This document shows positions 1-64,000 of a stretch of 64,000 nt of DNA, one piece after another (the first letter of the stretch is position 1; every line of letters begins with the position of its first letter). Where the stretch lies: IMG/VR virus record IMGVR_UViG_3300017917_002838, positions 40,556-104,555 of that record; one strand, 5' to 3'. The position numbers and the translations under genes are program-made. The notes beneath the pieces are model-generated. The model had not been told where the DNA came from. It saw nothing but the letters and a program-made list of their open reading frames with translations, and searched no databases. The stretch is from a virus.

Positions 1-158
1 CAAACTATTGCCCAACCAACTATTGTTCTGGCCATGCCAGTCAAAGTTAACCATGCTATAAAGAATCCAAGCAAAGTAAATGTTTGATTCATTATTTCAA
101 TGGTAGAATCCTTGACCCATGAAAGAAAACCTTTTATCATTTTCATTACTAGTTTCAT
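1..158 (-). CDS. Small membrane protein, C-terminus beyond the window (holin candidate)
   Basis: An ATG at 158 follows a strong AAGGAGG ribosome site (161-170) and its first base is shared with the upstream stop codon (TAATG). The visible 52 residues begin with a short basic N-terminus (MKLVMKMIKG) and contain a hydrophobic stretch at about residues 27-50 that could span a membrane. The reading frame runs off the window. A small membrane protein in the same end of the genome as the CHAP lysin could be a holin, but the sequence seen does not prove this. Confidence 0.55.
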   Translation of the reverse strand, partial: MKLVMKMIKGFLSWVKDSTIEIMNQTFTLLGFFIAWLTLTGMARTIVGWAIV

Positions 159-2617
159 TAGATCCTCCTTGCTGACAATATGTTTGCTACTGCATTCATT
201 ACCTGAGATACAATAATCACAGGAATAATTACTTCTTGTGCTTTTTCTCTTTGATCGTCTGTCATGTCTGAACCGAGACTTGCCAATGCCTCTCCTGGAT
301 TAGACAATAGATCTCCTGCAAAATTTGCTAATTCTGTAAAACTTTCTGCTGCTCCAGCAAAAGCTGCTCCGGGATCAGTAAATACTTCTGCAATTGCTGT
401 TGCTACTTGCTCCGCTTGTATTTCAGTCGCAACATCAGCAAGTGTATATGGCATAGGGGCATTTTGATTTGCCTCCGCTCTCTGGCTAAATTGTTCTACA
501 GCTTGCGCTATAACTTCATCTGTTTTAATTAATTCAGCCAATTGTTTTATTTCTGATTCAGATAAATTTGTTGATTTTATTACATCCATTAAATTTTCAG
601 TTTCTTTTTCAGAAAGACCACTATCTTCTAATATATTTGCTATAATTAATTCATCTTTAGAAAGGTTGTCATTTGGAAGAGTTTTTTCCTCGTCATCAAT
701 TATGGTCTCTTCAGGACTTGGAGAGTCTATATTTTCTTCAACGGGATCTTCTTGCACAGGAGTCTGGTCTTCAATCGAATCTTCTTCTGCTGGAACAGGT
801 TCTGGATTTGATTCATTATCGTCTACGGGATTCTGTTCATCAACTGGAGTTTGATCAATTGGTTCAGTTGGTTCAACAGGAACTTCTGAATCCGGATTTG
901 GATTTGGATCTGGTTCCGGCTCTTCAGTGGGCTCGACAACAGGATCGGGATTTGGAATTACTGGTGGAGGACTTGGTATCACAACAGGAGGTTCTGGTGC
1001 GGGAGGAGGAGCAGGTGGAACATATGGTTCCGGTGCAGGAGTTGGGGTCGGAGTTGGCTCGACAGGTGCGGGAGAAGTTGGAGTGGGCGAAGGCTCCGTG
1101 GGAGTTGGAGATGGACTCTGGGTGGGTTCTGGACTCTGGGTGGGCTCAGGACTTGGGGAAGGTGGAGGAGTAGGAGCATCTTTATAGGTAACAGAAACTA
1201 TAAGAACTTTTACAACTCCTGGTACTGGATCTCCAAAAATAGTATTCGTGGCTGATAGGTTTGCGCTAGACATATTTGTAAATTGTTGAGTTAATTGCGA
1301 TGAAACATTTGATCCAAAATTTCCATCATTTGGATCTCCATACCAAGCATTTATTGAATTTATTACTTTGTTTTCTGGAGCAGTAATTGTTAGCGTATCA
1401 TTTTCATTAATTGTATATTGTGGAGTAAAGGGAAGTGGTGCTGGAACATATACTGGTGTAACATTTATAGAAGCATATAGATTAACTTCTCCGCTCCAGT
1501 TAGCAACCTTTATTTCATATTGACATCCATTTTGCAGATTATTTATTACAAATGACGTTGGGTGCCCATCCGTATTTAAAGTTTGTCCCGCATAAGAATT
1601 TGAACATCCTTGAGGAGCATTTACCTGATAAAACCAAGTATTTGCATTTGGGTGAGACGCAGATATTGTTGCTGACTCGTTTCCTGCTAAAGCAGATATT
1701 GTAGGCGCAATATCTGGTATATATGTAGAAACTATATTTGAGTCCGGAGAATAAACACTAAGACTATCGTTATCAGCTCTTATCTTAAACTGATATTGTT
1801 TTCCTCTACCATCTTGTGCAATTGTTGTGTATGGAATTGATATTGATGTATTTAATGCAGTTGGACTTCCAACATTACCAGTTGCTATACCCCAACCATT
1901 TGTTGTAAAGTTTGATGTAGACCAACTTATAGCATATCTTTCTACTGCAGTATTAGCTTCAGTTGGAGATGGAGCAGTCCATGATAATGTTACATTAGTT
2001 CCATCATGTGTTGCAGTTAATACACTTGGTGCATTTAATGATGGGGTTGGTGGAGGTGGAGCTACCTCTGTTGAAAAAGCAGAATTTGGAACTATTACAA
2101 TTGAAGAATTTGGAAGTTGCCAAAATAATCTTGCTGTTGCACCTCCGCCAGTTTCATGATGAAGAATTTCTATTGTATATGATTGTCCTGCAACCATGTT
2201 AATCGATCCGGCTGAATTATAAAATCTTGGACCTTGTTCTACCCAGTTATATATAACATTAGTATTATTTATTCTTAATATAAAACCATCATCGCTGGAG
2301 TTTCTAAATATAATATTACCAGTAACTGGTGAAACTATTGTGCCAATCCAAAGATTTGTAAAAAAATCTGGTTGACTGGGCAAGCATTGTGTTGCTCCGC
2401 CACCCCAATTATAATCTAAGTTTGAAGAAATACCACAATTTGTTGTAAAATTTGAAGGATCGAATGTTATTTGGGTATTTGGGGTGCTTGTTTGTTCTGC
2501 TTTTGAATACCAGCTAAGACCGGATGTAGGAATTCCGCTGGCAGATTCGGCAAAGCCGAAGAAGGATGACCCTATAATCATCCCTAATGCGCCTAAAATT
2601 CTTAACCATTTGCCCAA
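158..2617 (-). CDS. Secreted or virion PA14 / fibronectin III / proline-rich protein
   Basis: The 819-residue protein starts at a TTG with GGAG upstream. A hydrophobic N-terminus (about residues 5-24, ending near ESASG) looks like a signal peptide. Residues about 35-185 match the PA14 fold pattern, with the SSDDGFILRINN segment and a final ARLFWQLP strand; PA14 domains often bind glycans. One clear fibronectin III domain (about 195-300) and a probable second (300-390) follow. Residues about 480-640 are a Pro/Glu/Thr/Ser linker of PTPTP and EPTEEP type, and the C-terminus is helical. It may be exported to the cell surface or be a virion adhesin. A TGGTATAAT promoter lies upstream at 2661-2669. 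Confidence 0.75.
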   Translation of the reverse strand: MGKWLRILGALGMIIGSSFFGFAESASGIPTSGLSWYSKAEQTSTPNTQITFDPSNFTTNCGISSNLDYNWGGGATQCLPSQPDFFTNLWIGTIVSPVTGNIIFRNSSDDGFILRINNTNVIYNWVEQGPRFYNSAGSINMVAGQSYTIEILHHETGGGATARLFWQLPNSSIVIVPNSAFSTEVAPPPPTPSLNAPSVLTATHDGTNVTLSWTAPSPTEANTAVERYAISWSTSNFTTNGWGIATGNVGSPTALNTSISIPYTTIAQDGRGKQYQFKIRADNDSLSVYSPDSNIVSTYIPDIAPTISALAGNESATISASHPNANTWFYQVNAPQGCSNSYAGQTLNTDGHPTSFVINNLQNGCQYEIKVANWSGEVNLYASINVTPVYVPAPLPFTPQYTINENDTLTITAPENKVINSINAWYGDPNDGNFGSNVSSQLTQQFTNMSSANLSATNTIFGDPVPGVVKVLIVSVTYKDAPTPPPSPSPEPTQSPEPTQSPSPTPTEPSPTPTSPAPVEPTPTPTPAPEPYVPPAPPPAPEPPVVIPSPPPVIPNPDPVVEPTEEPEPDPNPNPDSEVPVEPTEPIDQTPVDEQNPVDDNESNPEPVPAEEDSIEDQTPVQEDPVEENIDSPSPEETIIDDEEKTLPNDNLSKDELIIANILEDSGLSEKETENLMDVIKSTNLSESEIKQLAELIKTDEVIAQAVEQFSQRAEANQNAPMPYTLADVATEIQAEQVATAIAEVFTDPGAAFAGAAESFTELANFAGDLLSNPGEALASLGSDMTDDQREKAQEVIIPVIIVSQVMNAVANILSARRI

Positions 2618-2660
2618 TTAAGACTACTCCAAGTATGAGTTTTGTACCCATACACTAAAG

Positions 2661-2669
2661 ATTATACCA
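2661..2669 (-). promoter_or_regulatory. Extended -10 promoter for the PA14 gene
   Basis: Read on the minus strand the box is TGGTATAAT, a perfect extended -10. The predicted transcript starts near 2654, giving a leader of about 37 bases. Upstream, 2679-2701 holds two palindromes, TAGTTTAAACTA and TAGTTAACTA, that could be operators. No good -35 is seen. Confidence 0.55.
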
Positions 2670-2698
2670 TCTTAACTAGTTTAAACTATTTTAGTTAA

Positions 2699-2881
2699 CT
2701 ACTTTTTATTATCTGTTTTATAAAATCCTGGACCTTTAAACTGGACGCCAATAGATTTATATGATCTAATCATTTTATATCCGCATTTTTCACATAAAGG
2801 AAAAACTTCTTCATCAGATATTTTTCTTTCAATTTCTTTATATTCATCACAATTCATGCAAGTATATTCATATCTTGGCAT
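2699..2881 (-). CDS. FmdB-type zinc ribbon protein
   Basis: This 60-residue protein opens with MPRYEYTCMNCDEY, the characteristic start of FmdB-family zinc ribbons, and carries two CxxC pairs (CMNC near residue 8, CEKCG near residue 30) that would bind one zinc. Family members are small and of unclear role, often suggested to be regulatory. The gene stands between the terminator at 2902-2926 and the promoter of the PA14 gene. Family assignment is firm; function is not. Confidence 0.8.
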   Translation of the reverse strand: MPRYEYTCMNCDEYKEIERKISDEEVFPLCEKCGYKMIRSYKSIGVQFKGPGFYKTDNKK

Positions 2882-2901
2882 ACTTTATCCTATAAATAAA
2901 A

Positions 2902-2926
2902 ATGGGGGCAGTTTACCTGCCCCCAT
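2902..2926 (-). terminator. Rho-independent terminator after the secreted coiled-coil gene
   Basis: A 10-bp stem (ATGGGGGCAG with CTGCCCCCAT) and a 5-base loop. On the minus strand it is followed by TTTTTATTT. It lies 12 bases after the stop of the gene at 2938-3951. Confidence 0.9.
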
Positions 2927-2937
2927 AGTTTATCGCT

Positions 2938-3951
2938 TTACTTTTTGATTTTCTTTAGGAGAGCTGCATACTTCTTTTGCAAAGCTGTTAAATCAGCCTT
3001 GGCTTTTGCTAACTCTGCTTCTAGTGTTGCTTTTGTATTTGCAGCGGTCTTTTGTACAAGATCTACTGTTCCTAGAGCTTGTGCTAAATCTGCTTTTGTT
3101 TTAGCATGTGCAACTTTTTCAGCAGCAAGTTCTTCGGCAGCCTTAGCAGCCACCGCTTTAAGATTTGTTACTTCAGAAGCTAAATCTGATACAGTAACAA
3201 ACTTTACTGTTGATTTCTTTGCTGCATCTAGTCCATCTACATCAGTAACTGCTCCTGGAAGAGCAATGCTTACAGCAGCCTGTCCAGCAGTTGCAGCATA
3301 CTTTGTGCTGAATTTTGAAAGACCAGTTGTTGCATCTGATGCTGTGGCAGCAACTTCAATTGTTGCTCCAATAACAGTAACAGCTGGTGTTACTCCACCA
3401 ACTACGTTACCAAAAATATCAGTTACCTTTACTGTATTTTCTACAATACTTGCAGTGCTTACATCAGACTTAACTGTAGCATCAATATTATATGCTCCAC
3501 CTGCTGTACCTTTCACATAATATGTAAGTGTATTTGAACCATTAACAATTGTTACAGTTCCAACTTCAGTTGTTGTTGTATAAACAAAAAACTCTGCCGT
3601 ATTTCCTGTACCAACATTAATTGTTAGGCTGGCAGCACCAGACTTTGAGGTTACTGGTGTTGTTGAAGTATGAAGAGCAGAAACTACAAAAGCTTTTGCT
3701 GTAGTAACAGCAACGCTGGTTCCTGGAACAATGTTTGATAGAGCAAACCTTACTGCATCTGTTGCTTCTACCTTATTGTCTGCAGGAACTGCTGCAATTG
3801 CAGCTCCAGCAATTGTATTTGCATCTGTGTCAGCAACTGAATTTACAGTAACCACAACAGTTGGAAGATTTGCATGTGCCGGAGCAACTGCAATTAAAGA
3901 GCCTAAAATTGCCAAAGGCAATGCTAGAGCAATGTTCTTAACTTTTTTCAT
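2938..3951 (-). CDS. Secreted surface-type protein with Ig-like middle and coiled-coil tail
   Basis: The protein has 337 residues. Residues 1-27 (MKKVKNIALALPLAILG..., then APAHA) are a textbook signal peptide with an AHA cleavage site. The middle (about 28-245) is rich in Thr, Val and Ala with a repeated strand pattern, like invasin or Ig-like domains. The last 85 residues are an Ala/Lys/Glu heptad coiled coil ending KYAALLKKIKK. It resembles bacterial cell-surface or S-layer-associated proteins more than virion parts. The gene is preceded by AGGAG and followed by a strong terminator. A role in altering the host envelope is inferred, not shown. Confidence 0.7.
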   Translation of the reverse strand: MKKVKNIALALPLAILGSLIAVAPAHANLPTVVVTVNSVADTDANTIAGAAIAAVPADNKVEATDAVRFALSNIVPGTSVAVTTAKAFVVSALHTSTTPVTSKSGAASLTINVGTGNTAEFFVYTTTTEVGTVTIVNGSNTLTYYVKGTAGGAYNIDATVKSDVSTASIVENTVKVTDIFGNVVGGVTPAVTVIGATIEVAATASDATTGLSKFSTKYAATAGQAAVSIALPGAVTDVDGLDAAKKSTVKFVTVSDLASEVTNLKAVAAKAAEELAAEKVAHAKTKADLAQALGTVDLVQKTAANTKATLEAELAKAKADLTALQKKYAALLKKIKK

Positions 3952-3958
3952 TTATCTC

Positions 3959-4408
3959 CTAATTAATTTCTTTCAATGAATTGATTGTAATTACCCTTGG
4001 CTTTTTATCTTCTGGGATTTCTTTTACAATCTTAATAGAAAGTATACCATTCTCCATGTCTGCAGATACTACCTTGCAATGTTCTGCTAGAGCAAAGACT
4101 CTTGTAAACTTTCGTTTTGCAATACCGTGATGAACATAAGTTTCTTCTGTACTTTCTTGTCCACCCTCGATCTTGAGATTTCCATTCTCTTCTACCACTA
4201 CGATGTCATCCTTAGAAAATCCTGCGAGAGCCATGTCAATAACATGTGTATCGTCAGAAATTTTTCTGATGTTATATGGTGGGAAGGTCCCAGAATTAAT
4301 ATGTTTTACGTTTTCTAGTCTTGGCCATAGGTCATTGAATCCAATAAAAAATGGATCAGACCAAAAATTAGATGGCAATAGGGAATTGAATTTATCGTAT
4401 GTAATCAT
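3959..4408 (-). CDS. Small heat shock protein (Hsp20 / alpha-crystallin)
   Basis: The 149-residue chaperone has a short variable N-terminus with FWSDPFFIGFNDLW. An alpha-crystallin domain occupies about residues 45-138, including DDTHVIDMALAGFSKDDI, the ENGNLKIEG strand and MENGILSIKI, with an IPE-type C-terminal segment. Such proteins bind unfolding polypeptides without ATP. Length matches the family. It lies between the CHAP lysin and the secreted gene. A TGATATAAT box at 4466-4474 and a hairpin in the predicted leader (4430-4466) precede it, and AAAAGGAG sits before the ATG. Confidence 0.9.
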   Translation of the reverse strand: MITYDKFNSLLPSNFWSDPFFIGFNDLWPRLENVKHINSGTFPPYNIRKISDDTHVIDMALAGFSKDDIVVVEENGNLKIEGGQESTEETYVHHGIAKRKFTRVFALAEHCKVVSADMENGILSIKIVKEIPEDKKPRVITINSLKEIN

Positions 4409-4429
4409 TTATTTCTCCTTTTAAGCGAG

Positions 4430-4466
4430 TATAGTTGATACCCCCATTAGGCGGGTACCAACTATA
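4430..4466 (-). repeat. Inverted repeat in the leader of the Hsp20 gene
   Basis: The arms TATAGTTG and CAACTATA continue, after one mismatch, as TACCC and GGGTA around a 9-base loop. It begins at the -10 box and covers the predicted start of transcription, so it could be an operator, a leader hairpin, or a weak terminator for the lysin gene. The Shine-Dalgarno sequence lies outside it. Confidence 0.55.
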
Positions 4467-4474
4467 TTATATCA
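4466..4474 (-). promoter_or_regulatory. Extended -10 promoter for the Hsp20 gene
   Basis: TGATATAAT on the minus strand, between the lysin stop and the Hsp20 start. No convincing -35 is present, which is tolerated by extended -10 promoters. Transcription would start near 4459. Confidence 0.45.
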
Positions 4475-4478
4475 AATG

Positions 4479-5087
4479 TTACTTCTTTTTAGTAGCTGGC
4501 TTTTTAGCTGCTGGCTTTGCTGCTGGCTTTGCAGCAGCTTTTGTAGTAACTTCTTTCTTCTTTACTGGTGTACCAAATGCTGGTCTTCCAAATCCTACAA
4601 TTGCTACTGGCTTGCTAGGCATAACCTTAGAGCCGTTCTTTTTCTTGTAGGCACGACGTTGAAGGCAAACTTCTCCGCCGTTTCTTTGATCTCCAGCCTT
4701 AGCTTTTGTTGTATTTCCTTCAATTACCATAACGGTTCCGTCCCCGTTATCCTTTACAACAATTCCAACGTGAGAAATTCTATCTACGCCGTCTGCTGGA
4801 AAGTCAAAGTAGGCAATATCTCCTGGCTGTGGACTCGCTTCTTCCGCCTTTTGCCAGGTTCCGGCTTTCATAAATGCTTGTGCTCCAGCTGGGGTATACA
4901 CCGTATTTGGCATCTTTACCTGAGCCTCATTAGCACACCACATAACAAAACTTCCACACCATGGTTGGAAATTTGAACCGGTAAATGCACCATATTTTGT
5001 TTCGTTATCTTTAGGACCTTCAATAGTTCCTTCTTCTGCAAGCGCAACTTCTACTAGTCGTGCTGCCGAACCTTGTACTGCTGCCAT
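4479..5087 (-). CDS. CHAP-domain cell wall hydrolase (endolysin) with basic tail
   Basis: The 202-residue protein has a CHAP amidase/peptidase domain over about residues 8-155. The catalytic Cys is in QPWCGSFVMW (about residue 44), and the His is in RISHVGIV (about residue 106) followed by the VIEGNT strand. CHAP enzymes cut peptidoglycan peptides or amide bonds. There is no signal peptide. The last 30 residues are a Lys/Ala/Pro-rich histone-like tail (KPAAKPAAKK type) in place of a usual cell-wall-binding domain. It may bind acidic wall polymers or DNA. Likely the phage lysin, although a virion-carried hydrolase is possible. Confidence 0.85.
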   Translation of the reverse strand: MAAVQGSAARLVEVALAEEGTIEGPKDNETKYGAFTGSNFQPWCGSFVMWCANEAQVKMPNTVYTPAGAQAFMKAGTWQKAEEASPQPGDIAYFDFPADGVDRISHVGIVVKDNGDGTVMVIEGNTTKAKAGDQRNGGEVCLQRRAYKKKNGSKVMPSKPVAIVGFGRPAFGTPVKKKEVTTKAAAKPAAKPAAKKPATKKK

Positions 5088-5095
5088 TATTCTCC

Positions 5096-5554
5096 TTAGT
5101 TACCGTTGATCATAGTCGTTAGAGATGAAGTCATTTTCCATCTCCACTTTTCGTGAGCAGTTATTCTATCTGCAAAAAAATTTGCAACGCCTTGCTCTTG
5201 AGCATCATTTGCAAGAATAAATGCTTGCTTTAGGTCGTTAATAATAATGTCGTTAGAAACAACCAAAGATCTTAACATTTCGATTGGATTATTATCATTC
5301 ATCGAAAGATCGTATTTTATAGTTGCTGTTCCGGAAATTTTATTGACATCAAACTCTGCAAATTGTCTGAATATTCTAATCCATTCAGCGTATTGATCTA
5401 TAGAATCCCACGCATCATTATAAATATCCGAGAACATTTCATGGAATTGATCAAATAAAATTCCTTCTACATTCCAATGATATCCGTGAGCTTTTGTATA
5501 ATAGACAAATACATTTGCTTGTAAAAGTCTTAATTGTTGCAATAAAGCTTCCAT
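5096..5554 (-). CDS. Dps / ferritin-like protein
   Basis: This 152-residue four-helix protein carries the Dps ferroxidase signature in helix A (KAHGYHWNVEG, with H about 24 and 26) and helix B (FHEMFSDIYNDAWDSIDQYAEWIR). Dps proteins form 12-mers that store iron, remove peroxide and may coat DNA. Length is typical. The lysin gene follows after 8 bases. A TGGTATACT box at 5582-5590 lies between it and the tRNAs. In a phage it could protect packaged or replicating DNA from oxidation; that role is inferred. Confidence 0.88.
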   Translation of the reverse strand: MEALLQQLRLLQANVFVYYTKAHGYHWNVEGILFDQFHEMFSDIYNDAWDSIDQYAEWIRIFRQFAEFDVNKISGTATIKYDLSMNDNNPIEMLRSLVVSNDIIINDLKQAFILANDAQEQGVANFFADRITAHEKWRWKMTSSLTTMINGN

Positions 5555-5581
5555 TATTAACTCCTAATTAATTTATTATCA

Positions 5582-5590
5582 AGTATACCA
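5582..5590 (-). promoter_or_regulatory. Extended -10 promoter for Dps
   Basis: TGGTATACT on the minus strand, nine bases beyond the 3' end of the tRNA-Arg gene. The predicted start near 5575 leaves a leader with AGGAG before the Dps ATG. The -35 would fall in the tRNA and is not clear. Confidence 0.5.
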
Positions 5591-5598
5591 TTTGCTTG

Positions 5599-5671
5599 CG
5601 CCCTAGGCAAGATTCGAACTTGCGACCAACGGATTAGAAGTCCGCTACTCTATCCACTGAGCTACTAAGGC
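5599..5671 (-). tRNA. tRNA-Arg (anticodon TCT)
   Basis: A 73-base cloverleaf. The acceptor arms GCCTTAG and CTAGGGC pair in all 7 positions with one wobble, the T-loop is TTCGAAT, and the anticodon loop is CTTCTAA. It reads AGA, a codon favoured in this AT-rich genome. No CCA is encoded. Confidence 0.93.
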
Positions 5672-5672
5672 G

Positions 5673-5745
5673 TACTTCCAACGGGGTTCGAACCCGCGTT
5701 ACCGCCGTGAAAGGGCGGCGTCCTAGGCCACTAGACGATGGAAGC
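5673..5745 (-). tRNA. tRNA-Glu (anticodon TTC)
   Basis: A 73-base cloverleaf with acceptor arms GCTTCCA and TGGAAGT, T-loop TTCGAAC and anticodon loop CTTTCAC. It reads GAA. No CCA is encoded. One base separates it from each neighbouring tRNA. Confidence 0.93.
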
Positions 5746-5746
5746 G

Positions 5747-5820
5747 TGGGGCGTGTAGGGCTCGAACCTACGACTACCGGATTATGAGTCCGGGGCTCTA
5801 ACCAACTGAGCTAACGCCCC
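5747..5820 (-). tRNA. tRNA-Met (anticodon CAT, elongator type; Ile2 not excluded)
   Basis: A 74-base cloverleaf with fully paired acceptor arms GGGGCGT and ACGCCCC, T-loop TTCGAGC and anticodon loop CTCATAA. The paired 1-72 position and the absence of three G-C pairs next to the anticodon argue against an initiator. A lysidine-modified tRNA-Ile reading AUA cannot be separated by eye. Confidence 0.9.
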
Positions 5821-5826
5821 CAACAA

Positions 5827-5854
5827 CAAAGGCTATCATTTCTGATAGCCTTTG
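5827..5854 (-). terminator. Strong hairpin upstream of the tRNA array
   Basis: An 11-bp stem, CAAAGGCTATC with GATAGCCTTTG, around a 6-base loop. On the minus strand it is followed by TTGTTGTTG, a poor U-tract. It may end the candidate RNA at 5855-5919 or mark a processing site before the tRNAs. Confidence 0.6.
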
Positions 5855-5919
5855 TCTATAACTATAACATCCCAAGGTAGCGAGCCCGAATGTAGTAGGT
5901 GTTTTGGGGACCCTACTAC
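5827..5919 (-). ncRNA. Candidate structured non-coding RNA with pseudoknot
   Basis: On the minus strand an 8-bp hairpin (GTAGTAGG at 5912-5919 with CCTACTAC at 5892-5899) has a 12-base loop containing CCCAA. That loop can pair with TTGGG at 5871-5875, which makes an H-type pseudoknot. A -10-like box (TATACT, 5924-5929) lies just upstream, placing transcription start at about the first stem base, and a strong hairpin ends the segment. No reading frame is visible. It could be a small RNA or a leader controlling the tRNA array. No known family was recognised. Confidence 0.5.
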
Positions 5920-5923
5920 TTAA

Positions 5924-5934
5924 AGTATATTACA
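5924..5934 (-). promoter_or_regulatory. Possible promoter for the candidate RNA and tRNA array
   Basis: The minus strand reads TGTAATATACT, a TATACT -10 with TG farther upstream than usual. No recognisable -35 was found. The predicted transcription start falls at the base of the pseudoknot hairpin. Confidence 0.4.
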
Positions 5935-5947
5935 TAAATATTCTAAA

Positions 5948-6109
5948 TTATTTAGTTTTATTGTTTTTTTCTTCTGAAGCATATAAAGCTTTTAAATGCG
6001 CTATAGCTGCACTTCTAGTTGGGTGACATCCGACAAGCTTGCCGTCTCCCTCTTTAACTACAGCATATCCGCTGCATCCTGCAGCATTTTGTTTGATTTG
6101 CCAAGGCAT
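5948..6109 (-). CDS. Small conserved-type phage protein (53 aa)
   Basis: An ATG at 6109 with AAGGAG upstream opens a 53-residue frame that begins MPWQIKQNAAGCSGYAVVK and continues GCHPTRSAAIAHLKALYASE. The pattern of a short strand pair, a GCH turn and then an Ala-rich helix recurs in actinophage proteins next to capsid or protease genes, where its function is unknown. The gene lies between the terminase-side genes and the candidate RNA. Confidence 0.7.
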   Translation of the reverse strand: MPWQIKQNAAGCSGYAVVKEGDGKLVGCHPTRSAAIAHLKALYASEEKNNKTK

Positions 6110-6118
6110 TTTTTCTCC

Positions 6119-6448
6119 TTAATTATTTGGTAATTCTTTAGAGTCCATAGGAATTATTCCATACTCTCTAGCAACATTTAGACCTTCCTGTGTCATTCTA
6201 AAAGATGCCTCTAGATTTTCATCATATTCTATTTCTACATAACCTTCTTCATACAAGTTTTGTAGAACATTGTCTATGTGATCCATATGTGCACTCCACA
6301 ATTCTGGGGCCACATCCTTTGCTTTATTTGTTATTCCATAAATAAATTGACCATCATCATCAATTCCACTAAGCTCTATGGCACCTATTTCAATATAGTG
6401 ATTTAATCTTTCATATTCATATTCATCGCCAAGATCTTCATCAAACAT
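6119..6448 (-). CDS. Hypothetical acidic protein, winged-helix-like C-terminus
   Basis: A 109-residue acidic protein. The segment HIDNVLQNLYEEGYVEIEYDENLEASFRMTQEG looks like the helix and wing of a winged-helix domain, followed by a LNVAREYGI helix. No family is recognised. The frame overlaps the gene upstream by 8 bases and lies downstream of the terminase in the same operon, so a DNA-binding or packaging accessory role is possible but unproven. Confidence 0.7.
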   Translation of the reverse strand: MFDEDLGDEYEYERLNHYIEIGAIELSGIDDDGQFIYGITNKAKDVAPELWSAHMDHIDNVLQNLYEEGYVEIEYDENLEASFRMTQEGLNVAREYGIIPMDSKELPNN

Positions 6449-6677
6449 TTTCTCTCATCGCTTCCTCTACTATTTGTTGAACAAACTCAGAAAAGTGTTT
6501 TCTGATGCTTCCGGCTGGTCTGCCATTTAACTCTTTCCATAATCTAGTATACTCTATTACGTTTGCATATGTAGTTGGGCATAGCATAATTTCATTATAT
6601 TGTCTTAAAACGGTAGGAAGCGGGACGTGTTTACCACAACATTTACATTCTTTTGCAAGTATTTGATATTTATTCAT
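6441..6677 (-). CDS. Hypothetical protein with zinc-knuckle start
   Basis: A 78-residue protein with a CKCCGKHVPLP motif near residues 11-21 that could bind zinc together with a Cys farther on. The rest is a basic helical domain (RLWKELNGRPAGSIRKHFSEFV). Start and stop overlap both neighbours (ATGA with the terminase stop), so translation is coupled. Position directly after the large terminase suggests a packaging or nuclease helper; no family is recognised. Confidence 0.7.
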   Translation of the reverse strand: MNKYQILAKECKCCGKHVPLPTVLRQYNEIMLCPTTYANVIEYTRLWKELNGRPAGSIRKHFSEFVQQIVEEAMRENV

Positions 6678-8464
6678 AGCATCTTCATTCTATCCAATGC
6701 TGTTGCTAAATCGCTAGGCATTGACTTTGGTGGTCTAATTAAATTTATAGAGTCTTTCTTTCCTTCAAAATATTCATCCATAGTCATGGATTCATAAGTA
6801 TGTACTCTAATTTCTTTTTCTACTCCAGCATTAGATTTTGAAATAGCATTATAAATTGATCCACAAACTGCGTCCGCCAAATCTTTTGAACCTTTTCTAG
6901 GGTGATCAACTCGATCTCTCATAATTCTAAGCTGTAATAATTCATCAATTAATAATGGTATATATGGTCCATGAAGTCTTTCTTCTAAAACAACCATAGC
7001 GAAATCGTCATAATGTTTTTTTGCAACCGACAAAAGTTCCGTATATATGCTATATTGATTTAACTGTTGCATCATATCGTGAGAGTTCCATCTGTCAAAG
7101 GAACATGATCTTATCTTAAATCCCCGAGATTTTAAAGAAATTATATAATCTTTTACTTCTGTAAAATCTACAGACTTATCTGCTGTTGGAGTCCAATATC
7201 TAATAGCATCTACGTGAACTATTGGTGCTGGTTGGGAATATTCATTTGTTATTTTTACATTTACCCACTCTGACACATGAGACATTGCAACAGCGCAATG
7301 GTCGTGTTTTTGAGCTAAGTCTACGTGTATAAAATAGTCGACATCTTCTTTTGGCTTAAACCACTCTTCAAATCTTCCAAACTGATCTACAGCTATATTT
7401 GTATTACTGAAAGCTTTTTCTATTTTTTCTCTAGACTTAAAGAAAGCGTCTACAGCATCAGATGGCATGCATGCAAATCTTGCTAAGGCATCCGGCATAT
7501 TTTTATAAAATTCAATTTTAAAATTTTCTATTTTTTTGGTTGGATTTATATCCCATGTAGGTCTTTTAATTGCATATACTTTTGGTATTGTATATGAAAT
7601 AATATGATCTTCTTCCCACTCAACAGTTATTTCATTTCCGTCAATTCCGTCTGGAAGGTCTTCGTCCATCTTAAGTGTCTTACTTTGAATAATTGTTTCT
7701 TTTTCTGCTATTACTGAATTATAAAATTTTTGTATTGGATCATTTTTAAAACGAGGAAATGAAAGAAGTATAATCTTACCGAAATCTGGAAAACGAGAAA
7801 CTACAGAACCTCTATACATATCATAAATAGCATCAGCGGTTTTAGCCTGATCGTGTCCTGTAGTATTTTCTGTAGCAAAACCAGAAATTTCATCAAGGAT
7901 TACTGCTATTACGTTATAACCTTCCCAAGCTTCTCTTTCTGAGTGACCTGAATGAACTGTAATATTTTTATCAAATTTTATCTCAGAAGCTTTTGGATCA
8001 TATTTTCCAACAAACCAAGGAGATCTTTCTATTCTGGTCTTAAATCCTTTAAAGAAAACATTGTTTGCTTGTTGTGCGTTAATAGCAATATTAAGAATAT
8101 CTATAGAGTCTCCAGGTGGCTTACCATAGTATGTTGCAGGATCTTTAAGACACAACAATAGATACACCATGTATGAAACAGCTATAGTAGAACAATAGTC
8201 TTTGCCAGAACCTTTTCCGAGCTGTGCAATAATTTCGGTACAAGTTTGTTTGTATCTTATAGAACCTTCTTCTTTTCCAAATAACTTAATTAAAGTTGAC
8301 TCTTTATATATCTGAGAAGACTTTTCAATAAGTGTATATTGATATTCTGATAATGGTGGTAGACCTAAATAATCTGGGCTAGTTACAAAAGTTTTTAAAT
8401 CTACTGGCTTTTCGTCAAACTCTTCGCCATCTAAAATATCTATAATATCTGTAAAATCAAACAC
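6674..8464 (-). CDS. terL: Terminase large subunit
   Basis: The 596-residue packaging motor has a Walker A-like loop GKGSGKD at residues 83-89, a Walker B VIAVILDE at 185-192, and a downstream coupling region. A C-terminal RNase H-like nuclease starts at about residue 385: FIHVDLAQKHDH supplies the first Asp, SFDRWNS the second, and KDLADAVCGS the last. Length fits the family. It translocates DNA into the prohead and cuts concatemers. It follows the small-subunit candidate by 2 bases and shares the leaderless promoter at 9001-9029. Confidence 0.95.
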   Translation of the reverse strand: MFDFTDIIDILDGEEFDEKPVDLKTFVTSPDYLGLPPLSEYQYTLIEKSSQIYKESTLIKLFGKEEGSIRYKQTCTEIIAQLGKGSGKDYCSTIAVSYMVYLLLCLKDPATYYGKPPGDSIDILNIAINAQQANNVFFKGFKTRIERSPWFVGKYDPKASEIKFDKNITVHSGHSEREAWEGYNVIAVILDEISGFATENTTGHDQAKTADAIYDMYRGSVVSRFPDFGKIILLSFPRFKNDPIQKFYNSVIAEKETIIQSKTLKMDEDLPDGIDGNEITVEWEEDHIISYTIPKVYAIKRPTWDINPTKKIENFKIEFYKNMPDALARFACMPSDAVDAFFKSREKIEKAFSNTNIAVDQFGRFEEWFKPKEDVDYFIHVDLAQKHDHCAVAMSHVSEWVNVKITNEYSQPAPIVHVDAIRYWTPTADKSVDFTEVKDYIISLKSRGFKIRSCSFDRWNSHDMMQQLNQYSIYTELLSVAKKHYDDFAMVVLEERLHGPYIPLLIDELLQLRIMRDRVDHPRKGSKDLADAVCGSIYNAISKSNAGVEKEIRVHTYESMTMDEYFEGKKDSINLIRPPKSMPSDLATALDRMKML

Positions 8465-8466
8465 GG

Positions 8467-8994
8467 CTATTCTGCCTCAATAACTATTGGCTCCGGCTTG
8501 CCTACAACTTGTGCAAGCTTCTTCATAATGTCTTCTCTAATTTCTGGATATTTTGAAGAAACATCTTTTAATATACCAACTAATATTTCTTGCTTTCTTT
8601 CTGTTTCAGCTATTTGAGCAGCAAGGTCTTGGTTATCCAATAAACCTACAGATTGAAGCATGTTAATTCTTTTTTGCTCTATGTCTGATATAAGTTTTAA
8701 AGCATTTGCCTTAACGTTTAGCTGTCCTGCCTGATCTGCATCGTCTACGGTCTTCCAGGCCTCTTTAATGAGCATTGCGTAGTGCTTGTCTGCTCCAGAA
8801 ATAGCCTCTTTTGCCCTGTCCTTAGAAGACCTATCATTACTAATTATGTCTTTCCAGCTATCAATTAGCTCCAAGACTTCTTTTCTTTGAAATCCAGTAA
8901 TTGTGGCAATTTGAGTCGGGTTATTGCCTTTGAGCAATTCCTCGACAACTTTATTCATGCGGTCAAAATGTTCCGCTAACTCTATTTCTGCCAT
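8467..8994 (-). CDS. Terminase small subunit candidate
   Basis: The 175-residue protein has a helix-turn-helix near residues 18-48 (GNNPTQIATITGFQRKEVLEL) and long helices that fit the oligomerising core of small terminase subunits. It sits just upstream of the large subunit. There is no Shine-Dalgarno sequence: the ATG is six bases after a perfect TATAAT, so the mRNA is expected to be leaderless. The role, recognising the packaging site, follows from position and fold. Confidence 0.78.
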   Translation of the reverse strand: MAEIELAEHFDRMNKVVEELLKGNNPTQIATITGFQRKEVLELIDSWKDIISNDRSSKDRAKEAISGADKHYAMLIKEAWKTVDDADQAGQLNVKANALKLISDIEQKRINMLQSVGLLDNQDLAAQIAETERKQEILVGILKDVSSKYPEIREDIMKKLAQVVGKPEPIVIEAE

Positions 8995-9000
8995 TTATAT

Positions 9001-9029
9001 ATTATACTTTTAGTCAACTAAAATGTCAA
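9001..9029 (-). promoter_or_regulatory. Consensus promoter of the terminase operon with palindromic spacer
   Basis: TTGACA (9024-9029), exactly 17 bases, then TATAAT (9001-9006): a perfect sigma70-type promoter on the minus strand. The spacer contains the inverted repeat TTTTAGT-CA-ACTAAAA (9008-9023), an operator-like palindrome. The -10 ends six bases before the ATG at 8994, so transcription should start at the initiator codon itself. Confidence 0.85.
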
Positions 9030-9349
9030 TTTTGACTGGCTATTTTCAACAATATTAAATAACCAATTAGATCATCAATATCGTTATCTCCAGGAAAACC
9101 TTGAGCATTTTTTATCCTATTTAACTTATCATCAATACGAACTTTTAATTGTTCGGTAGCATCTGATTGTGCAAATAGTCTCATTGGGCTTAGTGCTGAG
9201 TCTCCATAAGAAATATTCTTTTTAACAAGATTGTGTGCTATTTCATGGCACATATTAACTATCTTTAATCCGGACGGTGCCGTACATGCTTTTGTGACTA
9301 AATCATCACATCTAAAATATTCTCTATCTGGATATACTGGATCCAACAT
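9026..9349 (-). CDS. Nmad1 / DUF1599-like protein
   Basis: This 107-residue protein carries the DUF1599 pattern: MCHEIAHNLVKKNISYGDSALSP, then EQLKVRIDDKLNRIKN and DDLIGYLILL. The family is named nucleotide modification associated domain 1 because it occurs near base-modification genes in phages. A TTG start 27 bases further upstream is possible, but the ATG at 9349 has AGGTGG in front and was chosen. It follows a glycosyltransferase and two methyltransferases. Confidence 0.8.
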   Translation of the reverse strand: MLDPVYPDREYFRCDDLVTKACTAPSGLKIVNMCHEIAHNLVKKNISYGDSALSPMRLFAQSDATEQLKVRIDDKLNRIKNAQGFPGDNDIDDLIGYLILLKIASQN

Positions 9350-9356
9350 TTTCCAC

Positions 9357-10082
9357 CTATTCTTTAGTATTTTCAATTTTTTTATGAACCTCAGCTATCC
9401 ACTGCACATAACCGTCCGTCCAATTTTGACTGCCATAAATATTTCTTGCAGCTATGTGATGGAATAGTCTCCAGTTTTCTCCACCATAGCAAAAGAATTT
9501 CAAGTCTTTAGATTTTTCTAAATTATTGTATTCTTCATAGTCCTTAATTAAATCATATTTTTTAGAAAACGTCAAGGACTTAGTTATTCCTGCTGTCCAA
9601 ATTGTTGGTCCAGTCATGGCATGCACAAAATGTGGATTAGAATAGTCTGGATCTTTAAATGCTTCTTTAATTAAATCTAAAACATTTTTAATTATTTGAT
9701 TTCCTGGTGTTGCAGCAAATAACCATTGACAAAAATCTATTTCATGTTCTGGGCAAACAATTAGGGAATACTCGTCATTTATCCATGTATCTATTGGTTT
9801 TAAACATATGCAATCTAGATCTGCATATATTCCACCATATTTATAAATAACCATGTATCTCCATATATCACCTCTCATTACGCCAATAGGTGCAGTTATA
9901 AATATATTATGCCATTCTTCACCAAATTCTTTTAAAACAAACTCGGCGGCCTGAGTATCGTCCATATATACGTATTTATATTCAGGATTTAAACTCTTCC
10001 ATGTTTCTGTTGTTTCTTTAATATAGTCTGGTAGAACATCATAAGGGTCTTTGTATGTTTGCCAAATTATTCTAGGAATCAA
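9357..10082 (-). CDS. Glycosyltransferase with DXD motif (Gly_transf_sug / OCH1-like)
   Basis: The 241-residue enzyme starts with MIPRIIWQTYKDP, typical of the Gly_transf_sug family. The core APIGVMRGDIWRYMVIYKYGGIYADLDC (about residues 83-110) contains the nucleotide-sugar-binding DLD motif. Such enzymes transfer hexoses from sugar nucleotides. The acceptor is unknown: host wall glycan, virion protein or modified DNA base are all possible, the last suggested by the Nmad1-like gene 8 bases downstream. Confidence 0.88.
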   Translation of the reverse strand: MIPRIIWQTYKDPYDVLPDYIKETTETWKSLNPEYKYVYMDDTQAAEFVLKEFGEEWHNIFITAPIGVMRGDIWRYMVIYKYGGIYADLDCICLKPIDTWINDEYSLIVCPEHEIDFCQWLFAATPGNQIIKNVLDLIKEAFKDPDYSNPHFVHAMTGPTIWTAGITKSLTFSKKYDLIKDYEEYNNLEKSKDLKFFCYGGENWRLFHHIAARNIYGSQNWTDGYVQWIAEVHKKIENTKE

Positions 10083-10641
10083 TTTTAAAATCCTTTACTA
10101 CTCTTGGGTCTATCCACCAATCTTCAAACATCCTATTTGGATCTCCATCATTAATATTTTCAGCAATCAATTCATATCCAAGCAATTTAAATATACCATG
10201 AGATTCAGCCTTGATTAAAGAGTTATCTGGGCTTGCATATAAATCATGTTCATATGTTATAGTTGAAAATCTATACTCGAGTAAAGGTAGCTTATATAAA
10301 GCTTTAAGAGTTTGTTCGGCAGGCTCTATATCTAATTGCAGATAATCAATTTGTTTTGGAAAATTATTATCTTTAAAATATTTTAAATAATTAAAATCTG
10401 TTGCGTCTGTAGCAATACATTTATTTTTTCTAGAATTATTATATATCTCAACCAATTCTGAATTTATCTCAAAACCTACTCCAGACCAACCATATTCTTC
10501 TTCTAACAATAAAGTATTATTCCATGCGACTGGATCGTTAGATCCTATTTCTACATAGAATCCATTTCTTTTTTCTTTTAAAGCATTTAATACAAAAGAT
10601 TCCTGGTGTGCTTGGCTTTGGCTCTTTTCAAATATCCTCAT
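10072..10641 (-). CDS. FkbM-like SAM-dependent methyltransferase
   Basis: A 189-residue Rossmann-type protein with a SAM-binding segment NGFYVEIGSNDPVAWNNT (about residues 25-43), a second motif GVGFEINSELV and the LQLDIEPAEQ strand typical of the FkbM clan. The start overlaps the upstream HTH micro-gene by ATGA and the end overlaps the glycosyltransferase by 11 bases. FkbM enzymes methylate hydroxyls of sugars or small molecules. The target here is unknown. Confidence 0.8.
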   Translation of the reverse strand: MRIFEKSQSQAHQESFVLNALKEKRNGFYVEIGSNDPVAWNNTLLLEEEYGWSGVGFEINSELVEIYNNSRKNKCIATDATDFNYLKYFKDNNFPKQIDYLQLDIEPAEQTLKALYKLPLLEYRFSTITYEHDLYASPDNSLIKAESHGIFKLLGYELIAENINDGDPNRMFEDWWIDPRVVKDFKIDS

Positions 10642-10784
10642 CTTTTTTTAATCAATCCAAACTTTTCTAAATATCTCTGTATGGTCATTGCAGAGACTCC
10701 ACACTCATCAGCTATTTCTATAACTGTTTTCTTTTGAACAACGTACCTTCTGTATAACCAAACCTCGCTTTGATATAGTTTCAT
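10638..10784 (-). CDS. HTH micro-protein (48 aa)
   Basis: A 48-residue protein that is essentially one helix-turn-helix: VIEIADECGVSAMTIQRYLEKFG. It resembles resolvase or sigma-region-4 type HTH units. Both ends use ATGA overlaps with the flanking methyltransferase genes, which supports it being translated. It may regulate DNA or act as a recognition module for a partner enzyme. The frame is intact. Confidence 0.75.
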   Translation of the reverse strand: MKLYQSEVWLYRRYVVQKKTVIEIADECGVSAMTIQRYLEKFGLIKKR

Positions 10785-11527
10785 GATTTTCTCTTTAAAA
10801 TTATATTAAAAACTTTTCTTGGAATATTGTTAATATCAAATCTATCTCCATTTAAATAAAAAATATCATAATCAATATATATTTTTTGTAAAAATTTATT
10901 ATCATTATGTCCAACTTCCATCATAATTAGTTTACATTTTTTTGTATTATTATGCATTCCATCAAATACTTTTTCCTCATGTCCTTCTACATCAATTTTA
11001 ATAAAATCTGGAGTTTCATCATAAATGCTATCCAATCTTATTGCTTTTACCTTTTCTACTGTATATTTATCATTGGGCTCATTATTATAAAAATCTAATT
11101 TTATGATTGTTGATGCTCCTATATTTTCAAAAGGGATAAGCATTGTGGCTTCGTAATTTTTATTAGAAAGAGCATATTGATACATTGTTATTTTGCCTGC
11201 ATGATCATAATTGTTTAATTTTGTAGAAATTTGATAATTATCATTTAAATGTTTTAATGGTTCAAATGCTATTACTTCTCCGGTTTTTCCAACAATTCGT
11301 GCCATAACTTCTGTAAAGTATCCATTATTAGCTCCAATATCTAGACATTTCCAACCAGGTTGTATATTTTTTATCATCCATTCAGTTTCTTCTTGCTCCC
11401 ATATTCCTAATTTTTTGCAACATGCTTGTACTGCATTATCACTTTCATCTCCCGTATAAACAAAAAATGAGTTTAAAACTTTTGAAAATCCTCCAAGATT
11501 TACAATTTCTCTATTTTGTGTATTCAT
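10781..11527 (-). CDS. FkbM family methyltransferase
   Basis: The 248-residue protein has SAM motif I in CLDIGANNGYFTEVMA (about residues 60-77), GEVIAFEPL, the ATMLIPF segment and TPDFIKIDVEGHEEKVFDGM, the hallmark of FkbM methyltransferases. The length is normal. It begins at the stop of the RuvC-like gene (TAATG) and runs into the HTH micro-gene. Together with the second FkbM-like gene and a glycosyltransferase it forms a transfer cassette. Confidence 0.88.
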   Translation of the reverse strand: MNTQNREIVNLGGFSKVLNSFFVYTGDESDNAVQACCKKLGIWEQEETEWMIKNIQPGWKCLDIGANNGYFTEVMARIVGKTGEVIAFEPLKHLNDNYQISTKLNNYDHAGKITMYQYALSNKNYEATMLIPFENIGASTIIKLDFYNNEPNDKYTVEKVKAIRLDSIYDETPDFIKIDVEGHEEKVFDGMHNNTKKCKLIMMEVGHNDNKFLQKIYIDYDIFYLNGDRFDINNIPRKVFNIILKRKS

Positions 11528-12093
11528 TATCTTTCCGTAAGTTGTTTATATCCATAAAATGCTATGCCAACCGAATCAGCAACATCAAAATCATCCAAGT
11601 TAATATTAAAGTTTGTATTTGCCCAGTTTACAGTTCTTTGCTTTCTTATCTCTCTCATTTTTGCTTTATACCAAGATTCAGTTTTACCTGGATTTTCAAA
11701 CTTTAATTTGTCTTTTTCCATCTTTGTTGGATTTTTATTTCCAATGTGTGATTGCCAAGCTGTTGGAGATATTGTAATTACTTTAGCCCCGCTAGACATT
11801 AGCTCGGCAATAACAACTCCATATACATAAGATAATTTAATAACAGCATCTGGAGACTTTACAAAAACAGCTCCTTCTACAACAATATAATCTGATTCCA
11901 ATTGCGGAAGCATTGCCTTCATTTTTATTTTTGCGTCATATATTTTTTCATATATGTCTGCACCTACAAATTCTATTTTACCCCAACGAACCGGTTTATT
12001 GTTTTCTATCAGACAAAAAGCAACTGAATTTGTAGAAGCATCTATGCCCAATACACGTTGCGCTTTTACTTTATGTAAACTAGCTAATGTCAT
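11527..12093 (-). CDS. RuvC-like Holliday junction resolvase
   Basis: A 188-residue protein with an RNase H fold. Three acidic positions are visible: GIDASTN (D about 18), DYIVVEGAVF (E about 74) and DDFDVADSVGIA near residue 172. It would cut four-way or branched DNA before packaging. Start overlaps the zinc-finger gene by 14 bases. It belongs to the recombination block with the Cas4-like nuclease and RecA. Confidence 0.85.
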   Translation of the reverse strand: MTLASLHKVKAQRVLGIDASTNSVAFCLIENNKPVRWGKIEFVGADIYEKIYDAKIKMKAMLPQLESDYIVVEGAVFVKSPDAVIKLSYVYGVVIAELMSSGAKVITISPTAWQSHIGNKNPTKMEKDKLKFENPGKTESWYKAKMREIRKQRTVNWANTNFNINLDDFDVADSVGIAFYGYKQLTER

Positions 12094-12355
12094 TTAGCAA
12101 CCTCTTTATGTGCTCTCTGTCTTTAGTTTTATTTTTTTGTTGACACTTAGTACATTTGTTGCCCTCGTTATATCTGCTTAACTTAGCACCACACTTACAT
12201 TTTCTAACGGCACCATTTCTAATTGCTTTTTTTTCATAATACTTTTCCATAATTCTGCGATTAGTGGCAACACGGCAACACTCATCACAGCAATATTTTT
12301 GATTATGTGTTTTAGGATTAAAATCTTTTTTGCAATCTGAGTTAGCGCATATCAT
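12080..12355 (-). CDS. Double zinc-finger protein
   Basis: A 91-residue protein with two metal sites: CANSDCKKDF...YCCDECC near residues 3-27, and CKCGAKLS...CTKCQ near residues 53-75. It is lysine- and arginine-rich, as expected for a nucleic acid binder. It lies between the Cas4-like nuclease and the RuvC-like resolvase with ATGA-type overlap, suggesting a role in recombination or junction processing. No named family is assigned. Confidence 0.75.
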   Translation of the reverse strand: MICANSDCKKDFNPKTHNQKYCCDECCRVATNRRIMEKYYEKKAIRNGAVRKCKCGAKLSRYNEGNKCTKCQQKNKTKDREHIKRLLNDIS

Positions 12356-13128
12356 AATTTTGGAGCTTCAAATTTATCTATCTCAATAATGCCATTTTCT
12401 TTAGAATAGCATTCACTTCTGACAGGACACCCCTTGCAAACAGTAGAAGATTTTGTGAACGATCTAGTAGGCAAGGTATCCTCTTTATATGCCGACCATA
12501 CAGTAGACATCCACTCAAAAGCTTCGTCAACAATTTGTTTATTTGCTTTATTCATCTCAATCGGTATTACTACAACTTCTTGCGTATTTTTATTCTCATA
12601 TATAAAGAATCCCTCATCGGAATTGTTAATCTTCATATATATAAGTAGTTGTATTAAATGGTTTCCTGAAGGCTTAAGACTTGATTGCTTATGCAAAAAT
12701 ACTTCTTCTTTGGCCGTCTTTATTTCACCAATAATTTCTTTATTGTCAATTTCAAATATTAAATCGGCAAACCCTCTGATTGGTGGGTCCTGATTTAACA
12801 TCTCCCGCTCTTCTTCTTTAAACCAGTCCATGTCTTTTATAAGGTCTTGAAGTCTTTCATGTGCTTGAGTACCATTCATCATGTTTGCAATTGCTACAGA
12901 GTCTTGTTGTTCCTCAAAAATTGCGCCGTTAAAAGCAATATACCAATATCTAGCACAATTACCATGACCGTAACCTATTGTGCTTGGAGAAAAGGACTCT
13001 TTTTTAGTAAATTTATTTTCTCTTTTTTTAGAAAGGTATGCCTTGTTTAGCTTTTCGGAAAACTCCTCTAAGTTAAAAGACCCTTTGGACTTTTTGAACT
13101 TTAACTGGGATACTATTTCCCTTGACAA
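12352..13128 (-). CDS. Cas4-like PD-(D/E)XK nuclease with Fe-S cysteines
   Basis: The 258-residue protein starts at TTG with AAGAGG upstream. The nuclease core is IRGFADLIFEIDNKEIIGEIKTAK (catalytic D, E and K at about 119-143). A Cys at about residue 58 (NCARYWY) and three in CKGCPVRSEC near residue 234 match the four-cysteine iron-sulphur clamp of Cas4 and AddB-type exonucleases. It probably resects DNA ends for recombination. There is no CRISPR array nearby, so a defence adaptation role is not supported. Confidence 0.87.
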   Translation of the reverse strand: MSREIVSQLKFKKSKGSFNLEEFSEKLNKAYLSKKRENKFTKKESFSPSTIGYGHGNCARYWYIAFNGAIFEEQQDSVAIANMMNGTQAHERLQDLIKDMDWFKEEEREMLNQDPPIRGFADLIFEIDNKEIIGEIKTAKEEVFLHKQSSLKPSGNHLIQLLIYMKINNSDEGFFIYENKNTQEVVVIPIEMNKANKQIVDEAFEWMSTVWSAYKEDTLPTRSFTKSSTVCKGCPVRSECYSKENGIIEIDKFEAPKL

Positions 13129-13136
13129 TTTTCCTC

Positions 13137-13475
13137 TTAACTATATCGTGCAGAATACTTTAGTGCATCTACAAGCCGATCTATGGCTTCTTTAGCTGAG
13201 TAATAAATATTTTTTTTATAATTATTTATTGTTCCAGCTTTATCTTTACCAATTGTAGCATAATACGAAGCAAGTATGGCCAGTTTTGCAGATATTGCTT
13301 GTAATTCTACAATTAAAACTGGAGCTTTTGCAGATGGAACATCAGGGTTCATTACTAATTTAATTATTACTGACAAAGCCCTGTCCAGTTGTTCATCTTG
13401 CATATGCTCATGAAGATCATTAAATTCTGTAACTTCACTAATAAGTTCTAGTATGCTTTTAGCCTCTGTTGCCAT
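13137..13475 (-). CDS. Hypothetical helical protein
   Basis: A 112-residue, largely helical protein (ELISEVTEFNDLHEHMQDEQLDRALSV...). It has no recognised motif. It lies 8 bases upstream of the Cas4-like gene and downstream of RecA, so it may support recombination. The pattern of long amphipathic helices suggests an oligomer or a protein-binding factor. Function unknown. Confidence 0.7.
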   Translation of the reverse strand: MATEAKSILELISEVTEFNDLHEHMQDEQLDRALSVIIKLVMNPDVPSAKAPVLIVELQAISAKLAILASYYATIGKDKAGTINNYKKNIYYSAKEAIDRLVDALKYSARYS

Positions 13476-13617
13476 TATTTCTTACTTTCCAATGATTAAC
13501 AATATAAGGTCCTAAATCGGACTTTATTCTGCCACTCTTTTCTACCCTAACAATTCTACCATTTTGAATAATAGTTTTATTGTGTGGATGTTTTTTAATT
13601 CTTTGACCGTTAGACAT
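13459..13617 (-). CDS. Small basic hypothetical protein (52 aa)
   Basis: An ATG at 13617 opens a 52-residue basic protein (MSNGQRIKKHPHNKT, then IVRVEKSGRIKSDLGPYIV). It overlaps the start of the next gene by 17 bases and the end of the previous one by 8, in line with the compact operon. Without it a gap of about 134 bases would stand in an otherwise gapless block. No family is recognised; the strand-rich, basic make-up could bind nucleic acid. Confidence 0.6.
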   Translation of the reverse strand: MSNGQRIKKHPHNKTIIQNGRIVRVEKSGRIKSDLGPYIVNHWKVRNNGNRG

Positions 13618-13918
13618 CTTTTTTCTCCCACTCTTCTATAAGCTGCTCCAGTAATGACCATTCAATTACTGCGAGTCTTGTTTTGCTGTTATCTTTTCCA
13701 AGAATAAGTTTAAGTACAGGGTACTTGTCACGGCTAACTTTAAATGTATCTGTACAAACTTTTGCCCAAATTTTTTGGGAAATAGAAATACTTGACTCAT
13801 ACTCTTTATAATCAACTACGAAATCCTTCCACTGAGCATCTCCTTTTTGATAGTTACCACGTCCACTATTTTTTTGCTGTTTTGCTCCATCACGTTTAGC
13901 TTCAGATCTTTCAGACAT
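13610..13918 (-). CDS. Hypothetical basic protein
   Basis: A 102-residue protein with a charged, disordered N-terminus (MSERSEAKRDGAKQQKNSGRG) and a compact C-terminal part (SISISQKIWAKVCTDTFKVSRDKYPVLKLILG). Start overlaps the zinc-ribbon gene by TAATG. It sits directly in the RecA operon. No known domain was recognised. Confidence 0.7.
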   Translation of the reverse strand: MSERSEAKRDGAKQQKNSGRGNYQKGDAQWKDFVVDYKEYESSISISQKIWAKVCTDTFKVSRDKYPVLKLILGKDNSKTRLAVIEWSLLEQLIEEWEKKDV

Positions 13919-14112
13919 TACAGTTTAAATCCAGTAGAGGATATATGTCCATTTGGACATTTCCAAAATATAATCTGTTTTTCTCTAACATATTCTGCTT
14001 CGTCTGCAACTTCCTGGCATTCCTGACAAGAAAATGATCCTTCAACAATTGTCTTTGGCTTTTCTACATTTTCATATTCTGGTTCAGAAAAAATGTCATT
14101 AAAGTTTGGCAT
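13918..14112 (-). CDS. Zinc ribbon protein
   Basis: A 64-residue protein with CQECQEV near residue 29 and a second Cys-containing strand (IIFWKCPNGHISS) near residue 52, forming a probable CxxC...CxxxH zinc ribbon. It overlaps the recA stop region by 14 bases. Small ribbons of this type are common in phage replication operons and have no known role. Confidence 0.7.
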   Translation of the reverse strand: MPNFNDIFSEPEYENVEKPKTIVEGSFSCQECQEVADEAEYVREKQIIFWKCPNGHISSTGFKL

Positions 14113-15097
14113 CTATTTGTTTCCTTAGTTCGGTAACAACTTTAGGGTTTTCTTTAAGATATTGAACTGCTTTCTGCCTACCTTGTAGTCTTTCTCCCAA
14201 TACCGTATACCAAGCTCCGCCCTTTTCAATAATTCCACACATCTCAGCAACATCTAGAGTTTCACCTATACTGTCCACTCCAAGCGACTCGCCCTGATAG
14301 TAGAAATCATATTGTCCAGACAAATTAGGTGGTCCAAGTTTGTTATAGTCTATAATCCAGTTTACTGGTCTTCCAACCTTCTGTTCTATAATCTTGTCTC
14401 CAACCTGAACTCCAGCTTTAATAGCATTTGCTTCAGCCTCCGAAGACCATAATTTAATAACAGTAGATGAGAAAAATTTTACTGCCATTCCACCCGTAGG
14501 GATATGGCTAGCATGCATAGAGCCAAATTGATTTCTTTGCTGTGATATAAGAACCAGTAAAGTATTTTTGTTTGCATAATTTAACATTTTTACAGCATGA
14601 GTCATGTCTTTAGCCTCAGCACCAATTTGTTTTGTATCCTGCAAATCCTTTAGTTCATTTCCATCTTTTTCAAAGTAGATTGCTGGTAGTAAAGCAGATA
14701 TAGAATCTACAACTATTAAATCTACTCCTGCTTCCATAAGCCCAGTTGCAACATCAACCATATCGTTTACAGTTTTTGCTGGAGAATAAATTAATTTTTC
14801 CGAATCAACACCCAAACTTTCTGCCCACTTAGGATCATATGAAGATTCAGAGTCTATCCAAGCACAAGTTTTTCCTTCTTGTTGAGCCAAACCAATCATT
14901 TGCAGGCAAAAAGATGACTTGCCAGCTGATTTGTTTCCCCATACCAAAACCTGTCTTCCATATCCTAATCCACCCTTAAGGGCAAGATTGAGACCAATGC
15001 TTGGCGTAGGCTGTTTTTCAATAGTAACGTCTATTGCAGATTGAACTCGTTGTCTTGTTTTTGCATCTAATTGTGATAATACTTCTGTTATATCCAT
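14099..15097 (-). CDS. recA: RecA recombinase
   Basis: The 332-residue recombinase has a Walker A loop GNKSAGKSS (about residues 52-60), a Walker B LIVVDSISALLPA (about 125-137), the loop 2 region SMHASHIPTGGMAVKF and the conserved GQYDFYYQGES. It is slightly shorter than bacterial RecA (about 350) because the acidic C-terminus is reduced. It forms filaments on single-stranded DNA and drives strand exchange, and may make concatemers. A TGCTATAAT promoter sits at 15119-15127. Confidence 0.95.
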   Translation of the reverse strand: MDITEVLSQLDAKTRQRVQSAIDVTIEKQPTPSIGLNLALKGGLGYGRQVLVWGNKSAGKSSFCLQMIGLAQQEGKTCAWIDSESSYDPKWAESLGVDSEKLIYSPAKTVNDMVDVATGLMEAGVDLIVVDSISALLPAIYFEKDGNELKDLQDTKQIGAEAKDMTHAVKMLNYANKNTLLVLISQQRNQFGSMHASHIPTGGMAVKFFSSTVIKLWSSEAEANAIKAGVQVGDKIIEQKVGRPVNWIIDYNKLGPPNLSGQYDFYYQGESLGVDSIGETLDVAEMCGIIEKGGAWYTVLGERLQGRQKAVQYLKENPKVVTELRKQIDAKL

Positions 15098-15118
15098 AAA
15101 CTTCTTTCTGTTTGATTT

Positions 15119-15147
15119 ATTATAGCATTAAAATAAATTGCCGTGAA
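15119..15147 (-). promoter_or_regulatory. Promoter of the recA operon
   Basis: TGCTATAAT (15119-15127) with TTCACG 17 bases upstream (15142-15147). The predicted start near 15112 leaves a 14-base leader. The -35 overlaps the end of the MazG gene. Confidence 0.55.
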
Positions 15148-15541
15148 GTCTTGGACGAGCTCTATTTTTATCCATCTTAGAGTCTAAAACTTCATCTAGT
15201 GATTCCGAAACAATCTGTGCATTTTTAAGGGCAGCATAAAGATCTAATATCCTAATTAATACGTCTGCCATCTCTTCAACTATTTGGTAGCCACCCTTTT
15301 CTTTTCTTATTGCTTCTAAAACTTCAGTTACCTCAGAGTGTACTAATGCTAGCTTATTTCCAATCTTGTCATAGCTTGTTTCGCCTTCCCAAAAACCTTT
15401 TTCAATAGCCGACTCATGTAGCACTGCTGCAAGGGCATCTAGACCGAACTCCGTTACAATTGAATGTGCTGTAGTTGTAACAGTAGGCTTATCTGGATTA
15501 TTTGGATTTACTCTAAAATCTCCTATTTTAATTGTTCCCAT
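15128..15541 (-). CDS. MazG-like nucleotide pyrophosphohydrolase
   Basis: The 137-residue protein has the MazG helix signature: KLALVHSEVTEVLEAIR and EEMADVLIRILDLYAAL supply the ExxE and ExxD metal ligands (about residues 72-115). It cleaves nucleoside triphosphates to monophosphates and pyrophosphate. In phages it may adjust nucleotide pools or lower alarmone signalling. AGGAG precedes the ATG, and the 3' end is followed by the recA promoter. Confidence 0.85.
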   Translation of the reverse strand: MGTIKIGDFRVNPNNPDKPTVTTTAHSIVTEFGLDALAAVLHESAIEKGFWEGETSYDKIGNKLALVHSEVTEVLEAIRKEKGGYQIVEEMADVLIRILDLYAALKNAQIVSESLDEVLDSKMDKNRARPRLHGNLF

Positions 15542-15728
15542 TTTTATCTCCTAGTTTAATAATAAAAGATGAATTATCTTCACTATAATCTAAAACTAAT
15601 TGTTTTTCTTCTGTATTTCCTTTTAATACTGAATCAATTGTAACCTCAACAGATCCAATTTTTTCTAGTATTGCATATAATACATTTCCTATTTTTATTT
15701 GCGAGCTGATATCATTAATTTCGGACAT
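15528..15728 (-). CDS. Small hypothetical protein
   Basis: A 66-residue acidic, strand-rich protein (KIGNVLYAILEKIGSVEVTIDSVLKGN). It overlaps both neighbours by 14 bases and so is a link in a translation-coupled chain between DnaE and MazG. No domain is recognised. Confidence 0.65.
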   Translation of the reverse strand: MSEINDISSQIKIGNVLYAILEKIGSVEVTIDSVLKGNTEEKQLVLDYSEDNSSFIIKLGDKNGNN

Positions 15729-15945
15729 AAACGTCTACCCCTTTAAATTTTTTTAACCAGTCGAAGGTTGACATAAGATTTTCTCTAGTAACACAGGTAT
15801 CGCAACCACAAAATAATTCGTATGGCTCCCAACCTTCAGGAACGCCTTCATCTTCATAAATACTGTTTAGGCAAGTATTGATATGATCTGTTACAAAATT
15901 TTGTAAAGACTCCGCTTCTTCTGTAGTTAACTCAACTGAGGTCAT
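15715..15945 (-). CDS. Hypothetical protein with CxxC motif
   Basis: The start chosen is the ATG at 15945, which shares ATGA with the DnaE stop; an in-frame earlier start would overlap dnaE by 57 bases. The 76-residue product has CGCDTC near residue 47, a possible metal or redox site, in a helical context (TTEEAESLQNFVTDHINTCL). Unknown function, replication operon. Confidence 0.65.
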   Translation of the reverse strand: MTSVELTTEEAESLQNFVTDHINTCLNSIYEDEGVPEGWEPYELFCGCDTCVTRENLMSTFDWLKKFKGVDVYVRN

Positions 15946-18900
15946 TTTATTTCCTTTACCATCAGTGTCCCATCTTCCAATTTTGAAAGGACTACATTGC
16001 ATATCATTCCTTCTCTCATTTTTGCTAAAGCTAATTTATACATACTAGTAAATACGATACATCTTGTCAACTCTTTATTATTATTTACAAGCACTATATG
16101 TGCCATTGTTTTACCAGCTTTAGTCTTATATGGAATAAAAGTTAATACTCTATATTTATCTTCTGGAATATCTTTATACTCAGATCTATATAAATAGTCT
16201 ACAAATATGTCATCTGTGTCTTCTTTAATCTCGTTTATATTTACATATCTTGCAATTCGATTATCTCCAACTAATATAAAGTACATCTGTCCAGATTCTA
16301 TTTGAGTATTTTCATTATGGAAAAGTCCTATAGATCCAGTCTCATCAACTAATTCTATTCGAGCCCAGCCAGTACCTCTTTTAATTCCTTTAACCATTCC
16401 AAACATAACAAAACATCCAAGCTCATCAAAGTCTTCAATTGGTCTTGCTTGTGCTTTAATTTTTGGAGGAATAGTATTTAAATTAAACTGAGGTATTCCT
16501 AAGTATTCGTAGAAGTTTTCTTGTTCTTTTCCGCTTCTTGGATTGTCCTTAAAAGCAGCCCCGCCAATGGTATTAAGAGCGCTAACAGCCCTAGAGTTAA
16601 TACCACTCCCTTTTGCTGACGCTTTTCCAGAAAAGTCTTTATAGTCTTCATATGGCCTCTTTTCAATTATTTTATTTGCTATGCTATCTGAAATATATTT
16701 AATATTTGCTAATCCAAATCTTATTGAATTATCTTGTAAAGAAAAATCTATTTGTGATTCGTTTACATGTGGAAGTAATATCTTCAACCCAAGTCTTTTA
16801 GCCTCAATTAAATATTCAGTTCTTGCATCCTTGTCGCCTTCATTTTTAAGTATGGCGAACATAAACTCTAATGGATAATAATGCTTTAGCCACGCAGTCC
16901 AATAAGAAAGCATACTGTAAGCAACAGCGTGAGACCTATTGAAAGAGTAGCCAGCATGAGCTTCAAAATCATGCCATAGCGCTTCTGCCGTTTCTTTTGT
17001 AATGTGCTTTGAAGCTCCAGAAACAAATTTTTCTTTGAATTGATCAAACTCTCTTGCATCCTTTTTCTTACCAATAATCTTTCTTACTTTATCTGCTTCA
17101 GACCAGGACATGCCACCCAAATAAACGCAAGCTTGCATAACCTGTTCTTGATAAATAATAACACCATAAGTATTTTTTGTAAAAGGCTGCATAATTTGAT
17201 GAACATATTCTACGGCTTCTCTACCATTTTTTCTGGCAATATATGAGGCACCGACAGTATTCATTGCTCCCGGGCGAACCAAAGCGTTTGATGCAGCTAA
17301 ATCTTCAAAAGAGCTGACTCCCATTTTTATTAGAAGATTTGTATATGGAGTTGCCTCAGCTTGAAAAACTCCTTTAGTATATCCAGAACTTAGATCAAAA
17401 TATACTTTTGAATCATCTAAAGGAATTTGTGATGTAATTATATCTTTATTATATCTTTGTTTGATTGATTGAATTGTGTCTGAAATAACTGATAATGTTT
17501 TTAATCCTAAAGCATCTAGCTTGATTAGCCCAATGTCTGCTACTGTATCCATGTCATAGGCTACAACAGGAACCCGTCCAGATACCTTGTCTTGTGGATC
17601 TTCTCTAGTTTCAATTGGAGCATAGTTTCTAACATCATCTTTAGCAACAACTACACCGGCTGCATGTACTCCAACATTTCTAATTCTTCCACGTAATTTT
17701 TCTGCTAAGTTTGTAACTTCTGGATATTTATTTCTAAAATCTAATGTGTTTGGCGAATCCATATAATCTTCAAATGTGTCTACAGATTTTAGTGCCTTGT
17801 TTACTTCACCAAGTGGCACCATGAATACTCGGGCAGCATCACGTACTACACCCTTGTCTTTAAAATATGTAAATGTAGAAATAGATGCAACGTGCTTAAA
17901 CTTTTTCTTTAGATAATCTTTAACTTCTTTACGACGGCGGTCTTCAAAATCTGTGTCAATATCCGGAAAGTCGTTACGCTCTGGATTAATGAATCGAAAA
18001 AATAGAAGATCATATTCTACTGGATCAACATCTGTAATTCCAAGGGTATAGCAAACCAAAGATCCGGCTGCAGAACCACGTCCTGGTCCAACCATAATGT
18101 TCTGAGACTTTGCCCAGTTAATCATATCTGCTACAACCAAGAAATAAGAAGCAAATTTTTTATCCTTAATAATATTTAATTCTTCTGTTAATCTCTGTTC
18201 GTATACATCATTACCCAGTAAGGATGGTGTCAGGCCTAGCCTTTCTAGGCCCTGGAAGGCCATCTCAGCCAGTTTCTCGTCGGCATTGGTCTTGGGTACT
18301 GGAAGTAGGTCTAATCCCTGCTTAAAGTCGTACTCCTCGACCTTATTTGCTATTTCAACTGTATTATCTAAAATGTCTGCCCTATTTATACCATTTAGTT
18401 TAAATGCTTCTTCTATTTCTTTTCTGGTCATTAAATATAAATCTAAATGTTCAAAGGATATCCTGCGCTCTGGCCATAGGTAATTATATCTTTCAAACAT
18501 ATTGTTTATTTTTCTAGACTTTTCAAAATCTAATTCTTTATTAGCTTTTGGAGAAGTAGAAAGGATTAGCATGGCCTCCTCTAATTCTCTTTCTGATTCT
18601 TTAGAGAAATGTGCATCACCAGTTGCAACTGGTTTAATTCCTAGTTCGTCTGCTAAATTTAATAAGGCTGTATTTATTTCTATTGGATTATGTGGCTGAA
18701 CCTCAACATAAAAATCATCGCCAAATGTTTTTTTAAAATCTTTTAATAATAATTTTGCGGTAGAAAAATCTTGCTTTTCAATTGCCTTGCTAATTAAACC
18801 GTTAAGACATCCGCTTAAAACAATAATGCCATCTGAGTATTCGTTTAAAACTTCTCTGTCAATTCTAGGCTTGTGATAAAAACCTTCTGTCCAGGCAATT

Positions 18901-19229
18901 TCTTGAAGTCTATTTATATTAGTAAGACCCTTTTGATTTTTTGCTAATAAAATTACGTGATTATAAGATTGAATAGATTTATCGGTAGCTGAAGATTTAT
19001 CAAACCTATCTGTTGGAGATATGTACGCTTCTACTCCAAGGATGGGTTTAACTCCATGATCTTTTGCTGCAGCTTGAATTTCTCTGTGAGACGAAAGAGT
19101 TCCATGATCTGTTATTGCCATAGCTGGCTGACCAATTTCTTTTACAGTTTTTATAAGCTCTTCTGGAGAATTTAATCCGTCCATGAGGCTATAATAACTA
19201 TGAACATGTAAATGAACAAAACTATCCAT
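15942..19229 (-). CDS. dnaE: DNA polymerase III alpha subunit (DnaE)
   Basis: The 1095-residue replicative polymerase has an N-terminal PHP domain (HLHVHS, AITDHGTL, GVEAY, TGDAH) with its metal ligands intact over about residues 1-215. The polymerase palm follows, with GPGRGSAAGS near 383 and the catalytic PDIDTDFE near 420. Fingers motifs are YQEQVMQ and GYSFNRSHAVAYSMLSYWTAW; an OB-fold C-terminus completes it. Bacterial homologues have about 1160 residues. The intact PHP residues suggest built-in proofreading or pyrophosphatase activity. No clamp or separate exonuclease gene is visible, so host factors are probably used. Confidence 0.95.
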   Translation of the reverse strand: MDSFVHLHVHSYYSLMDGLNSPEELIKTVKEIGQPAMAITDHGTLSSHREIQAAAKDHGVKPILGVEAYISPTDRFDKSSATDKSIQSYNHVILLAKNQKGLTNINRLQEIAWTEGFYHKPRIDREVLNEYSDGIIVLSGCLNGLISKAIEKQDFSTAKLLLKDFKKTFGDDFYVEVQPHNPIEINTALLNLADELGIKPVATGDAHFSKESERELEEAMLILSTSPKANKELDFEKSRKINNMFERYNYLWPERRISFEHLDLYLMTRKEIEEAFKLNGINRADILDNTVEIANKVEEYDFKQGLDLLPVPKTNADEKLAEMAFQGLERLGLTPSLLGNDVYEQRLTEELNIIKDKKFASYFLVVADMINWAKSQNIMVGPGRGSAAGSLVCYTLGITDVDPVEYDLLFFRFINPERNDFPDIDTDFEDRRRKEVKDYLKKKFKHVASISTFTYFKDKGVVRDAARVFMVPLGEVNKALKSVDTFEDYMDSPNTLDFRNKYPEVTNLAEKLRGRIRNVGVHAAGVVVAKDDVRNYAPIETREDPQDKVSGRVPVVAYDMDTVADIGLIKLDALGLKTLSVISDTIQSIKQRYNKDIITSQIPLDDSKVYFDLSSGYTKGVFQAEATPYTNLLIKMGVSSFEDLAASNALVRPGAMNTVGASYIARKNGREAVEYVHQIMQPFTKNTYGVIIYQEQVMQACVYLGGMSWSEADKVRKIIGKKKDAREFDQFKEKFVSGASKHITKETAEALWHDFEAHAGYSFNRSHAVAYSMLSYWTAWLKHYYPLEFMFAILKNEGDKDARTEYLIEAKRLGLKILLPHVNESQIDFSLQDNSIRFGLANIKYISDSIANKIIEKRPYEDYKDFSGKASAKGSGINSRAVSALNTIGGAAFKDNPRSGKEQENFYEYLGIPQFNLNTIPPKIKAQARPIEDFDELGCFVMFGMVKGIKRGTGWARIELVDETGSIGLFHNENTQIESGQMYFILVGDNRIARYVNINEIKEDTDDIFVDYLYRSEYKDIPEDKYRVLTFIPYKTKAGKTMAHIVLVNNNKELTRCIVFTSMYKLALAKMREGMICNVVLSKLEDGTLMVKEIK

Positions 19230-19431
19230 CCCGCCTCCAATGTATAAACGATTTAATATAAACTATCATATATGCGATAGCTGCAACTATAAAACCATAT
19301 TGTTTTGTAACGATAGCATATGCTATCCATAAGCATTCATTGACAACAAGTATGAGCCAACCCCAGATTGTTTTTTTACCAACAAAAAATATTCCGGTTA
19401 CTCCAACCGCTGCTAATATCCATGACCACAT
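19222..19431 (-). CDS. Small membrane protein, three TM segments (PnuC-like fragment)
   Basis: The 69-residue protein has hydrophobic segments at about residues 3-18, 23-40 and 46-62, with Trp-rich interfaces. Its arrangement (WGWLILVVNECLWIAYAIVTKQYGF) resembles one repeat of PnuC-type nicotinamide riboside transporters and recurs as a small membrane gene in actinophages. It overlaps the dnaE start by 8 bases. A transport role is only suggested. Confidence 0.7.
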   Translation of the reverse strand: MWSWILAAVGVTGIFFVGKKTIWGWLILVVNECLWIAYAIVTKQYGFIVAAIAYMIVYIKSFIHWRRDG

Positions 19432-19439
19432 TTTAATAA

Positions 19440-19459
19440 TAGGGGGCTTTCGCCCCCTA
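19440..19459 (-). terminator. Terminator after the SSB gene
   Basis: An 8-bp stem (TAGGGGGC with GCCCCCTA) around a GAAA-type tetraloop, four bases after the SSB stop. On the minus strand it is followed by TTATTA. It would reduce read-through from the abundant SSB message into dnaE. Confidence 0.8.
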
Positions 19460-19462
19460 CCT

Positions 19463-20134
19463 TTACCAGTCTAAACTGCTGCTTGTTGAGGAATCTTCTG
19501 ATTTTTCTGACTCATTGTTGAGATAGAATGATTCCTGCTCTGCATATGGAAGATCTCTAACGGCAACCGTTTCTAGATCGAATAATTCAAGTGCTGACTT
19601 ATCAAAAGCACCCTCATCTTTTGCTAATGGAATTGCTGTGTAACTGGTATCTGTCTTAGAGCCAGTTCTCTTTACACGCCACATTAAATTAGAAATGCTA
19701 CCCATTTCATTTGCATACTCAATGAGTGTTGGTGTAATTGTTTTTCCGCTATGACCTTGAGACAAGATTGCTACGTATGGATCTTCCTTGCCATCATCAA
19801 CTAGAACGTTGATATAAAGTCTTTGTCGGCCTTTCCATCCAGCCTTATAGTCTTTCTTATGCTGTTCGCATCCCCAACACTTGCCTTGATCGTCAATTGT
19901 GCATAGGGCTTTTCGTCTGTAATCTTTAGGATTTGTATGTTCTACTGCAATAAATCCAAGACCGTATTTAACATCGTAATGCGGTGAATCTGGGTCTAGC
20001 TCTTGTAAAAATCTAATCTTTAAGCTTTCGCCGTCTTCAATCTTTAGCCAACGGCCTTTTGGTCCGCCTTCTCCACTTGATTGTGGTTTGTCTAGTGCTT
20101 TGTTTAGGTCTTTTAGACCTTTTACTATTCCCAT
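19463..20134 (-). CDS. Single-stranded DNA-binding protein
   Basis: The 223-residue protein has a conserved core starting GRWLKIEDGESLKIRFLQEL, a Cys-rich finger ALCTIDDQGKCWGCEQH (about residues 77-92), an OB-type strand YINVLVDD, and an acidic serine-rich C-terminal tail ending in SLDW. This is the layout of phage T4 gp32-like and actinophage SSBs. It coats single-stranded DNA and recruits partners through the acidic tail. It has its own promoter (20185-20213) and terminator (19440), as expected for an abundant protein. Confidence 0.87.
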   Translation of the reverse strand: MGIVKGLKDLNKALDKPQSSGEGGPKGRWLKIEDGESLKIRFLQELDPDSPHYDVKYGLGFIAVEHTNPKDYRRKALCTIDDQGKCWGCEQHKKDYKAGWKGRQRLYINVLVDDGKEDPYVAILSQGHSGKTITPTLIEYANEMGSISNLMWRVKRTGSKTDTSYTAIPLAKDEGAFDKSALELFDLETVAVRDLPYAEQESFYLNNESEKSEDSSTSSSLDW

Positions 20135-20184
20135 ATATATTCCTTATCTGTATAGTTGGCAGTATAGATCTGCCTGTATATTCT

Positions 20185-20213
20185 ATTATATCATTGCCAT
20201 AAAACATATTCAA
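20185..20213 (-). promoter_or_regulatory. Promoter of the SSB gene
   Basis: TTGAAT (20208-20213), 17 bases, then an extended -10 TGATATAAT (20185-20193) on the minus strand. The leader of about 44 bases carries AAGGA before the SSB ATG. Confidence 0.7.
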
Positions 20214-21183
20214 TATGAGAAACTGCATTTCTGATACAATCTTTTATCTCAGAATCTGTCATGTCTCCCGCATCTTTTGCATCATGTGGGTATATCTTAC
20301 CATAAGAATGCGAAGCCCACAAGATGTCTTTATTCTTTAATCTACTTACAATTGAATTACCAAGTTCTCTACCTGCTAAATCTGCATCTGTCATAATTAT
20401 TATTTTGTTAAAATATCTATTTAATAAATTAATATTTGTAGAAGATAGATGTCCTCCCAGTGTTGCTACTACGTTTGGAAATCCAGCCTGATGAACCCTC
20501 ATTGCATCAAAGGATGATTCTGTAATAATACAAATACCGCCAACAAGTTTAGCCCTGTGAATATTAAAAAGGGTACTACTGCGAGGTAGTCCCGTAGAGT
20601 TTTTGAACGTTTTACTATCAATCCCACGCCCAACAATCCCAACGCAAGTCCCGTCAGGGCTATGTACAGGAACAGTAACCATCCTGCGATTATAAGAATA
20701 TCCAACATTAAAGTACTCCAATGTTTCATCTGTAAATCCACGACCATGCATGTATGCACGTCCGTCATCATATTTTTTCATCTCTTCTGAAAGTTTTAAT
20801 AATGTTTCTGAATCAAACTCTATAAACTCTGGTTTATCTTCTAGCGTTTCTGCTAACATTTCATCAAAGTTTGATAAAGATTCTGTTTCTTTACTAGAAA
20901 TAAATCTTATTGCTTCAAAGTAATTCTTGCCACCTACTCTTTTTATTAGATCAATAAGTGTTCCAGTTTCTCCGCAAGCTGGGTTGAAACACAACCATGC
21001 TCCAGAACTTTTGCTAACAGAAAAACTTGTTGTATGCCTATTACTATGAAATGGACAATATAATAAAAAGTCGTTACCGGTTTCTCCAGCTACATCTAAA
21101 CCTAAAGACTTTAGAACTGATTTAATGTGCGAGGAGGAATACGTCTGATCAGTTTGCTTTGCGAAATTCCCTCTAATTGCCAT
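20191..21183 (-). CDS. DnaG-type DNA primase
   Basis: The ATG at 21183 (MAIRGNFAKQ) has AGGAAAG eight bases upstream and is preferred over an in-frame earlier start. The 330-residue protein has a CHC2 zinc finger (CPFHSNRHTTSF then WLCFNPACGETG) in its first 80 residues. A TOPRIM domain follows, with ITESSFDAM (Glu), GGHLSS and MTDADLAGRE (Asp-x-Asp). It makes RNA primers for lagging-strand synthesis. The helicase-interaction domain of bacterial DnaG is absent, so the protein is short. Confidence 0.92.
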   Translation of the reverse strand: MAIRGNFAKQTDQTYSSSHIKSVLKSLGLDVAGETGNDFLLYCPFHSNRHTTSFSVSKSSGAWLCFNPACGETGTLIDLIKRVGGKNYFEAIRFISSKETESLSNFDEMLAETLEDKPEFIEFDSETLLKLSEEMKKYDDGRAYMHGRGFTDETLEYFNVGYSYNRRMVTVPVHSPDGTCVGIVGRGIDSKTFKNSTGLPRSSTLFNIHRAKLVGGICIITESSFDAMRVHQAGFPNVVATLGGHLSSTNINLLNRYFNKIIIMTDADLAGRELGNSIVSRLKNKDILWASHSYGKIYPHDAKDAGDMTDSEIKDCIRNAVSHIEYVLWQ

Positions 21184-21410
21184 GCCTGACTCTTTCCTAC
21201 ATGCACTCCGTGGATAGTTATTAGGAACTTCCACTTTTCACCATCATATTCTACAGAAAAGGCGGGGTCTATGTCAAGTGTTCTTACATAGCCCATGTCT
21301 CTCATATTATGTATCAGTAAAGATTCGTACTGGGCTCTGATTCTAACCATGTCAGAATCATCTAGGAACTCGCCCTTAATTTGAAATCTTCTTAATTGTT
21401 GATGAGTCAT
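21111..21410 (-). CDS. Hypothetical replication protein
   Basis: A 99-residue protein between DnaB and primase, overlapping primase by 73 bases. Visible features are an Arg/Gln-rich start, a strand-rich centre (VEYDGEKWKFLITIHGVHVG) and the basic C-terminus SKLIRRIPPRTLNQF. The long overlap with primase suggests translational coupling. No family is recognised; a link with primase or helicase is inferred from position only. Confidence 0.65.
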   Translation of the reverse strand: MTHQQLRRFQIKGEFLDDSDMVRIRAQYESLLIHNMRDMGYVRTLDIDPAFSVEYDGEKWKFLITIHGVHVGKSQAWQLEGISQSKLIRRIPPRTLNQF

Positions 21411-22633
21411 TGCACCGGATTTTCATACACTTCCTTAATTATACCTCTATTGATATCCCAGTCCAGATAGAATGAAAATTCTTTTCCATGTCTATTTTTT
21501 CTAGAAACAATCTCAATAAGATTTGAATCGGAAATTCTATGAATGGCTAGTGCCATATCTGCATCATATTCAATTGCTTTTGACCAGGCTACCTGAGAAA
21601 GCATTGGTGGATTATCTTGGTCTGAGATATCATCCATTGTTGCAGCAGTAATATCAATAATTGGAATATTATTTGTCATTGCAAGCATTTTAAATTCACG
21701 AGAAATATTCATATTACGCTCTGTAGCACCAGAACTTTTTCTAGTATCTACGAACAACTGGTGATAATCTAAAATAACTAGATCTGGCTTATGCTGGTCA
21801 ATCTTTGCCTGAATAGTATTAGCGTTGACTTCTCCAACACCCTCATTAGACACCAAAATAAATCCACGCTTATCTGCAAACTTCTTTTTACTCCAAGACT
21901 TGAAGTCGTCCATGTTTATATCACCACGAGAAATGTCGCTATTTTTAAATATACCGGAACCCATAATTGTATATATACGATCACGCATGTTTTCTGGAGA
22001 CATTTCAAGGGATACAATCATTGGTTTAAAACCTTGCTCCCAAGCTTTGCATGCTAGATAAGAAGTAAACCAGGTCTTACCTTTACCCGGCCATCCTATA
22101 GCAACTATAAGATGTCCTGGAGCCATTCCTGTGGCATAAGCAGCATCAATTGCTTCAAACCCCGTTGGTATTCCTGGACTTCCACCCATCATGGCAGACC
22201 TTAGTTTAACATTCTCAAAATGTTTTTCTGCTAATTCGATGTCTGTAACATCTACGTCTCGAATATTATTTGTAAACTTATTTAAAACAGAAAGCTCTTT
22301 TTGCATTTGATCTAGCACTCTTGCTGGAGTATCTTCTTTTAAACTACTTCCGCTTTTCAAAATAATATTCTTGATTTTATTAGAAAGATATTCATTCTTT
22401 AATTCGTCTAGATAATATCCAGTTTCTGCTGTTACCTTTACTGGTTCAAAATCTTTAAACCGATCCTGAAGAATTCCAACTTCTGGTACCGACTTAAATT
22501 TTTGATAATAAGATTTTAAACTTTCCCAAATGTCTTTATGCGAAACAAATAGGTCATCTACATTTTGTGCCAGCAGTACGCTTATGTCTTTATTCTGACA
22601 TACTGCCGAGATTAGAGTTGCCTCCGTGTTCAA
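21407..22633 (-). CDS. dnaB: Replicative DNA helicase (DnaB family)
   Basis: The 408-residue helicase has a helical N-terminal domain (LISAVCQNKDISVLL...) and a RecA-like motor. Walker A is IGWPGKGKTWF (about residues 182-192), IVSLEMS is motif H1a, and Walker B is LVILDYHQLF (about 285-294). The start is TTG with AGAGGCGG upstream, overlapping the preceding gene by 44 bases. It unwinds DNA ahead of DnaE and acts with the primase encoded downstream. Confidence 0.93.
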   Translation of the reverse strand: MNTEATLISAVCQNKDISVLLAQNVDDLFVSHKDIWESLKSYYQKFKSVPEVGILQDRFKDFEPVKVTAETGYYLDELKNEYLSNKIKNIILKSGSSLKEDTPARVLDQMQKELSVLNKFTNNIRDVDVTDIELAEKHFENVKLRSAMMGGSPGIPTGFEAIDAAYATGMAPGHLIVAIGWPGKGKTWFTSYLACKAWEQGFKPMIVSLEMSPENMRDRIYTIMGSGIFKNSDISRGDINMDDFKSWSKKKFADKRGFILVSNEGVGEVNANTIQAKIDQHKPDLVILDYHQLFVDTRKSSGATERNMNISREFKMLAMTNNIPIIDITAATMDDISDQDNPPMLSQVAWSKAIEYDADMALAIHRISDSNLIEIVSRKNRHGKEFSFYLDWDINRGIIKEVYENPVQ

Positions 22634-22958
22634 TGTTCCGCCTCTCTTCTACCATGCTCTTAGTCTCATATCTTAACATATCTCTATGATGTTTGTCACT
22701 TTCTATATCTCTTTTTAACTTATCTATTTTATCAAAGTTGTATAGGAACCAGGATATAGGATGTCCAGACTTATCTAAAGTAAAATAATAAGAAATTAAT
22801 TCTTTAGCTTTTTCATAGCCAACAGAATCTATTACGTCCTGCATACCCCACTTTTCACGATACCTATTAATTGAAGGATTTTTTCCGCCATACTTTTCTT
22901 TGTATAAATTTGTATAAAGTGTTAAAAGGGCATGTGGTAAATTATTTTTATTTTCCAT
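22590..22958 (-). CDS. Hypothetical protein, helicase-loader candidate
   Basis: A 122-residue basic helical protein with a compact folded part (LTLYTNLYKEKYGGKNPSINRYREKWGMQDVI) and a long charged C-terminal helix. It lies directly upstream of dnaB and overlaps it. In many phages a small protein in this place loads the helicase. No loader motif is recognised here, so this is a positional guess. Confidence 0.6.
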   Translation of the reverse strand: MENKNNLPHALLTLYTNLYKEKYGGKNPSINRYREKWGMQDVIDSVGYEKAKELISYYFTLDKSGHPISWFLYNFDKIDKLKRDIESDKHHRDMLRYETKSMVEERRNIEHGGNSNLGSMSE

Positions 22959-23154
22959 TCTTTAGCTCTTCTTCAACCTCTTCTGTTTTTTGAACAAGTT
23001 TCTTTTCTACAAATGCGTAAACTCTATCTGTGGCCGAGTCGACAGTCTCCCCGTCTCTAACCCAATCCTCTACGCCAATGCCAATTTTAATGCTCTCATA
23101 ATTACCTAAATTTCTGGTAAATGAAAGATCAACCTTAACTTTTGTTTCGGACAT
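22948..23154 (-). CDS. Small hypothetical protein
   Basis: The ATG at 23154 follows GGTGGTG and is used instead of a TTG four codons earlier. The 68-residue product begins MSETKVKVDLSFTRNLGNYESIKIGIGVEDW, a strand pair, and ends in an acidic helix. Similar short proteins stand in actinophage replication blocks without known role. It overlaps both neighbours or lies within two bases of them. Confidence 0.65.
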   Translation of the reverse strand: MSETKVKVDLSFTRNLGNYESIKIGIGVEDWVRDGETVDSATDRVYAFVEKKLVQKTEEVEEELKNGK

Positions 23155-23156
23155 AA

Positions 23157-23312
23157 TCACCACCAATATATCACAAAGTAGAAAAATAATAGATCTACTG
23201 ATAAGCTTCTTTTATTTATTTGTATGCCAACTGCCAAAGTCTTAAATGAATAAGACCATTCTAAAGAAAGTCTAAATTTTTTACGTCCGGAAGAATATAC
23301 TCTATTCCTCAT
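23157..23312 (-). CDS. Small hypothetical protein (51 aa)
   Basis: An ATG at 23312 shares its first base with the stop of the upstream HTH gene (TAATG). The 51-residue frame reads MRNRVYSSGRKKFRLSLEWSYSF..., basic at first and ending in a hydrophobic, aromatic segment (LLFFYFVIYWW) that may enter the membrane. The frame fills an otherwise empty gap of the coupled operon exactly. Function unknown. Confidence 0.6.
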   Translation of the reverse strand: MRNRVYSSGRKKFRLSLEWSYSFKTLAVGIQINKRSLSVDLLFFYFVIYWW

Positions 23313-23797
23313 TAGTCCGCCTTCCAAACTGGTATAAATTTTCCGTCTTCTGTTTTCGTATACAGAATGATATTATTTTTTAAAAGAGCTGTCAACTCCC
23401 TTTTATTAGGAAGATCTTCTATATTTCTTCCTGAAGATAAAATAAATTCATATATTTCAATAATGTCATCTTCGCTAAAAATATATTTCCACCACCCTGA
23501 ATCTGGTTTTCCTATAGGAATAGCTTTTTGTGGAGCCCGAACCTTGCCCTCTATTATATAATCTTGTATAGTTACTCTATGTTTATTTAAAATAGTACTT
23601 ACTTCTGTTAGTGTAAAAGCATTTTGCATATATTTAACGACATCAGAGTATATAAATATCATTCTTTTTTGATCTGAATATGACCAGGCAATTATCTGAT
23701 CTTTAGCCCTGGAAGATCTTAGAACACGGTAAAGTTTTTTATCTAAATAAAAATACTTAAACTTTTTGCTTGTTCTATTTCTTTTTGTTGTAGCCAT
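23312..23797 (-). CDS. MerR/excisionase-like HTH protein
   Basis: The 161-residue protein has a basic N-terminus (TTKRNRTSKKFKYF), a strand pair, then a helix-turn-helix of the excisionase type at about residues 58-80 (FTLTEVSTILNKHRVTIQDYIIEGKV), followed by a wing (WWKYIFSEDDIIEIYEFI). It overlaps the upstream zinc-ribbon gene by 55 bases. It is probably a DNA-binding regulator. No integrase is present, so an excisionase role is unlikely. Confidence 0.7.
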   Translation of the reverse strand: MATTKRNRTSKKFKYFYLDKKLYRVLRSSRAKDQIIAWSYSDQKRMIFIYSDVVKYMQNAFTLTEVSTILNKHRVTIQDYIIEGKVRAPQKAIPIGKPDSGWWKYIFSEDDIIEIYEFILSSGRNIEDLPNKRELTALLKNNIILYTKTEDGKFIPVWKAD

Positions 23798-23931
23798 ACA
23801 GCAAGTACCGATTTCTCTTTATGAAGCATCCACCGCTTACCGCACATAATACAAAATAGTTCTACGTGCAACTTTTGAGAAAATACTCTGTCTATAAAAA
23901 CTCGACCATTGCATTTTCTGCAGGTAAACAT
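23743..23931 (-). CDS. Zinc ribbon protein
   Basis: A 62-residue protein with CRKCNGRVF at residues 4-12 and FCIMCGKRW at about 31-39, two CxxC pairs that make a zinc ribbon, followed by a helix. It starts right after the metallophosphoesterase stop and overlaps the HTH gene. It could bind nucleic acid; function unknown. Confidence 0.7.
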   Translation of the reverse strand: MFTCRKCNGRVFIDRVFSQKLHVELFCIMCGKRWMLHKEKSVLAVWLQQKEIEQAKSLSIFI

Positions 23932-24738
23932 TTATATCGAAAAGACCTTTCCATCTACCACACATGTATAGTCTGGAGATATTTCAATTATTTGAACATG
24001 TGGCCATTCGCCATTTTCTATATGAGCAATTGCAAAACCTTTTTGCCAATCATGATGTTGAGTATATTTCATTCCTTCGCTTTTTTCATCGCACATGTGT
24101 CCGATTTCATATCCACGAATTGTTTCGCCCTTACCATCATTTCTTAACTCATATGTTTGAAAGTGTGAGGCTATTCTATGAGAATGACCTCGAATTAATG
24201 ACACCTGAAGATCATTCATGTCTTTTCTCACAGCTCCAGTGTCTGCCACCGAAAGTCCGTGATGAACGTGAATATCTCCATATCTTTTTTTAGGAAGTTC
24301 ATTATAATAAATATAATCGTAACCATATGAGTCAAGTCCCCATAGCGATTCTGGTGTTACTAATTTAATATAATCTGGAAGTTTTGCATCTACATAATTA
24401 AAAATTCTTACATCATGATTTCCAAGTGCTGTAAATAGCTCTGCTTTTTTACCAGCAACATCCCGATTCATTTTATAAAATTCTCTAGCGTCTTTAGCCT
24501 CATGCTCCATTAACGGAATAATAGCTTCACCATTTTCTGCCTTATGCATTTTTAAGAATTCGGCAGATCTTCCTTCTGTATATTTACTATAACAGGCTTG
24601 ATCGTCTGTATCACCCAAAATGTCTACTACGTCCGGCTTCCACCACTTCATTACCTTAAACCAAAGCTCAATAGCTTTGTTGTCTTGATAAGGAAATTGC
24701 TGGTCAGAAGACAGCATCCATTTTAAATCATTAGACAT
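23932..24738 (-). CDS. Calcineurin-like metallophosphoesterase
   Basis: The 268-residue phosphoesterase shows the ordered metal motifs: SSDQQFPYQD near residue 11 (DxQ in place of the usual DxH, a variation I associate with actinophage members), DILGDTDD near 41, GNHDVR near 107, HVHHG near 155 and RGHSHR near 180. It probably hydrolyses a phosphodiester or phosphomonoester. The substrate in phages is unknown. A terminator at 24757 separates it from the structural genes. Confidence 0.88.
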   Translation of the reverse strand: MSNDLKWMLSSDQQFPYQDNKAIELWFKVMKWWKPDVVDILGDTDDQACYSKYTEGRSAEFLKMHKAENGEAIIPLMEHEAKDAREFYKMNRDVAGKKAELFTALGNHDVRIFNYVDAKLPDYIKLVTPESLWGLDSYGYDYIYYNELPKKRYGDIHVHHGLSVADTGAVRKDMNDLQVSLIRGHSHRIASHFQTYELRNDGKGETIRGYEIGHMCDEKSEGMKYTQHHDWQKGFAIAHIENGEWPHVQIIEISPDYTCVVDGKVFSI

Positions 24739-24756
24739 TTTTCTCCCTATATGTAA

Positions 24757-24778
24757 AAAGTCACGAAACCGTGACTTT
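24757..24778 (-). terminator. Terminator at the end of the structural module
   Basis: A 9-bp stem (AAAGTCACG with CGTGACTTT) and a 4-base loop, followed on the minus strand by TTTTTAC. It closes the structural transcript after the gene at 24819-25238. Confidence 0.88.
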
Positions 24779-24818
24779 AGGTACTACAAATTGTAGCATT
24801 ATGAATTGATATCGTCAA

Positions 24819-25238
24819 TTATCCGTGCAAGACTGCCATGAAATAAATATTTACCATGTATTCTTTTTTGTCACCAGTTTTATAATAAACGTAAACATCT
24901 GCCGAGTCTACTCTAATTTCACCAATTGTTACAGACATTTGCTCGTTTGCCAATCCACCTTCTGGGCTGCTAACATTTGCAATAACAGATTGTGGTGCCA
25001 TTGAGAAAAATCCTTCAAAATTAGCAATAAATTTTGTTGCCTTGCCAGCTACCACTTTTTGTTTTCCGGTTAATCCACCAAATATTTGTGGCTGAATACT
25101 ATTTTCTAAAGAACTTTGACCAGGTCTTCTTCCTACAATTGGAATAGATGATCTTACCGCATAAAAATCTTGAGCTAAACTATTTAGAGTGGAAGCATCT
25201 AATGGTGTTCCATCTGGAAAGTTATATGCCTGAGCCAT
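24819..25238 (-). CDS. Hypothetical structural protein
   Basis: A 139-residue protein beginning MAQAYNFPDGTPLDASTLNSLAQDFYAVRS, a pattern typical of tail-associated attachment proteins that start with a short conserved anchor. The remainder is strand-rich (SVTIGEIRVDSADVYVYYK). It is the last gene of the tail module. No enzyme motif is seen. Confidence 0.65.
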   Translation of the reverse strand: MAQAYNFPDGTPLDASTLNSLAQDFYAVRSSIPIVGRRPGQSSLENSIQPQIFGGLTGKQKVVAGKATKFIANFEGFFSMAPQSVIANVSSPEGGLANEQMSVTIGEIRVDSADVYVYYKTGDKKEYMVNIYFMAVLHG

Positions 25239-25246
25239 TTTTCTCC

Positions 25247-25426
25247 TTAGTTATCTAAGCTATCTAGATGTAGCTGATACTCTTTTTCTGCTTTTTCTTT
25301 TTCTTCTTTTTCATTAAGCATCTGTGTTATTTCTGATCTTAAAATTGCAATTTGTGTTTCATAATTAGCTGCCATCTCACCAATTTTTTGCTGAAGAGCT
25401 GTAATTATTAATTCTGATTTATTCAT
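25247..25426 (-). CDS. Small coiled-coil protein (59 aa)
   Basis: The ATG at 25426 shares a base with the upstream stop (TAATG). The 59-residue product is one long helix (LQQKIGEMAANYETQIAILRSEI, then LNEKEEKEKAEKEYQL) with heptad pattern. Its position among tail genes suggests a trimeric coiled-coil connector or chaperone. Function unknown. Confidence 0.7.
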   Translation of the reverse strand: MNKSELIITALQQKIGEMAANYETQIAILRSEITQMLNEKEEKEKAEKEYQLHLDSLDN

Positions 25427-25731
25427 TATTGTCCTGTAATATGTGGAAAAGCATTTACATTGTTCATGTATAAATATTGTCCAGGTGCAGCATATTCAAA
25501 AAGGGAATTTACTAAGTCTGGTGAAACCTCTAAAGAATTTAATTCTTCTTGTAGAGCTAGAACCTTTAAATTTATTTTTTCTATTTCAGAATTTGTAACA
25601 CTTATGATTCCAGAATTTTCTTCTGAATTAACATTATATTCAATTAATGCTAATTCAAAATTATATTTTTGTGCAGATAAATTTTTTAATTTACCAACCA
25701 CAATAGAAGCTTTTTCGTTATTTGAAAGCAT
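25426..25731 (-). CDS. Hypothetical helical protein
   Basis: A 101-residue protein: an N-terminal helix (NNEKASIVVGKLKNLSAQKYNFEL), a central coil and a helix SEIEKINLKVLALQEELNSL, with a C-terminal segment rich in Asn and Pro. AAGGAG precedes the ATG, and a TGGTATAAT promoter lies at 25752-25760. Probably a tail accessory protein. Confidence 0.65.
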   Translation of the reverse strand: MLSNNEKASIVVGKLKNLSAQKYNFELALIEYNVNSEENSGIISVTNSEIEKINLKVLALQEELNSLEVSPDLVNSLFEYAAPGQYLYMNNVNAFPHITGQ

Positions 25732-25751
25732 TTTTCTCCTTTATTTATATT

Positions 25752-25760
25752 ATTATACCA
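25752..25760 (-). promoter_or_regulatory. Extended -10 promoter in the minor tail region
   Basis: TGGTATAAT on the minus strand in the 37-base gap before the gene at 25426-25731. No good -35 is present. Transcription would start near 25745, with the ribosome site AAAGGAG in the leader. Confidence 0.5.
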
Positions 25761-25768
25761 TAACAGCA

Positions 25769-27298
25769 TTAAGTTGTTACATCTCCAATTATATAATATG
25801 GTTTATAAGATAAAAAATAATCAGATGCACCGTCGAATACCCAGTAAATTGCTTGTGCTGATAATCTATACTTAAAACCAGACTCTAAAGCAAGAGTTTG
25901 AGATACTTGCAAGGCTGATGACCCATATGGGTCGTCTAACCAAATTCCGGACGAACTAGAATTCGGAGTAGTGTTTCCGTATACAGAATATCCATTTATA
26001 TAAATAAATCTTGTGCTTCCATTACCAGAAAGAGGAAAAACAGATATAAATGCATTTGTAAATTTATTTAATTTGTGTGCATATATTTGAACATAGTGTG
26101 GCAAAGATGTGTAACTTCCACCTGGGGCTTTTAATTTAACTACGTACTGTGCAGTATTTGGCACTGGACCACTTTGAAAATAAGATGACGAATCTATTGT
26201 GCTTGAAGTTGTTATTGTATTAACAGTTGCTAAATTATATAATGATTTTAAATAATTAAATTTTATATAATTAGAATAAAAGTAATAATCAGACCCTTGA
26301 TATCTTCCAATTGTGTAGTTCCATACATAGCAATCATGTATTTTTCCTTCATTTGCATAAAAAGTCCAATATCCAGGTACAGAAGTATCATAAGATTGTA
26401 ATGCATTTGTTGTTCTATACCATGAGCCTGAACTCCAATATTCTGGATCTGAATGTACATTATTATATCTATTAGCTTGTATGTATTCTCCGTGTCCGGA
26501 TCCACCAGAACTTCCAACCAAAAAATAACCAATATTAGCTGAATCTATATACGCATTTCTAAATATTGATGTTTTTGCAATTGGGCTTGGTCCACATAAA
26601 TAATTAATTGACGACGTTGCACTATCGTTATACCCAGAAGCTTTTGCTTTTATTGATATTGTAAGAGATTTTCCCATTAAATTGTTTAAATCATTGAAAA
26701 ACCAAGTTGTTCTAAAAATTTTTCCATTCGATGTAACTGTTCCAGTTGCTGTTGAAGAAATTGTATAGGTATATGTTTGCTGATATAGAGGCGGAACAAG
26801 AGCATTTGTTACCTTTGTTGCAATTCTTCCATTTATATTAAATTGAGTAGGTGTAGCATTTCTAATATAAACTTTATCATTAATATCTAAATTTAATGTA
26901 CTAGTTAGCGTTACTGTAGATCCATTTCCAGAAAGACTAATTATGCTTGCTTGATAAAAAGATGAATCTAAAATTGTTGCATTTTGTGCAATATAGGTGC
27001 TTGTTGTATTATTATAAATTGAATATTCATACGAAGTTGCATTATCTACTGGTCTAAATTCAATTCCAAAATTTGTATCTCCGGCGGATGGATTAAATGG
27101 AGAATAATAATATACATTTAAATCTTGTACGGCATCTAAAGTTGGAGTAGGAGCAGCTGTTGAAAAAAATTGTTTCCATGTTCCCGAAACATTAACATAT
27201 CCAGATTTTATTGTTTTCCATGTTCCAGAAACTAATACTTTTGCTGATGTTATATTTCTCCATGTACCAGAGACTAAAACTTTCATCTGTTTTGCCAT
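25769..27298 (-). CDS. Minor tail / receptor-facing protein with N-terminal VSGTW repeats
   Basis: The 509-residue protein opens with three tandem units (KVLVSGTWRNI, KVLVSGTWKTI, VNVSGTWKQF). A fibronectin-like strand-rich region follows (FGIEFRPVDNATSYEYSIYN), with Ser/Thr/Gly/Tyr-rich C-terminal domains. It lies among minor tail genes and probably sits at the tail tip. No enzyme motif is visible. Confidence 0.65.
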   Translation of the reverse strand: MAKQMKVLVSGTWRNITSAKVLVSGTWKTIKSGYVNVSGTWKQFFSTAAPTPTLDAVQDLNVYYYSPFNPSAGDTNFGIEFRPVDNATSYEYSIYNNTTSTYIAQNATILDSSFYQASIISLSGNGSTVTLTSTLNLDINDKVYIRNATPTQFNINGRIATKVTNALVPPLYQQTYTYTISSTATGTVTSNGKIFRTTWFFNDLNNLMGKSLTISIKAKASGYNDSATSSINYLCGPSPIAKTSIFRNAYIDSANIGYFLVGSSGGSGHGEYIQANRYNNVHSDPEYWSSGSWYRTTNALQSYDTSVPGYWTFYANEGKIHDCYVWNYTIGRYQGSDYYFYSNYIKFNYLKSLYNLATVNTITTSSTIDSSSYFQSGPVPNTAQYVVKLKAPGGSYTSLPHYVQIYAHKLNKFTNAFISVFPLSGNGSTRFIYINGYSVYGNTTPNSSSSGIWLDDPYGSSALQVSQTLALESGFKYRLSAQAIYWVFDGASDYFLSYKPYYIIGDVTT

Positions 27299-27309
27299 AG
27301 CACACCTAT

Positions 27310-28785
27310 TTATTCATAAACAAATACTATGTCGCCATCGACATAATTTTTAACTAACAATGGATTGTTAATTGAATCATATTGCGTTTGATATGTACTT
27401 GGCATTGTTGTGCTAGTTTGAACAGTAATATTTCTAAGACCATGCCTGCTAGAAGAGTTAGATTGATTTAGTCTAACATCGCTTCCCCATAAAACAAAGG
27501 TGTAGTTAGTCCTTAACTGTATTCCTATTGTATTGTCATTATTAGTAATTCTAATATCATCTAATGCAGTAGCAGGATATATATATGGATTTGAAGCGGA
27601 TATAAAAAGCTGGCCAATTTTTCCGCCCCCAGTAACTTCTAAAGGACCCTTTATGTCTAACGCGGATCCAGTCCATTTAATATAATTTGTAGAGCTTCCT
27701 ATATTGATAACTGGATTTGAACTATACCAACCAATATACCAACCAGTTGTTGTATCTGTATAAGAAGTCTTTGAAGAATATATAGATCCACTACTATTCA
27801 TAATTATTCCAGCATTAATATTTCCACTGGTATCAAACTTTTGAGCCCTACTATTTGCTGTACTTGCAGTTGAACTTGCAGAACTTGCAGTACTTGAAAT
27901 TGATCCAATGTCTGTTGGAGTATATCCACCTATTGCAACATATCCTGCTAGATCTGCTCTAAATTTAACATCGTTTGCTGAATCATATACTGCTAATCCT
28001 GGAAGTACTGGATATGTTAATGATATTGGAGATCCCGTAATGGGATCAGGATAACTTGTAATATTTGTTGTAGAACTAGATAATTCTATTCTTGCACCAG
28101 TTGCATTTCCGGCTCTCAAAAATGAGGTTGCGTCTATGGTTCCAGCTTTAATATTATTAAATACCAAAACGTCGCCTTTAAGTTTGCTTATTGTTACTGC
28201 TCCGGGACCAAGGTCTACATCAGATGCTCTAGTAGCTCCGCCAGAAACTGTAGCAACTAGAGCTTTTGATGATTCGTCTCCATTTGCATTTACTGCAGAA
28301 GCGAATATATAAACTGGTTCTGAATATCTTACATATGTACCATCAACAGAAAGTGTAATTGTATTTTCAATTAGATCAGAATACAAAACTCCAGCTAATT
28401 TTGCAGTAGTATTAGAATATGTATTTTCGTAACCAGCATAAACATTAATACATTTAAAACCATCGAAAGATTCTTCTGGATCGTCTCCTTGGTATGTTCC
28501 ATCCCAAGTAATTAAAATTGATGCGAACTCGCTACTAGCGGTAAATCCAGTTGGAACTTTGGGAGGATCAGCTTCGGTATCTATTAAATAAGATGGAGAC
28601 CAGTTGGATACAGACCCATCATTATAAACCCACTGAAACTGTAGTGCATATTCACTATCTGAATTTAAATCATCTACAACGATATCAAAATAGTCTCTTG
28701 GAATATTTTTTTGTTTAGGTGTGATGGCAAGATCTTCTGGTAGATTTGGATTTACCTTAATATCAAGCACATCTTTGTAGCTCAT
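27310..28785 (-). CDS. Minor tail protein with fibronectin III domains
   Basis: A 491-residue protein. Residues about 30-190 contain FnIII-like strands (YALQFQWVYNDGSVSNWSPSY, then PPKVPTGFTASSEFASILITW). The segment ATVSGGATRASDVDLGPGAVTISKLKGD and the later Ser/Thr repeats (SSTASSASSTAST) are typical of actinophage tail proteins. It is TAATG-coupled to the gene upstream. Likely a host-contact protein on the tail tip. Confidence 0.72.
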   Translation of the reverse strand: MSYKDVLDIKVNPNLPEDLAITPKQKNIPRDYFDIVVDDLNSDSEYALQFQWVYNDGSVSNWSPSYLIDTEADPPKVPTGFTASSEFASILITWDGTYQGDDPEESFDGFKCINVYAGYENTYSNTTAKLAGVLYSDLIENTITLSVDGTYVRYSEPVYIFASAVNANGDESSKALVATVSGGATRASDVDLGPGAVTISKLKGDVLVFNNIKAGTIDATSFLRAGNATGARIELSSSTTNITSYPDPITGSPISLTYPVLPGLAVYDSANDVKFRADLAGYVAIGGYTPTDIGSISSTASSASSTASTANSRAQKFDTSGNINAGIIMNSSGSIYSSKTSYTDTTTGWYIGWYSSNPVINIGSSTNYIKWTGSALDIKGPLEVTGGGKIGQLFISASNPYIYPATALDDIRITNNDNTIGIQLRTNYTFVLWGSDVRLNQSNSSSRHGLRNITVQTSTTMPSTYQTQYDSINNPLLVKNYVDGDIVFVYE

Positions 28786-29960
28786 TAGAAGCTTAACTCC
28801 AGTCTATACTCGATATCTACCTGTCTTCCTGCAACTTTGGTTAGTGGTGATGCTAAAACTGCTCTGCTAATAAGACCAAAAATTGGATCAAACGTGTCTT
28901 CATCATTTATTCTTAGCCCATCAAAATATACAGTTGCTGGTGATGCTGCGCTAGAACAATTTACTACAATTCCAACTTTAGATATTGTTGTTGGGTCTGG
29001 AGTTCCAGTTGTGTTTCCAAATAAACTAGATAAGGATATTGATTGAATTTTATTTCCAGTACCAGAAGTCGGAGTAAATGTAGCAGTATAATAATCTGAT
29101 GCTGAACTATACAGCTTAACATCTATTGAAGAAAGGTTTGTGTCTGCTCTGTTATAACATAATGTTAGTGTATCATTTACGCTATATCCTGAAATATCTG
29201 TTTTAACAATTTCATTTAAATATTCAATGCTTGTAGTTGCACCATCATTTGACACTTCTAATAAATATGAACCAATTCTTGGAGTGGGTGTTGTTACCAA
29301 AGTGGGGTTTCCATCAGTTGTGCTATTTACCCAATTAAATTTATTTTCAAAAGTTGTGACGAATTTGCTATCAAAATTATTATTCGATGCTCTGGTTCCT
29401 GGATACAAACCAATTTCAGAAATTACTCCGGCAACATCTTGTGGAATTGATGTTTTATAAACAGTTTCATATGTATTTACTGTAGCAGTTCCACCGCTTA
29501 CATATGCAGCAGTATTTGTTCCAGAAATTGTAAATTGAGTAGCTGTTGCCGATGCTATAGTTGCTCCATACTGAATATATGAAGATGGACTAACTCCAGT
29601 TATGTCAACAGATTGTCCAGCTGTAAATGAATTATTTGCCGTAAATGTTATTACTGATCCATTTCCTGCAATATTTGTTATTGTTGCTTCAGACAAATTA
29701 ATATTTAAACTTCCATATTGAATTGGAAGTCTATAGAACTCAAAGTCCAGTCTGGTGTCTATTGGTTTTTCTGAAGTTGTTCCAGCAGCCGTAGAATCTG
29801 TTGCGGAACCACCTACACCCATTGCTATATCTTTTTTATCAAATACAACATTACCGGCCAAGAAATTTGTTAAAAATCTTTTTCCAAACCTGGTTATAAC
29901 GTTAGACTGTCGAGCTACTTCTTTGCCATTTTCATAAAATACATAAGTACCTTTAATCAT
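28785..29960 (-). CDS. Minor tail protein
   Basis: A 391-residue beta-rich protein with the opening IKGTYVFYENGKEVARQSNVITRFGKRFLTNFLAGN, similar in style to phage tail proteins that carry a jelly-roll. The C-terminal half (NDTLTLCYNRADTNLSSIDVKLYS, DGLRINDED) looks like a carbohydrate-binding jelly-roll. It overlaps the gene upstream by 4 bases. Receptor binding or tip structure is inferred. Confidence 0.68.
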   Translation of the reverse strand: MIKGTYVFYENGKEVARQSNVITRFGKRFLTNFLAGNVVFDKKDIAMGVGGSATDSTAAGTTSEKPIDTRLDFEFYRLPIQYGSLNINLSEATITNIAGNGSVITFTANNSFTAGQSVDITGVSPSSYIQYGATIASATATQFTISGTNTAAYVSGGTATVNTYETVYKTSIPQDVAGVISEIGLYPGTRASNNNFDSKFVTTFENKFNWVNSTTDGNPTLVTTPTPRIGSYLLEVSNDGATTSIEYLNEIVKTDISGYSVNDTLTLCYNRADTNLSSIDVKLYSSASDYYTATFTPTSGTGNKIQSISLSSLFGNTTGTPDPTTISKVGIVVNCSSAASPATVYFDGLRINDEDTFDPIFGLISRAVLASPLTKVAGRQVDIEYRLELSF

Positions 29961-30340
29961 ACTATCGACTTCCTCACGTTTACCCCTTTAACACTTAAAC
30001 CTTTTGAATTTGTAACTCTTACTGTAATTTTAAATTTTTTGCTATTACCAACGTAGTATGGTGTTGGTCCAGATATTTTTTTAACTTCTTCTAAATCTAC
30101 TATATCGCCAGGTTCAGTTAAAACCGTTCCTTCTAACGATTTGTCTTCTTTAATATATGCAGAAGTAAATTGTGAATCTAGACCGCTAAGAACTGGTGAT
30201 AATTCTGCATAAATATCTCCTGAAGGAATTATTCTATAAAGACTTGGATCTAAATCTCTAGCCTCTGGAGAATTCTCATAAATTGCTATTTTAGGAACTC
30301 TAACAATTTGAGAGCTTGTTATTCCTTTTTTATTTTTCAT
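29957..30340 (-). CDS. Small tail protein, predicted leaderless mRNA
   Basis: A 127-residue beta-rich protein (VRVPKIAIYENSPEARDLDPSLYRIIP). The ATG at 30340 has no ribosome site but lies six bases after TATAAT, so a leaderless message is likely. It overlaps the following gene by 4 bases. No domain is recognised; position suggests a tail tip part. Confidence 0.65.
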   Translation of the reverse strand: MKNKKGITSSQIVRVPKIAIYENSPEARDLDPSLYRIIPSGDIYAELSPVLSGLDSQFTSAYIKEDKSLEGTVLTEPGDIVDLEEVKKISGPTPYYVGNSKKFKITVRVTNSKGLSVKGVNVRKSIV

Positions 30341-30346
30341 TTTAAT

Positions 30347-30355
30347 ATTATATCA
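30347..30355 (-). promoter_or_regulatory. Leaderless extended -10 promoter
   Basis: TGATATAAT on the minus strand ends six bases before the ATG at 30340, the same geometry as at the terminase operon. No -35 is recognised. Transcription should begin at or next to the start codon. Confidence 0.55.
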
Positions 30356-30359
30356 TTTA

Positions 30360-32435
30360 TCAGCTGTAAATTGCACGACAAACGATATCGGTCTCCAATC
30401 CTTGATTATAGTTTAGCGTTACATCTGTTACCAAAAATCTCATTGAATCTGTTAAACCTGGTCTAGAATAATTAATCTTAACAATATCACCTGGAGATAT
30501 TAGTGGGTTTCCAAATACAGACATTCTAACAATAATTTGTTTTTTAGACCATTGTGTTTTAATCCAGTCTGCTAATTTTTTAGCATCTTCTTCTTTTTGA
30601 ATCCAGGTTGAATCAAAGATAATTGGTTCTAGTCCTGCTGCATCTGATGGAGTATCTGTTTTATATTCTAATTGTCCAGCATTATAAACCTGAGTTCCAA
30701 CTATTTGAAATGATAATGAATTTCCATCACTTGCAGGAACTTGACCACCTGTATTATTCATTAAAAACATTTCAAATCCAAAATTATTTGTTTTCGTTCC
30801 CAATATTTCTATATGAGGATTTATTCCTTTGCTTGCATATTTTGCATATCCAGGATTTCCACTTTCATATTTTGTTTTAATTTGTTTAATTTCTTTAGCG
30901 GTGGTTCCAAATTCTAGCATGGTTCCGATATGCTCTTCAGATGTAGAATCAAATACTCTGTTCCCAAATAGGAAGGACATTGCCTGATCTTCAATTTTTC
31001 CATTTTTATTTAAAATCTTTTTAGGATTGTTAAATTCTTCTTCAGTCAGCGGATAGGCATAAACATAGTCATAATTTGCTGTTCCAGTTTGAGCCATAAG
31101 ACCCACATAAGTTGTAACTGGCAAATCTTCTGGCTCGGGATCTGTTGCTACAAATTTTTTACCATTTACATAAATAGTTATTTTTCTTTCAGCAGATGTT
31201 GAGTTATTTACTAATGCAGTTATATTATAAGTTTCACCACCATAAATAGCAGTAACTCTTTTATCGCTGGAATTTTGAGTATCTTTTAAAATTGTTTTAG
31301 ATCCTCCAACAACTTTAGCAACATATATGTCACGTTTATCTCCCGTACTATATCTTGCTGTTGATCTTGTAAATATAAAATATCCATCTGTTCCGGTATC
31401 GTTTGTAAAAAATCCAAGCCCTCCGGCTTGCTCTGGTTTTTTTTCATTAAAATCTAAAAACATGGTTGTGCCAAATGCAAAATATTTATATGGTATTTGT
31501 TCATAAATATATGTTGCTAAATTTAATGCAGAATATGTTGTTGGGAAATTCATATTTTTTATTGCTATAGAAACTTTATCTGAATTTTTAGAATTATTTG
31601 TAATTGATAAAACAGAATTTTGTATATCAGGAATTGTTGTTTTTAATATTGGAATAATTGGTTTTTTGGGAGCTGATTGAGATTCAGTTTTTGCTATTTC
31701 AACTTGTTCTTGAGGTTTTGGTGCGGCAACTGATTGTACAGTAGTTGTAGTAGTTTTCTTTTTTGTTCCAACTGTTGAAGATTTTGATGTACTTGAACTT
31801 TTAGGAACTGTTTTTTTAGTTTGAGTTACAGTTTTTTGAGGAGCTTTAAGGCCATCCATATGAGCTCCATGTGGAATCACAACAGATTTTGCCTGTGGTT
31901 TTTGAACAGAAACTTTTGTAGACTTTGGCGTTGTAAATGTAATTTTTACTGTATCAGAATCATATGAGTTTATTACTTGTGAACTTGAATTTTGCAAAAC
32001 AGTTGTTAATTGTATTTCTAATCTATATTTTGTATTTGAAATTAATGCTGGCATTGGGTCATTAGTAGAAAGTATTGATATTTCATCAACATTTCCAACT
32101 AAAGGAACTGTGTTGTTTTGATTTAAAACATTATATACAGTAGTTGTGTCTCCAGTTAATAATAATTCTTTAATTTTTACTATTAATGGAGGATTATATG
32201 GGGTATAAAAATAATTTACATAAAAGTCATTTACTAGTGATGAGTTACTAACCTTATAAAGTTTTACTGTAAAATTAAAACGATATTTATTTGTTCCTAA
32301 TTGTGCTGGAGAAAAATATTTTGGAGTTAACTCAAAGCTGGCTGAACAGGAAGTACTTTTTAAATTTAATATTTTAAGTTTATTAACAGATCCATTGTTA
32401 TTAGTATTTCCAGAGTATATTGGTTCTCTTGCCAT
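30360..32435 (-). CDS. Large minor tail protein with concanavalin-like domain
   Basis: The ATG at 32435 shares a base with the stop of the gene upstream (TAATG) and has GGAGGTGG in front; a GTG 21 bases earlier is less likely. The 691-residue protein has N-terminal strands, a Lys/Thr/Ser-rich hinge (KSSSTSKSSTVGTKKKTTTTT, split over about residues 205-235) and a concanavalin/LamG-like domain (about 330-470, with YFAFGTTMFLDFN and GGETYNITALVN). The C-terminal part ends PGDIVKINYSRPGLTDSMRFLVTDV. It probably forms part of the tail tip hub. Confidence 0.7.
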   Translation of the reverse strand: MAREPIYSGNTNNNGSVNKLKILNLKSTSCSASFELTPKYFSPAQLGTNKYRFNFTVKLYKVSNSSLVNDFYVNYFYTPYNPPLIVKIKELLLTGDTTTVYNVLNQNNTVPLVGNVDEISILSTNDPMPALISNTKYRLEIQLTTVLQNSSSQVINSYDSDTVKITFTTPKSTKVSVQKPQAKSVVIPHGAHMDGLKAPQKTVTQTKKTVPKSSSTSKSSTVGTKKKTTTTTVQSVAAPKPQEQVEIAKTESQSAPKKPIIPILKTTIPDIQNSVLSITNNSKNSDKVSIAIKNMNFPTTYSALNLATYIYEQIPYKYFAFGTTMFLDFNEKKPEQAGGLGFFTNDTGTDGYFIFTRSTARYSTGDKRDIYVAKVVGGSKTILKDTQNSSDKRVTAIYGGETYNITALVNNSTSAERKITIYVNGKKFVATDPEPEDLPVTTYVGLMAQTGTANYDYVYAYPLTEEEFNNPKKILNKNGKIEDQAMSFLFGNRVFDSTSEEHIGTMLEFGTTAKEIKQIKTKYESGNPGYAKYASKGINPHIEILGTKTNNFGFEMFLMNNTGGQVPASDGNSLSFQIVGTQVYNAGQLEYKTDTPSDAAGLEPIIFDSTWIQKEEDAKKLADWIKTQWSKKQIIVRMSVFGNPLISPGDIVKINYSRPGLTDSMRFLVTDVTLNYNQGLETDIVCRAIYS

Positions 32436-34363
32436 TATGACCAGTCCACCTCCCACTCAATTAAACCATTAGCAAATGCTAGATTAGAATATGCCTCTCC
32501 GGTTCCAACATGAGCTTTGGCAGTTGTACCTAAAGCGCCTCTTGTTTTTATTTTAAATCTATTTGTTGGAAATATAGTTCCTGCTTTAGATAAAGATTTT
32601 AATTGTTCTAATTCGCTCTTAGATTTGACAATTACTGGTGTTTGATCAATTCCATCTGAATTTTTATAACGATATTCAGCGCCTTCAAATTCTATAATTT
32701 CATCATCTACAGAAAAATAGCCACTTAAAGATGTGGTTGCAACTACATCTTTTTGAAGTTTGTTTGGAAGTATTGGAGAAAGCTCTATATAGTCAGTTTC
32801 TGAATTATCTAAACTTTTAATTAAAGCTCCTCCTCCTAAAAACATTTCTCCGCTTGATTGCCATAGGAGTTGGCTATTTTGCAAATCAAATTCAGATGTT
32901 ACTGCTGGCTGCCATACAATTTTAACATAACTACTTGATGGAGTTTCTTCCTTTTCTAAAGATATAATATTAGAAGAATATCCATTTCCAGTAGTATCTC
33001 TAAATTCCCACGGTGACGAAACTCTGGTTGCGTCAAACAAATAATCTCTTGTGTAGAACTGCAATATATTATTTTCGTCAAACACCGCTGTCATTTGTGA
33101 ATCTCTGCATATTTCTTGTAGTGCATCCCAAACTGTTTGATCATCTTTTGACCACCAATAAATCGGTGTGATGATTGAGGTGTCTTGAGCTGTTCCAGAT
33201 TTTAAATTTATATTATAATTTGTAAATCCAATAGAGTCCAACATATATCTTATAATTGCTGGTGAAGTATATCCGTTACACAATAAGTTTGGAGAAACTG
33301 TTTCTTGTAATATTTTAGACGAATCTAAAGCTGTTATTGATAAATCTCCATATTCAGAAAGAGTATAGCTATGTAAATAATATGTACCCTGTTTAATTTT
33401 TTCATATGTAGATGAAGTTGGACTTTCATAAACTTTTATATATGGCCTAATAATAAGATTTTTAAATAAATAAATATCAGATGACGATAATGATGTTAAA
33501 GATTTTTCAAATGTTTTAAATTTTATGGAAGACTCAAACGAAATTAATTCTGATCTTAATGAGTTTGCTGTGATTTTTCCCACTGGCAAAAGATCTTCTG
33601 CTGAAGATGAAGACTCTTTACTTATTGAAAATGATTTAAGATATTGTGTAGCATCTAATTCCCATCTGGGAGACAATTCAATAATTCCCAAATATTTGTC
33701 TACGACTCCATCAACTGTTAACCTTAATGTTGTAATACTTACTGGTGATGCAGGTGTAGTTGGTTCAGCTACAGACCACAAGCTACCATCATAATAAATA
33801 GTAACAGTGCCAGCATTTGGACTTCCCCAAGGTGCCACGTTTGAAGCATTTCCGGAAAAAATTGTTCCTGCTTGAGTTCTTATAGTAAAAGATTCTGGTA
33901 TTGAGTGACCAAGCTCAAAACGAACAACTATTTTGTTTGCTAAAATTGTTTTAGGATAGGTCATTGAAATATCTACTGCTTGACCTTTGCCATAAAGCCA
34001 GTATTTATATACGTTATCTTGACCCGGATAATATGTTCTGTATTGTAAAGAATATTGACTATTACGAGGATCTTTATAACTACCCGTCAAAACATCTCCG
34101 ACAATAGCATATTTAATTCCGGCACTTTCTGGCCTAAATGGTTTTTTAATTGTATCTATTGGAAAAAGTTTTTTAAATGGAGATCCAGGAACAACAGTTT
34201 GCGGATAATTTTCTACTCCACCAGCAAAATTATTAATTGTAATAAAACTTGTTTCTGTTTCTCCCATATAATTCATATTATATTCAAAGGTCATGCCAGC
34301 AATAGCTTTTACAGAATTGCCAGTTTTAATTGCTGCCAATGTAGCTGAATTTGCAGAAATCAT
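32435..34363 (-). CDS. Tail tip / baseplate hub-like minor tail protein
   Basis: The ATG at 34363 shares ATGA with the stop of the distal-tail candidate and has GGAAGAAG before it. The 642-residue protein has a galactose-binding-like jelly-roll (about 120-230, with IVVRFELGHSIPESFTIRT). Hub-type segments follow: TYYLHSYTLSEYGDLSITALDSSKILQE and YWWSKDDQTVWDALQEICRDSQMTAVFDENNILQFYTRD. This layout fits the second gene after the tape measure in siphophages, the tail-associated hub. Confidence 0.75.
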   Translation of the reverse strand: MISANSATLAAIKTGNSVKAIAGMTFEYNMNYMGETETSFITINNFAGGVENYPQTVVPGSPFKKLFPIDTIKKPFRPESAGIKYAIVGDVLTGSYKDPRNSQYSLQYRTYYPGQDNVYKYWLYGKGQAVDISMTYPKTILANKIVVRFELGHSIPESFTIRTQAGTIFSGNASNVAPWGSPNAGTVTIYYDGSLWSVAEPTTPASPVSITTLRLTVDGVVDKYLGIIELSPRWELDATQYLKSFSISKESSSSAEDLLPVGKITANSLRSELISFESSIKFKTFEKSLTSLSSSDIYLFKNLIIRPYIKVYESPTSSTYEKIKQGTYYLHSYTLSEYGDLSITALDSSKILQETVSPNLLCNGYTSPAIIRYMLDSIGFTNYNINLKSGTAQDTSIITPIYWWSKDDQTVWDALQEICRDSQMTAVFDENNILQFYTRDYLFDATRVSSPWEFRDTTGNGYSSNIISLEKEETPSSSYVKIVWQPAVTSEFDLQNSQLLWQSSGEMFLGGGALIKSLDNSETDYIELSPILPNKLQKDVVATTSLSGYFSVDDEIIEFEGAEYRYKNSDGIDQTPVIVKSKSELEQLKSLSKAGTIFPTNRFKIKTRGALGTTAKAHVGTGEAYSNLAFANGLIEWEVDWS

Positions 34364-34821
34364 ACTTCTTCCAGAGAGATAGATACTTCCCAAAATTCTT
34401 GTGCGGGATCAGTTGATCTAGATTTTACATTTCTTTTAGATAACGTACAGCTAAATGAAGATATAAACATTGTCAAAGATTCCGTTCTTGTTGGACTATA
34501 ATATATAGTCAGTGTTACTGGAGAAAGGCCAGAAGTTTCGTATAAATATCTTAGGTCTAGTGCTCCGTAACCAGTGTCTAATGTCATTGTACTATATGAT
34601 GGCAAAACTGACCAGGAGGTAGAAACTGTTTTTTTATTGGCTACAATAAATTTTCTCATGGAGCCATCTGCCATTCTATCTGATTTTTCTATTCGATTAT
34701 AGCCAATATCAATTGGCGCTCTATTGTGTTCACTTAATTTATTTGAATTAATATATAAAGCTGATCCAGCTGGCAAAGTAATCTTGCTGGCACTAGAGGT
34801 TACTGGTGTTTCGTAGCTCAT
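34360..34821 (-). CDS. Distal tail protein candidate
   Basis: A 153-residue beta-rich protein located just after the tape measure, with GYNRIEKSDRMADGSMRKFIVANKKTVSTSWSVLPS and a C-terminal strand set (FWEVSISLEEV). Size and place agree with a Dit-like ring protein or a tail completion protein. It overlaps the tape measure stop by 4 bases. Assignment rests mainly on order. Confidence 0.65.
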   Translation of the reverse strand: MSYETPVTSSASKITLPAGSALYINSNKLSEHNRAPIDIGYNRIEKSDRMADGSMRKFIVANKKTVSTSWSVLPSYSTMTLDTGYGALDLRYLYETSGLSPVTLTIYYSPTRTESLTMFISSFSCTLSKRNVKSRSTDPAQEFWEVSISLEEV

Positions 34822-37800
34822 GATTTAAACCTTCTATCTGAACCAATCTTTATATTTGAAAGTTTGGTGTTACTATTTATAATACCAACTATATCATTCT
34901 TTAGCTTATCTTCCATATATGGCGACAACTCTCCTTGGAATATAAAGTTTAATGTTGTAGCTCCATAAGAATCTGATTCTACCATTCCGCCATAAGCATA
35001 TCCTATTCTATTTGTAGGGACTTTATATACTGCACCGCCAACACGATATGAAGGCATTGACATATTAGATGACATTGATGGGTTTACGTATCCGCCCATT
35101 CCCATTCTGTTAATATTATTTAAGAATGGAACACCAACTGCTGCCGTTGCTCTAGCATTAACAACAAATTCTCCATTTGAGAGCAAGGCTGGAATTGAAT
35201 CTGATGTTCCAGTTCCTGGACCATAAATAGGTCCGCCCATGGCTGATCCTTTTGGTCTTCCTCCGGTTCCAACATCTCCAACACCAGGTCTATTGGTATA
35301 TGCTCCTTTTCCTCCACTTTGATATTCTGGTCTTTCAACAGCTTTAACAGATTTACCATTAACAGTTGCACCTTCTGGAATTTTTCCAGTTGTAATTATG
35401 GTTGCTGCTGTTACAAAATCTGTTGCAGCAGCTTTAATGTCTGAAGCACCTTGAGTAAAATTCTTTTGAGCTTCTACACTTAATTCAGAAGATGCCCTAT
35501 TTCCTAGCGCTGCTATCTTAGATTGAAGATCCGTTGAAACTGTTAACTTTCCTCCGCCTCTTGCAGCCATTCTATTTTCTTCAGTATTAGCAATAACGCC
35601 AGTTCCCAAAATTGATTCTACTGCGGCGTTTAGATCTTTATCTTTAAGTGATTGAACACCTTTAATTGCTGTTTCCATCTGACCCATAAATGCTTTTTGA
35701 TCAATTTGCCCTAGTTGTCTTGCTGTGAGTGCTTGAGATATAAGACCCATATACATTTGAGCCTGAGAAGATTTTTGCTGATTATTTGCAGCAGATTGTT
35801 GCATGGCAACAATTTCTTTTTCTTGCTTCATCTTTTTTTCATTAAGCTTATCAATTTTTGCTTGTTGTTCTTCTAGTTTGCGTTGTCTCTCATCTTCAAT
35901 TGCTTGTAGAGCAAGTTGTTCCTGACGCTCCCTAGCAGCATCTTGAATCCTTATTTGAGCTGATGCAGCAGCCTCTTCATTTCCATTTGCTATAGCATTT
36001 CTATATTCAATATCTAGTAAAGATATTTCAGTCTTGAAATCACGTTCTGCTTTTTGTAGCTCAAGTGCTTTCTTTCTGGCATCCGCCTCTTTATTAATTT
36101 TGTCAATAATTTTTTGAATAGCGTCTGCTTGTTTTTTATAAGCTTCTTCGCTACTTTGAGCGGCTTTTTGTATAGATTTAGACGAATTAGACCATTTCTT
36201 TGAATAGTTATCAATTGCTGTATTTAAAGGACCAAATGATCCTGTTTTTAATATTGATGCTGATGCTGTTTCTACGCTTGATTGATATTTTGCTAAAGAA
36301 ATTGCAGTAGCTGCATCTAATTTAGATACCTCATCGCCCATTCCAGCAAGTAGTAATTTAGATTTAGCATAAACGCTTGCTAGGTTGTCAGAAGTATTAA
36401 GTACCTGACCAAGTTCTTTATTTTGAGCTTGTATTGCTAAAAGTTGTTCATTAGTTAAATTTTTATTTGCGCCTTGTGTATTGGCAATTGTTTGAAGTTG
36501 TGTATTAACTGCCTCTTGTGCGGTAACAATTTTTCCTGTAGCATCTTTTGTACCAATTGAAGCTTTTTCTGCTTCTAATAAAGCATTAACCATAGACATA
36601 ATTCCGGTTGCAGCTTCTTCAGAATTGGAATTTACAGAAGACATTTCTGTGGCAGTTATTCTAACTTTTGCTGCAGCAGCAGTTGCCTTATCTGTAATAT
36701 CTGCAAAACCCTTATTTCCTATAGCACCTACAGCCATGGTAGCTTTTTCAGAAGCTTTAATAATTGCAAATACTTTATTTGTTGCTTCTTCTGCGCTCAT
36801 TCCACCGGCAATAAAATCGGCTTTCATAGATTGAGCTAATTGATTAACGTTAGAAGGATCTATGTTATTAAATAAGTTAACAAGATCTGGCATATTTTTC
36901 TTTGCATCTTCTATTGCAGTTTTTAATTCTTTTATGCTTAGTGTTAATCCTCTAAATCCAGTTTTAGTATTTTCGTTATAAGCTGCTAAACCTGATGCCT
37001 TAAATGCATCTGCTGCATCTTTGGCAGACTTTAATCTATCGGAAAGAGAAACAATTTCTATTCCAGCCTTTTTAGCTTGTTCTCCGGTAAGTCCAAAAGA
37101 AGCTCTGTTTGCTTTTCCAACCTCTTCTGCATGTTTTTTCATGTCTAAGAATTTTTTGCCTAACCATACTACTGCAGTAAGTATGGCTCCTGGCAAGGAT
37201 AACATTTTTAATAACCTTATAACTTTAAAAACTACAACACTCATGCTTGTCATTCCTTTTAGTGCTGTTCCTAATTGTGGTAAAAATGCTGGAGCCATAC
37301 TTAATGCCATTCCACCAGCCATCATAGCTGTTCCACCGGCACCACCCATTTGACTTCCAGCTGTCATCATTCCCATTCCAGCCATTCCAGCCAGCATTCC
37401 ACCATTATCTTTTCCATAATTTTGCATTCTTTTTGCAAGTGCTTCTCTTCTGGATCCAGCTGCTGGAGGAGGTGGTAAAAATCCTGCTCTTGTTGTTAAA
37501 AGTTTTTTCCATTCTGTTTTAGTTTGAACAACTGTTCCGAGAGGACCTTCAAATGTTTCTCCTGCTGCCATTGGTCTATCTCGCAGTCTAGAAAGATCTT
37601 TAAATCCAGCTAAATAATCTTTTGTTTTTGAAGCAGCTAACTTTGCAGATTCTCCAGACTTTAGTATAGCTGCTCTACTTTTATCTATTGCATTAGATAT
37701 TGCTTTACTAGAAGACTCATATGATTTTTTAATTGAATCATTTATTGCTGCTATTCTATCTTTTGTAGAATTTGCAGCTTGTAATAATCCAGTGTAAGCA

Positions 37801-40800
37801 GTTGTTGTAAGCTGGTTTCCCATTCCACTTGTTCCAGTAAGTGCTCCCATAGAATAATCTGGCATAGGTGTAAAAGTGACTTGTGATCCTCTTACTTGTA
37901 AATCTGAAGGTCCCGCTCCTCTAGTGCCATAACCTCTAGTTTTTCCTGGAATAACTTCTCCTGCTGCCATTGCTGCAGCTTCTTGTCTTGCATTAAATTC
38001 TGCTTCCTGCATAGCACGTTTTGCTGGATTTCCAGAAAGACCTTGTCTCTTTTTTCTTACTTGACCAGCTTTAGCATATTTTTGAACACCAGGAATTATT
38101 GTTCCAGAAGTATTTGGTACAAACATCTCTGGTCCGTTTTCTCCAACTACATATGCTCCTCCAGCGCTAACTCCACCACCCATTGCTCTATTGCCAGACA
38201 TAGGTCCAGAAATAGTTTCAATTCTTAATCCGGTTGAATCGGCTGCAGTAATTCTAAACTTTCCACCAAAATAAGACTCTTGTTCATTTACAGCAACTTT
38301 TCCTTGAGGTGTGCCAAATTCTAAGTCTGGAACTATTTTAGAAATAGGAGTCATACCTCTATTTTTAACATCTGCCATTAAATAGAAATCGCCAAATCCT
38401 CTTGCTACTTGTGGATCAGAACTCCATGAAGACCTTCTCATGATGAATTCTTTTCCTATCAACTTTGAAAAATTTCCAGTAGCTTTTGCCATTTTAATTT
38501 CATTCATTAGCCACTCGGGAAGTGGTTTCATTGCAGTTGATGAAGCTAAACTTATTCCTCTAAAGAATGTTCCAGAACCTTTAGTTCTTGCTGCAAGCAG
38601 AGCGGCAACATGGGAAGGTTCTCTCATTATGTCATATGCGCCCTTTGCATACATCTCTGCAGCATATCTTGCTCTTTCTTCTGCAGAACCAGTTGCCCCA
38701 GCCATTACGTTAATTGTTGATTTTTGTCTAAATGGATTCCAACTTGGTCCATATTGTATAGCAGCAGGATATGCTCTATTCCTAACTGTTACTGGGGTCA
38801 TGTATTTTCCAATATTTAATGGTCCATGTAATGGGTCTTGATTACTACTGTCTACTCCACGAACTTTACCCCATTTTGACATTATCTTGGCTAATCTTGA
38901 TGCAGCAATTCCTGGAATTCCTCCACCACCCATGTAATTATTTAATGGAATCATTCCGCCGAGATTGCTCTTTCTAATTACATTTCTTGTTTTTAAAGAT
39001 TTTATTCTACTTTTCTTTGCCCCATTAGATATCATTACCTCATCAATAAATGGTATAAAATTTTCAAATTGTATATCTCCGCCAAAATCTCCAATTAGCA
39101 GGTCGTCTTTGTCTGATAAATATTTTTTTATCTGTTTGTCTATTTCTTTTTCTGCTTTAGCAAATTTACTTTGATCGACTCCTGCCATCCTAAATAAATT
39201 ATCATATTTGCCATATCTTCCTAAATTTCTTGCAATAAAATCTGAAACAAGTAAATTGTTTTGATTTGCTTGTTTGTTTGATCGTTCATCATAGTCAACA
39301 GTATATTTACTTACATATCTTTTATTTCCAACAATTCTTGCTTTAGTTAGATGAGTTGCATTTGTTGGAGTAGTTCCAGAATAACTAAGTCTTGGAAACC
39401 CATTTGATTCTAGTATTGAAGAAAGTTCTCCTCTAGAATCTAGATGACCCCATTCTAAAGTTTTTGTGCTTCTAGCCCTAGACCTATCTAAATTAAATCC
39501 ATAATTTTGAATAACTTCAGCAGCCTTTGATCTTTGATTTAATGGTAAAGACTCTAAATAATTTTGTATAGCATTTCCAGTATTATTTCCTCTAGTAAGA
39601 ATTGGATACTTATTACCAAAAAGATATCTAAGAGAAGTAGCATCTCTTCCTCTCCCGGCAAATCTAGATGCAACAATTCCTCTAAGAATCCTAGCGATAC
39701 CACCTACATTCATTCCTGATCCTGGAGCCTGCTTGTTATCATTTATTGCCATTAAAAGTGGAAGATTTTCTGCTGTTGCTTTTCTGTTTACAACAAATTC
39801 TCCTGGAGTAAGCATCGCAGGAACTACGTCAGCATTTATATTTGGACCTGGAACAACAGAAGGACTTTGATAAATTTGTCCTCCTTTATTTCTATATTGG
39901 AATCCTGAAGCTTCTCCTGCTATTCCAAGATTTTCAGAAAAAGGACCATAAAATCTTCCAGCTCTATCTTTTCTCAACAAAGACTTGCCGTTAAATGTTA
40001 CTTTGCCAGAAGGAGATCTTGAAATAATTTGTTGGTTTGTTCCAGGAACCATTCTTAATCTAGAAACATTTATTCCACGAGAAACAGCCATAGACTCTAA
40101 TTCTGCTAGCAGTGCTCTGTTTGCCGCTTCTATTTGAACCTGAGCCTGTTCTGCAGTAATGATTCCTTGCTGTGCTTGAGTAGCTATTGTTTTTGCAGCA
40201 TTTGCAGCATTTGTTGCAATTGCTCTTATTCCAGGAAGAATGTCATCAAACTCTTGTAAGAATTGAGTTGGAAGCCTTCCAGTCATATTTAAAACATTTA
40301 AAGCATTTTCTAATTCGGCTTTTGTTTTTGTTGCCATAGTTGTAAGCAATGCTTGGTATCTTGCATATTGCTCTGTTGAAATTGATGCTGATGCACCTTT
40401 TAATGCGGTAACTCCTTCCACCATTGGAGTTCCTGTGGTTCCTAAAGGTTGTGGTCTAGTTCCCCAACCTTGATTTATTCCTCCGACAAAAGGAACTGAC
40501 GCATAGAATGTTTGTTTTTCTAATTCTTCTGGAGTCATTCTTGCTTGTGCAAGTAAATGAGCTATATTGGATTCTGGAATTACACTTCCAGATTCGCCCA
40601 TTATATTAGCTCTTCCAGTAGCTCCTGATGTTCTTGTAATTGTTGATGGAACAACTTGATTCAATGCAGCTAAAGATGCTCTTAAATTATCTACAGCAGA
40701 TTTTAATGCTGTAGCTGCTGCTGCATCAGAATATAAAGTTTGTCCAAAACTTTCTGCTGCAGCTTCTGCTGCAACCATGTCTGGAGTTAATAATTTAAAT

Positions 40801-42542
40801 CCTTTTGCGCCAGAGAAAAATGCTCTTAAGTGTGAAAGACCTTTAAATACATATCCAAGGAAGTTAGCAAAAACACCTGTAAGCATAATTATTGGACCAG
40901 TTACTGCAGTAACACCACCTAAAATACTTAAAAACTTTTTAACTGGCTCTGGTAATTTATTAAAGAAATTAATAACTTTGTCTGCAACATTAATTAGTTT
41001 TGTTGCAATATCTAAAAATGATTCTCCTACTGTTGCTAAATCTGCCCTTAATCCTTCAATTGCTCTTCTATATCTACCAGAAGCAGATTCAGTTACCATC
41101 GCTAATTCTCGATCAGCAATAGCACCTATTTGTTGAGTGCTTGCTTTCATTAGATCTAGAACTTGTAAAGTTTGGCTGCCTTGTCTTCCAAGATTATCAA
41201 ACAAAGCACCCATTCTTGCAAATTGATATTTACCAAATAGTTGTTCTAACGCCTGCTGTTTTTGTAATGGATTTAATGTATCTAAAGCACTTTGTAATGC
41301 TAAAATTGTGTCTGTTAAATTTCCTGCATTTTTTGTAACTAGTGCTTCTAAATCTATGCCAAATCCTTCAAACATATCCTTGGCTCTATTTGTTGGATTA
41401 ATTAATGAACCAAGTGCTGATTTCAAACCGTTAGCAGCTGAAGCTGCATCAATTCCGCCTTCACGCATAGCTGTTAGATAAAGAGCCAAATCTTGAACGC
41501 TTCCGCCAAGACCTCTGATAATTGGTCCAGCTTTTGGAATTGCATCTACTAAGTCATTTAGAGTTGTTGAGGTTTGGTTTTCAACTGCGTTAAGAAAGTT
41601 AATTGAATCTGCTAACTCAGTTGTATTTTGCTTAAAAGCATTCTGAATTGCAAGAGTTGCTTTCATTGCTTCTTGTCTATCTACTTCACCAAGAACTGAA
41701 AGTCTTGTTGTTTCTTGTAATGATTTTAATAGGTCATTACCTTGTTGACCAGTTGCTGCAATATCTGCTGCCAAGGCAATGGTATCTTTGAATGATACTC
41801 CATATGCAGATGACAAATCCTTGGCAGTTTTAGATACATCGTCTCTTACTTTACTTAGTTCCTGTGAAGAAGTAGCTGCAAGTCCGCCGTAAACTTTTGT
41901 TAATCTTGTTAGTTCACGATCTGCTTGATTGAATGCTTCTGCTGCAGCTTTACCAAATGCTGCTATAGGAACAGTAAGACCAACCGTTAGCTGTCTACCG
42001 GCCCATTGTGTATTTTTACCCCAGTTGATGAGCTGTAGAGATCCATCTTGCATAACTTTATTCATAATAGACAGCTCTTTATTTGCTATAGCTGTTTTAT
42101 TTTTTAATTCGTCTATGCCAGTAGGAATATTAACTGCAAACTGCATCTGTCCTCTAGCATTTTTTCCTAGTGGTTGCAGTATTGCTTGTTGTAGAGCTAT
42201 TTGTTGTCTGGCAAGCTCTTTAACCATACTATTAGAACTTCTATGATATTCCTGCCAAGTTCTATAGTAATCTCTTAACTTTAATCTTCCGGCATCAAGA
42301 TTCTTTCCAAATTTATCTATGTCTCTAGATACCGCTACAAATTGTGTACTAAATTGACCGCTATTACTTAAGATTGAAGAAAAATTAGCATTTGCAGTTT
42401 TAATGTTTCTAGTTAATGCTGCATCTGTTAAACTAAATTGTTTTTGTAAAGCAGAAAGCTGAGTTATTGCAGACTTTACCTGGCTTAACAAACCAGAGAA
42501 ATCTGCATTAGCAGTAATTTGCGTATTAATTATTTCGGCCAC
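34818..42542 (-). CDS. Tape measure protein with inserted ADP-ribosyltransferase-like domain
   Basis: The 2574-residue protein starts at GTG. The TP901-type tape measure core (about residues 200-500, with TIALAADIAATGQQGNDLL and SQTSTTLNDLVDAIPKAG-like helices) is followed by a hydrophobic helix set near 580. Loop motifs TPGEFVVNRKAT (about 914) and SNGEFVVNARAT (about 2455) and a VVGENGPEMFVP loop (about 1471) flank inserted regions. One insert (about 1320-1430) has FFRGIS, SSWSSDPQVARGF and NEQESYFGGKF, the R-S-E pattern of mono-ADP-ribosyltransferases. The C-terminus (about 2150-2330) is coiled coil. The protein sets tail length and is likely ejected into the host. Confidence 0.93.
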   Translation of the reverse strand: MAEIINTQITANADFSGLLSQVKSAITQLSALQKQFSLTDAALTRNIKTANANFSSILSNSGQFSTQFVAVSRDIDKFGKNLDAGRLKLRDYYRTWQEYHRSSNSMVKELARQQIALQQAILQPLGKNARGQMQFAVNIPTGIDELKNKTAIANKELSIMNKVMQDGSLQLINWGKNTQWAGRQLTVGLTVPIAAFGKAAAEAFNQADRELTRLTKVYGGLAATSSQELSKVRDDVSKTAKDLSSAYGVSFKDTIALAADIAATGQQGNDLLKSLQETTRLSVLGEVDRQEAMKATLAIQNAFKQNTTELADSINFLNAVENQTSTTLNDLVDAIPKAGPIIRGLGGSVQDLALYLTAMREGGIDAASAANGLKSALGSLINPTNRAKDMFEGFGIDLEALVTKNAGNLTDTILALQSALDTLNPLQKQQALEQLFGKYQFARMGALFDNLGRQGSQTLQVLDLMKASTQQIGAIADRELAMVTESASGRYRRAIEGLRADLATVGESFLDIATKLINVADKVINFFNKLPEPVKKFLSILGGVTAVTGPIIMLTGVFANFLGYVFKGLSHLRAFFSGAKGFKLLTPDMVAAEAAAESFGQTLYSDAAAATALKSAVDNLRASLAALNQVVPSTITRTSGATGRANIMGESGSVIPESNIAHLLAQARMTPEELEKQTFYASVPFVGGINQGWGTRPQPLGTTGTPMVEGVTALKGASASISTEQYARYQALLTTMATKTKAELENALNVLNMTGRLPTQFLQEFDDILPGIRAIATNAANAAKTIATQAQQGIITAEQAQVQIEAANRALLAELESMAVSRGINVSRLRMVPGTNQQIISRSPSGKVTFNGKSLLRKDRAGRFYGPFSENLGIAGEASGFQYRNKGGQIYQSPSVVPGPNINADVVPAMLTPGEFVVNRKATAENLPLLMAINDNKQAPGSGMNVGGIARILRGIVASRFAGRGRDATSLRYLFGNKYPILTRGNNTGNAIQNYLESLPLNQRSKAAEVIQNYGFNLDRSRARSTKTLEWGHLDSRGELSSILESNGFPRLSYSGTTPTNATHLTKARIVGNKRYVSKYTVDYDERSNKQANQNNLLVSDFIARNLGRYGKYDNLFRMAGVDQSKFAKAEKEIDKQIKKYLSDKDDLLIGDFGGDIQFENFIPFIDEVMISNGAKKSRIKSLKTRNVIRKSNLGGMIPLNNYMGGGGIPGIAASRLAKIMSKWGKVRGVDSSNQDPLHGPLNIGKYMTPVTVRNRAYPAAIQYGPSWNPFRQKSTINVMAGATGSAEERARYAAEMYAKGAYDIMREPSHVAALLAARTKGSGTFFRGISLASSTAMKPLPEWLMNEIKMAKATGNFSKLIGKEFIMRRSSWSSDPQVARGFGDFYLMADVKNRGMTPISKIVPDLEFGTPQGKVAVNEQESYFGGKFRITAADSTGLRIETISGPMSGNRAMGGGVSAGGAYVVGENGPEMFVPNTSGTIIPGVQKYAKAGQVRKKRQGLSGNPAKRAMQEAEFNARQEAAAMAAGEVIPGKTRGYGTRGAGPSDLQVRGSQVTFTPMPDYSMGALTGTSGMGNQLTTTAYTGLLQAANSTKDRIAAINDSIKKSYESSSKAISNAIDKSRAAILKSGESAKLAASKTKDYLAGFKDLSRLRDRPMAAGETFEGPLGTVVQTKTEWKKLLTTRAGFLPPPPAAGSRREALAKRMQNYGKDNGGMLAGMAGMGMMTAGSQMGGAGGTAMMAGGMALSMAPAFLPQLGTALKGMTSMSVVVFKVIRLLKMLSLPGAILTAVVWLGKKFLDMKKHAEEVGKANRASFGLTGEQAKKAGIEIVSLSDRLKSAKDAADAFKASGLAAYNENTKTGFRGLTLSIKELKTAIEDAKKNMPDLVNLFNNIDPSNVNQLAQSMKADFIAGGMSAEEATNKVFAIIKASEKATMAVGAIGNKGFADITDKATAAAAKVRITATEMSSVNSNSEEAATGIMSMVNALLEAEKASIGTKDATGKIVTAQEAVNTQLQTIANTQGANKNLTNEQLLAIQAQNKELGQVLNTSDNLASVYAKSKLLLAGMGDEVSKLDAATAISLAKYQSSVETASASILKTGSFGPLNTAIDNYSKKWSNSSKSIQKAAQSSEEAYKKQADAIQKIIDKINKEADARKKALELQKAERDFKTEISLLDIEYRNAIANGNEEAAASAQIRIQDAARERQEQLALQAIEDERQRKLEEQQAKIDKLNEKKMKQEKEIVAMQQSAANNQQKSSQAQMYMGLISQALTARQLGQIDQKAFMGQMETAIKGVQSLKDKDLNAAVESILGTGVIANTEENRMAARGGGKLTVSTDLQSKIAALGNRASSELSVEAQKNFTQGASDIKAAATDFVTAATIITTGKIPEGATVNGKSVKAVERPEYQSGGKGAYTNRPGVGDVGTGGRPKGSAMGGPIYGPGTGTSDSIPALLSNGEFVVNARATAAVGVPFLNNINRMGMGGYVNPSMSSNMSMPSYRVGGAVYKVPTNRIGYAYGGMVESDSYGATTLNFIFQGELSPYMEDKLKNDIVGIINSNTKLSNIKIGSDRRFKS

Positions 42543-42551
42543 TGCTTTTAA

Positions 42552-43213
42552 TTATTCCTGAGCGTATCCTAATCCTTGATTTATTCCAAATCCTTTGCTT
42601 GAAGCACTTTCACCTTGTAATCCAACAACGTCGTTTTTTATTCCAGTGTCTATACCCAGAGCTCTCATTTGGACATCTTCAAATGTTAGAACGTCTCCTG
42701 ACTCTTCCTCCTTTAGATTAACCCCTTGCAATGAAGCAAAGAATTTTCTTTCTTCGTCTTCTTCTTTATGCATACTTTCTAGGGTATGCAAAAGCTCTGG
42801 CATAGATAAGCTTTCTTCTAGTTCTTCGTAGTTTTTCCAAAAACCTAGAAGAAAAACTTTACCTTCAAGGGCGGCTAGATCTAGTTCTGACCAGCTAGAA
42901 CTGCCGCTGCTAGTAAATTTGGGTCATCCATTTTGATGCCACCACAAACTTCTAGAATTCTATTAATGGTTGGAATGTCTAATGCATCTTCTAGTGCATC
43001 TTTATCTTTAACAAGTTCTGGAAGTTGTTTTTCTAGGGCAACGCCACATGCATCAATTAGAAGATCAAGTGTTTCTTCTTCGCCTGTTACCTCTGAAGTT
43101 TTTTGCATAACTTCCATAAATTTTCTTAGTTCTTTAATACTCAATGGCTTGAGTTTTACTTTTGCTCCATTTTGAAGCTCAATTTCTTCTACGCTATAAA
43201 CGGTAGTAGCCAA
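42552..43213 (-). CDS. Tail assembly chaperone, -1 frameshift fusion product
   Basis: The upstream chaperone frame (from TTG 43213) ends at 42881, but the -1 frame is open from the slippery run CCCAAATTTA (minus strand, 42914-42923) to the stop at 42552, with no start needed in between. A shift there gives a product of about 220 residues. After the shift it reads SSSWSELDLAALEGKVFLLG, then the acidic ELEESLSMPELLHTL and the previously separate C-terminal 83 residues. This is the classical G/GT arrangement before the tape measure. Confidence 0.82.
42881..43213 (-). CDS. Tail assembly chaperone, short form
   Basis: The 110-residue acidic protein starts at TTG with AAAGGAG in front. It has a strand pair (YSVEEIELQNGAKVKLKPLS) and helices (IKELRKFMEVMQ, then LDLLIDACGVALEKQL), the common pattern of siphophage tail chaperones. 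It coats the tape measure during tail assembly. It lies between the major tail protein and the tape measure, as expected, and has a strong promoter at 43240-43268. Confidence 0.85.
   Translation of the reverse strand: MATTVYSVEEIELQNGAKVKLKPLSIKELRKFMEVMQKTSEVTGEEETLDLLIDACGVALEKQLPELVKDKDALEDALDIPTINRILEVCGGIKMDDPNLLAAAVLAGQN
42914..42923 (-). promoter_or_regulatory. Programmed -1 frameshift site
   Basis: The minus-strand run CCCAAATTTA contains two overlapping X-XXY-YYZ heptamers, C-CCA-AAT and A-AAT-TTA, both in the reading frame of the short chaperone. Slipping back one base at either enters the open frame that ends at 42552. Confidence 0.82.
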
Positions 43214-43239
43214 TTTATTCTCCTTTATACTTTAATATA

Positions 43240-43268
43240 ATTATACCAAAATGAGTGTATAATGACAA
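43240..43268 (-). promoter_or_regulatory. Promoter of the tail chaperone / tape measure operon
   Basis: TTGTCA (43263-43268), 17 bases, then an extended -10 TGGTATAAT (43240-43248) on the minus strand, placed directly after the terminator at 43270. It is one of the best promoters in the window. Confidence 0.78.
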
Positions 43269-43269
43269 A

Positions 43270-43285
43270 CCCCCGTTTCCGGGGG
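43270..43285 (-). terminator. Terminator after the major tail protein
   Basis: A 6-bp stem CCCCCG with CGGGGG around a GAAA loop, followed by TTTGTC on the minus strand. It reduces read-through into the chaperone and tape-measure genes, which have their own promoter right after it. Confidence 0.8.
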
Positions 43286-43313
43286 TGTGCCTAATTATTT
43301 AATTATTATTAAA

Positions 43314-43961
43314 TTATGCTTCGATCACACGATCAATAATCTTACCGTACTCAGCGCCTGCGTAAGCAGAGTCTGGAAGTAGACGGAAGGTTACTGGAAA
43401 TGTGGTTGCAGCGTTACGAGCTAGAGAGAATTGTGACTGTTGTACTGAAAGTACACGACGTGCATAATATACACGCTCACGCTTCTTATTTGATGCGTTT
43501 CTTGGTGCTAGACCAATAGCGATCAATTGACGCTCTGTTGGTTCTGCGCCGAGAGCTCCTGCTTCGATTGACAAAACATCAGATGCGAGAGAAGATGCTT
43601 TTTGTCCGAAAACTCGAACAACGTTAGCTAGTGTTGCTTCAGTAAATTCTGTAGCAAGCATAACTTCCATTGCTTCCTTGAAAAGCTTTGCTGTATCGAG
43701 AAGTTGATCAACAGTTACTGAACCATATGTTGGGTTGTAAGTAATCTGAAGACCGTTATTTGTATAACCTACGTTAGAATAAGCTGAACCAAGTGCTCCC
43801 TTGAGTTCTTTTGTTGACTCATCATAAAGAGAATTGGTTGAATAAGCTGCAACGTTAGTTCCTTCTGGAATTACTGCTGTGTAGGATGCGTCTGTTGAAT
43901 CTAGATTTGATAGAAACATAGGTGCTGCACCTACAAGAATATTTTTAGCTTCAAATGCCAT
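43314..43961 (-). CDS. Major tail protein
   Basis: The 215-residue protein is strand-rich (GLQITYNPTYGSVTVDQLLD, then VTFRLLPDSAYAGAEYGKI) and has no enzyme motif. It lies just upstream of the frameshifted chaperones, the standard place of the tail tube subunit, and is flanked by its own terminator and a strong AGGAGG ribosome site, as expected for an abundant virion protein. It builds the tail tube. Confidence 0.82.
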   Translation of the reverse strand: MAFEAKNILVGAAPMFLSNLDSTDASYTAVIPEGTNVAAYSTNSLYDESTKELKGALGSAYSNVGYTNNGLQITYNPTYGSVTVDQLLDTAKLFKEAMEVMLATEFTEATLANVVRVFGQKASSLASDVLSIEAGALGAEPTERQLIAIGLAPRNASNKKRERVYYARRVLSVQQSQFSLARNAATTFPVTFRLLPDSAYAGAEYGKIIDRVIEA

Positions 43962-44020
43962 TTAATTTCCACCTCCTGGAATATTTACTTAGTGGCTGGC
44001 TAGGCTCTTTCCTCGTATTA

Positions 44021-44049
44021 ATAGTAACCCAAAATGGTTAAAAAGGCAA
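44021..44049 (-). promoter_or_regulatory. Possible promoter of the major tail protein
   Basis: TTGCCT (44044-44049), 17 bases, then TACTAT (44021-44026) on the minus strand. The same TTGCCTTTTTA block starts the promoter before the protease-capsid genes (49738-49743). The leader of about 50 bases ends with AGGAGGTGG. An inverted repeat TAACC...GGTTA lies inside the spacer. Confidence 0.45.
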
Positions 44050-44051
44050 GA

Positions 44052-44567
44052 TCAGATGTATCTGCCGTTGCCAGAGGTAAGTCTTGAATATTTAACCTCT
44101 AAAATTATATCTGTAGACAAGAAACCGGCCATTTCTTCTGATGGGGCTGTTGCGGACATATCTGATATATAAATGCTGTGGAAAATAAATTTGCTATTTT
44201 GTCCAGTATAAAGATTAACGTCTTTTGCAGACTCATCCATTCTTCTAAATAGGTCTATAAAGAAATTTCTCATTTCATTAATATCTGATATATTGGTAGC
44301 AAATAGGGTAAACATTACTTCTTCGTTACATATCATCCAAATATCGTCTTCGTAGGTCATCCCAGTTTTGTCATAAACAATAAACTTTTTACCAGAGAAA
44401 AATTGATCCATTTCTGGAACTTCTTGAACTGGTATTACGGGAACTACATAATCCATTATTGTATCGCTATAATAGTTATTCTCGTCAAAAATACCAGCCA
44501 GTAATAGCTTGTCCCAGATAAACTTTCTAAGTTCGTTTACTGCGTCTATTTTATAATTTACAGTCAT
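44052..44567 (-). CDS. Tail terminator / neck protein candidate
   Basis: A 171-residue protein with alternating helices and strands (NELRKFIWDKLLLAG, then EVMFTLFATNISDINEMRNFFIDLFRRMD). Placement between the connector genes and the major tail protein suggests the tail terminator or tail completion protein. It is TAATG-coupled to the gene upstream. Function inferred from order. Confidence 0.62.
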   Translation of the reverse strand: MTVNYKIDAVNELRKFIWDKLLLAGIFDENNYYSDTIMDYVVPVIPVQEVPEMDQFFSGKKFIVYDKTGMTYEDDIWMICNEEVMFTLFATNISDINEMRNFFIDLFRRMDESAKDVNLYTGQNSKFIFHSIYISDMSATAPSEEMAGFLSTDIILEVKYSRLTSGNGRYI

Positions 44568-45352
44568 TAGAATCCTACCCCTCCATTTACTGCAGCCCTA
44601 GCAGAATTTTTAACTGCAGACGGTGAGTATGAATATGAATCAATCCTGATTATTGAAGGAACTCTCATGGCTTTATAAACAATGTTCCTCATCATTTTAT
44701 CTGCTCCAGACTTGTCCATAGATGCTTTTAACATTCCACCGGAAACAAATTTTTTATAATGTTTAACAACCGATCCTGCTACCATTTTACCGCCAGGTTT
44801 TGCAACCCTAACAGATCTTCCAATTCCCATAAATATAACTTTTCCACCTATTTCAAAAACAAGTCTTTCGGCCTGTCTTGGTGAAATTGTCACGGGCTTT
44901 CCAGACTCCATTACAAAAGCTTTGTTTTTAAATATATATTTTTTACCATAAGCATTTGGAACTGAGGTTTTTGATTGTCTTAATTCTAATCCAAATGTTA
45001 ACCCGTACCCGTCCGAATTTGTTTTATTTATTTTAAATAATCTTGATATCGGAACTCCGACTCTTTTCCATTCATAAACATGATGTAATTCTTTTGGCTT
45101 ACTTCTTGCCTGCATATCAATATATGCTCCGAGGTCTTTACCAATTTGATTAAATAATAAGTCTACATATTTTGTTTTTAATTTGCTAGATTTTGATATT
45201 TCAGATATTACAGAAGATTGATAGTAAATTACTGCAGCTATTTTTGCTACAGTACCCCCGTCATCTAGTCCACCCTTTGGCTTTGTGCCCGCCATGAGCT
45301 TCCCAGCGCCTCCTAGAGCCATTTCTAGGCCAACTTCATCATACCTCGCCAA
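44567..45352 (-). CDS. Head-tail joining protein candidate
   Basis: About 261 residues. The exact start is uncertain: a TTG at 45352 with GGAGA upstream is used, which overlaps the gene before by only 14 bases; a TTG at 45379 and an ATG at 45322 are also in frame. The protein is basic and strand-rich (LHHVYEWKRVGVPISRLFKI, then VFEIGGKVIFMGIGRSVRVA). Its place after the head-closure protein suggests a neck role like the HK97 gp10-type proteins. Confidence 0.6.
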   Translation of the reverse strand: MARYDEVGLEMALGGAGKLMAGTKPKGGLDDGGTVAKIAAVIYYQSSVISEISKSSKLKTKYVDLLFNQIGKDLGAYIDMQARSKPKELHHVYEWKRVGVPISRLFKINKTNSDGYGLTFGLELRQSKTSVPNAYGKKYIFKNKAFVMESGKPVTISPRQAERLVFEIGGKVIFMGIGRSVRVAKPGGKMVAGSVVKHYKKFVSGGMLKASMDKSGADKMMRNIVYKAMRVPSIIRIDSYSYSPSAVKNSARAAVNGGVGF

Positions 45353-45776
45353 GTCTCTGATTCTCCGATCTTGCAGCAATTAAATTCCAGGCAATTTCTC
45401 TTCCATATGGGTCTAATATTGGAGTTGATCCGGTTATATCAAATATAGTGGGAGTATTATTTGGAGAATCAATTTCTGTCCATATTGGCTTACCATCTTG
45501 CTGTCTAATATTTCCAACTTTATCTCTAAATGAAATATAATGTTCTGTTCTTATTTGAATTTCATTTAAATTCTTATAATCTTGTCCAAATTTAGTTCTT
45601 TGATTTGATCCTCTAGCGCTAGAACTATTGCTAATATTACCTTTTGCAGAACAATTAATAGTTTTATGTAATTGCCAAACTCTATTTAATGCTCCGGTAT
45701 CAGGATCTTGTATAACAGATTGCCGGTATATGTCTAGCATCAGTGGTAGCATAGAGCCAACAAGATCGTTTTTCAT
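45339..45776 (-). CDS. Head closure / neck protein candidate
   Basis: A 145-residue strand-rich protein (LDIYRQSVIQDPDTGALNRVWQLHKTINC...). Size, OB-like strand content and position between the adaptor and neck genes match head closure proteins of siphophages. It begins at the stop codon of the adaptor (TAATG). Confidence 0.62.
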   Translation of the reverse strand: MKNDLVGSMLPLMLDIYRQSVIQDPDTGALNRVWQLHKTINCSAKGNISNSSSARGSNQRTKFGQDYKNLNEIQIRTEHYISFRDKVGNIRQQDGKPIWTEIDSPNNTPTIFDITGSTPILDPYGREIAWNLIAARSENQRLGEV

Positions 45777-46744
45777 TATACAACAATCATTCCTGTCAAG
45801 ACATAAGGTTGTAGCAATTGGTCAGCATAAAGGTTTCCGGTTCCCCTGTGTGCATCTTCTGCAAACTCGAAACTCCAGTCGAATGTTTGTATTTTAGAAA
45901 CGTATCTATTTCTCCAGGCTTTATCCTGATTAAAGAAATCATTTATTAATATAATACATGCTTCTTCAACATTATCTGGAACATATGTCCATCCAAATTT
46001 TCCAGTAACGACATATCTATAATCTTTTTTAAATGCTCCAGAATATCCTTGGTCATAAATAGTTGGTGGAACCAATCCATTTGAAGTATATATCATATTG
46101 TCTAATTGATTTTGCCTATTTACTCTTAGTCCAAATCCGCTTTCTGCTATCATTGGAACATAATTCCAATTTAATTCAGTACCATCTATTTCATATAATA
46201 AATTATCATTTTCATATAACGATGTTAATTCATTAATTTTAAATGGCAGCGGCAAAATATCGCTTCCGTATCCGTATGCAACATGTGTGTCTTTATATGG
46301 ATAAAAAAATTGTGTTGTGTATGCTTCAATTAATTTTCTAGCATATTTTTCTGCCATTTGTATATCATGATAAGATTTAAAATTGGGATCTGAAGGATCT
46401 GTTCCAAAATTTAAATCTTCAAATACGTCAGAAATATTAGCATAGGGAGCTACGACATCAAAAAAATCTGTGTGTGCTCCTTCATCTCCATTTACCTCAT
46501 ACTCCCAAATTACTTTGTATCTTTTTAATTCTGTACAAAATTCATATGGAAGAACTACTTGATATGTTCCTAGATCTGTTTCATCTTTTGTTGCAGTAAA
46601 AATTGCTATTACTGAATTACTATTAAGATCTTCTGTAATATCATAAATTTTTGCAGAAACATCATCGTCTGCATCTGTTATGTTGCCAGACCAAAAAATT
46701 TTAGTTTTTATTGGTGAAGTTCTATTTATATATATTTCTGCCAT
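45776..46744 (-). CDS. Head-tail adaptor / connector protein
   Basis: A 322-residue protein. The N-terminal third is an Ig-like domain (EIYINRTSPIKTKIFWSGN, then GTYQVVLPYEFCTELKRYKVIWEY). The C-terminal two thirds are helical, with a helix set (HDIQMAEKYARKLIEAYT and NVEEACIILINDFFNQDKAWRN) resembling head-tail adaptors. The Ig-like addition is an unusual extension. It attaches the portal to the neck. Confidence 0.7.
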   Translation of the reverse strand: MAEIYINRTSPIKTKIFWSGNITDADDDVSAKIYDITEDLNSNSVIAIFTATKDETDLGTYQVVLPYEFCTELKRYKVIWEYEVNGDEGAHTDFFDVVAPYANISDVFEDLNFGTDPSDPNFKSYHDIQMAEKYARKLIEAYTTQFFYPYKDTHVAYGYGSDILPLPFKINELTSLYENDNLLYEIDGTELNWNYVPMIAESGFGLRVNRQNQLDNMIYTSNGLVPPTIYDQGYSGAFKKDYRYVVTGKFGWTYVPDNVEEACIILINDFFNQDKAWRNRYVSKIQTFDWSFEFAEDAHRGTGNLYADQLLQPYVLTGMIVV

Positions 46745-46756
46745 TTAAAGTTTTAG

Positions 46757-47164
46757 TTAGCGATAGAAGTCTTGAACCTCTGTTGCATTCGCTAGCCTAA
46801 AGCCCTCCTCTTTATTAAAAATTGCTTCGGCTTTTTCAGATGGCATTGCTACAAATGGATGTTCTCTTGTAAATGTATATCCCATAGTATCGTATCTGAA
46901 GTTTGCTCTTGTCATTCTTACCAAAACTGTATTCTCCGGTTGTGCTGCCTTTGGGTCAAACTTTGGTAATACCTCTACTGCATCTTCATCTTCTTCTGAT
47001 GAATCTTCATTTTTTTTAATTGTTTTGTTATAGACTTCCCAGGTAACGCCTTCTTCAGCCAGGGCAGCAATAACCTCTTTTTTATTTTTGATACCTTCTA
47101 GGTCAACTCCGAAATCTTCGGCAACCTTTTTTAATTCATTAAGTTTTAATGTCTCAAAAGACAT
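46757..47164 (-). CDS. Capsid-linked protein with SAP/HeH-like fold
   Basis: A 135-residue protein whose first 40 residues (LKLNELKKVAEDFGVDLEGIKNKKEVIAALAEEG) form a helix-extended-loop-helix or Rho N-terminal type fold, which binds DNA or RNA. An acidic linker and a strand-rich C-terminus follow (FRYDTMGYTFTREHPFVAMP). Such proteins follow the capsid gene in many actinophages. It has its own promoter (47188). Confidence 0.68.
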   Translation of the reverse strand: MSFETLKLNELKKVAEDFGVDLEGIKNKKEVIAALAEEGVTWEVYNKTIKKNEDSSEEDEDAVEVLPKFDPKAAQPENTVLVRMTRANFRYDTMGYTFTREHPFVAMPSEKAEAIFNKEEGFRLANATEVQDFYR

Positions 47165-47187
47165 GGCATCTCCTTTGTTATTTTTTA

Positions 47188-47216
47188 ATTATATCATTTT
47201 AGCATATTAAAGTAAA
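47188..47216 (-). promoter_or_regulatory. Promoter of the connector operon
   Basis: TTTACT (47211-47216), 17 bases, then extended -10 TGATATAAT (47188-47196) on the minus strand. The -35 overlaps the end of the terminator stem at 47213. Confidence 0.65.
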
Positions 47217-47244
47217 GACCCCCGAATTTCTCCGGGGGTCTTTA
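47213..47244 (-). terminator. Terminator after the major capsid gene
   Basis: A 12-bp stem (AAAGACCCCCG with CGGGGGTCTTT plus a flanking pair) and an 8-base loop, ending in a TTT run within the stem on the minus strand. It is 18 bases after the capsid stop. Confidence 0.9.
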
Positions 47245-47262
47245 TTGGTCTAAATTCCTAAA

Positions 47263-48312
47263 TTAGGATGCGACCTTGACGTTCTTAACGACTACCCAAG
47301 CATCTGCTTGCTCGATTTGGACACCAACGCGAGTATAAAGTGTATACTCGATTGAATCCTTACGTGGCCAGAAGAAGCGATAGACTGTTACATCACGCTT
47401 AATACCAATTACGACGTTATTTGGGAATGTAAGGTGGATGTCACCATGATCTCCCGATGCGCCGGAATGTGTACCTGTTTGTGTTTCTTTAAGAAGTGGA
47501 ACTTCAACAATTGGAATTCCAAATGCATAAGGTGCTACGTAACCAGCTGGTCCTCCAAGAGGAGCAACATCGCCACGGATAATGCTTGAAGCAATATCTT
47601 GTGGGATTGTCTGGTTTGTACCAATGCTATTTGCATATAGGAAGTCCTGGATCAAGTTCGAACCTGCGAGGAAGCGAAGGTCAGTACGACGTTGCTTGTA
47701 CTTACGTGGAAGAGCCTTAAGAGCACTGTTAAATACAGCACGGCTAATATTAGCACCTGCTGCATCAACAACGTGACCGTAAGCCTTTGACTTAACAACT
47801 ACACCATCAAATGCCTTATAAAGGTTATCTGAGGTTAGTGCTGTATTACCATTAAGAACAACATCTTCGATGTCATTTCCTGCTTGTGTTGCCATGAGAC
47901 GAGCGATATGATCCTCAAGGTCTGGACCCTCAATGTTGTCTTCAAGAGACTCTGTTGAAAGTTCCCAGTCAAGGCGAAGCTTCTTTGTTGTAAGATTAAT
48001 CTTGGAGAATGTAACACCGGCATTGCTTGAAGTATCATCTGCTTCAGATGCAACCTTCATAAGCTTCTCACCGACGCCAATTCGATCAATCTCAGTCGTG
48101 TCTGCTCTCATTCTTACAGTACGTGCGACTTTACCAATTACGGTTGCATCGAATACGTAGTCCAAGAAACGTGCGGACTGTTCTGGGTTCAAAAGACCAC
48201 CATCACCAGTTGATCCAATATGGATACCTGTTGTGCTAGTAGCTGAACCTGTCATGCTATCAGTTACAGTAGTATTTGATGCTACTGTCTTTTCTAGAAT
48301 TTCATTACTCAT
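47263..48312 (-). CDS. Major capsid protein (HK97 fold)
   Basis: The ATG at 48312, eight bases after AGGTGA, is preferred to a GTG 12 bases upstream. The 349-residue protein has an N-terminal arm, a spine helix and a P-domain pattern (IDRIGVGEKLMKVASEAD, EDHIARLMATQAGNDIEDVVLNG, then PFGIPIVEVPLL) like HK97-fold capsids. It is preceded by protease and portal genes and followed by a strong terminator. It forms the capsid shell. Confidence 0.9.
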   Translation of the reverse strand: MSNEILEKTVASNTTVTDSMTGSATSTTGIHIGSTGDGGLLNPEQSARFLDYVFDATVIGKVARTVRMRADTTEIDRIGVGEKLMKVASEADDTSSNAGVTFSKINLTTKKLRLDWELSTESLEDNIEGPDLEDHIARLMATQAGNDIEDVVLNGNTALTSDNLYKAFDGVVVKSKAYGHVVDAAGANISRAVFNSALKALPRKYKQRRTDLRFLAGSNLIQDFLYANSIGTNQTIPQDIASSIIRGDVAPLGGPAGYVAPYAFGIPIVEVPLLKETQTGTHSGASGDHGDIHLTFPNNVVIGIKRDVTVYRFFWPRKDSIEYTLYTRVGVQIEQADAWVVVKNVKVAS

Positions 48313-48331
48313 TATTTCTTTCACCTGCCTT

Positions 48332-49705
48332 TTATTTTAGTATGTCACTAACGGAACCGAGGAAAGCGCCGCTCCATTTTGATTTTTTGATTGTTGTTAC
48401 TTCCTGAGACCCGCCAAGGTCTGAGGACTTCTTTACCGCAGTGTCATTCTCCACTGCGTTAATTCTTTTTTCTACCATGCCGATTTGTTCTCTGATGGTA
48501 CGCACTGATTCGCTCAATGCTGTGTGTTGTTCTGCTAATTCGCCAATTCTTGTTTCTACACTCTTTGTAAATGTTTCCACTGTTGCTTTAACTTCTGCAA
48601 CTTGCTCGGCACTCTTTTCGCTTGCCTTGCTAAGAGTATCTGAGAAGAATCCCTTAAGGTCGCCCAACATCTTTGCAAAGTCTGGTTCCTCTACCTGGAC
48701 TTCTGACACATCTGCGGACTTCTCTACGGTTTCGGCTTCCTTAGCGTCTTCAGCTACTTCTGTAGCCATAGCTGCTGTATCTTCAGCTGCTTGTTCTGCA
48801 ACTGTTTCTACTTCTGGGGCTGGTGTTTCTTCAACTACAGCCTCTGAAGTAGTATCTTCAATTTTTGCTTCTGACACTATAGAACCTCCTTCGTTGATCT
48901 GTGTGTTTGCCTGCTTTGCAAGTTGATTATTAAAATCAGGCAACTTTATATTTTCACGCTCTTTTGCAGAACGAGAAACCTTATTGATATATTGTTCATA
49001 AATATATCTTACTGTATCCGCCTTATTTACTTCTGAGTTTTCAACCCAGCCAATATTTTTCATTTCATTTGAACATACTGAGCAAATTCTTTTTTCTGAA
49101 GAATCTGAAACAACAAAATTATCTGTTTCGCAATAAAAAACATTTGCTGCTACTACATCTGCAGCAAGTCCCTTATAAACTAGTTGACCATTTACCTTTT
49201 CAATAGAAAGAATATTGCAAAGCTCATTTGCTGGTGAATCTACTAGTGATAGTTCTACAAGATCGTAGTCTTTAATAAATCGAACTGTTGTTCCATCTGC
49301 CTTATTAACTTCATTATCCGATTCATTAATTCTTCCGCCAATTGAAAATCCACTCAAAGTTCCATCGAGAACTTTTTCCCAAGTATCCTGTGCGCCTTTT
49401 GAAATATAGGATGTAACCCAAACTCCGTCATAGAAAGCTTTTGATTCTGGATCAAAAAAAGTTTCTGGTTTAAAAGAAACAACTTTGCCAACTGCAATTG
49501 GTTGATGCATTTCTCTAAGGTTGCCTCTAAATCTTTCAAATGCCTTTAGGCTTGCTTCTGCAGTAACAACATCACCGGTTTGATCTAGGTTGTTTAGAGT
49601 GGCAAAACCTGAAACGGTTCTTTTCTCTTTATTAACTTTAGCAAAGGGTACGGCAATATTGAGCCGGGTACCCTGGCTAGACCAATGAGTTTTTTCTATG
49701 TTCAT
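48332..49705 (-). CDS. Prohead protease fused to a scaffold-like acidic coiled-coil region
   Basis: A 457-residue protein. Residues about 10-170 match the prohead serine protease family (XkdF/S78-like): VSGFATLNNLDQTGDVV, HQPIAVGKVVSF with a candidate catalytic His, GTLSGFSIGG with Ser, and LVELSLVDSPANELCNI. A Cys-rich insert follows (Cys near 192, 208 and 211). Residues about 280-440 are an acidic Ala/Glu/Val coiled coil, as in scaffolding proteins. It probably scaffolds and then cleaves the prohead. No ribosome site is seen; a promoter ends nine bases before the ATG. Confidence 0.85.
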   Translation of the reverse strand: MNIEKTHWSSQGTRLNIAVPFAKVNKEKRTVSGFATLNNLDQTGDVVTAEASLKAFERFRGNLREMHQPIAVGKVVSFKPETFFDPESKAFYDGVWVTSYISKGAQDTWEKVLDGTLSGFSIGGRINESDNEVNKADGTTVRFIKDYDLVELSLVDSPANELCNILSIEKVNGQLVYKGLAADVVAANVFYCETDNFVVSDSSEKRICSVCSNEMKNIGWVENSEVNKADTVRYIYEQYINKVSRSAKERENIKLPDFNNQLAKQANTQINEGGSIVSEAKIEDTTSEAVVEETPAPEVETVAEQAAEDTAAMATEVAEDAKEAETVEKSADVSEVQVEEPDFAKMLGDLKGFFSDTLSKASEKSAEQVAEVKATVETFTKSVETRIGELAEQHTALSESVRTIREQIGMVEKRINAVENDTAVKKSSDLGGSQEVTTIKKSKWSGAFLGSVSDILK

Positions 49706-49714
49706 ACTATATAA

Positions 49715-49743
49715 ATTTTAGCAATGTAGATATAAAAAGGCAA
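49715..49743 (-). promoter_or_regulatory. Promoter of the protease-capsid operon
   Basis: TTGCCT (49738-49743), 17 bases, then an extended -10 TGCTAAAAT (49715-49723) on the minus strand. The gap to the ATG at 49705 is nine bases, so the leader would be very short and lacks a ribosome site. Confidence 0.5.
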
Positions 49744-49763
49744 ATATTGATCGACCAGAAGAA

Positions 49764-51350
49764 TTATTCTACCTGGCGACCTGCACCTTGTTCATTTCTT
49801 CCTTCTCCAGAAATATCCGGAGAATTTGCTGTCCTTTCCTGATCTCTTCTTCTAGAATCCATAGCCTGAGAACGCTGTTCTGCCTGTTGTTGTGGCTTTA
49901 ATTCAATAACCTTATCTCCATTGTCTAAAGGAATATATCCTTTTCTAATTCTGACCTCATTTGGAGTTATAACCTGCATTCTTAAATATCTTTCGTCAAT
50001 CTTAGATTGAGTATCTTCATCTGTTAGGGTCATTTCATTGAATTTAATTTCTAAAGCATCAGTCTTTTCTTTAATTAATTTAGATAGTTTTTTCTCTAAT
50101 AACATTTGAGAAGGTCGGCAAACCTGCTCTTTAAATGTTTTATCGGCATCTCTTGCAACTGCTAAATTAACACCTTCTGGAGTTCCCACCTTGTTTACAG
50201 GCACTCTATGAGCCATTAATATTTCATCACGATTTGATTTTCTATAAACATTAAATGAAGATTCTTGTGTTCCAGCCTCAACCGGCTCCATCTTAAATTC
50301 TACCTTTTGATCTGGAGAATCTGCTGGAAGCGGAATATAAAGAGATCTATGATTTCTCCCCTTAAGTCCAACCTGGAAAAATTCTAAAAGTTTTCTTTCT
50401 GATTCTGGTGAGAGTTTCGCACCCTTTACGGTAATAATATATCTTGGAACTGCTTTGTTCTCAAAATAGTCTAGGTTATACTTACCTGCAAATTCATTAC
50501 CTGCTAAAGCATTCTGTGCAGAGATAATATCTGGTATTCCATAATATTGATTTACCGGTGTATATTTCTTAATATGAATAATTTCGTTTGGACGATCTTC
50601 TCCGCCAAGAATTGGGTTTGGAGTTTCCATATCTCCAAAGTTTCTAAAAAATACAATCTTGCCATAAAGAAGCTGTACGAATCCGTCTCTCATTCTTCTT
50701 ACACGCATAGTTTTTGCTGGGATATGTCCAATGTATCCAATGTCTCCACGAACAGTTCTACCTATTTCTAGATATCCATTTCCTGTTGCTTCATAATCTG
50801 TCCAAACTTTAATAAGAGTTTCTGTAAAGGTTTCATTATCATTACATTCATCAAGCCAGTTAAAAAGTTGTTGTTTCATTCTTTCAATTTTTCTTCTAGC
50901 TCTTTCTAGCTGTGGACCCTCTTCTAGTTGATCAAGGGCATCCTTCATCTTTCTGCTTTCTTCAAATGAGTAGCCCAAACTTACAATATTTGCAACCTTA
51001 GCATTAATTGCAGCATAGTTATATGTAGAAATTTCATAAATTCTTGAAAGATATTCCATATTGTATGTTGGTTCTATCAAGTCTAGTAATGCATATCCGC
51101 TTACTGCTTGAGCCATTAAAACTTGTTGTGTCTTTGCGCCATCTTCTCCAGTAAAAGATTTTGTCATTTCTCTAGAAATTTTTCTTCTAAATGCTGGAGA
51201 TAGCCCCGACATCTTTTTAATATCTTCTGCGCTTACCGCGAATGGGTCTATAGAATTACTTTCTTTTTCAAACTTAAAACGGTCATCGTATGAAACAACA
51301 CTTACTGTGTTTTCCATATCTGGCTTATCTTCTTCAAATGAAACTCTCAT
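49764..51350 (-). CDS. Portal protein
   Basis: The 528-residue protein has the usual portal arrangement: a helical and basic wing, the stem motif LRNFGDMETPNPILGGED-like segment near residue 240, the IHIKKYTPVNQYYGIPDIISAQNALAG helix-turn and a long C-terminal region ending in a charged tail. Length fits HK97-type portals. It makes the 12-fold ring through which DNA enters. It overlaps the upstream gene by ATGA. Confidence 0.88.
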   Translation of the reverse strand: MRVSFEEDKPDMENTVSVVSYDDRFKFEKESNSIDPFAVSAEDIKKMSGLSPAFRRKISREMTKSFTGEDGAKTQQVLMAQAVSGYALLDLIEPTYNMEYLSRIYEISTYNYAAINAKVANIVSLGYSFEESRKMKDALDQLEEGPQLERARRKIERMKQQLFNWLDECNDNETFTETLIKVWTDYEATGNGYLEIGRTVRGDIGYIGHIPAKTMRVRRMRDGFVQLLYGKIVFFRNFGDMETPNPILGGEDRPNEIIHIKKYTPVNQYYGIPDIISAQNALAGNEFAGKYNLDYFENKAVPRYIITVKGAKLSPESERKLLEFFQVGLKGRNHRSLYIPLPADSPDQKVEFKMEPVEAGTQESSFNVYRKSNRDEILMAHRVPVNKVGTPEGVNLAVARDADKTFKEQVCRPSQMLLEKKLSKLIKEKTDALEIKFNEMTLTDEDTQSKIDERYLRMQVITPNEVRIRKGYIPLDNGDKVIELKPQQQAEQRSQAMDSRRRDQERTANSPDISGEGRNEQGAGRQVE

Positions 51351-51682
51351 TTTTTCTTCGCCTTTGCTACTTCTTCTTTATATACACCAATATCCAATGG
51401 ATCTGGTACCAATCCCCACTCTAGTCTTTGTCTTTGGTATTCAAACTCTTCATCATCTATTTTTCTTCTACCGGACAAAAATTTAGGTTGACCAACATAA
51501 ATTCCATAACCTTTAACTTCTCTGGCAATTATATCCATTTTTACCTTATCGCCTTTTCTGGCAGCAATACTTAGAAAATTTCCTTCATCGTCACCTATCC
51601 AGCGACCATCTGGCATTTCCCAGACATATATTCCGAGGTTAGTTTCCTCTATAATTTGATGAGATTTCTTTTTTAGTTCCAT
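51347..51682 (-). CDS. Hypothetical head-module protein
   Basis: A 111-residue protein (IIEETNLGIYVWEMPDGRWIGDDEGNFLSI), acidic, strand-rich at first, then with a C-terminal helix. It is the first gene of the head operon; the ATG has no ribosome site and lies eight bases after the -10 of the promoter at 51691, so the mRNA may be almost leaderless. No family is recognised. Confidence 0.65.
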   Translation of the reverse strand: MELKKKSHQIIEETNLGIYVWEMPDGRWIGDDEGNFLSIAARKGDKVKMDIIAREVKGYGIYVGQPKFLSGRRKIDDEEFEYQRQRLEWGLVPDPLDIGVYKEEVAKAKKK

Positions 51683-51690
51683 AGACTATT

Positions 51691-51719
51691 ATTTTACCAT
51701 TAACCCGGCTTTATGTCCA
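51691..51719 (-). promoter_or_regulatory. Promoter of the head operon, with inverted repeat
   Basis: TGGACA (51714-51719), 17 bases, then extended -10 TGGTAAAAT (51691-51699) on the minus strand. The -35 is one arm of an inverted repeat TGTCCA (51714-51719) and TGGACA (51736-51741), a plausible operator. Confidence 0.6.
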
Positions 51720-51743
51720 AAAAATGTCAACTAGATGGACACT

Positions 51744-54131
51744 TTATATGCTTGAAACCACTACCCAGTCATTGTTGTAGTACTTAGGGTCATTTTCAAC
51801 AATTTTTATGACAGAATCTTTTACTGAAGCTGAGGCTTTTGCTGTATATAAATTATAATGATCTAATGCCATAGCTCCAGAAATATTTTCTTCATATAAG
51901 GTTATATTTTGATAAAGCCCTTTTAAGGCAAAATATGGGTTTCCTTGAAATAAATGCATGTCGTGTAAAAGTATATTTCCTGTTACAGTATTGGTAAAAT
52001 TAATAATTACGTGTTGTATATTTTTAACACTAAATACATTATCTATAAGTGCAGTTTCAGTTGTTTTATTTATTCCATTAACATAAATAGAGTCTATATT
52101 TTTTTTACGAATTTCGGATCCAACCACTGTATAAGGCTGAGTTGATTGTACCCATGAATATTCTGTTTGATATCCTTGAATTGAAAATGAATTATTGGAT
52201 GCATCTAGCCAAGAATATCCGCTCACTGATCCGTCAAAGTATGGTGTTGTTGATGACCCTTCTTCTAATTGTGTACAATCAATATATGTATTATATGAAC
52301 CGCTGGGAAATTGTAAATATGGTACTAAAAGTGGTGCAGTATTCTCTGCTGATACAGTTACATCATATCTATGCCAATTTGTATCAGTTGGATAAAATGT
52401 TTCAGCACCAGTTCCGCCTTGAACCGCAAGACTAAATTGTGTGGATTCTGTTTTTACATACGCAGAAAACGTAAAATTTTTTCCTCTCTGATCTTCTCTT
52501 AAATATGCACTTGGCCCAGAAACATAGTACCAAGATCCTGAAGTTGATACCTTCAAGCTTTTTGATCCGGCATTAGAAATTGATGGAACGTCAGAAGATA
52601 AAGATTTTGTTATTTGAGATTGATTTCCACCAGATATATTCCAGTTATCATAATTTATTTCAAAAGATGGGTTGGAGATGTAATTATATTTTGTTGCTGG
52701 AGAAAATAGTATAGAATATCTTGATGTTTGTAAAGGATATAAATTTTCTGGAGTATAAAAAAATTCAATAGCTTTGATTTCTTTATCTGTTGAAATCTTA
52801 AATGGACCAGATATTGATTTAATTCCATTGTTCTTATGTCTTGATAACAAAGGATAATTAAGTGTTCCTACATAATAATCTTGACCTGCGCTAGATATGA
52901 ATTCTGAAGAGTTTTCAAATGGTACCTCTTTGTTATTATACATACTTATAGCAAAAAATGAAAACGATGGATTCATTTTTTGTACATCTGGTGTGCTAAT
53001 TGTTATTTTTATATAAAGAGTTCCATCTGCTTGAGTAGCATTACCATTATATGTTCCTGCTTGAATAATTGGAATTACACCACCATTTTCACATGGATAA
53101 TAGTTATACTGATCCCCATCTGTACTTACTTCTACAGATATTCCAGCATCTCCCCGCCATTCTATTTTAGATGAAGTTGCTGATGATGGAGGAGTATAAA
53201 TAATATCGTTTAAAACAACAGACTGTGCGCCAGTTAGCGTACTCAAGAATTTTAAAGATTCTGTTGCATCATCGTACTCTAATTTTTGAGAAGTTATTGA
53301 GTCTAAAAATGAATAAAAATCTTTATTTTGTGGATAAGTATATGAAAGAGTTTTAAAAAGCTTAGTATCATTAACTTGATTAATTAATCCACCGTCTGGA
53401 TAGGCTACTTGAATTGGTTCTATTTGAATATGTCCATCTGAAAGATGTGTTAATATAGATTCATATGAAAGTGCATATCTGTATATTGCTACTGCATCAA
53501 TTAAAAACTTATCACCAGATGCTGAATCCGTACTAGGAATTTTTATTGTAGGATTTGAAGAGCCTTGTGGAAATTTAAATGTAGATGGAAGGGTAAGGGT
53601 TTCTGACTGTAAACCTTCTATATACATCGTGATGCCAGTTCCAGAATATACTGCAACTACATGGAAAGACTTGCTATCAAAATCTAAATACTTAGATATT
53701 TTATACGTAGTCGAGTCATCTCCATATACCTCAAAAAATAATGTACTTTTTTCTATATATATGGAAAAAAATCCTTGACCTTCGATTAGTTTCATTTGAG
53801 TATTATATTTTGGAGAACTTCCTCCAGAAATTGGATAAAACCAAAACTCTACAGAAAAATCATTGTCTGAACTATAATATGTGCCAAACGGATTAGTTTG
53901 TGGAACACCATAATAATTATTATTAATTGTAAATTCTAAACTTGTTAAGTCCGATATTTCTGTTGCATTATTCCCACCAGAAACTAAAGGAAGAAGTCCA
54001 GCTGTAAATGTTCCATTATAAGTTCCATTATTTCCACAGCCTGAAATATCATAGGCAACCGAGCCTGAAGTCTCATCCAGGGGCCAGAAGGCTATTGGAT
54101 AGTCTCTAAGGACTTTTAATTGATAGGACAT
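51744..54131 (-). CDS. LamG and carbohydrate-binding-module-like structural protein
   Basis: The 795-residue protein has a concanavalin/LamG-like domain in residues about 10-240, including the YPIAFWPLDETSGSVAYDISG start and FSVEFWFYPISGG. A carbohydrate-binding jelly-roll (CBM4/9-like, about 470-640) contains NPSFEINYDNWNISGGNQS and ENTAPLLVPYLQFPSG. Other beta domains lie between and after. Such proteins bind glycans, so a virion adhesin is likely. The ATG lies seven bases after TATAAT. No catalytic residues are identified. Confidence 0.78.
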   Translation of the reverse strand: MSYQLKVLRDYPIAFWPLDETSGSVAYDISGCGNNGTYNGTFTAGLLPLVSGGNNATEISDLTSLEFTINNNYYGVPQTNPFGTYYSSDNDFSVEFWFYPISGGSSPKYNTQMKLIEGQGFFSIYIEKSTLFFEVYGDDSTTYKISKYLDFDSKSFHVVAVYSGTGITMYIEGLQSETLTLPSTFKFPQGSSNPTIKIPSTDSASGDKFLIDAVAIYRYALSYESILTHLSDGHIQIEPIQVAYPDGGLINQVNDTKLFKTLSYTYPQNKDFYSFLDSITSQKLEYDDATESLKFLSTLTGAQSVVLNDIIYTPPSSATSSKIEWRGDAGISVEVSTDGDQYNYYPCENGGVIPIIQAGTYNGNATQADGTLYIKITISTPDVQKMNPSFSFFAISMYNNKEVPFENSSEFISSAGQDYYVGTLNYPLLSRHKNNGIKSISGPFKISTDKEIKAIEFFYTPENLYPLQTSRYSILFSPATKYNYISNPSFEINYDNWNISGGNQSQITKSLSSDVPSISNAGSKSLKVSTSGSWYYVSGPSAYLREDQRGKNFTFSAYVKTESTQFSLAVQGGTGAETFYPTDTNWHRYDVTVSAENTAPLLVPYLQFPSGSYNTYIDCTQLEEGSSTTPYFDGSVSGYSWLDASNNSFSIQGYQTEYSWVQSTQPYTVVGSEIRKKNIDSIYVNGINKTTETALIDNVFSVKNIQHVIINFTNTVTGNILLHDMHLFQGNPYFALKGLYQNITLYEENISGAMALDHYNLYTAKASASVKDSVIKIVENDPKYYNNDWVVVSSI

Positions 54132-54138
54132 ATTACCT

Positions 54139-54144
54139 ATTATA
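54139..54144 (-). promoter_or_regulatory. Leaderless -10 box for the LamG gene
   Basis: TATAAT on the minus strand ends seven bases before the ATG at 54131. The -35 is weak (CTGAAA at a longer spacing). Transcription should start at or one base before the start codon. Confidence 0.5.
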
Positions 54145-54158
54145 CCTTAAAATTAATA

Positions 54159-54839
54159 CTAATTTTCAGACGACAGCGCTCTTGTTAGGTAAGTTAAAAA
54201 GTCTCCCTTTATATTGATCTTTGATATATGGCCAATATTTGCGGACGGATCAACATATACCTTGTTTCCAAGTTCCTTCCATTTATGACACATAATGTAG
54301 TCTTCTGAATATAGTTCGCCATCCTTTATTTGAATCTCAAAAACGCTGGCTATTTGATCTTCTTTTATATTATTAAAGGAATATGTTGGCGAACTATTAA
54401 TAAGATCTGATATTGCTTTTTTGCTCATTTTTAAAAATCCGGTTCCAACTGAATCTACTTCAATAAGTCCAGATTTTGTCATATTAATTTGTCCGTTATT
54501 AATTCTAACATTAAAGCTTTCTGTAAATGGATCTCTTCTTCTAGCAACTCCGCCAACAATATCTTCTTCATGATTCATTAATCTTATTGCATCTAGTGGA
54601 TCCCAAAACATGTCTGCATCTATAAACAATATACAATCTAAATCTTTCATACTATTTGCTAATTTCAATAATTCATTTCTAGCTTTTTGAATTAAAGACT
54701 CACCCGGCAAAAATGTAAATGATATATTTATTCCTAGCTTTTGTCCATGATAAATGGTTTCTACTAATGAATTAACATATTCAGTGGCAAGTTTTCCCTC
54801 ATAGCATGGAGTTAATATTGCACAATTTTTAATCGACAT
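54159..54839 (-). CDS. Glycosyltransferase, DxD type (Anp1-like)
   Basis: The 226-residue protein has a conserved start (NCAILTPCYEGKLATEYVNSL), the metal-binding DADMFWDP motif (about residues 75-82) preceded by CILFI, and VGGVARRRDPF. The fold is the GT-A type. It overlaps the second glycosyltransferase by 11 bases. It may act on host or virion glycans; the acceptor is unknown. Confidence 0.82.
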   Translation of the reverse strand: MSIKNCAILTPCYEGKLATEYVNSLVETIYHGQKLGINISFTFLPGESLIQKARNELLKLANSMKDLDCILFIDADMFWDPLDAIRLMNHEEDIVGGVARRRDPFTESFNVRINNGQINMTKSGLIEVDSVGTGFLKMSKKAISDLINSSPTYSFNNIKEDQIASVFEIQIKDGELYSEDYIMCHKWKELGNKVYVDPSANIGHISKINIKGDFLTYLTRALSSEN

Positions 54840-55533
54840 TTTCCATCTCTTTCATTTTCCAATACATCTTATAATATTCTTCATCAAAATAAAATCTTTT
54901 AACATGTTTTGCAATTGCTCCCGTATAAGCATGCAATTTAATTCCAGTCTCTTTTAATTTTTTAAAAAACATTATGTCTTCTCCAATAAACTTATCATTA
55001 AGTCCTGGATACTCCATAAACAAAGACTGATCTGGGAACTTGTCTTTAATTTTTTGCAAAACTGATTTATGCATTAAAAGCAAACCAAATCCGGCATATT
55101 CACATTCTATTACTGAATTTTCTGGAAGTGGATGAATATAAACTAGTTTGCCTTCTTCATTTTCAAAATAAATTGTTGGAAGTGGACATGGTAATGGAAT
55201 TTCTCCTTCTGGAGATGTAAAATATACACCAGAAATAATTGGCATTGTTTCTTTATCTGCTAATTGCCATAATGAACTAAGAATTTCTGATGTTAAAAAT
55301 ATGTCTGAGTCTACCCATAAAATCCAGTCTACATTATCAAAAGATAGCAGACCTTCAACTAAAACATCTCGTTGTCTTCCAATTTGATTTCCATGAATCC
55401 TAGAAATTCTTGAAATTTTTATTCCTAATGAAGGAGCTTGAGCTGTTACTGAAACTAGTCCTTCTGTAAATTTAGCATCTGTAATTCCATTATCACACCA
55501 GGCTAAACATAGCCTTTCTTCTGAATTTGCCAT
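54829..55533 (-). CDS. Glycosyltransferase, GT-A type
   Basis: A 234-residue paralogue of the downstream gene: it begins RLCLAWCDNGITDAKFTEGLVSV, has DWILWVDSDIFLT (DSD motif near residue 75), the SGVYF strand and the GFGLLLMHKSVL element, then FIGEDIMFFKKLKETG. It probably uses a nucleotide sugar. It has a good promoter at 55557. Both lie between fibre genes, hinting at decoration of virion or receptor glycans. Confidence 0.82.
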   Translation of the reverse strand: MANSEERLCLAWCDNGITDAKFTEGLVSVTAQAPSLGIKISRISRIHGNQIGRQRDVLVEGLLSFDNVDWILWVDSDIFLTSEILSSLWQLADKETMPIISGVYFTSPEGEIPLPCPLPTIYFENEEGKLVYIHPLPENSVIECEYAGFGLLLMHKSVLQKIKDKFPDQSLFMEYPGLNDKFIGEDIMFFKKLKETGIKLHAYTGAIAKHVKRFYFDEEYYKMYWKMKEMENVD

Positions 55534-55556
55534 TTATTTCCAATCGTTATTTAATA

Positions 55557-55585
55557 ATAATACTAAATTATTTTGTTTTCGTCAA
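55557..55585 (-). promoter_or_regulatory. Promoter of the glycosyltransferase pair
   Basis: TTGACG (55580-55585), 17 bases, then TATTAT (55557-55562) on the minus strand, directly downstream of the terminator at 55594. Confidence 0.65.
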
Positions 55586-55593
55586 GATATAAA

Positions 55594-55618
55594 TAAAGGC
55601 ACCTAAAAGGTGCCTTTA
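55594..55618 (-). terminator. Terminator after the fibre module
   Basis: A 10-bp stem (TAAAGGCACC with GGTGCCTTTA) and a 5-base loop, followed by TTTATATC on the minus strand. It lies 15 bases after the stop of the small fibre-associated gene. Confidence 0.87.
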
Positions 55619-55632
55619 AATTTTATTAATTA

Positions 55633-55929
55633 TTAAGAAATTTCTACTCCGCTAACATGAAAGTTAACAAAAGTTGTACCGGCAAAAGCTGTGATTGTTT
55701 GAGCATTAGCCATCACCTGTTTTAGATCAATATAAGCTGTTGTATTTGCAGCAATTGTTGTACCGCTTTGCAAAGCAACGCTGTTAATATTGATTGTAAA
55801 TGTAGTTGACGATGAAGATGTATTTGCAACTGCTATATTTGTAACAACTGCTGTGCCTGTAGCTGTATAGATTGTTGTTGAGCTTGTTGCTGCAGCAGCT
55901 CTAGACATTAGTTTTGTGGTCGTAGCCAT
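55633..55929 (-). CDS. Small beta-rich structural protein
   Basis: The 98-residue protein is Thr/Ser/Ala-rich with a strand pattern (IYTATGTAVVTNIAVAN, then TTFTININSVALQSGTTIAANTTAYIDLKQ), like a single Ig-like or jelly-roll unit. A strong AGGAGG ribosome site implies high expression. It may decorate the capsid or cap a fibre. Confidence 0.65.
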   Translation of the reverse strand: MATTTKLMSRAAAATSSTTIYTATGTAVVTNIAVANTSSSSTTFTININSVALQSGTTIAANTTAYIDLKQVMANAQTITAFAGTTFVNFHVSGVEIS

Positions 55930-55957
55930 TATTTCCTACCTCCTATTTTTATTAGTT

Positions 55958-57793
55958 TTAAACTGCACCCATTAGAATCATAAATTCATCTGGTAAACCA
56001 ACTAAGTTAATTCCGGTTGCGTATGTAACTGTTCCTGAAAGAGTTACGTTTCTAATTGTTCCTCCAGAAAATGTACCTTGATGAGTCATTGTTCCAGAAA
56101 GTGTTACATCTTTTACTGTTCCACCTGAGACAAATGCTGAGATAACTGTTGCATTTGTTCCGGTAATTGTACCGGAAAGTGTTGCATTAACATATGTTGC
56201 ATTTGTTCCGGTAATTGTACCGGAAAGTGTTGCATTAACATATGTTGCATTAGTTCCAGAAATTGTACCGGAAAGTGTTGCGTATGTAATTGTACCACCA
56301 GAAATAGTACCATTATTTGTAAACGTTCTTCCATTATTTAAAGAAACAGTATCAAATGTTCCTGAAACAGAAGATATTGTTGTTGAAGTAATTGTTCCAT
56401 AAGTAATTGTTGGATATGTTATGTTAGCATTAGTTGCACTAATCATTCCGCTTAATGTTGGACCAACAATTGTTCCACCGGAAATTGTTGGGCCATCTAA
56501 AGTTGTATAATAAGAACTTATTGTACCTGATAATGTTGAGCCAACGATTGTTCCACCAGAAATTGTGCCATTATTGGTAAATGTTTTTCCGGAGTTTAAT
56601 GTAACGCTTCCAAGCGTTCCACTCAATGCTGACAGCGTACCTCCAGAAATAGTTGGAGCATCTAGAGTTCCACCTGATATTACACCTTGATTTGTCATTG
56701 TTCCAGAAAGTGTTACATCTTTTATTGTTCCACCCATAGCACCATCTATTGTGCCATAAAATGAACTTGTTCCGGCAATTGTTGTACTTGAAATAGATCC
56801 ACCAGAAATTGCTGGGCCTACTATAGTTGAACCAGTTGCAGCAATTGTTCCAGAAATTGTTGGACTTGTAAGAGTTTTATTAGTAAGAGTTTGCGATGAT
56901 TGATCGTCTACAAGAAAAACCGACACTCCTGTATAACTTGGGAAAAATATAGATTTACCTACTCCAGTCCATCCTATCGATGGATTTGATTGAGGAAGTT
57001 TAATTGATGGTTCATTTATAGTTGAACCTGAAATAGTTGAACCAATAATTGTTCCACCTGAAATAGTACCTACGCTTATAAGGCCAGAGTTTAAATTTAA
57101 AGTTCCGGATACTGTTGTGTTTGCATTAAGTGTTCCATAAACTCCAGTTGTTCCAGTAATTGTTGAGTTCCATATATATGGATTTCCTGAAATTGTTCCA
57201 CCGGAAATTGTTGCTGAGTTAACTGTTCCTCCGGAAATTGTTGGGGATACAATTGTTGCAGTAGAAGCGCTAATAGTTCCAGAAAATGTTGGGTACGTTA
57301 ATGTTGGATATGTTATTTCTGCTCCATAAGCTCCCAAAATTCCGTTTAATGTTGCGCCTGAAATTGTTTTGTTTGCTAATGTCTGTGATGCAGAATCCAA
57401 TATAACTGTTCCAGAATCATCTGGAAGATATATTATTCTATCTGCTGTAGGGTCTACAACTGTTAATGTTGTTTCCTTAGTATTATCTGTTGCACCTTCA
57501 AAAACAAAAGCATTTTGAACATTTACTTCTGTGCTATTAATTGTTGTTGTTGTGCCTAATACTGTTAGATTTCCGGAAACTGTAAGGGCTTCTGATACAG
57601 TGGTAATTCCAGATGTTCTAGAAAGAGACTCTACGCCACCGGCATAAGACAATGAAGACCAAGCTGCTGAACCATCACCAATTTTAAACTTTCCAGTATC
57701 TGTTTCAAAACCGATTTCACCAGAAGAAAGAACTGGGTTACTAGAGGTCCACTGTGATGCGGTTCCTCTTCTATTCTGTATCTTAATTGTCAT
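55958..57793 (-). CDS. Tail fibre with SGGTI beta-solenoid repeats
   Basis: A 611-residue protein. The N-terminus (TIKIQNRRGTASQW, then SSGEIGFETDTGKFKIGDGS) matches the Mtd-N type attachment domain of phage fibres. Most of the rest consists of repeated SGGTI, LSGTIS and NATLSGTI units predicted to form a beta-solenoid or trimeric fibre. The DNA has a 48-bp tandem repeat at 56148-56291. A segment near residue 250 is nearly the same as one in the next fibre gene. Receptor binding is inferred. Confidence 0.8.
   Translation of the reverse strand: MTIKIQNRRGTASQWTSSNPVLSSGEIGFETDTGKFKIGDGSAAWSSLSYAGGVESLSRTSGITTVSEALTVSGNLTVLGTTTTINSTEVNVQNAFVFEGATDNTKETTLTVVDPTADRIIYLPDDSGTVILDSASQTLANKTISGATLNGILGAYGAEITYPTLTYPTFSGTISASTATIVSPTISGGTVNSATISGGTISGNPYIWNSTITGTTGVYGTLNANTTVSGTLNLNSGLISVGTISGGTIIGSTISGSTINEPSIKLPQSNPSIGWTGVGKSIFFPSYTGVSVFLVDDQSSQTLTNKTLTSPTISGTIAATGSTIVGPAISGGSISSTTIAGTSSFYGTIDGAMGGTIKDVTLSGTMTNQGVISGGTLDAPTISGGTLSALSGTLGSVTLNSGKTFTNNGTISGGTIVGSTLSGTISSYYTTLDGPTISGGTIVGPTLSGMISATNANITYPTITYGTITSTTISSVSGTFDTVSLNNGRTFTNNGTISGGTITYATLSGTISGTNATYVNATLSGTITGTNATYVNATLSGTITGTNATVISAFVSGGTVKDVTLSGTMTHQGTFSGGTIRNVTLSGTVTYATGINLVGLPDEFMILMGAV
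56148..56291 (-). repeat. 48-bp tandem repeats in the fibre gene
   Basis: Three units of 48 bases starting at 56148, 56196 and 56244. The first two are nearly identical and the third is diverged. Each encodes 16 residues of the type SGTITGTNATYVNATL. The unit number could change by slippage without altering the reading frame. Confidence 0.82.
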
Positions 57794-57822
57794 TTTTAGT
57801 GTCTCCTAAAATTTATAAATTT

Positions 57823-57851
57823 ATTATAGCATGTACTGATTATCAACTCAA
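57823..57851 (-). promoter_or_regulatory. Promoter of the SGGTI fibre gene
   Basis: TTGAGT (57846-57851), 17 bases, then an extended -10 TGCTATAAT (57823-57831) on the minus strand. The leader carries AGGAG before the ATG at 57793. Confidence 0.6.
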
Positions 57852-60800
57852 GGCACCGGCATCCATGGTAAAGCTAAATGATGAGGTATTTGGTGCTCCT
57901 CCATCAACTATTGAGTCAAATGATGTGGTTGACGGGCTTCCAGCCTCTACTGAAGCCGAAGACATAACAAACCATATTCCACCATAAGCTACATTTAAGG
58001 TGAAATTTTCATAATTAAAATAAATTTGTCCGTCTGCCGGATTACTTGGATCTTGATTTGTTACTGCTACAAATGGGTTTGCCCAAGATGCCGAACTTCC
58101 ATTTGTAGTTAAATATTTTCCAGAATTTCCACTCTGGGTAGGCAGTGCGTCTACTGATTGCCAAGAAACATCCAAACCGTCTGTAGTTAAATACTTTCCG
58201 TTATTTCCACTTTGGGTTGGATATACCGCTTTTCCATCTAATTGTGTTTGAATATTAGATTGGGCTCCATCAAGGTAGCTTATTTCTGTAGCAGATATTG
58301 TCTTAGATGAGGCAACAATAGTTGGATCTGTAAAAGTACCACCAGAAACTGTTGCATTATTTATAGTTGAACCAGATAAAGTTGAACTTAAAATATTTGT
58401 ATTGTTTAATGTTCCGCCAGAAATAGTTTTGTTTAAAAGTGTTTGATTTGATTCAGTATCTGCAATATAAATTGAAGATCCTGTATAACTTGGGAAAAAT
58501 ATAGATTTGCCTACTCCGGTCCACCCTATTGATGGATTTGTTTGAGAAAGTTTGATTGATGGCTCATTTATTGTTCCACCTGAAATAGTTTTATTTGATA
58601 GTGTCTGAGTATCAGTTGTACCAACAATGTCTCCGGAAACTCCGTGTGTAGATAAATCATTAATATGATTTGTTAAATCTGTAGATGTTGCTTTATCATT
58701 TAATTGTGTCTGAATGCTAGATGTAACACCGTCTACATAATTTAATTCAGTTGTAGTAAGAGTTGCACCGTCAAGGATATTTATTTCCGATGCTGATGCT
58801 GTTACACCATCTAAAATATTAAGTTCAGCTGTACTTGCAGTAATTCCGTCTAAAGTATTTAGTTCAGATGTTGAAAGTGTTGCTCCGTCTAGAATATTTA
58901 ATTCAGAGGCAGATACTGTAGCCCCAGTAAGAATATTTAGTTCTGTAGTTGAGGAAGTAATTCCATCTAGTGTATTTAATTCTGCAGTAGATGCTGTAAT
59001 TCCGTCTAATGTATTTAATTCAGAGGCGCTTGCAGTCAAATCTGAGACATTTGCAACTTGAACTGTAATTGTATTATCTGAATAAGAAATTGTCTTATTG
59101 CTAAGTGTTTGTGCTGTTGTTTTATCTACTGTTGTTGCAGTATCTATATTGAATTGTGAACCACTTAAAGTTAATCCGGTTCCTGCTGTATATGTTCCAG
59201 CACCAGAAAACTGTGTAAACTCAATATTATCTGAACCAATTGTTGAAACAATATTTGTTTGAACCCATCCAGTTTTTCCATTTATTGAACCTAATTGTAC
59301 AAATACAAAGTCTCCGGCATCTATTTCTGTAATGCTGTTGTAGTCTGATGCACGAGTAGGTGCGCCTGTTGCTTCAACAATATAAATGCCATTTTCAGAT
59401 TTTGTTGACTGATTCTTGATAAGAATTCTATCACCTGTTACAAGTGTGATTCCATCAATTACGTCTCCGTTTTCAAAATCAGATGCTAATGTTTTGCTTT
59501 CAGTTGTAGCTACTCGAACTGCATCGTGAACATTTAATCCTGTTGTAGCTGCATCTACATAAGCTTTTGTTGCTGCATGTAGATCATTTTCTGGGGTTGC
59601 TGATAGAGTTAGGAAACCTGTCATGGTTCCACCGGCTAAATCTAATTTATCATCTAATGCATTTTGAGTTGCTGTTGAAATTGGTTTATCTGCATCAGAA
59701 GTATTATCTACATCTGAAAGTCCTACATCAGATTTTGTAAGACCTGTTGGGTTATCGATATGTGGAGAGGTAAGAGTCTTATTTGTAAGAGTTTCTGCTC
59801 CGTCAATTGTTGCAAAATCTCCATCTGATAAAGCTGTATTAAATTCAGCTACTGTACCAGATAGATTATTATCAGCTAAATCAATTTCTTTATTTGTTAA
59901 AATTTGAGATGTGTTTAGATCAACTGTTGCATTTGTATCAATTGATATGGAACCAGAATTTGAATCATAAGATATACCATTCCCGGCAGAAATTGAATCA
60001 CGTGCACGTTGTTCTGTAAAATATTTATTTGTAGGGGTTAATGTTTCTTGAACATCATCTGTATTCAAAGTTACACTTGATCCAAGTGCTATTGAATATC
60101 CATTTACAGTAATAGAGTCATTATCTAATGCATTATTTGGTATATTTTGAAGAGTATTATCTCCGCCATTAATTGTTTTATTAGTTAAAGTCTGTATGTC
60201 TGAAGTGCCAACAACATTTCCGTTAATCCCGTGAACATTTGAAGAATATCCATCGTGTGTCGAAACTTCAGAAGATGCTGATCCAGCTGCATCATACCAT
60301 GTATCAACTGTATCTCTATCTACAACAATTTGACCAGAAATAATTTCAAGACCTGTGCCTAAGTCAGCTGAAATATCTCCTGTAGCGCCTAATGTAATTC
60401 CGTCTCCGCCATTTAGTGAATCCCAAACACGCTGTTCTGTAAAATACTTATTTGTTGTACCCTCATCAAGATCGTCTGTTGTTGAGTCGGCAACTCCATT
60501 TTCTGCTGTTATTGTTAGTTGACGATTTGCCTCATCGTAAGAAATTGAAATATTTGACTGTGTTGAATTTTCAAGAATATAACCTGCGGCATCTTTTGCT
60601 CTATTATCAGTATAATATTTATTTGTTGTGCCCTCATCAATATTATCAGTACTATATGATGCAGCTGAACCCAAATGGATCTCGTAACCATTGATTGTTA
60701 CTGAATTATTTTCTAATTTATTATTTTGAATAGAACCAGCAAGCATTGCATTTGTAACTGTACCCAAATCTGCTGCTGTTATTGCAGTTCCAGAAATTTT

Positions 60801-61538
60801 TCCTTTATCTATTTCTGCAGAAGAACTAATATCAGCATTAACAATTGTTCCATTTGCAATTTTTTCAGATGTTACTGCACCATTATTAATTTTATCTGTA
60901 GTAACAGCAGAATTTACTATTTTATCTGTTGAAACAGTATTATCTGTAGGAGTTCTTGTATCAGAAAGTCTTGAATCATTTGTATATACAAGATTTGCTG
61001 TATTAGAAATTCCATGAATATTTGTTGTATCATTTTCATGGTTTGAAAGATTTGTGGCTACACTTGTAAAAAATGATGGATCATCATTTACTGCAGCTGC
61101 TAATTCATTTAGTGTATCTAGAAGTCCTGGAGCCCCATCAACTAAATTTGTTACCGCTGTAGTAATATCTGATGTAAGAGCTATTGTTCCTGAGTTGTCA
61201 GGTAAATTAATTGTTCTATCTGCGGTTGGATTTACGGCTAAAGTAACTTCATAATTATTAGTTGTTAAACCTGGAATTATTAAATTACCGTCGGCATCTA
61301 AAGTTGCAACACCATCTTCTACGCCTTTTTCGGCAAGTGGTATGAAGTCTCCTAATGAGTTTTCTAAGCCTTCTGGAGTAACGTTGGCATATTTAGTGAT
61401 GCTATTCCAATTTGAACCATTACCAATTTTAAATTTTAGGGTATCTGTTTCAATACCAATTTCTCCTGAAGAAAGGATTGGGTTATTACTGATCCAATTT
61501 GTAGATGTATCTCGCCTAAGCTGAATTTTAGTTGCCAA
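57843..61538 (-). CDS. Large tail fibre with LNILDG repeats
   Basis: The 1231-residue protein starts at TTG with a strong GGAGG. Residues 1-50 repeat the Mtd-N-like attachment motif (KIQLRRDTSTNW, SSGEIGIETDTLKFKIGNGS). It contains many fibre repeats: NKTISGG, TSDIQTLTNKTI, DEGTTNKYYTDNRAK-like and a block of eight 14-residue units (SELNTLDGITAS type) near residues 835-940. It ends with VDGGAPNTSSF and TMDAGALS. It is probably a long trimeric fibre that binds the host. Domain boundaries are approximate. Confidence 0.82.
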   Translation of the reverse strand: MATKIQLRRDTSTNWISNNPILSSGEIGIETDTLKFKIGNGSNWNSITKYANVTPEGLENSLGDFIPLAEKGVEDGVATLDADGNLIIPGLTTNNYEVTLAVNPTADRTINLPDNSGTIALTSDITTAVTNLVDGAPGLLDTLNELAAAVNDDPSFFTSVATNLSNHENDTTNIHGISNTANLVYTNDSRLSDTRTPTDNTVSTDKIVNSAVTTDKINNGAVTSEKIANGTIVNADISSSAEIDKGKISGTAITAADLGTVTNAMLAGSIQNNKLENNSVTINGYEIHLGSAASYSTDNIDEGTTNKYYTDNRAKDAAGYILENSTQSNISISYDEANRQLTITAENGVADSTTDDLDEGTTNKYFTEQRVWDSLNGGDGITLGATGDISADLGTGLEIISGQIVVDRDTVDTWYDAAGSASSEVSTHDGYSSNVHGINGNVVGTSDIQTLTNKTINGGDNTLQNIPNNALDNDSITVNGYSIALGSSVTLNTDDVQETLTPTNKYFTEQRARDSISAGNGISYDSNSGSISIDTNATVDLNTSQILTNKEIDLADNNLSGTVAEFNTALSDGDFATIDGAETLTNKTLTSPHIDNPTGLTKSDVGLSDVDNTSDADKPISTATQNALDDKLDLAGGTMTGFLTLSATPENDLHAATKAYVDAATTGLNVHDAVRVATTESKTLASDFENGDVIDGITLVTGDRILIKNQSTKSENGIYIVEATGAPTRASDYNSITEIDAGDFVFVQLGSINGKTGWVQTNIVSTIGSDNIEFTQFSGAGTYTAGTGLTLSGSQFNIDTATTVDKTTAQTLSNKTISYSDNTITVQVANVSDLTASASELNTLDGITASTAELNTLDGITSSTTELNILTGATVSASELNILDGATLSTSELNTLDGITASTAELNILDGVTASASEINILDGATLTTTELNYVDGVTSSIQTQLNDKATSTDLTNHINDLSTHGVSGDIVGTTDTQTLSNKTISGGTINEPSIKLSQTNPSIGWTGVGKSIFFPSYTGSSIYIADTESNQTLLNKTISGGTLNNTNILSSTLSGSTINNATVSGGTFTDPTIVASSKTISATEISYLDGAQSNIQTQLDGKAVYPTQSGNNGKYLTTDGLDVSWQSVDALPTQSGNSGKYLTTNGSSASWANPFVAVTNQDPSNPADGQIYFNYENFTLNVAYGGIWFVMSSASVEAGSPSTTSFDSIVDGGAPNTSSFSFTMDAGALS
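58715..59036 (-). repeat. 42-bp repeats encoding LNILDG units
   Basis: About eight diverged units of 42 bases in one reading frame, each coding for 14 residues of the form TSELNILDGATLSA. They lie between spacer residues in the large fibre gene. Units differ mainly at Ile/Thr and Asp/Thr positions. Confidence 0.75.
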
Positions 61539-61581
61539 TTTATTTCCTCCGGAACAATATAATTATACTATTATTTTTATT

Positions 61582-61971
61582 CTATGGGTAATAGTTGCCT
61601 ATAAATGTTTCGGTAGAAGATCCACCCCCATCTAGAACCAAATCAAAATCGGTAGTGCTTGAATCTCCACCGTTCACAATATCTGTATCTGCCTTATAGG
61701 CAAATTCTCTCCAAATATTGTTATAAGCTAACGCCATTCTATCTGCAGTTGTATTGTATGCTAGTTGTCCATTAGATGGTAAATTTTGATAAGATGAAAC
61801 AATATCTACTCCTGTAGAATTTGTTGATCCAGCTAAATCAATCCATCCTGAATTAGTATAAACTTTTACAGTACCACTGGTTGAGTTAAAATATAACGAA
61901 CCGTTTTCTCCACCGGAAGGATCTGATGAAAGAGATGGTAGTGTTATGGGCGATAAGAACTTCTTAGCCAC
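61582..61971 (-). CDS. Short fibre protein
   Basis: A 129-residue protein starting at GTG, two bases after the stop of the upstream fibre. It opens FLSPITLPSLSSDPSGGENGSLYFNSTSG, a typical fibre-start, and ends GGDSSTTDFDLVLDGGGSSTETF, a Ser/Thr/Gly tail similar to the end of the large fibre. It is probably an adhesin subunit or a fibre assembly factor. Confidence 0.68.
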   Translation of the reverse strand: MAKKFLSPITLPSLSSDPSGGENGSLYFNSTSGTVKVYTNSGWIDLAGSTNSTGVDIVSSYQNLPSNGQLAYNTTADRMALAYNNIWREFAYKADTDIVNGGDSSTTDFDLVLDGGGSSTETFIGNYYP

Positions 61972-61973
61972 TA

Positions 61974-64000
61974 TTAACCTATAACTACAACTCTATACTG
62001 ATCAGTTGTTGGAGCAACAGCAAATCTTATTGTTGCTGCATTTGTAGTAGTGTGTTCAACATCTGCTTCTACTTGAGCATATGGAGAAGCGTTATCAAAT
62101 ATTTGAACTGTAACGTCTCTAGTGCCAAGATTATGAGAAATTGTGAATGATGTTGCAGCATTATCTCCAATGCTTTCTGAATGCTTTCTTACTCCGTATC
62201 CTGTAGAAAATTCAAGAGCTCCAGAAGTAATATCAAATCCGGTTCCTGCATTTATTGCTACATTACCAGAGCCATCAAACTCAATTCCGTTTCCAGTCTT
62301 TACATATACGCCATCTCCGTCAATTGCAAGACCTCTGGTATTATCAACAATTGCGTTGATTTGATTTCCATCAACCTGAATTGAATCAGATCCAATATAT
62401 GTACCTTGTCCTGAGAATTGAACCCAGTCTTGTCCAGCAAAACTTGTTAAGTAGTGACCTGCTTGAACCCACGAAGTTGCCCCATATTGATTGCCTTCCA
62501 TAACGAAGACTGCAGCACCTTCTAGCTCAGTATATACATCTGCATCTACTGCACGTGTTAAGGTCCATGAAGTTCCAGACTGATTATACACATAAATACC
62601 AGCATCATTGCCATTTGTAACAAGGATACGGTATCCGACATCTGCTGCTCCTAGAGCTGCATGTCCATCAATTACCAAAGGAGATGCTACCGAGTCTCCA
62701 GAAAGTGTTGGTGTAGCATCATCATAAAGAAGATGTACTGCTTGCTTCCAGCTTAATCCAGAAGAAGCTGCCTGAATATCTGAAATCTTAGCAATTTCGT
62801 TTCCAGCAGTAGCTGAAGATCCATAGTATGCTTTTGCTGTTGCATCTGGAAGAATTTCAATATTCTTAGATGTACCATTAATATGAATTTGAGAAGCATT
62901 ATTAGAATCAGAAATTGTTAAGTTTCCACCAGCTGAACCTAGTCCATAAACATGTTGAGTAAACGTGTTTCCATTTACTTCAAGGTTGGAGTTTATAACT
63001 ACTTGTCCATCTGGATTTAGTGTAATATCACCATTTGTAGAAGTAATATCTAAATTAGATGTATAAGCTTTGATTTCAAAATGTTCGTTAGTATCATTAA
63101 CAACAATTCCGCCATCTACCGCATATGTAGATGGATTTGTAAATGTAAGCTCATCACCAATATTTTTATTTGTTAGTGTTGCAGAACCTGCTTCTGTTAC
63201 AATCTTATTGCCTTGAGAAGCAGAACCAATATAAGCACTTCCGTCTGGATTAAGAACTAAATTATTCCAGGCTGCTACTTGTAGGTCGTCATTCACATCT
63301 GTATAAATATTTGATGTATTAGAACCGTTAGCATCGCTTAAATTAAGCTGTCCATTTATAGAAACTGTATCTGTTGTTGCATTTGCATTAAATACATTTG
63401 CTGTAGATCCAACTGCAAATGTATCTGTTACTACAACATCATCTGGAAGACCTACTGTTATATTTCCAGAACCATCATCTGAAACTGTAACTTCATCAGT
63501 AGTTCCAGAAACTGATTGAACAACAGCATTTGATTCTAGATCTCCAATTGTCGCAATACGATTATTTGGAGATACATTAGATCCAATATATGCTGTTCCA
63601 TCTGGATTAAGTACAATGTCGCCATTGACTGTTGTCAAGTTAATATCTTGATTTGCAGATAAGTTTAAATTATTTGAAGAAGCAACAATTTCAAGGTTAG
63701 TGGATCCATCATCATGAATGTATCCAACATTTCCTCCGCCATCATTGAAATGAAGATTGTCTGAAATTGTTTTATTTGAAAGTGTTTGTGTGTCTGATGT
63801 TCCAACAACATCTCCGGTTACGCCATGAACGCCAGTTGTAAGATTGTTATGTGTTGAAATTAAATCGGAAACATCTGATTCATTAAGTGTTCCTTGTACC
63901 CAAGCAGTACCGTTATCTATATAAAGTACTTTTGCTTGTGTGTCTACATAAAGCAGTCCTTCTTTTGAAGATGCTGGCCGACTTGCGGTATTACCAAACT
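61974..64000 (-). CDS. Tail fibre protein, N-terminus beyond the window
   Basis: The reading frame stays open to the end of the window, so the TTG at 63638 is internal and at least 675 residues are encoded. Visible are repeats VVGTSDTQTLSNKTI, VNGDIVLNPDGTAYIG, NLVLNPDGSAYIG, and a later SGTSWTLTRAVDADVYTELEGA segment, ending with a strand-rich HNLGTRDVTVQIFDN receptor-type domain. Such proteins form tail fibres. The upstream region is not visible. Confidence 0.78.
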   Translation of the reverse strand, partial: FGNTASRPASSKEGLLYVDTQAKVLYIDNGTAWVQGTLNESDVSDLISTHNNLTTGVHGVTGDVVGTSDTQTLSNKTISDNLHFNDGGGNVGYIHDDGSTNLEIVASSNNLNLSANQDINLTTVNGDIVLNPDGTAYIGSNVSPNNRIATIGDLESNAVVQSVSGTTDEVTVSDDGSGNITVGLPDDVVVTDTFAVGSTANVFNANATTDTVSINGQLNLSDANGSNTSNIYTDVNDDLQVAAWNNLVLNPDGSAYIGSASQGNKIVTEAGSATLTNKNIGDELTFTNPSTYAVDGGIVVNDTNEHFEIKAYTSNLDITSTNGDITLNPDGQVVINSNLEVNGNTFTQHVYGLGSAGGNLTISDSNNASQIHINGTSKNIEILPDATAKAYYGSSATAGNEIAKISDIQAASSGLSWKQAVHLLYDDATPTLSGDSVASPLVIDGHAALGAADVGYRILVTNGNDAGIYVYNQSGTSWTLTRAVDADVYTELEGAAVFVMEGNQYGATSWVQAGHYLTSFAGQDWVQFSGQGTYIGSDSIQVDGNQINAIVDNTRGLAIDGDGVYVKTGNGIEFDGSGNVAINAGTGFDITSGALEFSTGYGVRKHSESIGDNAATSFTISHNLGTRDVTVQIFDNASPYAQVEADVEHTTTNAATIRFAVAPTTDQYRVVVIG

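What the first reader, a model, noticed from the sequence alone, without database searches (positions are those of the whole stretch)
38260..38640. ADP-ribosyltransferase-like domain embedded in the tape measure protein
About residues 1320-1430 show FFRGIS (Arg), SSWSSDPQVARGF (Ser-Thr-Ser type core) and NEQESYFGGKF (Glu-x-Glu at residues 1420 and 1422). This is the ordered R-S-E signature of mono-ADP-ribosyltransferases such as exoenzyme-type toxins and T4 Alt/Mod. It stands between recurring GEFVVNRKAT and VVGENGPEMFVP loop motifs, as if inserted as a cassette. The tape measure is probably ejected at infection, so the domain could modify host proteins or NAD use from the first moment. The signature is seen; the function is inferred.
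Basis: partly seen in the sequence, partly recalled or inferred. Interest (0 to 1): 0.85.

Follow-up and report, generated by a model that had tools for sequence, protein, structure and literature searches.

The report
ADP-ribosyltransferase cargo inside phage tape measure
A virus of bacteria carries, in the middle of the long protein that sets its tail length, what looks like an intact protein-modifying enzyme of the kind found in bacterial toxins; related viruses swap it for an unrelated domain at the same spot, which suggests the tail delivers an exchangeable enzyme into the cell at first contact.

Summary
The motif alone is weak evidence: loose versions are common in shuffled sequence. Relatives settle it. 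In 42 distinct homologous segments, all found inside tape measure proteins of uncultured phages, R, S-x-S and E-x-E are invariant wherever the residues are present. An AlphaFold model (27 sequences, pLDDT 79) matches only ADP-ribosyltransferases among its top 50 PDB hits (C3 exoenzyme E=4.5e-5, Certhrax, XopAI, iota Ia, Tre1-type), and its best named viral hits are mostly phage ADP-ribosyltransferases. It is a cassette: 70 related tape measures carry a different conserved domain (kinase-like, weakly supported) in the same slot, none carry both, and a tree of the N-terminal core forces at least four exchanges. Near-identical tape measures differ sharply only in this domain. Cultured Streptomyces relatives lack the insert (about 800 aa shorter). 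dN/dS is 0.07-0.27. Best reading: a catalytically competent mono-ADP-ribosyltransferase carried in the tail tube and ejected with the tape measure to modify host protein. Fold and catalytic residues are well supported; activity, delivery and target are inferred. Head-packaged phage ADP-ribosyltransferases are known; in a tape measure I found none described.

The parts
34818..42542 (-). Tape measure protein, 2574 aa
   Evidence: PhageMin_Tail E=9e-30; PHROG tail length tape measure families down to E=1.7e-121
41232..41834 (-). PhageMin_Tail core (residues 237-437) within the conserved N-terminal core, residues about 1-840
   Evidence: Pfam PF10145; core conserved in L002-L029
40869..40925 (-). 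Hydrophobic segment, residues 540-558, upstream of the cargo region
   Evidence: Kyte-Doolittle scan
38928..39722 (-). Upstream cargo domain d1, residues about 941-1205, function unknown; found before the ART in some relatives and before the kinase-like domain in others
38178..38846 (-). ADP-ribosyltransferase domain, residues 1233-1455
   Evidence: 27-row alignment, AlphaFold model, Foldseek PDB and BFVD
38559..38561 (-). Predicted NAD-binding Arg1328 (R of R-S-E)
   Evidence: invariant in 42 of 42 distinct sequences; in a strand of the model
38421..38429 (-). Ser1372-Trp-Ser1374 (S-x-S motif)
   Evidence: invariant in 41 of 41 sequences that cover it
38277..38285 (-). Glu1420-x-Glu1422 (E-x-E; E1422 predicted catalytic)
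   Evidence: both Glu invariant in 41 of 41 sequences that cover them
38028..38216 (-). Tape-measure linker with VVGENGPEMFVP, residues 1443-1505, bounding the cassette on its C-terminal side
   Evidence: phrog_30701 and phrog_1538; a GE.GPE motif follows the ART within 120 aa in 42 of 42 testable ART tape measures
37182..37238 (-). Hydrophobic segment, residues 1769-1787, downstream of the cargo region
   Evidence: Kyte-Doolittle scan

Best explanation
Residues about 1233-1455 of the tape measure protein form a catalytically competent R-S-E-class mono-ADP-ribosyltransferase (ExE type, hence most likely arginine-directed) carried as an exchangeable cargo cassette. It is built into the tail tube with the tape measure, leaves the tail with it at infection, refolds at or inside the host membrane between two hydrophobic segments, and ADP-ribosylates one or more host proteins before phage genes are expressed, much as head-packaged T4 Alt does. 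Shown: fold by prediction, catalytic residues conserved, purifying selection, cassette exchange. Inferred: enzymatic activity, ejection, refolding, side of the membrane, target.
For: R, S-x-S and E-x-E invariant in 42 distinct homologues (41 cover the last two motifs) that in the 27-row alignment are only 39-50% identical to the window. AlphaFold pLDDT 79.1, pTM 0.72, with R1328 inside a strand, S-x-S at the end of the next core strand and E-x-E at the start of a long strand, as in known ARTs. Top 50 PDB fold hits are all ARTs or ART-domain toxins, best E 4.5e-5, probability 0.99-1.00; the named top BFVD hits are mostly phage ARTs, several fused to minor capsid or portal proteins. Weak independent Pfam hits in single members to PF03496 (0.07-0.088) and DRAT (0.11). 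dN/dS 0.07-0.27 in 13 close pairs. Every ART copy found lies in a tape measure ORF. Repeated exchange with another domain in the same slot fits an effector whose target or counter-defence varies. Precedent for head-packaged phage ARTs (PMC5512222, PMC9503650) and for tape-measure-related proteins that deliver enzymatic domains from contractile injection systems (PMC11126660, PMC13277306).
Against: No significant match to a curated ART family by sequence: PF03496 only at E 0.07 in two relatives, none for the window; no PDB match by profile. TM-scores are moderate (mostly 0.38-0.46 by query length), with high rmsd. No experiment. A folded 25 kDa domain may not fit in the tail lumen, so it would have to travel unfolded. 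Host and target unknown.
Confidence: 0.6

Rival explanations
1. The domain is an active ART but acts in the producing cell: the tape measure is made in bulk late in infection, and the domain modifies host or phage proteins before tail assembly, or modifies the virion itself, rather than being an injected effector.
For: The tape measure is a late structural protein made inside the host before assembly (established knowledge); nothing computed here separates the two times of action.
Against: Fusion to the one protein that occupies the tail tube is a costly way to make a late enzyme; known virion-fused phage ARTs (MuF and portal fusions, T4 Alt) are read as injected effectors (PMC5512222, PMC9503650).
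Confidence: 0.17
2. The ART is delivered, but its role is counter-defence (modifying or sparing a defence protein, or consuming NAD or its signals) rather than Alt-like takeover of transcription.
For: The slot is polymorphic and exchanged repeatedly, as in an arms race; NAD/ADPr systems are central to phage defence and counter-defence (PMC9503650).
Against: No direct evidence; no Macro, NADAR or ADP-ribosylglycohydrolase family was recognised in the window proteins scanned.
Confidence: 0.15
3. It is a catalytically dead ART-fold domain used as a structural or adhesive module of the tape measure.
For: Folded inserts could serve as spacers (inference).
Against: All catalytic positions are invariant while the rest of the domain diverges to about 40% identity; a spacer would not need them. 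Tape measures without any such insert exist in cultured relatives.
Confidence: 0.06
4. Chance motif in a large low-complexity protein.
For: Loose R-S-E patterns are expected several times in a shuffled tape measure.
Against: 42 distinct conserved homologues and an ART fold with 50 of 50 listed PDB hits to ARTs.
Confidence: 0.02

Closest known systems
T4 Alt and Alt/VIP2-type ARTs fused to MuF or portal proteins (for example in Microbacterium phages Percival and Goodman)
   Same: Virion-borne phage ART with the R-S-E signature, presumed injected; BFVD fold hits include minor capsid and portal fusions (PMC7302621, PMC9503650).
   Different: Those sit in or on the head; this one is inside the tail tape measure. 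No significant sequence match.
C3-type exoenzymes, Certhrax and Tre1-type ART toxins
   Same: Fold: best PDB matches; same order R, S-x-S, [EQ]-x-E.
   Different: 12-17% identity, phage context; E-x-E instead of the C3 Q-x-E.
Polyvalent proteins of phages and conjugative elements
   Same: Large virion-delivered multidomain proteins with swappable effector domains including ARTs (PMC5512222).
   Different: Tape measures are not mentioned there (0 occurrences); this carrier is a tail-tube structural protein.
Tape-measure-related effectors of contractile injection systems (Tme, Sle1)
   Same: Tape-measure-like carrier with an exchangeable functional domain, packaged in a tail-like tube and delivered (PMC11126660, PMC13277306).
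   Different: Those are bacterial injection systems with a C-terminal variable domain; this is a phage with the cargo in the middle of the tape measure, and an ART.
Tape measures with cell-wall hydrolase domains
   Same: Enzymatic domain inside a tape measure; some of the long relatives here carry CHAP and LysM in their C-terminal parts.
   Different: Those act on peptidoglycan outside the cytoplasm; an ART needs cytosolic NAD.

Membership tests
ART superfamily, R-S-E class | ART fold | tested here: met
   AlphaFold model and Foldseek: 50 of 50 listed PDB matches are ARTs or ART-domain toxins, best E 4.5e-5; TM moderate
ART superfamily, R-S-E class | Ordered Arg, Ser-x-Ser, [Glu/Gln]-x-Glu, conserved among relatives | tested here: met
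ART superfamily, R-S-E class | NAD-dependent transferase activity | not testable with these tools
   needs an assay
Pfam PF03496 ADPrib_exo_Tox | Score above the gathering threshold | tested here: not met
   no match for the window domain; best 0.07-0.088 in two relatives
T4 Alt/Mod and VIP2 phage ARTs | Significant sequence similarity, or head or MuF location | tested here: not met
   no phage record with a genuine tblastn match; located in the tape measure
Phage tape measure protein | Tape measure family match and position among tail genes | tested here: met
   gene order as in Streptomyces phages of Stanwilliamsviridae
Virion-delivered effector | Protein enters the host on infection | not testable with these tools
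   inferred from tape measure biology

The most novel reading that the evidence does not exclude
Tape measure proteins of a large group of uncultured, probably actinobacterial phages are a modular effector-delivery platform: one slot in the middle of the tape carries interchangeable catalytic cargo (an ADP-ribosyltransferase or a kinase-like domain), preceded by a second variable domain, all ejected into the host with the tail tube contents before any phage gene is expressed.
Probability: 0.5. Interest if true: 0.87.

Novelty: new variant of a known kind. Interest (0 to 1): 0.74.

Why it matters
Phage ARTs were known as head-packaged or early-expressed proteins. An ART in the tape measure, exchanged with another conserved domain at one slot, would make the tail tube itself a route for enzymatic effectors, link phage tails directly to the tape-measure-like effectors of bacterial injection systems, and give a clean way to ask whether tape measures enter the cytoplasm: ADP-ribosylated host proteins would be the reporter.

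Tried and rejected
Sequence-only family searches (Pfam, PHROGs) and profile search of the PDB gave nothing significant for the domain. Single-protein scan of viral contigs with the window domain found nothing; anchoring on the tape measure N-terminus did. Weak tblastn hits in Streptomyces phages Psst1/Psst2, Scarif and Madamato tape measures proved to be chance: they lie in the C-terminal part without the ART motifs, and the ART profile does not hit Psst2 or Madamato. A scan of 84,980 prokaryote genomes found no relative. The kinase reading of the alternative domain is weak: all top PDB fold hits are kinases, but at E 0.014 or worse and TM about 0.2, and there is no Pfam match. The first-pass clustering of upstream slot regions merged everything into one group and was not used.

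Full report
WHAT THE WINDOW IS. The window is bases 40556-104555 of a 104.5 kb uncultured virus record. It encodes portal, prohead protease, tail, replication (DNA polymerase III alpha, RecA, primase, DnaB helicase) and three tRNA genes. The portal is 56-60% identical to portals of Streptomyces phages such as Muntaha and Yaboi, and the tape measure N-terminus is about 34% identical to the tape measures of that group, Stanwilliamsviridae. An actinobacterial host is therefore likely, but this is inference.

CHECKING THE OBSERVATION. The tape measure protein is window 42542..34818, 2574 aa. As a bare pattern they are weak evidence: a loose R...SxS...ExE occurs 5.5 times on average in shuffled versions of the protein, and the stricter [FY]RG form in 17 of 1000 shuffles. 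The window domain on its own matches no Pfam family.

RELATIVES. A scan with the tape measure N-terminus found 28 related loci. Ten carry a segment related to the window's, about 41-43% identical (one truncated). Two further scans widened the set to 42 distinct domain sequences, all inside tape measure ORFs, most of them 2300-4200 aa long where not cut by the contig end. R1328 and G1329 are invariant in 42 of 42; S1372, W1373, S1374, E1420, E1422, G1426, G1427 and F1429 are invariant in the 41 that cover them. Close pairs give dN/dS of 0.07-0.27 in the domain, so it is under purifying selection.

FOLD. AlphaFold2 on the 27-row alignment gives pLDDT 79.1 and pTM 0.72. Model residue 96 (R1328) lies in strand 88-98, 140-142 (SWS) ends strand 133-142, and 188/190 (E-x-E) lie at the start of strand 190-202: the order and placing known for R-S-E ARTs. 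All 50 listed PDB matches are ARTs or ART-domain toxins: C3 exoenzymes (E 4.5e-5), a Listeria ART-ARH toxin pair, Certhrax, XopAI, C3larvin, iota Ia, an ART toxin/immunity pair. Matches among predicted viral structures are led by phage ARTs, minor capsid and portal fusions and VIP2-like proteins. TM-scores are moderate (at most about 0.5) and sequence identity is 10-19%. Individual relatives hit PF03496 and DRAT only at E 0.07-0.11. So the domain belongs to the ART superfamily by fold and catalytic residues, not to a curated family by sequence.

IT IS A CASSETTE. (a) In 12 of the 22 core-anchored relatives that reach this region, the same slot holds another conserved domain, with invariant K, DxDL...N and D. 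A scan with it gave many more; over all loci there are 44 distinct ORFs with the ART and 70 with the other domain, and none with both. (b) On a tree of the N-terminal core, the ART and the other domain change places five times, at least four forced by starred branches. (c) L006 and L027 have cores 98% identical (dS 0.11) and tails 95% identical (dS 0.37), but ART domains only 72% identical (dS 1.14): the cassette was exchanged between nearly identical tape measures. (d) The window's upstream domain d1 occurs before the ART in L005, L091 and L103 and before the other domain in L124-L126 and L132. (e) Cultured Streptomyces relatives have tape measures of 2093-2105 aa: core (to about residue 650) and distal region (window residues 2075 onward at their residue 1290 onward) align with about 800 residues missing in between, and neither domain is detectable. 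(f) The linker with GE.GPE follows the ART in 42 of 42 testable cases and belongs to linkers found in other tape measure families.

THE OTHER DOMAIN. AlphaFold (pLDDT 83) and Foldseek give kinases only, but weakly (best E 0.014, TM about 0.2). I call it kinase-like and do not rest anything on it beyond its being unrelated in sequence to the ART and in the same place.

MECHANISM. Tape measures fill the tail tube and are expelled at infection (established knowledge). Hydrophobic segments lie on both sides of the cargo region (residues 540-558 and 1769-1787), and three long relatives carry LysM, two of them also CHAP, in their C-terminal parts. Since the tape measure C-terminus is thought to lie at the tail tip, the order on exit would be wall hydrolase (where present), membrane segment, cargo, core. 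This fits an enzyme delivered to or through the membrane, with NAD in the cytosol as substrate. The E-x-E form suggests arginine as acceptor (knowledge of R-S-E ARTs). Whether the domain crosses unfolded, stays tethered, or acts in the producing cell is not decided here.

LITERATURE. ARTs fused to MuF or portal proteins and head-packaged ARTs are established (PMC7302621, PMC5512222, PMC9503650, PMC7824862). The two surveys most likely to mention an ART in a tape measure contain no instance of the phrase, and full-text searches returned no paper that from its listing describes one; not every paper listed was read, and most subscription papers are not held. Tape-measure-related effectors with exchangeable functional ends are known in actinobacterial contractile injection systems (PMC11126660, PMC13277306).

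VERDICT. It is a new variant of a known kind: a virion-borne phage ART, in a new carrier and in an exchangeable slot.

Noticed in passing
window 38928-39722 (tape measure residues 941-1205): A second conserved cargo domain of unknown function, shared with L005, L091 and L103 upstream of the ART and with L124-L126 and L132 upstream of the kinase-like domain.
   Followed up: partly
L012:12967-14058, L020:12970-14040 and about 70 distinct tape measures: A widespread kinase-like domain occupies the ART slot; invariant K, DxDL...N and D; no Pfam, PDB-sequence or phage-isolate match.
   Followed up: partly
L039, L058, L117 (C-terminal parts of the long tape measures): Tape measures of 3200-4200 aa carry LysM, and in two of the three a CHAP domain, in the C-terminal part; the window's shorter tape measure has no such Pfam match.
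   Followed up: partly
L063 and L034: The tape measure core and the cargo part appear as separate ORFs in different frames; sequencing error, frameshift or true split not resolved.
   Followed up: no
window 55958-57793 and 57843-61538: Two proteins with an Mtd_N (major tropism determinant N-terminal) domain; no search was made for a diversity-generating retroelement.
   Followed up: no
window 9357-12093: Cluster with a sugar-binding glycosyltransferase, an FkbM methyltransferase and a weak RuvC-like match.
   Followed up: no
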